DNA of 34,855 nt from Salisapilia sapeloensis (lineage: Eukaryota > Oomycota > Peronosporomycetes > Peronosporales > Salisapiliaceae), in NCBI GenBank assembly GCA_023334545.1, contig JAADVB010000206.1:1-34855 (forward strand), read 5' to 3'. The number at the start of each line of letters is the position of its first letter. Position 1 is the stretch's first letter. A program made the position numbers and the translations under genes. The notes below the pieces were generated by a model. It had not been told where the DNA came from. It ran no database searches and saw only the letters and a program-made list of their open reading frames with translations. Below are positions 1 to 34,855 of the stretch, piece by piece.

Positions 1-1412
1 CGTTGGCAAAACGATATCCTTTCGCATATTTCACCCCCGTTGTTTCTCCAGACGTTAAACAAAAAGAGAACTCTGACAGCAACTTCATGGATCCAACGAA
101 AGAATACAGAGCTGCCACACCATTAAAAGAGTCATTAGAGGGCAGGCACAATACTTGCGAAATTGATCCACCGCCTTTTGCAGCGTTGGCAAAGCGTTAT
201 TCTTTCGCATATTTCACCCCCGTTGTTTCTCCAGACGTTAAACAAAAAGAGAACTCTGACAGCAACTTCATGGATCCAACGAAAGAGTGCAGAGCTGCCA
301 CACCATTAACAACTTTATCAAAGGGCAGGCACAAAAAGTCTGTGGAAGATGATTGCAGTGTGTGTAGAAACTTAGAGGATGCTGCTTCAAGTAGGAGTCA
401 CAAGACTAATGCAGCACATCATCCGAGTTTGCTTTGCCGAGGTAGCAAGTCCAAAGCATGTGACTCAAAGTCGACGGATTCCTTGACACACGAAGCTCCT
501 GTGATGCTTGCAAGACGGCCAAGTCGAAGAATCGACACTGCAGGCAGAAAGCCATCAACATCCATGTCACCACCAACATTGCCAACTTCTTTAAAGCTAC
601 CTTATGATCCGCCGATAAAGGACGCAATAGAGATGACGACTGTTGTTCATGCGAATGTAATGAACAATCGCATTCATCCGTGTGAACTGAACGAAGAAAA
701 AATGCTCTGCAGCACCATGAAAGAAGGGTCTGAGAAGGATTTGGAACCAGAAATAAAGGCTCCGAGAGAGGGCGAGTTTAGTGATTGTCTACAAGATCAC
801 AAAGCGACCAAACGCACGCTACCCGACCACCGTTCGAGTCGAGAATGCAACGAAGCAAATGCGTCTGCGAATGTAGAAGTGAGTGGAAACTGTGCACTGG
901 AGTCTGGAGATGCCACCAGCAATTTATCGTTAAAGAAAGAAGCGACGACAGATACACCGCATGGACCAAGAGATGGCTGGCAACCAAAGCGTCGAAACGT
1001 ACCTGCTGATAGTCCAAAGAAAGACAAATCACCTCATGCTCCGACAACTAAAAACATTCAACGATCCCGAAATGCGCTTGGATTGCGTTCTATATCAGCT
1101 GCTCATGACTCCTTGCGCAATGTATATTATCGAAAGTCCTTGCGCAAGCTTAATGAGGACGCGAGGGTACAAGTATCTGAAGGTCAGGCACTGAAAGATT
1201 TGCAAGAGCATGATCTGTCCATGGTGAACGACAAAGATGCTGTGCACACGAAATCCGCACGCAGAACAAATTCACTCAAGACAATCAAGACGCAGCTTGA
1301 CCATGATTCACCACGTCGTCTGAAGTCTGTCGCCAATTTGCTAGGAATAAGTACTCGCTCGGCATCTACCACGAAAGAAAAGTGGGCATCATCAGCTTGT
1401 TCTATCATGTAG
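1..1412 (+). CDS. Repeat-containing protein with C-terminal CaaX box, 5' partial
   Basis: The frame is open to the left edge of the window (the first in-window codons read A-L-A-K-R-Y), so the true start lies upstream. About 470 residues are visible. Residues 1-125 hold two copies of a 61-residue unit (period 183 bases), recognisable by FAYFTPVVSPDV, and an 84-base block is identical in both (20-103 and 203-286). The rest is low-complexity, polar and rich in Lys, Arg and Ser, with no domain I recognise and probably largely disordered. The last four residues are C-S-I-M, a classical farnesyltransferase CaaX box (the same four residues end human prelamin A), so the protein is probably prenylated and membrane-attached. 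Function is unknown. The coding call rests on the long open frame, the in-frame repeat and the CaaX end. Confidence 0.75.
   Translation, partial: LAKRYPFAYFTPVVSPDVKQKENSDSNFMDPTKEYRAATPLKESLEGRHNTCEIDPPPFAALAKRYSFAYFTPVVSPDVKQKENSDSNFMDPTKECRAATPLTTLSKGRHKKSVEDDCSVCRNLEDAASSRSHKTNAAHHPSLLCRGSKSKACDSKSTDSLTHEAPVMLARRPSRRIDTAGRKPSTSMSPPTLPTSLKLPYDPPIKDAIEMTTVVHANVMNNRIHPCELNEEKMLCSTMKEGSEKDLEPEIKAPREGEFSDCLQDHKATKRTLPDHRSSRECNEANASANVEVSGNCALESGDATSNLSLKKEATTDTPHGPRDGWQPKRRNVPADSPKKDKSPHAPTTKNIQRSRNALGLRSISAAHDSLRNVYYRKSLRKLNEDARVQVSEGQALKDLQEHDLSMVNDKDAVHTKSARRTNSLKTIKTQLDHDSPRRLKSVANLLGISTRSASTTKEKWASSACSIM
4..340 (+). repeat. 183-base in-frame tandem duplication
   Basis: Two direct copies offset by 183 bases lie inside the first coding region. 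The central 84 bases are identical and the flanks differ by scattered substitutions. The period is a multiple of three, so the frame is kept. The left copy reaches the window edge, so further copies may lie upstream. Confidence 0.9.
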
Positions 1413-2260
1413 TCGTGTATTTGTGCAGTGGTTTCCATGAGTATCCATCTAAAGTGAAGTAAACGATGCGTTTCTAGCGAGCATGATGTAAACATTGTTT
1501 GTGCTATCTAAATCCGATGCATCCTACACATACAAAAGTACTAGCATAGAGATCCGGAGCGTTCGCATATCCGAGGATGCTGAGGGGTGAATTGAAAGCA
1601 AGGTCGAACGCAATTCGTTTTATATGCTAAAGGAAGAAGAAGATGAGGTTCGATAGATTAAATTAGGAATAATGTTTGTACTATCAGATCATAATAATCT
1701 CAAGATAAATCTTTTATCGGATTATTCTTGTTGCGAATAAACCAAGTTACTATGAGTTTAAGAGATAGTGAATTTGGATGGCCTTGACAATGGGTCTATG
1801 GACGAAAGTCTTAGTAGAGAATGATTTTTAACTTTGTGTAGCAGAAGCTAAACTTTTTGAACGATATCAAGACAAGTGTGGGTGAGACCTTGCACTACAT
1901 ACAAGTTAAGCTTACTTGTTATTTGTTTCAAGGTGATCGTGCAGCCAGTCCAACACATAGAAACCTAGAGCAGAGTGATACTGCAATTTGAGTTTCATTT
2001 CATGCCACATTTCCATGTAAAACTTTATCATCGTACGAACTAGTAGTGACTAAGCGACTTGAGCACAAAATACAGTGATAAAAGTAGTCCAAGTGCCCAT
2101 GAACCAGAATGAAGCGCCCTTTAATACCTGGGACGACCTCCTCGAGTACTATTTTCAAGCACTTTATTTTGTCCAATCTATGTTGCATATCAGTGATTTC
2201 TACCAATGAAAAGCCTAATCTTGACAACAATGTAAAAAGTTCAAAAATCGACATTAAGTG
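1413..2260. other. Intergenic, no gene seen
   Basis: Stops are frequent in all frames and I see no splice-joined reading frame with a recognisable protein. A minus-strand open stretch at 2000-2269 lies over the 5' flank and start of the HSF gene and resembles nothing I know. This region must hold the 3' end of the CaaX protein gene and the promoter of the HSF gene. Confidence 0.5.
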
Positions 2261-3523
2261 ATGGCGCAAGGTATCGCTTCAGCCTTTGTGCGCAAGCTGT
2301 ACCGCATCCTGGACGTAGAAGACAACCAAATCATTAGCTGGGGATCGTCAGGAACTTCCTTCATTATCCACGATAGCATTAGACTCAATGCTGACATTTT
2401 ACCAAGGTATTTCCGAGGTCGCCTCGTCGCCTTTCGACAGCAGTTGATCGATCACGGATTTAAACGCATGGAAGATGGAGACGACAAGGATGCAGAGATT
2501 TATTACCATGTTGACTTTATTCAGGGTGAACCAGGTCGACTCGCTCGTATCGTACGGGCACCGACGAGCAAGAAACCAAGCCGGTCAAAATCACTTCCCG
2601 AAACGAAGCAAGACAGCTCGGATAGATTCCAACAGGCAGTCACAAGTGATTCGAACCCAGGTTCATTACGAGTTAAAATAATGACGAAGAAAGCCCATGG
2701 AAACGATACTTCATGTCGGAAGCGACCGGCGCCAGATGACAGTGAGCAGGAACAGCGCTTTCGTCCCGTTCCGATGTGCAAATCAGATCAGAGTGAGGTT
2801 GAGAATGCGCCTCCTGCACCTCCAAATCCACTTTTTACCGATGGGCCAGATGCAGATGATCCACTGTCGATTACGCACTTTTTAAAAGGCAGACAACTAC
2901 CGACAAGTACCGAGTTACCAGACCCGATTAGCTATCTAAGTAGTAACGATGGTAGGCAAGATATGGATGCAACTACTTCGTACGTAGCAGATCCGCCAAG
3001 TGTTTCGGAGAATGTCTTCCGGTCTGCGCTCCATCGTTTAATTTCAGATGCAGGAGAAGAACAGAAAGCAGCACCAGCACAAGTGTTAAATGAGGATAAA
3101 GAAGCGTCTGCATCACAGGTACTCGCCTCGCTACTTGCCTCTTCCACGTCGTATAGTAGACAAGAACCAAAGATGAATGCGACAAAAGGTGTGAATCCAC
3201 TCTTTAGTGATGCAAAAGCGGACGACGGACAGGATAGTCTATGGCATTTACTCGTGGAATCATCTGTCGGACGTGTAAAGGAAAGTATCTCCAAATTAAA
3301 GACACCACAGGAACGATTGGAAGTCGTGAAGGAAGAACGTGAACGGTTGGAAAAGCATCGAAATCAACTGGAGCAGTCGCGTCAAGGTGGGACACAAGAG
3401 TCGGACGTGACGATCCCAGATGCTGCGTACGGACAAGCGGATGATGATCAGTTATGGAGATTGCTCATGACATCGTCCGTCGACATGTTCCGTCGTGCCA
3501 CAAACCCCGATCGTCCGACCTAG
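2261..3523 (+). CDS. Heat-shock-factor-type DNA-binding protein
   Basis: Intronless gene for a 420-residue transcription factor. Residues 5-95 form an HSF-type winged-helix DNA-binding domain: FVRKLYRIL, then the ISWG...SFIIHD strand region, ILPRYF, the recognition helix region VAFRQQLIDHGFKR, and the IYYHVDFIQG wing. The canonical FxSFVRQLNxYGF is read here as LVAFRQQLIDHGF, a divergent oomycete-like form. A short charged coiled coil (TPQERLEVVKEERERLEKH) near residue 350 could mediate oligomerisation. The C-terminal half carries repeated acidic plus hydrophobic motifs (NPLF-D--ADD followed by W/F-x-LL) that look like activation motifs. I chose the ATG at 2261 because an in-frame TAA ends at 2257 and only a GTG separates them. 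It should act in the nucleus on heat-shock-element-like DNA; target genes are unknown. Confidence 0.88.
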   Translation: MAQGIASAFVRKLYRILDVEDNQIISWGSSGTSFIIHDSIRLNADILPRYFRGRLVAFRQQLIDHGFKRMEDGDDKDAEIYYHVDFIQGEPGRLARIVRAPTSKKPSRSKSLPETKQDSSDRFQQAVTSDSNPGSLRVKIMTKKAHGNDTSCRKRPAPDDSEQEQRFRPVPMCKSDQSEVENAPPAPPNPLFTDGPDADDPLSITHFLKGRQLPTSTELPDPISYLSSNDGRQDMDATTSYVADPPSVSENVFRSALHRLISDAGEEQKAAPAQVLNEDKEASASQVLASLLASSTSYSRQEPKMNATKGVNPLFSDAKADDGQDSLWHLLVESSVGRVKESISKLKTPQERLEVVKEERERLEKHRNQLEQSRQGGTQESDVTIPDAAYGQADDDQLWRLLMTSSVDMFRRATNPDRPT

Positions 3524-4309
3524 TGGCGCGACCATCTCGCGGCGTGATACGGTCCGTCGTACTTTGTCGAGGTCATCTAAACCGTTAAATTACGATCACA
3601 CACTTCAATACGACGATATGCTCCAAGTCTGTTACTGACCCATTCAAACTTTGAACGAACGATTGCTGCCTGTAGTCTCGACGTCTATCCTGACCACACA
3701 CACCGTCTCGATACGTACACTGAAGCTACTAGCGCATAGCTTCAACTTGGAAACGTAGCTGTCTCTGATTAGCGTAAAACACAATATACCGTGCTTCATT
3801 GGATAAAATACAACGCATCCATCGTCTCAATTTTTTATTACATTTGTTGCGTTCGTGTTGTCATAGAATGCAGCTACTTTTGTTGGACGGGGGTAAGCGG
3901 AGAAACAACGGCATAAAAAGCCCCGCAAACGCCGCGCCAGCAACGCCTAGTGAACGCGCTACTTGCGTCTATCCAACCTTGGACTTGTGCTTTATATTCG
4001 CAGTCCAGTCGTGCTACTACCGTTTCACACTTTCGTACGCTCTATTCGTGCTTGGTGTCTACCTCGAGCATTCTTTTTTTGCCACCTTCACTTCGTCATC
4101 AAATCGATCCACGAGCACTTTGTCATTCGTGCAAGTGGTTTATCTGCATCAGTCACAGAGTTTGTACTAGTTCGTGTCTCTTGATCACGATCTTGCGTAC
4201 TGTTTGTATCGTCACGGACTCAAGGCCTTGGTATCGCGTAGCAACTTGTGAAAACACCCAAGGTAAAAGGAAGGAACAGAGCAACCGTAAGCGGAAGAGA
4301 GATCCAGGT
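3524..4309. other. Intergenic between HSF-type gene and AMPK gamma
   Basis: Open stretches on the plus strand (3799-4170, 3950-4309) have no recognisable protein. The one that runs into the AMPK gamma frame gives only low-complexity basic residues before the probable ATG. The sequence is pyrimidine-rich from about 3960 to 4200. I see no tRNA or repeat. Confidence 0.45.
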
Positions 4310-5617
4310 ATGTCGAAGGATGGAGAGAGCGCGCCACGGCCACCATCTGGCTCGTTGGATGCAGCCTTGCACTCGGCAGATGATGCCATGATCGGCGATT
4401 CACTCGACGTCGTCGCCGAAGCGAAACGCGTCATTCGGCATTTCCTACAGAACTATTCGTGCTACGATGTCATCAAGAACAGTGGAAAAGTAGTCGTCTT
4501 TGACGTCAATATCCCCATCAACCTCGCTTTCTTCGCTCTAGTAGAACATGGTAATATGACATGATCAAGTCCACCTCTCGCCTTCGAGAGCTCATGCATG
4601 TGTATAGATATCAAGTCAGTTCCAGTATGGGATGCAGATCAAGGTCAATTCGTCGGTATGTTCACCGCGACGGACTTTGTTAACATCTTACGGCACTTTT
4701 ACATCCGTGGATCACCCATGAATGAGCTATCGGAACACAGCATCGCGTCATGGAGAGGTAGCTCAACCTCATCCTACTCTTCTATTCCTACATGACTAAC
4801 TCTACTCCTAGCGATTCCACCAGCCATCTCCATGTCTCCCGTTCGAGACGGCATGGTCGCTATTACACCGGAAGAATCGCTCTATGAAGCCTGTGCTCGG
4901 TTACAAAGCCATCGGCTGCATCGACTCCCGATCGTCGATCCAGTGCAGAATAGTGTCTTGGCAGTTCTTACGCACAGCGGTATTCTCGAGTTCCTCGTGT
5001 CGACATTTCGTGAACAGCGACGGCTGTTTGATCAACCGATTGCGGATCTCGGCATCGGCTCCTTTTCGTCTTTGATCACGGTGCCGGAAAGTATGCCGCT
5101 CATCCGAGTGCTCCACACTCTTATCGAACAGCATGTCTCTGCTGTCCCGATCGTTGATTCCAATGGTACCCTAGCTTTCTCTTTTTTTGATAGTCTACAA
5201 GTACTAATGTGTATGGTCTCGTAGGCGTTGTTGTGAATATTTATTGTGTATCCGATGTCACTGTACGTTCTTGCTTTATCTACTGGCAAAAAAATTGACT
5301 GATGTATGTTTCTCGAATAGGAATTGGTGAAAGACCGGTCGTTGGCACAGTTAGATATGCCAGTGGGGGAGATCTTACACATCCAAGCTGCCGAGGTACC
5401 TTTGTTTCTACCTATAACAATGCACTTGATCCTCATGTCAATGTACTAGGGCAACATGGGCGAGGGTTTACACTTGTGCTACAAGACGGATACACTGCAC
5501 ATGATCTTTGAGCGCTTTGCAGCAGTGAAGGCGCATCGATTGGTTTGTGTGAATGAGGTATCTCAATGCGTCGGCATCGTGTCCTTGAGCGATCTATTCA
5601 ACTACTTCATCGAGTAG
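4310..5617 (+). CDS. AMP-activated protein kinase gamma subunit (SNF4-type, four CBS domains)
   Basis: Nucleotide-sensing regulatory subunit of the AMPK/SNF1 heterotrimer. Proposed exons are 4310-4550, 4608-4757, 4812-5165, 5225-5262, 5321-5395 and 5450-5617, giving 341 residues (human gamma1 has 331). Introns are 54-59 bases and exon 4 is only 38. Splicing yields collinear CBS repeats: FALVEHDIKSVPVWD with GMFTATDFVNIL (CBS1), RLQSHRLHRLPIVDP (CBS2), EQHVSAVPIVDSNG with SDVTEL (CBS3), and AVKAHRLVCVNE with GIVSLSDLF (CBS4). The Asp of CBS1 (ATDF) and the His-Arg and Ser-Asp of CBS4 are kept. Some nucleotide-contacting Arg positions of human gamma1 are changed (see findings). The gene is convergent with the p97-motif gene, with a pyrimidine-rich spacer between. 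Family is certain; exon edges come from GT/AG and alignment from memory. Confidence 0.92.
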
Positions 5618-5618
5618 T

Positions 5619-5650
5619 GATTTTCTTTTTCTTTTCTTTCTTTTTTCCTC
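5619..5650 (+). other. Polypyrimidine tract after AMPK gamma
   Basis: A T/C-only run of about 26 bases starts a few bases past the AMPK gamma stop, in the 138-base convergent spacer. It may be part of the 3' UTR or 3' processing signal; no function can be shown from sequence. Confidence 0.3.
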
Positions 5651-5755
5651 CGACCGCCACGAAAAAGAGTTACAAGACATAAGCAAAATAGGTAGATTGT
5701 CAACGGTATCCGCTCCTCTTCTCTCTTGTTACCGTTGTGGATATAGACACGTAGG

Positions 5756-6094
5756 TTACTTAGTCATGTTGTCCAAATGCTTGCGAAGTTGATCGACACT
5801 GCAAGAACCGAGACCGATCGGAGGGTCTTGACCGAGCGTATGGTACTTGTTATGGATTTTACCCAGTAGCTCGTCCTTTTCACGACGGTCACGTAAGCTC
5901 TTGGCTTTCGTCGCGTCCGAGGAACCACCTTGACGCCAGTCTGACTGACGACGTTCCGCTGCTTCCGCCGCTTTGGCTCGTTTCTCCGAGTTTGTCGGCT
6001 GTCTTACTTGATGGTCGTTAGGAGCAGGATTCCCACGAGTTGGTTCATGCTCTTGGACGGTGTCTAGCTGGCTTTTAGACGAGCAGCAGCCCAT
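5756..6094 (-). CDS. Small acylated protein with p97/VCP-interacting (VIM) motif, SVIP-like
   Basis: A single-exon 112-residue protein. The N-terminus MGCCSSKS has Gly2 for N-myristoylation and Cys3/Cys4 for palmitoylation, so membrane attachment is expected. Residues 39-49, RAKAAEAAERR, fit the VCP-interacting motif R-x5-A-A-x2-R exactly and nearly match the motif of human SVIP, which is also small and carries an N-terminal acylation signal. The remainder differs: a charged linker, then a C-terminal segment (KIHNKYHTLGQDPPIGLGS) that I do not recognise. By analogy it may bind the N domain of the Cdc48/p97 ATPase at membranes and modulate ER-associated degradation; that is inference from motif and layout. 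It is divergent from poly(A) polymerase across 111 bases. Confidence 0.75.
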   Translation of the reverse strand: MGCCSSKSQLDTVQEHEPTRGNPAPNDHQVRQPTNSEKRAKAAEAAERRQSDWRQGGSSDATKAKSLRDRREKDELLGKIHNKYHTLGQDPPIGLGSCSVDQLRKHLDNMTK

Positions 6095-6205
6095 GCCGAC
6101 GAGGTACTTGACCGCTTCTTCTGGTTGTTCAATGATAATTTGCGTAGTGTCATGGGGTAGAAATAGCGATCATTAACTCGCATCGTACTTGGTTCCTCGT
6201 CCAGC
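6095..6205. promoter_or_regulatory. Shared divergent promoter, SVIP-like / poly(A) polymerase
   Basis: These 111 bases separate two ATGs on opposite strands, so both promoters and 5' UTRs must fit here or overlap the genes. I could not assign an initiator with confidence. Confidence 0.4.
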
Positions 6206-8351
<2,146 letters not shown>

Positions 8352-8457
8352 AGGTAAGATTGTAGCATGTTCGACGTATCAACCTTCGGACGTCTCTCTT
8401 TGGATCCTGTTGTTAAGGATTCGTATATTTTGACACACTTCGCTTCTAGCATACTTG

Positions 8458-8463
8458 AATAAA
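8458..8463 (+). terminator. Possible polyadenylation signal of poly(A) polymerase gene
   Basis: AATAAA lies about 105 bases past the stop codon of the preceding gene. A hexamer alone is weak evidence in an AT-rich spacer. Confidence 0.3.
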
Positions 8464-8521
8464 GTTTCTAAAAGCTTTGTACCTTGAGAAGACATGAAAG
8501 TGTTAGGTCGCGTTCATGCTG

Positions 8522-8621
8522 AATACTGATTTGGCATATTTGGGGCTTTATCTTTTGTAATTCTCTTTATGATTATCGGATCGGGAAGTTCCGCGTTCGC
8601 TGAAAGTAGCCGATTTTGTTT
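8522..8621 (-). repeat. Dispersed repeat, copy 1
   Basis: These 100 bases align without gaps to 34704-34803 at about 75% identity by hand count. Both copies are open on the minus strand in the same frame, and 19 of 33 residues agree, ending in RITK-x3-P-x-MPNQY. Copy 1 lies within an open frame that extends to 8771. Confidence 0.8.
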
Positions 8622-9741
8622 CGTCACTTCATAAACTTGGTCCAACTTACCGCTTAAGCTCCATACTCTGTTAAATTTGAGATTTCTATTGCTGTGCTCG
8701 CTGCAGCATGAGTTGTGTGAAGATCGCAACATATAGATGACGTCCTTGGATTGAACTAGGCCTGAATACAAACACCCTTCGATACTATCTACGTCGATTT
8801 CAATCAGGCCGATTCAAGAGGCATAATACCGATTAATTCGGACGGAGTTGTTCTCGTATTGCAGTTTTTGCCTCGCGTAATTGCTGATTGCCCTCTCAAC
8901 GAACACGACTTTGCTTCTTTTTGGTACATTTCTGTCTTCGTCTTGGATGCAATCGTAAGGAAACTATCTTCGAGAAGTCTCCAAGGCACGCCTGATGCTC
9001 GAAGTGTGCACATTTGAAAAAGCGCGCGAAAGGCTTCGTGAGCTCTTCGCTGTTATTTCGCAACATGCATAGTACAGTGGTAGATGAAATAATTGGGCGA
9101 TCTTTGTGACTCACACTGTACTATGTCCCACTGAAATGGCGTAGGGCTTAATCTTGCGATTAAATCGAATGCAACTTCAACCTGAAGGACTCCCGACGAT
9201 CCACCACGATGAGCTCGATACTAGCCCCACCAAGACATCTTAGAAGAACGAACGATGTACGTGAATATGTCTGAAAAGGTAAATATCGACGCAAAAGTAG
9301 GATGAACCGCGAAAGACATGGGCATTGATTCCTACTGCATATAAAAATGCCTCTTATTCCTTGCATAATCCCCGAATATCCGCTTAACGAGCACAGCCTA
9401 CTTTTGTAAAAGATTTTACAAGTAAAATAAAAGTTGTATCTTACTTTTCTTTTTACGCAGCAGTCTTTAAACTCATCTACGTTGCCTATATCTAGGAAAT
9501 CGTCATCGATCGATGTTAGTAGAATTTTAAAGCTATAGGTGACAACTCTTAATGGATGAGTTGATCGTGAATCTTGCGCATCTCCAGATGGAAATAGGAT
9601 GGACGGATGGACGATCATGTATGATTGTATCGCGATCTCGAGTCCAAGTATCTTTCGATGCGCGTTTATAAGTTTATCACATTGGCATGAAGAACGAATG
9701 GTATTAAGACTTGGTAACGTTTGTTTCTTTTGAGTTTTGTC

Positions 9742-10740
9742 TTACTGGTTGGTAAAGTTCGGGTCACGCTTCTCGACAAAGGCAGCCATGCCTTCCTTCT
9801 GGTCCTTCGTGGCAAAGGAGCTCCAGAAGAGGCGGCTCTCGAACTTGAGGCCCTCCTGCAACGACTGCTCGTTGGCAGCGTTCACAGCCTCCTTGGCCAT
9901 CTTCACGACCGGCTGAGAGAACGACGCGATCTTCTCGGCAGTCGCCACAGCTTCGTCAAGAAGCTTCTCCGGGGCAACGACACGAGCGACGAGTCCGTCA
10001 CGCTCGGCCTGGTGGGCATCGATGAAGCGGCCGGTGAGAATCATGTCCATGGCCTTGGCCTTGCCGACGGCACGGATGAGACGCTGGGTGCCACCGCAGC
10101 CAGGGATCGTTCCAAGCGTGATCTCCGGCTGGCCAAACTTGGCCTTCTCTCCAGCAATAATGTAGTCGCATAGCATAGCGAGTTCACATCCACCGCCAAG
10201 GGCGAATCCGTTGACAGCCGCGATGACCTAGGACGATGATGAGATGACGTACTTGAAGATGGTGGAAGGATACATACAGGCTTGTTAATCTTGGAGATGT
10301 CGCTCCAGTTGGCAAACATGTTCGACGTGTACGCGTCGACGAATTCCTTCTGCGCCATCTCCTTAATGTCCGCACCAGCTAGTACACGTCATTAGAACAA
10401 GATAGATCCAAGTAGATGTAGAGGATCGTACCAGCAAAGGCTTTTTCGCTGCCCGTGAGGACGATGCAGCCAACGTTGCTGTCAGCGTCAAAGGCATGGG
10501 CGGCACCGTTGATCTCTTCAATCAACGGAGACGACAGTGCGTTAAGTGCCTGAAGATACGTGAGCAAACGCGTGGTGATACGTAAAAGGATTTACGGACC
10601 TTTGGACGGTTGAGCGTGATGATACCGACTTTGCCGCGCGTTTCCGTTAGAATGTGTTCATATTCAGGCGCATTGGCAAAGGTTCGAGCCATCTTCGGGA
10701 GTGCAGAGAGAGTGGTAGATGTGCGGCGGAGTGCGTACAT
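9742..10740 (-). CDS. Enoyl-CoA hydratase, mitochondrial (short-chain, crotonase family)
   Basis: Hydrates 2-trans-enoyl-CoA to 3-hydroxyacyl-CoA in beta-oxidation. Exons in coding order are 10740-10600, 10549-10432, 10378-10278 and 10227-9742, giving 281 residues; introns are 50-53 bases. The N-terminus [16 protein letters not shown] is a plausible mitochondrial presequence (Arg/Ser/Thr-rich, no acids). Crotonase motifs are complete: [15 protein letters not shown] (oxyanion region), [16 protein letters not shown] with catalytic Glu135, and [20 protein letters not shown] with Glu155, the same 20-residue spacing as the two catalytic Glu of rat ECHS1. Another in-frame ATG at 10800 would add 20 Arg-rich residues; I prefer 10740 because its start looks more like a presequence. 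It is divergent from the HPS5-like gene. Confidence 0.94.
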
Positions 10741-10914
10741 TAGTGAAAATTCGAAAATGAATTCTGATCGCTTATTGCTCCTCCTCCGGCGAAACTTCAA
10801 GAACGAATTAGCATTGCGCGCAATCTGATTAGGCAGATTACGTGCTAAAAGGTACGGATTAGTATGCGCATCGAAACGTAAAACGTATCAAGAAACGAAG
10901 GGGGCGTAAGGCGG
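10741..10914. promoter_or_regulatory. Shared divergent promoter, enoyl-CoA hydratase / HPS5-like
   Basis: 174 bases lie between opposing start codons. They include the alternative in-frame ATG of the hydratase. No specific element was identified. Confidence 0.4.
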
Positions 10915-13900
10915 ATGAGCGAGGTGGGCATGGAGGACAAGCCGACAGCTTCATCAGTTGGAAAGAATGGAGAGAGTGTTTCGACAAATGGGAATGGAAG
11001 TAATAAGGAAGAAAAAAGTTGGCGGACGCAGCCTTTATTGCATTTTCGAGACCTGACGATGGCGACACAGAGTCGAAAAGCACGCTTTACATGCGTGGAT
11101 GCGTCTGAGAATTTCGTTGCATGCGGGTATTATCTTTGAATAGAATGATGATGATTCATGTACTAAGTAGCATCAACAGAACAAACAATGGGAGTGTCTA
11201 TCTTTACGCCACCTCACAGGCGAGGACAGGGCATCAAGCTAAATCCGCTCAAGCGACAGGTATCTCGACTAAATACCGTCTTGTAAAGGTGATTACACCT
11301 CCAAGTAATGACCGAGTCGGTGTCTCCTGCGTAACGATCAGTCCGAATCAAAAGCACCTAGTCGTTGGGACCTCGAGAGGTGTCGTCTATGCCCTACAGC
11401 TATCTGATTACCAAAAGATTGGAGAGAAGATTGAGTTCTCACACGACTTCCACGCCGGATTCCCCATCACTTGCTTCCTATGGGACTCCAAAGGTCATCG
11501 TCTCTTCTCCGCTTGCAACGCCGGTACAGTCTGCCAGACTGTGCTTCGTGCAGGCGTGTCTGCTTTATTCGGCAGCACAGACACCGAGTTGCTACTCAAG
11601 GAAGAGACAGGTATCGTCCAGTTAGATCTCGGCAAACAAGGCAAGCAGCATATACTTCTCGTGTCATCTCAGCTCCGCGTCCTCCTTCTTAATATGTCAT
11701 CTGGAGACGGTAGTGCCGTCCAAGTCGGTACGAAAGCCCGACAAGGTAGCTACGGTGCTTGCTTCTTCACAAATTACGATCCAGAGGCGATTGACCCGAC
11801 GAAAAAGGTTGAAGCAAAGGTCTTTTCAGCTCGACCAGGTCGTCGTGTCTGGATCGCAGATCCCATGTCTGGGAAAGTATCTTCGACACTCAAGTTTCCC
11901 GTGAACAAGCAGCCTTCTTCATTTCCGCAAGAAACCGGATGTGCCTTTGAAGGTAACGTCCAGACACGAGATCTGTCTATCAATCGCGTGTCTCTTTTCC
12001 ATTTCATTCATGAACCATACGTGTCCGAGCCACTACGCAAGCGAACGTTGTTATTGAGTTGGAGTCCTGGCTCCACTGTCTTGTTTCTCTTAGATCCGAT
12101 CGCTGTTGAGATCGTCGAGTGGCATCTCGATCTCGGTGTCATCCACGACCTAAAAGTCCTGAATGACAAGGTCTTTGTCGCACTACATGGAGAACCACCA
12201 CGTGTATCCATGGTTCAGTCTTGTACTGCGCAACAGTTCTTAGATACGTATGCTAAGGGAGATGTCCGCAAATCGGTGGAACTTGCGTTGGAATATCAAA
12301 TGAACGATGTACTTGTGCTGGAGCAATTGCAGCATCAATGGTCTAAACTAACGGAAGATCAGCCAGAGGAAGAGAAAGATGACGACGCCGAAAATATGAC
12401 AAATCACCTGGATAGTTTATTGACACATGCGAGAGAGCTAGAAGACAGACACCAGTCGGATGAGTACTCCAATGTGCACTCGATCGAGCCTCTGCAGATC
12501 GTGTACAAGCAACGTCCTCAGTCCACTGCTTCGATCGACCTTCCGTCTGTAGATGAAAGTGAAATCTCTTCGCTCCACGTCTCTCCTTCGTCTACTGACG
12601 CTGCCGTGACACTAGCCACTGGCAAACATCATTTGCACAAGCAGAATGAATACTCTGATGTCCTCGCTCCTTCCTTTACATCTTCTTCGAAAAGTATTTT
12701 GACGCCAGACGGATCGAACGTACAAGCTAGGACAGTGCAAGTACCTTTCCATACGAAAGGCGATCCGATCGTTCGAGAGGAAGACAGAGAGATGTTCATG
12801 GCGGAGATCATGGCTCGTGTAAAACACTTTGAAGAAGTGCAGGAGATGGATCAGAGCAACATGAATCGTCTGTCGTCGAGACTGAAAGATAGTCTGAATC
12901 CAGATATCGCTGCGAGAGCTTTCTCTACCTTTTTGCCTAGTACGAGTATGCTTAACAATATCATTGATACGTCCACAAGGTTTGGACGAGGACAGTTTAC
13001 TAGTGTCTTTGGCGAGACAGAAGATGTGGAGGATGACGTTCTACTAGACCCTGTGCCTCCGCATATGTACAGCTACGGATGGAAGATCGATGAGAATGGT
13101 GACGAGTACCCAGTCCTTCGAATCGCCATGTCATCGTCTGGTCAGGATAATCGAGTAGACACTGAAGTGCTGTTAGAAGCCATTGCGACAGATTTATGGG
13201 ATACACATAAGAAGTACGAGTCTTTCTTTTCGTCTGTCGAAGAGGATGAGCCAGATAACTTTGATCTGCCGGATTTATTCCAAGAGAATGAAGAGGAAGC
13301 GCTAACGACACGAGCGTCTAGTACGGCAAGTGTGATGCAAGTCAGTGTACAGGATACACATGCAAAGGACTCGAGTGAGAGTAAAAAGTCTGGGCATTAC
13401 CACTCGTCACCAGAGTACAAGAAGAATAGTCAAAATGCTTTGAAACGATATCTTCATGCTACTGCAAGTAGTGAAGTAAAGACGCAGTCGATGGTGAGTG
13501 GACAGCTAGCCACGACGCCGGATCTAGCACCTCTACTGAAACGAGACGCGAATGATCTGGCGGCGGAACTACAGTCCGCAGCGTTGACCGCGGAGAAGAC
13601 CAAGCATTTGACGCAGAGACTGTGGCCTGCAGCAGGGATCACGCGTGTATGCGCTTGCTTAACGAACCTCTTCTTGCTCCAAGGAGACATGAAGAGGGTG
13701 CTATCAACGATCGGGTCGTGGCTTAGCTGCTTCGATCCGACTGCAAGTGCTGAAGATGTTCTTAGTCAGCACAGTGACGATGCGACGGACTTGTCGAGTG
13801 ATGCATCTACGTCTGGTGGATTTGCCAAGGGTGAAGCTTTAGTAGGTGGAGACGGTCTGCCGCTGACGAGAGGCGACTGGAACCTCGTAAGAGCTCTTGT

Positions 13901-15703
13901 ATCGACGTACTTTGTCGTGTTTGCTGCAGGTGATAAGCTTCACATTCGTCCAGCACCGAAAGATGGAGTTGTAAAGACATCTCGAGGTATGGCATTTGCA
14001 GTAGAAATGGGTGCGGTGATGCACTTGGAGGAAGAGTACGACTGGAGCACTCGTGGAGAGAGGGAGAGTAGGCAAGTGTGTACGGCGGATGAAGCAGAAG
14101 AGTTTGTGAACAAGTACGGAGCGTACTTGAATCCAGAATTAGCTGCAGAAGTATGTAGTCTCCGATATTTCCCCGACGCACTGCAAAAACTGTTGGATAA
14201 TGTCATGGCGAATGCGAATATGGCAGAGATTGGCGACGACATGGTGAATAGTATAGCCGAAGGAGATGTAGCTGGTGCGATGCAGCATGTAGAAGAGAGT
14301 GAATCGTTGTGTTTGCTACTGCATCATTTGGATCTGTTGCTGAAGAAGTGTCCAGTGGAAGCAGTGGAAGTATGTTGTCATCAGTATCCTGTTGTGTATC
14401 CATGGAATGTCGAGCGATGTCTCTTTGGATCGAGGTTGACTGGTGATAAAGAGGACTGGCGTACGTTGAAGGATCCGCAACTGAAAGACCAAGTGCATAC
14501 ATACATAAGGTATCTCGTGCGTCTGTTGGAAGTGAAAGGAGAGCAAGCAGGACAAGATCGGATGGTAGTCGATCGATGTCTAAAGCTTTGCTTCTCAGAT
14601 AAACTGATTGTACGACATCTATTTGAAGAGGAAGGACGACGAGGAAAGGAAAAGTGGGTGACGTCACTTTTGGCGCAACCTGAACTCTTCCTCTTTGACC
14701 ACGAGAGTGTTTGGAAGTCATGCCATGAACATGGCATGGCGTCTGGTATGACTGAACTGATGTTGCAGTCGCTTCGAGTAGACTGTACACAAGACAGAGG
14801 AAAGAAGGAGTTGTCTCAGCTAGCTGCGTTCTACTTGAGGAAGAGAGAACTAGATATGTTGGAACGTTTGTGTCTGAAACTGACATGGACGCCCTCATGT
14901 ATCTCAGACCTGATGCGGATTGTATTGGAGAGAGTGATGGAGCATATCGATCGAGGTCTCGAGTGGGAACAGAAACTCGTGTCGAGCACATTGTTCAATG
15001 TTTTTAAGGTCCTGGAAAGCTCTCAAGCGATCGCTTTGCTGGAGGAATTTCAAGACCTTGTGAAAAGAGTTCCACTCACGCTCCTGCAGTCGATTGCACA
15101 TGCAGCTGCACTCGAAGATCGACGCAAGTCGGAAGTTCACCAGATGCTGGAAGTTGTGGATTCGAGTGTCTGGAAGTCTTATCGGGATGCAACAGGTGCG
15201 AAAGGAATGGCTCTTCCGCCGCAAGTTACTGGTGTCATGGAACTAGAAATGGGTATTAGACAGCCATCGCTAGATGATGATCAGTTTGAAGAATGGAAAG
15301 ATGTTGTGGAAGAGCAGAAGAAGTTGAGCTTGAAGGATGAAATGAGTCATGGAGGTGGTGTTGGTCAACGACGCAAGCGCTCTTCCTCGACAGAAGCAAC
15401 GCCTGGTCAATCTCTCATTAAGCGATCGTATGAATATCGTAATAGTGAGTGGGGAGGCGAAGTGGAACTTCATGACAGCACGTGTGCCTGGTGTGAGCTT
15501 CCAGTCGTTTTAATTACGCATGGTACTTTATACTTTTTATTCTTAAAAGAAAAAGAATATTTATTGATATGATACTCGTAGATAATGAAAGCATGGAGGT
15601 GGTCGTTCTGCCATGTGGACACGCATTCCATGCACTCTGCTTGCAAGATGAAAGCTGTTCCATCTGTCTAGACGCCAACTTGACGACATTGTGTACGAAT
15701 TAA
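10915..15703 (+). CDS. HPS5-like (BLOC-2 subunit type) WD40 protein with C-terminal RING-like finger
   Basis: Exons are 10915-11126, 11171-15522 and 15582-15703, giving 1561 residues; the introns are 44 and 59 bases. The N-terminal ~400 residues read as WD40-type blades (NNGSVYLYATSQ, HLVVGTSRGVVYALQL, HRLFSACNAGTV), with QGSYGACFF and ARPGRRVW matching the blades I know from HPS5/TECPR2-type proteins. An acidic low-complexity linker follows, then a long helical region (about 820-1400) of trafficking type, including a VCCHQYPVVYPWNVERCLFG block. The extreme C-terminus has a zinc finger: C1509-x2-C1512, C1533-x-H1535-x2-H1538-x2-C1541, C1547-x2-C1550, a C3H2C3 RING pattern split by the last intron. 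The likely role is endolysosomal or lysosome-related-organelle trafficking. HPS5 is my best match; TECPR2 or a VPS8-like protein is the alternative. Confidence 0.8.
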
Positions 15704-15815
15704 AGTGCATGAGTTGGGGTAGGACGTTCAAGGTAGCAAATATACATTGAATCAGCTCACATTTTTACCAAGGAATTACAAGCATCGACTAGTTTTCCGC
15801 AAATACAAGCAAATT

Positions 15816-18193
15816 TTATTCAACTTGGTCCTTAATAAAGTCCACTTGACGTAAGAAAGCTTTTAAGCGTTCTTTCTCATCGTCTTTAAAGTTTTTGTTA
15901 TGGCCACAATGAAGAGGTAGAAGGTCACCTAACGAAGTTTCGTCCGGACAGAGGACTTTTTTCTTGTCTCGACAGTCAAGTTCCTTCCACTTGCGTTCAA
16001 TTCGATCGACAAAGTATTGGACCATATTGATAAGAAAGCCAATGTCATCGTCATACTTGACGTTCGGATGCTTTTCAGCGATATGTTGCAATGTATCGTT
16101 CGTCTGAAAGATGGTACGAGGCTCGATGCGCATGCCTTGGCATTCGAACGGAGATTCCGTCGGCATATACCGACGCTCCGGTGTGACTACACCACCCCAT
16201 ACAAGTAGAGACGCTGTCCACGCACGAATGCGGTCGTAGTCACCGTGTTCGGCTGCTTCAAGCAGACACTGGCCACAGTATCCATCCATGCACGCCACTT
16301 GCATCCAGACGACAGCGACGAGTTCATCTGGGAATACAAGTGGGTGTGTTGGATCTAACGGCGTGTCGTGACTGATTTCATCTTCTTTGTCTTTACTATC
16401 TACGCCACTGGACTCTAAGTGACCATCCCCTTGCTGTGCTGCGATTGAGTCTCCTTCGGAATCAGAAGACGTCTTGGTCGTATCTGGCATACTCACTTCG
16501 ACATGTCCTTTCGATTCAGACAAGATAGCTTCCTTGTCTGCTTCTCTAGAAGCAGAGTAACGCATGGCTCGACGACCGATGGACAGAGCTGCGCTGGCGA
16601 ATCGGAAGACCATACTTTCACTAAGTGGACCTCCGAGTTTCGGATAGCACTCGGCATCAGAAGACTGCCTTGTGGATGCAGTTGAGTTACAAGAGGAGAG
16701 AGGAGAGTTCGTGCAAACGCTAACTGGTTGTAGAATCCAGTCGGAAAGAGAAAAGTTGCTATCAGTCGCATCTTCTTTCGTCGGTTCCGACATGTCTAAA
16801 CGTAATGATGCCTTTGGGATTTCTCCCAGCTCGTCTTGTAATGCCACACGCAGCGCCACACCTGACTTTAGTGATGCTGGGTCTAGAATGACCTCGTCAC
16901 GAGCGTCAGAGCAGAGGATCTTGGGACACTTTGCATACAGGTAGTTGGATGTGCTGTCTGTATCCCAACGCGTGACGTATCGAACGGTTGATCCAGCCCA
17001 TCCACCAACAAGACGTTGGGCTAACGCTGGCAGACTGCTCAACGTCCGGTCTGCGATCATAACATCTACCTCTGGGCAATGCCGCGCGACGTACGCTGCG
17101 GCTAGACCACCGATCGATTCACCATGTACTGCTAGTTTACCTACTTTTCTTTCCTTCTTCAAGTACTGTACGATAGCTGCTGCATCCAGATTGTTATCTG
17201 GTGGAGACGGAGAGCCGACATTTCGACCGTATCCTCGGTAGTTATACAGGAGCATATTACACTCGAGTGTTTGTGTGTAAAAGTGAAACCAGTCCATTTG
17301 CATCGGATGGAACTCGTATAGACCTCCGTTCGGATTACAAAAGAGTACTGTCGGTCGATCACTTTGAAGACTGGATGCTGGGATGAACATCGCGTCGATA
17401 CGATGTCCGTTATGTCCATCAATCCACACTTGCTCGCCACCGTATTGGACGGATAAGCTAGCACGCATCATGTCTAACGTCGCGACAGAATCGACGTCTG
17501 GAGGTGTGCTTTGACAAAGAGCTTTTGCGAGTGATAAAGGTGTTCGCTTTGACGCAGCATTCTCCTCTTCTGACGGTCCGACAAGTTGCATCGCTTCTCG
17601 TAGATTCGATATGGATGCTGCAAGATTAGGAACGACATCACGTGCGGATGTGGCGGTAGAAGTATTTGCAAGACTTTTGTTTTTCGTTGGACCTGTTGTG
17701 TTTTGAACTAGATCAGATAGAATTGGCTTTAAGGAGCTCGTGTGCATCGATCTCAAGTCTCGTAACACATCCGCGATCTCTTTCCCATCAGAACTTAGTT
17801 CATAGTCCTATCGGAAGGCAATTAGACGGACGTTTTGGCTGTATAATGGATGGAAGCTACCTGTTCGACGCGATCAAGAGTGTCTAGCAATGGGTTCGCA
17901 ATGGATTCCATGGCAAACTCCAGATTCTGCTGTGCCTGCAGTAGCTTAACGCGAAAGGATGCCTGGACTAGACGCGTACTTGTGGTCGAAACAGATTCAG
18001 AATCACCGAGGACGGTAGCTACTTCCACCAACGCTTCTATAAATGTTCCTATCCGACGCTTAATAGCCCTCGCGTAGCTCTTTTCTCCATCACGAATGAC
18101 CATGGACAATTGACCAGGATATGAAATGAGAGAAATGAGGCGATAGATGCCATAAGTGATTGCGATGGCTACAGCCAATACTACTCCCGGCAT
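15816..18193 (-). CDS. Membrane-anchored alpha/beta-hydrolase (serine hydrolase)
   Basis: Exons are 18193-17861 and 17807-15816, giving 774 residues; the intron is 53 bases. The start MPGVVLAVAIAITYGIYRL is a single N-terminal membrane segment, probably a signal anchor. I chose that ATG because the open frame upstream holds only a TTG. A helical stretch follows, then an alpha/beta-hydrolase fold: VLFCNPNGG (oxyanion region), LLYNYRGYGRN, the nucleophile elbow HGESIGGLAA near residue 340, CSDARDEVI with the probable acid Asp, and near the C-terminus LLPLHCGHNKNF with a candidate His. A long polar acidic insertion sits between the Asp and His. The fold resembles BEM46/ABHD-type lipid hydrolases; the substrate is unknown. 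The stop codon is embedded in AATAAA. Convergent with the HPS5-like gene across 112 bases. Confidence 0.85.
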
Positions 18194-18231
18194 CGTAATT
18201 AACGATGCTAAGAGTCGGAACAGCCATCTAC

Positions 18232-18610
18232 ATGATTGCAAAAATGTGTTGTGAGAATGAGCTGGACTTCATGTCACTTGAAACGAGTCTACCCGATCGA
18301 TACGAAGAGCGCATTAAAGACGAGGTAGGCGATCAAAGTCGGCAGTGGATACTATTCATAAGTTATTAGTCATCAACTTGCATCATAGCTGACGTATAGA
18401 TAGCATACCAATACAATGAATCGCCATGGAAACCACAGTTGGTGCGCCAAGGACGTCGCTGCTGCATGCTAATCAGGTAAAATCATACTCCGTTATCACT
18501 CGCTAATCAATTCTTATATGAAGACATATGCATCCTACTTGATGAGGATGACTTGAAGGACCATGCGGACGTCCACAATTACATCCATCCTCGCTTTCCA
18601 AGGCCATGAC
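18232..18610 (+). CDS. Possible small spliced gene, unresolved
   Basis: An ATG at 18232 opens 31 codons (start MIAKMCCENELDF, end ERIKDE) up to a GTAGGC donor near 18325. A TAG acceptor near 18404 continues in frame as IAYQYNESPWKPQLVRQG. A last open block around 18527-18609 reads ICILLDEDDLKDHADVHN to a TGA, but with the obvious GTAAAA donor its phase does not fit; a weaker donor would be needed. I recognise no family. The ATG lies only 38 bases from that of the divergent hydrolase. This may be a real small gene with a mis-modelled intron, or chance. Confidence 0.3.
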
Positions 18611-18776
18611 GGCAGGTACCGCAGCGTCAGCCTCCATCTCACGTAATAAGTATTAAGGAATCGAATGTATTTTTAGCCAATTAGAATCGAAAATGAGATG
18701 CGTCCACTCTAACTAGAACGACCTATAGAGATGCATCCGGTCAATCTACTTGGCCATTTGCACGTACGTTAACGTA

Positions 18777-20760
18777 TTAATGTGATGTCTGAGGTGTCGT
18801 AGCCCGTTTGCCACGTTTGCTTTTGCTCACGACAAGTCCCGTGAGTTTCTTTCGCATTTGTCGTCCGATAACCGGTTCATCCTCTTGTCCTTTGCCGATT
18901 TCGATCGTTTCTTCCTCGTCATGGCTTGTATCGTTCCGTTTTGGTGGAGATGCTGGAATAACTGGCGATGGCATTGGTAAGCAGCCTCTCGATTTAGGTC
19001 GGACACGGACGTTGGCTGGGGAAGTGTCTGGTTGTGACATCCGGAGGATAAAGTGCTCTTCACTTTCAGTTGGTGCAGGCGTTCGGCTCTTGATATCGAA
19101 ACCAGGTGTATCGGGAGCACCACCAGTGTTTGATTCGCTTCGATGCAACTCTCGCTCGGCTTTCTCGCGATTAATCACATCCATCACACGATTTAGCTTG
19201 TGCTCCACGACTTGTAATAGCTCTGGCGTTGGTAACTCGATCGCTTTCCGATCTTCCTGTGGCTCATCAAAGTCGGATGATCCTTGGATCGTATGTAGTT
19301 TTGCTAGACACTTCACCATGCACGACCGGAAGGTGTCCATCGCGAGGCTGCTGCGATTCACCTTTGTTGATAACGACATTGCTTCCTTGTCAATGTCCTT
19401 GAGCTGCTCCGCTGTCTTATCCATCTCCTGGTATATCGTTCGTGAGTTGACAGCAGCACTACGCAAATGAACGAGCGTCGAGTTCAGGTCTTTATGGCGC
19501 TCTTTAAGTCGTCGAAGCTTTGTGTCTGCAACAGCATGCTCTTCCTCCAAATTCTTTAAAGTCGTCTCTCTACTCTGATGTTTCGCAATTATACGCTCGA
19601 CTTCATTCGTACCTGCCGCAACGACAAGTTGCTTGAACTCGGATTCAATCGCAGTGAGTCTACCATCCGTCGTGGAAAGCTCATCCTGTAACTCAGAGAA
19701 ATGCATCATCTGTGTCGAGGACTCATGACGCAACCGCTTCGATTCACGCATCCGCATAGCACCAAGAGCATCCGCGACGTATTGCTTTCTCGACACCTCA
19801 CGCTGTTCGAGTATGTCGTATTGCAACTTGGTCTGATCCACTGCTTGCCGCATCGCGTCCAAAGCTCGAATACTTTCCTGCTTCTGCTCCCAACGGTTCT
19901 CATAGATCTTTTTGAACGCAAGCTCGGCATTCGATTTCTCTCGTCTTGCAGACATGAGCGTCGAAGTACTAAGGGTTGTATCTTGACGCAAACCTTGCAG
20001 TGCTTGTTCCTTTTCCATTGTCATCTTCCTAGCTTCCATCGCTTCAGCTGATAACCTCTCAATCATGTGAGTGTATACACTGCGATCCGACATCTCTTCT
20101 TCCAGCTTGGATTCGTATAAGTTTGACTTGTTCAGTATGTTATTAGCCTGGTTTTTCGCTTGGTTCGAGTCTTGCATTCGGCCATTGAGGGTCATGCTCA
20201 TGTTACTGATCTCTTCCTCTAATTTCTGTTCAAGTGCGTGTTAATGACTGCCACATATATACATGAGCGCATGAGCCTACCTTGATCTCCATCTCTTTCT
20301 GACTGTTAAAATTTTTGCAGGTGTCGTAGTCCTAAATCAGACGAAAGATCGTGAGTATTAGCTTTAGTTATGAGCTCGCTAGTGATGGTACCCGTCGAAG
20401 TGAAGATACTTCGTCAATTTCCTTCTCAACAAGCTGGGTTTCTTCACCGATAGCAATGCCCATGGATGACAGGAAGGACTGGACGGAAGGCGGTGCAATT
20501 TTACTATCCATGTTACATCCCATTCAGTCATACGATCACATTGTTAGTATAAACGTAGCGTACGCCTTTGTCGATAGTAGCCCACGCCTAGGAGTAGAAT
20601 ACCCGCCGACATTCGTTCCGGGTACTTTAGACTCGGCAGCATTGTTCCCACCAGAGATCCATCGCTGTCTTCCTCCAAAAGTACCTTTTGTCCGATCACC
20701 ATGAGATGCCTCTGTCGGAGGAATTTGAATCGTTAAATCTCCATCTTCATTCTGCTGCAT
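18777..20760 (-). CDS. Long coiled-coil protein, possibly cytoskeletal/axonemal
   Basis: Exons in coding order are 20760-20564, 20503-20392, 20331-20281 and 20225-18777, giving 602 residues; introns are 55-60 bases. The N-terminal ~65 residues are polar. From about residue 85 to 440 the protein is nearly continuous heptad-rich coiled coil (KKLEEEISNM, YTHMIERLSAEAMEARK, KNLEEEHAVADTKLRRLKER). The C-terminal ~120 residues are Pro/Ser/acidic, ending in a basic patch (SKSKRGKRATT). Length and the YTHMIERL segment recall outer-dynein-arm docking coiled-coil proteins of flagellate species. Oomycetes make flagellate zoospores, so an axonemal role is plausible, but coiled coils match many proteins and I do not claim the family. 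Coding status is firm, from the 483-codon final exon and splice joins that keep frame. Confidence 0.82.
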
Positions 20761-21018
20761 CCCGAACGTCTGAACTGTATCAGATCTAAGTCTCTACGGT
20801 CTCACCACCGTATATCACGTACGGAATAAAGTTTTATTTGCAAATCTCGGATTCGTTGAGGCGAATCACATGCTGAAGACGAGTGCATGCATGCTATTAA
20901 TAGTCATTAAAACGTTTTATGTTATGTACATGGAAATCTACAAGTAAAAATACACAAGTACTTGTACTGTAGCCATTTGCCTCATCGTTTGTATCATCAT
21001 TTCGAACACGCTGTTGGA
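20761..21018. promoter_or_regulatory. Shared divergent promoter, coiled-coil gene / CDK10-like
   Basis: 258 bases separate the opposing start codons. AATAAA at 20825-20830 on the plus strand is not near any stop codon and is probably chance. Confidence 0.35.
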
Positions 21019-22334
21019 ATGGCAGGAGAAGAGTTTTTCGAAGCGTTAGGTGGTTGTCGGGACGTGGAAGAGTTTGAGAAGCTAAATCGTATTGGGGAAG
21101 GAACGTACGGTACAGTCTATCGTGCAAGAGACCTTAAATATGACCGTATTGTCGCTCTGAAGCGTGTCATTTTACATAATGAAGGAATCGAAGGGGTAGA
21201 TGGACAGTGGATGGAGTGGAAGGATGCAAATTGACGATCATGATACTGTAGTTTCCGATTACTGCGATTCGAGAGATCAAGTTACTCAAGCGGATACATC
21301 ATCCGAACTGTGTTCAGCTCTTTGATGTCGTCGTTGGCCGCAAGCGATCGAGGTAGGATGCATCGTATACGCGATTCTACCAAGTACCTTATGCATGCTC
21401 TAGTGTGTTTCTAGTATTCGAGTACTGCGAACATGACTTGTCGTTGCTACTAAAGAATCATGGTGCTACTCGCCACGTTTTTAAGGAATCGGAAGCTAAG
21501 CGCATTCTGCTATCTGTCTTAAAAGCTCTTCGTTCACTGCATGCACAAGGGATAATCCATCGAGACATCAAGCTATCAAACATCCTCTACGACAGATACG
21601 GAACAGTCAAACTAGCTGACTTTGGGCTTGCAAGAGAACGCAGTCCAATTGTTTCGGACCAGCAGCTCACGTCCAAAGTCGTCACTTTATGGTACCGAGC
21701 GCCTGAGATTCTACTCGGCTGCAAGACGTACACTTCGGCTGTAGATATATGGGCTTGTGGTTGTATTTTTGGCGAACTGTTGCTACAAGAGCCAATGATG
21801 CCAGGAAAAAATGATCTGGACCAGCTCCAGTGGATGTTTAAAGTCAGTCTAGTACACGACAGCAACGTCTCAATATCACTAAGATCTCGTCGATGTAGGT
21901 ACTAGGCCGAGCGACGGAAAAAATATGGCCGGACATGTACTCGTTGCCGAATGCAGAGCACTTGGCATTTGATACTTCTCGATACACTTTTAATCGACTC
22001 GAAACGATGTTTCCAGACCTCTCGGCAAACGGCATTACTCTCCTGAACTCGATGCTTGCGTATGACCCATCCAAACGTTTATCCGTAAGCTACTTCATAG
22101 TAAAGAGGAGTTCTTGTGAGCTTATCGTTGATATGACTGCAGGCGGATGAAGCTATCAACCATCCATACTTTCGTGAACGACCATTTCCACAGGACGAAG
22201 CCATGATGCCGACGTTTCCATCACCACATCCGGAGATGAAAGACGCACCGACGTCAGATCAAAAGCATCGTCTTGCACAAGACCAGCGCTTCGGTAGTGC
22301 TTTTGATAACGCTTCGAAACGACGCAAAGTATAA
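21019..22334 (+). CDS. Cyclin-dependent kinase, CDK10-like, with PITAIRE motif
   Basis: Exons are 21019-21195, 21252-21352, 21404-21842, 21899-22084 and 22143-22334, giving 364 residues; introns are 51-58 bases. The kinase domain is complete: GEGTYGTVYRA glycine loop, VALKRV lysine, HRDIKLSN catalytic loop, DFGLA, and a T-loop ending KVVTLWYRAPE. The cyclin-binding helix reads PITAIRE. The overall match is to CDK10/CDK11: CRDVEEFEKLNRIGEGTYG at the N-terminus, DVVVG then FLVFEYCEHDL, and MMPTFPSPHPEM after the kinase domain (compare the LMPTFP end of CDK10). A KRRKV terminus is a likely nuclear signal. The ATG at 21019 is preferred; the frame upstream has only a TTG. Probable role is cyclin-dependent control of transcription or cell cycle. 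The stop is 15 bases from that of the convergent RPAP2-like gene. Confidence 0.92.
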
Positions 22335-22349
22335 CTCGGAACAGCACGT

Positions 22350-24138
22350 TTATTCCACTGCATCTAAAAACTCTTCATATTCCTTGCGCACGACCAATGC
22401 TTCCTGTAGCCTCTTCTCGAGTTCCTCTGACGTAAGCTCATCCGTCTCTTGCTTTCGTTGTTTGCAAATGCATTTTGCTTTCCTGCGCTTACACTTTCGA
22501 CACATAGTGTCGTCCTATCGATAGATAAGTAAAGAGTGTATCGTGTGCCAGGTGGGAGACGTACCTCTTCGCTCGTGTCTGCACTCTCTTCGATGATCTC
22601 CACCTTTTGTATCGGAGCGACGTCTGTATCGACTGGAATCTCATCGGCATTCGGGAGATCGTAGAAGAGCGACATGAGCTGCCCTACTTCATGCGCATCT
22701 AGCTTAAGTAGCTTTTGCGTCCTCTCTCTATCGATTACAGTCGTTAGCACATCAATAGGCATGATGGTGTATGGTAGACATACCCTAGATCGCCAGTGGT
22801 GACATCCTCTGGTCGCTTTCCATGTGCTGCCAATAGCACTAGCGCTGCAATACACGTCCACTACATCCTCGTCAGTAACGTCTATTTAGATCGTAGAAGA
22901 AGGCGGTACCTGATGAGCATTCCTAGAGTCCACAGCCTCTCGTAATGCAAAGCTTTGTGCGATATGATCAAACTTTTTCATCACATATCGATCGGTACTT
23001 AACGCTAATTCTTTTGCAACGACAGGTAATGGTCGATGAATCACGACTGAGAGTGCATTCCATCGCTGCACGCGAACGTGTTGATTCACTTTCTCCGTCT
23101 CGCCTTCTTCTTTCTCTGGAAGAGGAAGACGGAGAGATAGGAGCTGCGTCTCCTGTGTGATCCAACTTGACATCATTCGCCAGAGATTGGCGAAATGAGG
23201 TAAATCATGGATCGTCACCTCTTCTTCATCGTCACAATCGGAAATATCGAAACTACTGACGGAAGAAGCTCCTTCTGACTCTGCATCACTTTCGTCACTG
23301 TCACTAACTACTAGTTCCTCTTCTTTCTCTCCGTCTTTCTGAAGTAGAGCTTCGACTTTCTTTGCCATACGCTGTTTATGCGATGGAAAGACAAATCCTT
23401 CAATGTTGACGGCTTGACTAGCATCTGGGAAAGATCTGTCTGGTTCCTTGCTTTCATTCTCTTGTATCTGCATGGGTGTCTTGGACGACAAGGAAGGTGG
23501 GACGGACAGAACAGAGGAATGAGACGGTTTACTACTTCTTTCAACGATACCAAGATCGTCCGTTTTAGACCAAATAGTCTTGGCTTTTGGCACAGATGCG
23601 GACTTGTTTGTTGGAATAGTGTTTGTGGAAGGAAGTTCCTGAAATGGATTCGGTCGGTCCGAACCAAATACTTCTCTTAGAGATGGTACTAGCTGCGGTG
23701 GCTTCGTTGCTAGCTTGGATGCAAATACCTTGGCTTTCTATCATGATGCTGAGGTTGGTATGATAGATATTATAAACTTACTGGATATCAAACCTCTAGG
23801 CAATGGGAGGAACAGAATTTATTCTCGTGCTGCGCATCATAAATCTCTTTTCTGGCAAGCGAGACACGATATTTTGCTGCATTTCTACCACATACATCTT
23901 TGTAAGCACCAAGAGTCGTATAAGTGTATATAATAGAGCCTTACATAGGTAATTGATTGGAGCATGGTGGGAAGCCACAGAGACCTTGGACAGATCGTTC
24001 CTCAAATACAGTTTCCATGTGCTTTGGCTGGAGAATTTTGGCACACCGGTCCAAGTACTCGAGTGGAATGCCACCGTAGATCAAAGTGGACATGAGGACG
24101 AATCCTTCTCGCACATTAGAGCCATCGACCTCGGTCAT
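22350..24138 (-). CDS. RPAP2/RTR1-family RNA polymerase II CTD phosphatase
   Basis: Exons in coding order are 24138-23945, 23884-23794, 23737-22910, 22860-22784, 22727-22565 and 22514-22350, giving at least 505 residues; introns are 49-60 bases. The N-terminal RTR1 zinc domain is rebuilt only by splicing: LDRCAKILQPKHMETVFEER, then CGFPPCSN and, from the next exon, KYRVSLARKEIYD and FCSSHCLE, giving the Cys pairs that bind zinc in this family. A long acidic/Ser linker follows (SDSDESDAE), then a helical C-terminal region and a basic Cys-rich tail (CRKCKRRKAKCICK). Expected to remove phosphate from the Pol II CTD and assist Pol II import. The start is uncertain: the frame is open upstream to a TAG at about 24184 that could be a splice acceptor, so a short first exon may be missing. 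The stop codon lies within AATAAA. Confidence 0.88.
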
Positions 24139-24505
24139 TCTCACTTCTTTGTTCGTGTCGATCAATTCTTGTCTCGAATGGTGCTACTTTTACGAGATTC
24201 AATATAAAATAAATAAACGGAGTGTGTCAATATAAATATCAAAGAAAAGATGCGGTCTTCTAGAAGAAACATCCATAAAATTCCAATTGTTGCCAGTTCA
24301 TAGAAATTTATCCACGCAAGTTCGTAGAGAAAGTGCCAACTTTAGTATCGGAGAAAGGTCCGGTACGCTGTCTACTAGCACTTTTCTCCTCCACGAGAAC
24401 TACTAGCATTGAATACAAGCTCCAGTGTTATTTACATACATCCCAGTCTACTGGAGACAAGTAGCATCAAGGAGAAGAGCTTCCAAAGGAGTCGTATAGA
24501 AAAGC
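24139..24505. promoter_or_regulatory. Divergent spacer, RPAP2-like / UBC12-like
   Basis: AT-rich from about 24190 to 24330. It may hold a first exon of the RPAP2-like gene as well as both promoters. No other feature seen. Confidence 0.35.
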
Positions 24506-25411
24506 ATGAGTGGGACGATGTACATTCGCTCGGACTTTGCCGCCCTGCGTGTGCAAAAGGACATTAATGAAGTATCTAAGTTATTCTAGAGTACGAATGC
24601 AACGATTATTAATACTTGTTCTTGTGCTTATAGCTCGCAAAAGCGAAATTCACGTGTGCACAAGCGACGACGGGGATCGAGTTTCCTGATGGGATGGATA
24701 ATATGCTCCACCTCGTCTTCACAATCGCTATTGCCGACACTGCTGGTCCCTATGCCAATGGCAACTTTACTTTTTATGTGAATATCCCAAGGACATATCC
24801 CTTCCATCGTACGATCCTCTTATCATCTTCCAAAAGTACTGTACTAAAGTCTCTTGCCTATAGCTCCAAGCGTCAAGTGCCTTACAACGTAAGCTTTGCA
24901 TCTATCGAATCTGAATCAAGATACTTATCTCTCTTCTAGCGTATGGCATCCGAATGTGGATTTAAACACAGGAAAAGTAATGATGCCGATCTTGGCGAAA
25001 GACTGGCGACCCGTCCTGAGCATTAACACGGTCCTCCTTGGTCTCCAGGTACGTCTATCACCCACAGAATCCATCACACGGTAACTAACGTCGGTACAGT
25101 TAATCTTTGTCGAGCCAGGTATCGACTACGTTTTGAATCCGACGGCGGCGGAGCAATTGCAGGCAGACCCGGACCAGTTCAGACACATGATGCAGCAGAT
25201 GCTGCGTGGTGGAAGGTTCTACGACAAAGATTTTCCTCCACATCCTCGGCAATTGGAACGTTTGAAAACGACTGCGCTGTGCAAGCGTCGGCGTGAAGAT
25301 GAGCCGACGATTGAATCTGTTTCGGAGCAATCGATGGACGAGTGCATGGCATGGCACGCCGAGCCCGTGACGACAATGCCCATGTACAAACGTGCGAGAC
25401 ACTTGGAGTAG
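24506..25411 (+). CDS. UBC12 (NEDD8 E2)-like protein lacking the catalytic cysteine
   Basis: Exons are 24506-24571, 24634-24808, 24864-24888 (25 bases), 24940-25048 and 25100-25411, giving 228 residues. The UBC fold matches UBE2M/Ubc12: RVQKDINEL, NGNFTFYVNIPRTYPFHPPSV, KCLTTVWHPNVDL, DWRPVLSINTVLLGLQLIFVEP, then a helix ending MLRGGRF (compare the MRGG segment of Ubc12). HPN is intact at residues 92-94, but where E2s have G-x-V/I-C the sequence is G100-K-V-M103-M-P-I-L, so the active-site Cys is Met. It therefore cannot form a ubiquitin or NEDD8 thioester by the usual route and should be a UEV-type non-catalytic E2. The Ubc12 N-terminal extension is missing. A C-terminal tail of about 60 residues has basic patches (CKRRRED, YKRARHLE), perhaps nuclear signals. 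Confidence 0.88.
24864..24888 (+). other. 25-base microexon in the UBC12-like gene
   Basis: It is flanked by TAG on the left and GTAAGC on the right and encodes the P-S-V-K-C-L-T segment that joins YPFHP to TVWHPN, exactly the residues expected between these blocks in an E2. Skipping it would change frame and remove a core strand. Confidence 0.8.
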
Positions 25412-26058
25412 TGAAGACGCGTCGATCGTCTTTTCGTCGAGCCTAGTTTGTACGGTGTATTTAAACCTACTTGGTAAGGACGCATGCCGGCGACGGAGTT
25501 AGAGTAAAGACGGAGAAAGTAGGATATTAGAAGTATGATGAAGAAGGATTTTTGCATGCGACATCGAGATATCCATTGTCTAGTGGTCGGATACGTCTGC
25601 CATTCTTGTTCTATAAAAGCGACGTGCACGTGTCCGACTCGATGTACCTGTCATTGGATACTTCCGGTGCCAAACGTCACATAGAGCACTGCTGCGTGTC
25701 TTCAGATGTTGAAGTTGGCGGCACATCCGACGAAGGGCATGGGGCATTGCGCGTGCTTGGGGGTCATCTAAGACCAAGATGCCTGGTCTGTACCATCTGA
25801 CCGAAAGGAAGTGATCGCAAGCTAGCTGTAGTAGGTGCGAAGTATGCCAGCCATTCAGATATCGAATGTACTACAAAGAGACTTCGTAGCAACACGAAAA
25901 ACAAATTCCGTGTGGTGACTAATGTCGACTGTCGCACTTTTGCCTGACGTACCCTCATCCAATCTACAAACGTTGATACGTTTTAAAGACCACTTTCGAT
26001 CGATCCTCAGTTTTCAAGTTGTAACCTATCGCACAAGTGACCACTCTCCATCTAGACT
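25412..26058. other. Intergenic, possible unresolved minus-strand coding
   Basis: Several short overlapping open frames on both strands (for example 25552-25800 plus, 25777-25580 minus, 25958-25764 minus) with no recognisable protein and no consistent splice chain. The minus-strand frames are Arg-rich, as a small organellar protein would be, but I cannot assemble one. Confidence 0.3.
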
Positions 26059-26451
26059 ATGGGTATTCGACCGCAATTTAAAATCGGTGCTTTCCACTTG
26101 CACCAACAAGCTTCTGCGAATGGCGGACATGCTGTGCTGAAGAAGAAGACAAAGTATGTACCACAACTACTGACATCCGAGTCTACGCCCATGGAGCGGG
26201 AAGTTGCGGATGTCAAGGCCAAAGTGTTGCAAAACTACCCGCACAAGCAAATGCGCTTCAGTGTGAGCCACATGTGCCGTGTCGGTGCCCCGATCCGCGC
26301 ACCAAGCGATGTCAGCTGGAACGTCGTGCCGCGCACGGTCGTCAGCGGCAAGGCTGTCCCATTTACGCTGGCAAAGCACAAGTATCGCCGACGAAAGATG
26401 GTCAAGTTCCTCGCACGTATTGAAGAAGAACGACTTCGACCGGTCATGTAG
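26059..26451 (+). CDS. Small basic protein, function unknown
   Basis: A single-exon 130-residue frame starting MGIRPQFKIGAFHLHQQ and ending KFLARIEEERLRPVM. It is strongly basic (KYRRRKMVKF near the end) with His and Lys spread through, and has no transmembrane segment or zinc motif. Size and charge would suit an organellar ribosomal or nucleic-acid-binding protein, but I recognise no family. It is better supported than neighbouring open frames because of its even, soluble-protein-like composition; a minus-strand frame overlaps it (26167-26610) and is less convincing. An upstream open stretch from 25922 is out of frame with it. Confidence 0.6.
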   Translation: MGIRPQFKIGAFHLHQQASANGGHAVLKKKTKYVPQLLTSESTPMEREVADVKAKVLQNYPHKQMRFSVSHMCRVGAPIRAPSDVSWNVVPRTVVSGKAVPFTLAKHKYRRRKMVKFLARIEEERLRPVM

Positions 26452-26942
26452 TACGACTCGATCGATAGGATAGTACCCGATAGCGATAGGATAGCTAGTT
26501 TCAATGCGTCTACCGTCCGCAATGTCTAATGGAGAGCAGGGTTGCCCATGCATGTCATTGATCTTGTTCCCATGCTTGTACAGGACAAATGCCTTAGACA
26601 GCGCGGACATTTCAAATTATTAACAATACACACAAAAATATTTCTCCAAGTATTTCGTTAACTCGTACGTCTCCTACACATCCCTCGCGTAGAGGACGCA
26701 CCATTTGCTATCCAACGAATGTTCCCGAGTAAAATCCACTTTGGAACCTACATGAGATCTCTTTCTGTCTAGATGTACTGCTTTACTATGAAGACGTAGT
26801 GTCTTGAACAGCATCTTTTTGCAATGCATCAATACACAGAGCTTGCGGTGTATCATGACTCGTGCATGGTGGTACTCCCGAATGTGTCAATCACGTATAC
26901 GACCTTTGAGAATCGCATTTTGACAACCATCCAACACGCCAA
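26452..26942. other. Intergenic, with two unsupported small minus-strand frames
   Basis: On the minus strand, 26856-26674 reads as 60 residues ending EHSLDSKWCVLYARDV, and 26610 opens MSALSKAFVLYKHGNK then INDMHGQPCSPLDIA, which faintly resembles an ankyrin repeat. Neither joins to anything recognisable. Either could be a small gene or an exon. Confidence 0.3.
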
Positions 26943-27698
26943 ATGCAGGAGCAGGAGCACGAAACGAGGAGCTCGATCGAGCAATTGCAAAATGATGCTC
27001 AATCTGTGCCTCCAGTCGTTGACCTCATTCGCCAAGAAGCAGATCTTTTCCGTCGATTGATGTACAAAAATCATAATCAGCATCGACGAGCTCCGTACTA
27101 TCACAGTTTGCAGCTTGTGAAACGATGCTTGCGTGATCTACCGCTAAAGCAAGTTCGGTCTGCGTTTATTGAAGCAAATTCACTGCTGACAGACTTGACG
27201 GTCGAAGAGGGAATGCATCATATCTCTTGGAAACGCTTATCCACCGACCTTGTCACCAAAACGGACTCTGTATTAAAGCATTTGGTCTCCATATCCTTAC
27301 AAGCGACCGAGGTAATCCCTTCTCTATATATACTACCATTGCTTTTGTTCATATAGCTTTGCTGTAGATCATCCAAGCGATAAGAAAGGCTTATAAAGGT
27401 ATATATTACGTGTAAGTCAACTAAACTTTTACTTACCTCTTGCGTACGACTAGGCTTGGTCTCTCAATTCGCTCAGACATACTTTATGCCGTTCACTCTA
27501 ATGATGAATGCTATCTTGGCTCGACTCAAGACACTATTCCAGAACATCCTGGTCCTTTCGATTGAACTACATGGTGGTATCAGTCTCCTCTACCTCCATG
27601 AAGTCACCAAGTCCAATCCACTACGTGCCAAAGTCACATCTACTCAACTACAAGGATACCAGCTACCTGCAATAGTTCTTACGATAGCGAATACATAG
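26943..27698 (+). CDS. NEPRO/RMP1-like nucleolar protein
   Basis: Exons are 26943-27311, 27368-27398 (31 bases) and 27454-27698, giving 214 residues; introns are 56 and 55 bases. The core signature is LFRRLMYKNHNQHRRAPYY, the Y-x-N-x-N-x-x-R-R element found in the nucleolus and neural progenitor protein (NEPRO) and in RNase MRP subunit RMP1. The spliced KAYKGLVSQFAQTYFMPF and the helical ILARLKTLFQNIL fit the membrane-like helical region after it in NEPRO. Probable role is pre-rRNA or RNase MRP/P-related RNA processing in the nucleolus; that follows from family only. The C-terminus (from about KVTSTQLQGYQLP) is not conserved to my eye. Its 3' end is convergent with the zinc-knuckle gene. Confidence 0.65.
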
Positions 27699-27828
27699 TA
27701 ATAGAGACAAAATTGGAACGAAAAAGGGAAGAAGCATGCACGGTACAAATGGACTCTTGTCACGACTATTGGAACATTAGGAAAGCTATTCAATGAACCA
27801 ACTAGGTCGACGTGTCTGGTACGTGGGA

Positions 27829-28380
27829 CTACAATGTCTGGAAATTATCCGATTGCATCTCAGTGTCCTCCGACATTGATGTAAAGTGGACTTCCATGCC
27901 CTACATAAGACTTAGTTTTATCTCTTTAATTCATATTAGTCGTACAACTATCGTACCTGAGTATTGAGATCTAGCACACGCGTTGTCATCTCTTCATCCA
28001 TTTCAACTTGGACGCCGACACTCGCTTTTTCAGGAGCTATATTACGATTTAGTCTGAATACATAGAAGTCACATAGAAATAAACGTACGTGCACACGAGC
28101 ATGACTTTTTCGTCAACCCACATCGGTTGCATTTATAGTTGGTAGGCACGAGCGGACACACATGCCCTTTCTTCGGCTCTCCACACTTGCTACAACGATA
28201 ATTGCCTCGATTACGTGCTTTGCCATAGGCATCTCCGACGTCAAACGTAGCATCCGAGTCCATGCCAGTGCCTGAGCTAGTCATAGACACTTGCTGCGGG
28301 ACACTCTGTAGTTGCTGCATGAACCCACTTTCGTTATTCACGCCAGCCATCGGCATGTCGGTGCCCATATTAAAGTTCAT
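27829..28380 (-). CDS. Small double zinc-knuckle-like protein
   Basis: Exons in coding order are 28380-28089, 28036-27957 and 27900-27829, giving 147 residues; introns are 52 and 56 bases. The start reads MNFNMGTDMPMAGVN, followed by a Gln/Ser-rich stretch, then two Cys clusters: YRCSKCGEPKKGHVC (C-x2-C-x6-H-x-C) and YKCNRCGLTKKSCSC (C-x2-C-x6-C-x-C), spaced about 17 residues apart. These look like small zinc ribbons or knuckles that bind nucleic acid or protein. The C-terminal 50 residues are acidic. The frame extends back to an ATG at 28530, but that would start 14 bases from the divergent nucleoporin gene and adds residues unlike the rest, so I prefer 28380. Function unknown. Confidence 0.7.
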
Positions 28381-28544
28381 CTCGTGTCTTCGGACCTTAT
28401 CCTTGATTCTTTCTTTTCTGATTCTGGACTCAGGAAAGAAAAGGTGGTCCACACAACCAGTCGACACCAAACAACACAATTCAAAAAGGTAGGCACGAAG
28501 TCGCGTCGATTCGACCTCTTGAGCAAGCATATCTCGGTCTAGAC
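28381..28544. promoter_or_regulatory. Shared divergent promoter, zinc-knuckle gene / FG nucleoporin
   Basis: 164 bases between the preferred start codons. The size is like the other divergent spacers in this window, which supports the 28380 start. Confidence 0.35.
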
Positions 28545-29600
28545 ATGTCCTTTGGCTTCGGAAGTAATAGTGGTGGAAACACGGGTGGTAGTAGTGGTGG
28601 ATTCAACTTCGGGGGAACGTCACAGTCGGCGGGTGGTAGCTCTGGAAGTGGCTTTGCCTTTGGTGGCTCGAATGCATCCACTTCTCAGCCAGCAGCTAGT
28701 GGTGGCTTCGGATTTGGTAGTACCTCGGCTTCGACGCAGCAATCTAGTAGCTCTGGAGGATTCGGATTTGGTGCCCCAGCTGCATCATCTTCCGGGACGA
28801 CGACAGGTAGTGGTGGATTCGGATTCGGAGCCACATCGTCCACGCCAGCAGCGTCTTCAGGAACGACCGCAGGTACGAGTGGTTTCGGATTTGGAGCGTC
28901 CTCATCAACACCAGCAGCATCCTCAGGAACAACCACAGGTAGCAGTGGCTTTGGCTTCGGAGCGACGTCATCGACTCCGGCCTCATCTTCAGGAACTAGC
29001 AGCTTTAGCTTTGGAGGTACTTCCAGTGCACCTACGACATCCGCAGCCACATCGGCTGGGGGTTCCAGCGGCTTTAACTTTGGCGCCACTGCGACCTCCA
29101 CAACAGACAGCTCTTCTACCACGACCAAGCCATCCTCTGGCTTTGGATTCGGTGCTCCGGCCTCTGGATCAACCGCAAGCACGACGAACACGACCGGTAC
29201 TTCGTCTAGCACTGGTACAGGCAGTGGCTTTAGCTTCGGAGCGACCTCTGCGGCACCGGCAGCCTCTTCTGGTAGCGGCTTTAGCTTCGGTGGCAATAAC
29301 ACGTCGGCTTCGTCATCCTCTGAAGCTACTTCCGCGACTTCATCGACGTCTCAGCCGAGCGGATCGACCACGACGACTGCTCCAGCGACCTCTTCTTCTA
29401 GCAGCTTTAGCTTTGGAGCACAACCAGCGACGTCTAGCTCTTCCTTTAGCTTTAGCGGCATGAGCTCCGGATCCTCTGGTACGTCTGCTGCGCCAACATC
29501 CACGAGCACTAGCTCTAATGCTGGTGGCTTTTCGCTCAACTCGACAACATCTAGCGGTACGAGCACTGCTGCTGGGTCCTTGTCGGCTACTTCAACGTCC
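28545..29600 (+). repeat. FG-repeat coding region, imperfect short repeats
   Basis: A degenerate array coding FGFG/FSFG cores with Ser/Thr/Ala spacers. Several units of about 80-90 bases around 28800-29000 are near-duplicates (the GFGFGA-x-SSTP-A-SSGT unit recurs at least three times), which suggests recent unit duplication. Confidence 0.85.
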
Positions 29601-30335
29601 ACGACTGCGGGTGCAACTGGAGCGTTGACGACGCCGACGGAGGTGGAGAAACCACCTGCAGAGTACATGGGCAAGACAGTCGAGGTACAAGCTCTTTCTA
29701 GTGCACTATGAAAACTTTGTTTTAATTGTTGATGTAGGAAATTATTAATATGTGGAGTGAGCAATTGGAACGCAATGCTGATACGTTTACGACGGAAGCT
29801 GTGAAAGTGAGCATGTGGGACAATGAATTGATCGATTGTCAGAAGAAAGTGGGTGATACGGCCAGTGACGTTCGTCGACTGAATGTGGCACAAAAGGAAT
29901 TGGATACGAACCTCGATACGATCTTTGCATATCAGATGGAACTCAAGTCGACATTGGAGGTAGATTTTGTATACGAACGTTTGTTTATAAAATTTTGATT
30001 GACTTGGATGATAGCAATTGGAAAGTGGTGTCGACAAAATGTTTGAACAACAGTCCCAACTACCACTTGCGGCAGATACGGAGCGAGAGCAGACGTTGCA
30101 GCTGTCGGTCGATCTGGATGATCAGCTAAACTCGATGTCCACGACGTTGAAGGAGACAGTGGAGAAGCTGAACAAGGCGGATCAGGAGGAGACGGATGAT
30201 GATGACCCAGTCGCACAGATTCTCAAGGTCTTGAACGTCCACCAAAACTCGCTCCAATGGATCGAATCGAATGCGGACAATATTAAGGAAGCTATTGGAG
30301 ACTTGTCCAATCGACTTCAGAACTCATCGATCTAA
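28545..30335 (+). CDS. FG nucleoporin, Nsp1/Nup62 type
   Basis: Exons are 28545-29684, 29738-29959 and 30015-30335, giving 560 residues; introns are 53 and 55 bases. The first ~365 residues are an FG-repeat domain of GFGFG, FNFG, FSFG and FAFG units spaced by Ser/Thr/Gly/Ala, the phase-forming permeability region of the nuclear pore. Residues ~380-560 are the Nsp1 C-terminal coiled-coil domain, opening EEIINMWSEQLERNADTF and continuing through helices such as VAQKELDTNLDTIF and QILKVLNVHQNSLQWIE. The layout (N-terminal FxFG, C-terminal coiled coil) is that of Nup62/Nsp1, the central channel subunit that trimerises with Nup54- and Nup58-type partners. The FG domain is encoded by one long exon, and the shift to coiled coil coincides with the first intron. 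Confidence 0.94.
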
Positions 30336-30720
30336 GTAGACAAGATGATTTTTCTACCATTTATCGCATTTTCAGTTGTTTTTGCTCTTATTGGAGGAAG
30401 GTCTAGAGTAACGAGCGGTTGAAATGAGTCTCTTGGCTTTATTGCGAGTAGCTCTATCGTAGCGTCTCGAATGCAAAGTCGGTTTGTGTATGGTATTGCA
30501 TAGTAAGCTAGACACAGACGACTGGTGAGATATCTACCTCTTTCACATGGTCTTCATGATGGATTGGTAAGTGCTATAGATATGACAGTATTTGGATGAT
30601 ACTTTCCCACTCTAGCCAATATAAAGCCATGAACAAGAAGCTAACATTGGCAAATTAGTCTTCATGGTTATTTCTTGTTCAGATGATCTAAAGTCATCTT
30701 ATAGACGCTTCTGACTCGGA
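30336..30720. other. Convergent spacer, no gene seen
   Basis: This holds the 3' ends of the nucleoporin and the first dehydrogenase gene. No open frame, repeat or RNA gene was recognised. Confidence 0.5.
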
Positions 30721-31536
30721 TTACTTTTCTACATCCTGAAGATGGTTGTCAAACGGGGCTTGTGCCATGGATGCTGGCATCTTCCAGGCTGGAAAACGCA
30801 TGCCAGCATCAAGACGGACGTCGGTACCGTTGATGTACGGGCTCTCTAAAATCTGCTGAGCTAGTACGGCGTAGTCATTGACTTGACCTATGCGATATGG
30901 GAACGCAAGCGAGTCCTTTAGTACATCTGGAACCTCGTCTAGTGGAGACATTGGCGTGTTGAAAGAGCCTGGACTGATGGATACGACCCGAATTCCATAG
31001 ACTGCAAGGTCTCTTGCCATGGGGAGAGACATACCCAGGACGCCGGCTTTCGAAGCACAGTAAGCGGAGAGAAAACCAGGTCCGTCGTGTGCTGCTGTTG
31101 AACCAGTGTTGATAATGACACCACGTTCGCCTTCAGAATTTGGCTCGCCTTTCGACATTCGTTCGGCACCTAGACGACAGGTATTAAACGTGCCGAACAA
31201 GTTGACTTCACATAGACGTTTAAAGTCTTCATACGGATATGCTCCAGCAGGGCTTACAACCGGCATACGGCTTTCAATCCCAGCGCAATTCACAAGTACG
31301 TTAATAGGCTTCCCAAAAGCTTTTTCAGCTTCATTTAAGGCCTTGATAACGTCTTCTTCGTTGGCCACGTCTCCACAAACAAAGATAGCATTGCTCCCAA
31401 TTTCTTTCGCGACATCCTCTCCATTGTTGGAAAGATCAAAGATGACTACTTTGGCACCCTGCTTACCAAAACGCATTGCGGTCTCTTTTCCCATGCCAGA
31501 GGCACCGCCGGTAATCATAGCCACTTTCGCTTCCAT
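30721..31536 (-). CDS. Short-chain dehydrogenase/reductase, HSD17B10-like (copy A)
   Basis: A single-exon 271-residue NAD(P)-dependent oxidoreductase. It has the Rossmann motif TGGASGMG near residue 10, an acidic residue after the second strand (VVIFDLS) that favours NAD, NCAG in strand 4, a catalytic Ser in INTGSTAA, and Y-x3-K in SAYCASKAG. The PFDNHLQDVEK tail is shared with copy B. Overall it resembles 3-hydroxyacyl-CoA dehydrogenase type 2 (HSD17B10), mitochondrial in animals; no presequence is evident here. Whether it works in fatty-acid or branched-chain amino-acid breakdown (as the enoyl-CoA hydratase in this window would) is inference only. It lies in tandem with copy B, same strand, about 750 bases apart. 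Confidence 0.93.
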   Translation of the reverse strand: MEAKVAMITGGASGMGKETAMRFGKQGAKVVIFDLSNNGEDVAKEIGSNAIFVCGDVANEEDVIKALNEAEKAFGKPINVLVNCAGIESRMPVVSPAGAYPYEDFKRLCEVNLFGTFNTCRLGAERMSKGEPNSEGERGVIINTGSTAAHDGPGFLSAYCASKAGVLGMSLPMARDLAVYGIRVVSISPGSFNTPMSPLDEVPDVLKDSLAFPYRIGQVNDYAVLAQQILESPYINGTDVRLDAGMRFPAWKMPASMAQAPFDNHLQDVEK

Positions 31537-32286
31537 TGTGCTATTTTCTTCTTAAAGGTCCAAGGGAAATTGTCGAATGAGCAAGATATGAAGGGAAGAT
31601 GAAGAGTGCATAGAATGCGCAGGGAATTTCACGAGTGAGTAAGATGTGGCGGGAAGATGAAGAGCACATAGAATGCGCAGGGAAAAATATATTGCTCGAT
31701 TCATCAGATTACTACAACAGTACAACACTTAAAGATGTCATTTACGTGTTAGGTACATGACAATATGGAAGTACGTATCTTGGCTAGTATTAAGTTCATT
31801 CTAATGACTCTTTGACGTAGATACGCACAGAAATGGAATCAATGATTTGCCGGTTGAAAGCTACTTTGCCAATGTCGTGTGCTAAGTTCGAGTCGCAAAC
31901 TTGGAATGTGTCTGGAAACCCAGGTTATCAGAAAACCTTGTGAGATCACAAGTATATACATCGAATAGTACGTATCCATACATACAATGGAAAAGCCGAT
32001 ATACACATTGGCACCTAAGCTAAGCTCAGCAAATAGAAGCCTTCACTTTATCTTCTGACCCTCTCACTATTTCTACCTCTTCCATCAAGCTTAATGCTGA
32101 ATGTCATTTAGAACAGGGCGGACGTATCTATCTTTAGCCTAAGAAGGAGCATGCTATAATTAGTATGGAATCGTTTAAATAAACCATAAAGTGGAAACAA
32201 GAGGTTTTAACGCGATTTTTTGGATATGCCTTTAAAGTACTCTACCCTAGGAGAGACTTGATGCTGACACACGCTTCCAGTTCGGA
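31537..32286. other. Spacer between the dehydrogenase copies
   Basis: Contains a 58-base tandem repeat next to copy A and sequence resembling the upstream flank of copy B, so it is at least partly duplicated promoter. On the plus strand, an ATG at 31765 with a 50-base GT...AG intron (31771-31820) could encode a 42-residue peptide ending at 31943; I regard this as unproven. Confidence 0.45.
31562..31677. repeat. 58-base tandem duplication upstream of dehydrogenase copy A
   Basis: Two copies (31562-31619, 31620-31677) share GAAGATGAAGAG and CATAGAATGCGCAGGGAA. They sit within 150 bases of the start codon of copy A, on its 5' side, so the duplication is in its promoter or 5' UTR. A single diverged version is present upstream of copy B near 33130-33185. 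Confidence 0.8.
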
Positions 32287-33105
32287 TTACTCATCTATGT
32301 CCTGAAGATGATTATCAAATGGAGCTTCTGCCATGGAAGCTGGCATTTTCCATGCTGGAAAACGTGTACCAGCGTCAAGACGAATGTCAGTACCATTGAT
32401 GTATGGGCTTTCCAGAATCTGTTGCGCCAGTAAAGCGTAGTCACTGACTTGGCCGATGCGAAACGGAAATGCAATTGCATCCTTCAGTACGTCTGGAACT
32501 TCATCAAGTGGCACCATCGGCGTATTCACGGTGCTTGGGCTTATGGATACGACTCGAATTCCATAGACTGCAAGATCCCTCGCCATCGGGAGGGACATTC
32601 CTAGCACACCGGCTTTTGAGGCCGAATAGCCTGATATAAACCCAGGTCCATCGTGTGCCGCTGCCGAGGCAGTGTTTATGATAACACCACGTTCGCCTTC
32701 AGAATTTGGCTCGCCTTTCGACATTCGTTCCGCGCCCAAGCGACAAGTATTAAACGTGCCGAACAAGTTGACTTCACATAGACGTTTGAAGTCGTCGTAG
32801 GGGTATGGCCCCGCTGGAGTTACAAGTGGCATACGACTTTCAATCCCAGCGCAATTCACAAGTACGTTAATAGGCTTCCCAAAAGCTTTTTCAGCTTCGT
32901 CCAATGCCTTGGTAACGTCGTCTTCTTTGCTTACATCGCCACAGACAAAGATGGCATTCTTTCCTATGTCACGTGCGACTTCCTCGCCAGTGCTAGAAAG
33001 ATCAAAGATAATCACTCTGGCACCCTGCTTACCAAAACGCATTGCGGTCTCTTTTCCCATGCCAGAGGCACCACCGGTAATCATAGCCACTTTCTTTTCC
33101 ATCAT
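32287..33105 (-). CDS. Short-chain dehydrogenase/reductase, HSD17B10-like (copy B)
   Basis: Paralogue of copy A, single exon, 272 residues from the first ATG (33105) or 271 from the second (33102), which aligns with the start of copy A. The same active-site features are present: TGGASGMG, VIIFDLS, NCAG, Ser in INTASAAA, and Y-x3-K in SGYSASKAG. Differences are concentrated at SPAG/TPAG, around the Ser (TGST against TASA) and in the substrate-loop region after SISP (GSFNTPMS against STVNTPMV), so substrate preference could differ. Long stretches are identical to copy A at the DNA level, including synonymous sites. The frame reads further upstream to a TTG, which I do not use. Confidence 0.92.
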   Translation of the reverse strand: MMEKKVAMITGGASGMGKETAMRFGKQGARVIIFDLSSTGEEVARDIGKNAIFVCGDVSKEDDVTKALDEAEKAFGKPINVLVNCAGIESRMPLVTPAGPYPYDDFKRLCEVNLFGTFNTCRLGAERMSKGEPNSEGERGVIINTASAAAHDGPGFISGYSASKAGVLGMSLPMARDLAVYGIRVVSISPSTVNTPMVPLDEVPDVLKDAIAFPFRIGQVSDYALLAQQILESPYINGTDIRLDAGTRFPAWKMPASMAEAPFDNHLQDIDE

Positions 33106-34855
33106 GTTTCCTCCCTTACGAAGACCCAAAGAAACTTGACGAGTGAGCAAGTTGTAAAGGGGAGAAAGAGTTCAGAGGATGTGCATAGAAGAAATTGATG
33201 TTCGAACAAATAGATCCTTACAAGAGTACAACAGCACTTCAAGCTAAGTCATGAGTTGGGTACACGAGAAATCGGGGGTACATAAGAAGAGCTAAACCAA
33301 AGCACAAGCGTAATTGCTTGAAGGATATCCATAAACAGAGCTGCCTCGTATTCGCTAGGCAGGAAGCTTCTTTATCTCAGTCGCCAAATGGACCTCGCTT
33401 ATCTTGTGGTACTGGACTGCTACATCGCCAAGGTGGGTCTTACACTCGTTGGATCTTAGTATACTATCCTTTGACACTTTTAGAACTCGAATTGGTTGAT
33501 TGACCTGAGGAACAAAATACCTAAGCTAGTAGTCTATATAACTGCAGTGGTTTTCAGCTTACTCTTACATGCCCAACGGATAGACCAACTCGTTTTGTCC
33601 ATGTTGACCTTAAACAAGAAATGTTGCTATATAAGCTTCTACATCTTAATCATCTTAGCGCGCGGTATACTGTGCTTCAGGGGCTGACTCCGCTTCCTTT
33701 TATGCTGCGCTCCTCAATGCAGATATAATAGAATTGCTCACAAAGCCAGCACGGGTACTGTGCGTGGACGGTTTTACGCCAGTCAGTGTATCTAAAAGGT
33801 CATATCACTGTTCACTTGGTGTGGATACTGCTCTTTAATTATCTTTTTCACGGCTATGGCCGTCGCGATGGTTTTTGCTTCGAACCTGCGCCTAGAATCT
33901 CGTTTCCTGGATGGTGAGGAGGTATACAGCAGTGCCGATGAGCTCCAAGAGCAAATACTACAGACAAGATGCCAAGTAATTGCACGAAGCATACATCTAT
34001 TGCAATTATGGTTCGTGTTCACCAATCCTGAATTAACAGAGGAAGGATAAATGAATATCCTTATACTTATACAAGAAAGTGTTCTATTAGCAAGAGTTCT
34101 GTTTCTGCTTTGATGTTATCTTTCATGCGTACCCCGGCTTTGTCAGTATCTCTGCAAGTTTCGGGTGTAGATGGACGTGAAATCTTGATACTGACTAAAC
34201 TTTTGAATTAGCTGTCTTTGTGTGATGTGCGTCAACGTATTGATAGAAAGCAGAAAACTACTTTGCTCTCTAGCGTCCTCTGAGCATGCCTACGGCTACG
34301 CTGGATGAAGATTGTTTCGTAGTCGCATGAAAGCCTTATTTGCTTGTTCGCTAATTATTCATAGCAAATAGAGTCTAGATCAATTATAACACTGAAATGA
34401 TTCAAACCGTCGTTTAGGTAACCAAGTACCATGCGTTCCGTGGATCTAAGCAGACGTAGTGCAACGTTTCGGGACCTAGTGTCACGGAGCCAAGCCATAT
34501 CTGCTGTATTTCCTTTCGTATCTTTCGACCCCTCTGTGTTAGAGGTACATGTCTACTTCGAGCATTGACCCCATACAAAAGAGCTTCAGAGTATACACGA
34601 TACACGACTTCCAAAGTGTAGGTTGGTGATACTTTATAAAGTACGGAAGCAAACACTGGAAGTAGTCATTATTTAATTTATATGTTAGGCCGTGCACGCT
34701 CTAAATACTGATTCGGCATGATTGGGGATTCACCTTTCGTTATTCTATTCATACAAGTTGAATCGGGCAATTTCGCGTTCGTTGAGAATAGCCGACTGTG
34801 TTTGCCACTTGTCATTAAAAACCTAACGCAACACTTCAATATAGCTTTCCCGCTA
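33106..34855. other. Gene-poor right end, possible decayed retroelement
   Basis: No intact gene. The plus strand at about 33335-33500 reads SYSLGRKLLYLSRQMDLAYL then, after a frame change, SYTRWILVYYPL. This loosely recalls the reverse-transcriptase to RNase H junction of Ty1/copia polyproteins. Further short open segments (33496-33687, 33856-34050 plus; 34414-34656 minus) are not recognised. The dispersed repeat copy 2 lies at the far end. Several frameshifts and stops make any former gene inactive. The copia assignment is tentative. Confidence 0.3.
34704..34803 (-). repeat. Dispersed repeat, copy 2
   Basis: Gap-free partner of 8522-8621, about 75% identical. On the minus strand it encodes RLFSTNAKLPD and RITKGESPIMPNQY and continues open to a stop near 34680. 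The window ends before its upstream limit. Confidence 0.8.

What the first reader, a model, noticed from the sequence alone, without database searches (positions are those of the whole stretch)
24506..25411. UBC12-like E2 with Met in place of the catalytic cysteine
The spliced protein follows UBE2M/Ubc12 along the core (INEL, HPNVDL, DWRPVLSIN, LRGG), keeps HPN, but has G-K-V-M-M-P where the active-site Cys belongs. Known UEVs resemble Ubc13-partner or Tsg101 types, so a UEV derived from the NEDD8 E2 would be a distinct class. It also loses the N-terminal tail that binds the NEDD8 E1 and gains a basic C-terminal tail. It might be a pseudo-E2 that regulates cullin neddylation or acts in the nucleus.
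Basis: partly seen in the sequence, partly recalled or inferred. Interest (0 to 1): 0.8.

Follow-up and report, generated by a model that had tools for sequence, protein, structure and literature searches.

The report
Ancient dead NEDD8 E2 in stramenopiles
This water-mould gene encodes a protein shaped like the enzyme that attaches the ubiquitin-like tag NEDD8 but without its active-site cysteine, and relatives in brown algae and other stramenopiles lack the cysteine too, so it is probably an old non-catalytic regulator that databases sometimes name as a working NEDD8 enzyme.

Summary
Five exons (24506-25411, +) encode a 228-aa UBC-fold protein whose nearest solved relative is UBE2M/Ubc12. It keeps HPN but has Met103 (24980-24982) at the catalytic Cys position. 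This is no sequencing error: all 30 named-oomycete relatives with a readable site have Met. The same genome holds a separate, ordinary Ubc12 with Cys and docking tail. The family also reaches Albugo, brown algae, Aureococcus and unnamed transcriptome/metagenome proteins, where the site varies among 14 residues but is Cys in none of the 76 readable members. On trees built without that column the sampled members form one clade (100/99), grouped with Ubc12 and UBE2F against eleven other E2s (100/97). Cys111, Asn113, Arg116 and Asp143 of the catalytic groove are gone, while helix 1 and the second E3-type loop are tighter than in true Ubc12. A tail with KRxR motifs suggests nuclear location. Best reading: an ancient Ubc12-type pseudo-E2, probably a non-catalytic adaptor or competitor at E3s. 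Identity is well supported; function is inferred. It is a new variant of a known kind (pseudo-E2/UEV). The host is an oomycete, probably not Albugo.

The parts
24506..24571 (+). exon 1 (MSGTMYIRSDFAALRVQKDINE), helix 1 of the UBC fold; orthologues suggest that translation may start at the ATG at 24518
24634..24808 (+). exon 2, first strands of the UBC fold
   Evidence: model of orthologue P0005
24864..24888 (+). exon 3, 25-nt micro-exon (P)PSVKCLT(T)
   Evidence: GT..AG borders; same residues in place in 26 of 39 relatives
24940..25048 (+). exon 4 with HPN, the catalytic position and DWRPVLSIN
24947..24955 (+). HPN motif (aa 92-94)
   Evidence: HP 30 of 30, N 27 of 30 pseudo rows
24980..24982 (+). 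ATG (Met103) at the position of the catalytic Cys (Cys111 of UBE2M)
25100..25411 (+). exon 5: C-terminal helices, LRGG, basic/acidic tail, stop
25283..25294 (+). first KRxR motif (KRRR), nuclear-localisation-like
25388..25399 (+). second KRxR motif (KRAR) at the C terminus
27000..27140 (+). NEPRO_N-like stretch (23.5 bits, just under the Pfam cut-off); P. cactorum gene models P0019 and P0218 hold this domain and the pseudo-E2 in one protein, so the order looks conserved

Best explanation
The gene encodes an ancient pseudo-E2: a paralogue of the NEDD8-conjugating enzyme Ubc12 without the catalytic cysteine, residues of the catalytic groove and the NEDD8-E1 docking tail. Shown: UBC fold, nearest kin Ubc12, one clade without Cys that holds oomycetes, brown algae and Aureococcus, lost catalytic-groove residues, a separate intact Ubc12 in the same genome. 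Inferred by parsimony: Cys was lost once, before oomycetes and ochrophytes separated. Inferred: it cannot carry NEDD8 or ubiquitin as a thioester. Inferred with less support: it works in the nucleus as a non-catalytic E2 look-alike that uses its conserved helix 1 and E3-type loops (YPF..P and DWRPVLSIN) to sit on a RING E3, or on an E1 ubiquitin-fold domain, and so scaffolds or competes with a true E2. The confidence is for the whole statement; the identity part alone I would put at about 0.93 and the E3-adaptor mechanism at about 0.4.
Against: No biochemistry, interaction, localisation or expression data for this gene. W, P and YP..P are structural in most E2s, so their conservation is weak evidence for E3 binding; the first E3-type loop (0.82 against 0.63) and HPN (0.19 against 0.00) are looser than in Ubc12, and the two row sets differ in breadth. 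The exact branching is unsettled: AU tests do not reject pseudo as sister of UBE2F (p 0.61), outside all canonical Ubc12 (p 0.73), with stramenopile Ubc12 (p 0.12), or with Ubc9 (p 0.33 with one Ubc9, 0.076 with three). The sorting rows into family and canonical used the site motif itself, so '0 of 76' is partly by construction; the independent point is that the clade holds without that column. KRxR motifs had no chance control.
Confidence: 0.6

Rival explanations
1. UEV-like partner: the protein pairs with a catalytic E2 (Ubc12 or a ubiquitin E2) and tunes its activity or linkage, as Mms2 does for Ubc13 or COP10 for its E2s (both recalled).
For: Dead E2 with a well kept fold and helix 1; an intact Ubc12 is present in the same genome.
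Against: Unlike Mms2-type UEVs it keeps HPN (27 of 30 rows) and, in the model, the C-terminal helices; no partner surface was tested.
Confidence: 0.25
2. The E2 fold has been taken over for a task outside ubiquitin-like conjugation, for example as a structural subunit of a nuclear complex, with the long tail as the working part (compare AKTIP, recalled).
For: Two or more KRxR motifs in 40 of 60 long tails and, in a minority, an LExMxI-like motif (14 of 60); free drift of the catalytic site.
Against: Helix 1 and the second E3-type loop stay very conserved, which is more than a fold-only role would seem to need.
Confidence: 0.25
3. An active but odd NEDD8 or ubiquitin E2 that uses another nucleophile or another Cys.
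For: Names in databases call members NEDD8-conjugating enzyme ube2f, NEDD8 transferase or E2 M.
Against: Fourteen different residues at the site, loss of N113, R116 and D143, no docking tail.
Confidence: 0.04
4. Pseudogene, sequencing error or wrong splicing that hides a Cys.
For: Short micro-exon; some public gene models lose or garble this region (P0017, P0018, P0019, P0028).
Against: Open frame, GT..AG borders, same residue in 30 of 30 named oomycetes, relatives with transcript names P0031 and P0176 (MMETSP).
Confidence: 0.02

Closest known systems
Ubc12 / UBE2M (NEDD8 E2)
   Same: UBC fold, highest sequence and fold match, helix 1 LR(I/V)xKDxxEL, HPN, DW(K/R)PVL, and in the model two short C-terminal strands as reported for UBE2M (PMC8028724 passages)
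   Different: no catalytic Cys, N113, R116 or D143; no 26-residue docking peptide; one more residue between HPN and the site; Phe at position 88 of the first E3-type loop (30 of 30 against 2 of 24, mostly His); long basic/acidic tail
UBE2F (second NEDD8 E2)
   Same: neighbour in the tree; sister relation not rejected (p 0.61)
   Different: UBE2F has a loop inserted after its Cys and a C-terminal helix instead of two strands (PMC8028724 passages); the insert is absent here and the model has two strands, followed by a further helix; lower score (85 against 147 bits)
UEV proteins (Mms2/UBE2V, Tsg101)
   Same: E2 fold without catalytic Cys
   Different: Leishmania UEV1 and the UEVs aligned with it also lack HPN (PMC7647121 passages); here HPN is kept; kinship is to Ubc12
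COP10 and AKTIP/FTS (recalled, not compared here)
   Same: pseudo-E2s outside the Mms2/Tsg101 types; COP10 also looks like a dead version of a true E2
   Different: COP10 derives from UBE2D/E-type ubiquitin E2s (recalled); no case derived from the NEDD8 E2 was met in the search listings

Membership tests
NEDD8-conjugating enzyme Ubc12/UBE2M | UBC fold with Ubc12 as nearest solved relative | tested here: met
NEDD8-conjugating enzyme Ubc12/UBE2M | catalytic cysteine | tested here: not met
   Met103; 0 of 76 readable family members against 120 of 120 listed canonical proteins
NEDD8-conjugating enzyme Ubc12/UBE2M | N-terminal docking peptide for NEDD8 E1 | tested here: not met
   13 residues before LRVQKD in the window protein; exactly 9 in 35 and at most 15 in 46 of 58 relatives with a recognisable helix 1; canonical Ubc12 of the same genome has the tail
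NEDD8-conjugating enzyme Ubc12/UBE2M | acidic residue at D143 (catalytic-site acid; role recalled) | tested here: not met
   D in 23 of 24 canonical rows (E in 1); D in 0 of 28 pseudo rows with a letter, E in 2; Tyr135 in the window protein
NEDD8-conjugating enzyme Ubc12/UBE2M | forms a thioester with NEDD8 | not testable with these tools
   needs a biochemical assay
UBE2F | loop inserted after the catalytic Cys and C-terminal helix in place of two strands | tested here: not met
   no insert in the alignment; model strands 159-161 and 164-166, with a further helix 170-181 after them; feature from PMC8028724
pseudo-E2 / UEV in the wide sense | UBC fold without catalytic Cys | tested here: met
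UEV of Mms2/UBE2V type | HPN missing as well | tested here: not met
   HPN in the window gene; N in 27 of 30 rows
UEV of Mms2/UBE2V type | binds a Ubc13-type E2 | not tested
   no complex prediction available
Ubc9 (SUMO E2) | groups with Ubc9 in a tree | tested here: inconclusive
   not grouped in the best trees; AU p 0.33 with one Ubc9, 0.076 with three

The most novel reading that the evidence does not exclude
Stramenopiles own a further class of UEV, born from the NEDD8 E2: a nuclear, catalytically dead Ubc12 that occupies cullin-RING (RBX-type) or other RING E3s and sets how much neddylation or ubiquitylation they perform, kept in oomycetes, brown algae and pelagophytes since their common ancestor.
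Probability: 0.25. Interest if true: 0.75.

Novelty: new variant of a known kind. Interest (0 to 1): 0.57.

Why it matters
The pseudo-E2s known to me come from ubiquitin E2 lineages; one that grew out of the NEDD8 branch and was kept in oomycetes and ochrophytes points to a layer of E3 or cullin control not described in model organisms (as far as I recall). It also corrects names: members are labelled in public data as NEDD8-conjugating enzyme ube2f, NEDD8 transferase or E2 M, although those with a readable site have no catalytic Cys. The family gives a natural test of which E2 surfaces matter without catalysis.

Tried and rejected
Sequencing error or splice artefact: rejected by orthologues. 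Met as a functional replacement for Cys: rejected, because the site drifts among many residues outside the named oomycetes. UBE2K kinship, suggested by the equal HPN-to-site spacing: AU p 0.0225, lower bits. NCBIfam names: none matched for 4 of 4 family members tried. tRNA and Rfam scans of the window: none. The PDB profile with A3 was set aside because A3 contains canonical Ubc12 rows. Foldseek and VIA lists show no UEV among the 50 printed rows each; this absence proves nothing. Ten paper searches ran; one search failed on a short term. Only search listings were seen, except passages of PMC7647121, PMC12007708, PMC3012696 and PMC8028724. No paper on this family was met there; the library is limited to open licences and listings were capped.

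Rows dropped or chosen: family = 81 proteins besides the window protein (39, 42 picked by me from the 120 listed of 177, using the site motif printed); 5 of 81 gave no readable site. The trees used the window protein with 29 and 26 of these, and 24 and 25 canonical rows, of which some were picked and some. The second tree left out P0164, P0185 and P0190 as truncated or oddly aligned.

Full report
Observation. The window gene reads as five exons (24506-24571, 24634-24808, 24864-24888, 24940-25048, 25100-25411) with GT..AG introns, 228 aa. Many orthologues start at MYMRSD, so the ATG at 24518 may be the true start. Pfam finds one UQ_con domain, aa 15-158. The best solved relative is UBE2M, E 7.4e-31; HPN aligns with HPN, and Met103 (24980-24982) lies where the catalytic Cys is.

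Same genome. The genome (19.5 Mb, 452 contigs) holds a normal Ubc12 on contig C312: six exons, 205 aa, N-terminal MLRLKKKQEEK tail, GNVCLNILREDW with Cys. A search with the window protein found places at 77% identity or more only on the window contig; the best elsewhere is 46%, so the pseudo gene looks single-copy in this assembly. A UBA3-type E2-binding domain and two DCN1-type domains are present, so these parts of a neddylation pathway exist.

Which organism. Over the full length the own Ubc12 is 71% identical to A. candida and A. laibachii, which are 88% identical to each other. In the core it is 81-82% identical to Albugo, Phytophthora, Globisporangium and Saprolegnia alike. In the Ubc12 part of the trees it stands outside a group of Albugo, Phytophthora and Globisporangium (96/86, 100/83). 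The window pseudo-E2 is 71-75% identical in the core to Phytophthora, Globisporangium and Pythium, 66% to Albugo, 62% to Aphanomyces and 58% to Achlya; in the pseudo part of the trees Albugo stands outside the window's group, with mixed support (97/53, 99/49). The two genes thus disagree on the exact place. The organism is an oomycete, and probably not Albugo.

Family. The first search gave 39 relatives; where a species name is given it is an oomycete. A profile of seven of them gave 177, of which 120 were listed: these add Albugo candida, Ectocarpus, Pylaiella, Hapterophycus, Aureococcus and many unnamed sequences, then ordinary Ubc12s. I counted 81 as family. Of these, 76 have a readable site: Met in 30 of 30 named oomycetes; among 46 others S 14, M 7, R 6, Q 3, H 3, Y 3, D 2, L 2 and one each of A, K, E, G, T, I; Cys in none. 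In the listing of canonical Ubc12 (120 of 3944 matches), 120 of 120 have Cys. The split rows used the site motif, so the zero is partly by construction. The independent test is the tree with that column removed: 30 pseudo rows (the window protein among them) form one clade (100/99) against 24 Ubc12 rows and 6 other E2s, and 27 rows do so again with more outgroups.

What was lost and kept. Over 138 core positions, the pseudo rows vary more than Ubc12 (mean entropy 1.50 against 1.25 bits). The Cys site is the 5th most variable (3.20 bits). Of 27 positions invariant in the Ubc12 rows, C111, N113 and R116 are kept in 0 of 30 pseudo rows and P144 and L145 in 6 of 30; D143 is D in 23 of 24 Ubc12 rows and in 0 of 28 pseudo rows with a letter. 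Against this background helix 1 (0.90 against 1.11) and the second E3-type loop WxPVLxIN (0.54 against 0.80) are tighter than in Ubc12. The first E3-type loop (0.82 against 0.63) and HPN (0.19 against 0.00) are slightly looser, which counts against a simple claim that all E3-type surfaces are more constrained; the two sets also differ in taxonomic breadth. Position 88 of UBE2M, where UbcH5 has its RING-contacting Phe (recalled), is Phe in 30 of 30 pseudo rows and in 2 of 24 Ubc12 rows. The NEDD8-E1 docking tail described for UBE2M (PMC8028724 passages) is missing: exactly 9 residues precede the helix in 35 of 58 relatives with a recognisable helix, at most 15 in 46; the rest have longer starts, which were not compared with the docking peptide. 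[quoted passage not shown] the helix is kept, while the beta1-beta2 loop is looser than in Ubc12 (1.75 against 1.55).

Tail. Of 60 tails that run at least 60 aa past the core (82 rows looked at), 52 have at least one [KR]Rx[KR] and 40 have two or more; 14 have an LExMxI-like motif, seen in brown algae, Saprolegniales and unnamed relatives. No chance control was run, so nuclear location is a prediction.

Mechanism. Shown: fold, kinship, missing Cys and catalytic-groove residues, wide conservation. Inferred: no thioester formation. Most likely role, still inference: a nuclear E2 look-alike that binds an E3 (or an E1 ubiquitin-fold domain) through helix 1 and the E3-type loops and scaffolds or competes. 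Rivals are a UEV-like partner of a true E2, and a structural role outside conjugation.

Known or new. Pseudo-E2s are a known kind. In the ten searches of an open-licence library (listings only, passages of four papers) I met none that derives from the NEDD8 E2 and no paper on this family. I rate it a new variant of a known kind.

Noticed in passing
window 27000-27140 (+): NEPRO_N-like stretch (PF14780, 23.5 bits, slightly under the cut-off) downstream of the pseudo-E2; two P. cactorum gene models (P0019, P0218) run the pseudo-E2 and NEPRO_N together, so the gene order is probably conserved and those models are probably false fusions.
   Followed up: partly
P0021, P0029, P0172, P0186, P0169: Public names such as NEDD8-conjugating enzyme ube2f, NEDD8 transferase or E2 M are attached to proteins of this family; the members with a readable site have no catalytic Cys (P0029 has no readable site).
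   Followed up: partly
family tails, e.g. P0161, P0031, P0169, P0026: A short LExMxI-like motif follows the first KRxR (or KR-rich) stretch in brown algae, Saprolegniales and unnamed relatives but the pattern was not found in the Phytophthora, Pythium or downy mildew tails; no known motif was assigned.
   Followed up: partly
P0180-P0182 (unnamed metagenome proteins): P0180 and P0181 form the first branch of the pseudo-E2 clade as drawn; all three have Tyr at the Cys site. Organism unknown, so the family may be older than stramenopiles.
   Followed up: no
own_canonUbc12 against win_pseudo in the trees: The two E2 genes of this genome give different places for the organism among oomycetes (Ubc12: outside Albugo + Phytophthora + Globisporangium; pseudo-E2: with Phytophthora, Globisporangium and Pythium, Albugo outside).
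   Followed up: partly
G000:C338:322-657 and G000:C235:92937-93269: Two DCN1-type cullin-binding domains in this genome.
   Followed up: no
window 30721-31536 (-) and 32287-33150 (-): Two neighbouring short-chain dehydrogenase genes (PF00106) in the same orientation, possibly a tandem pair.
   Followed up: no
window 26059-26451 (+): Small open frame of 130 aa just downstream of the pseudo-E2 with no Pfam match.
   Followed up: partly
window 11121-15572 (+) and 2258-3523 (+): HPS5-type beta propeller protein and an HSF-type DNA-binding protein.
   Followed up: no
P0017, P0018, P0019, P0025, P0028: Public gene models of other oomycetes lose or garble the PxVxCLTR segment that the micro-exon encodes here.
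   Followed up: no
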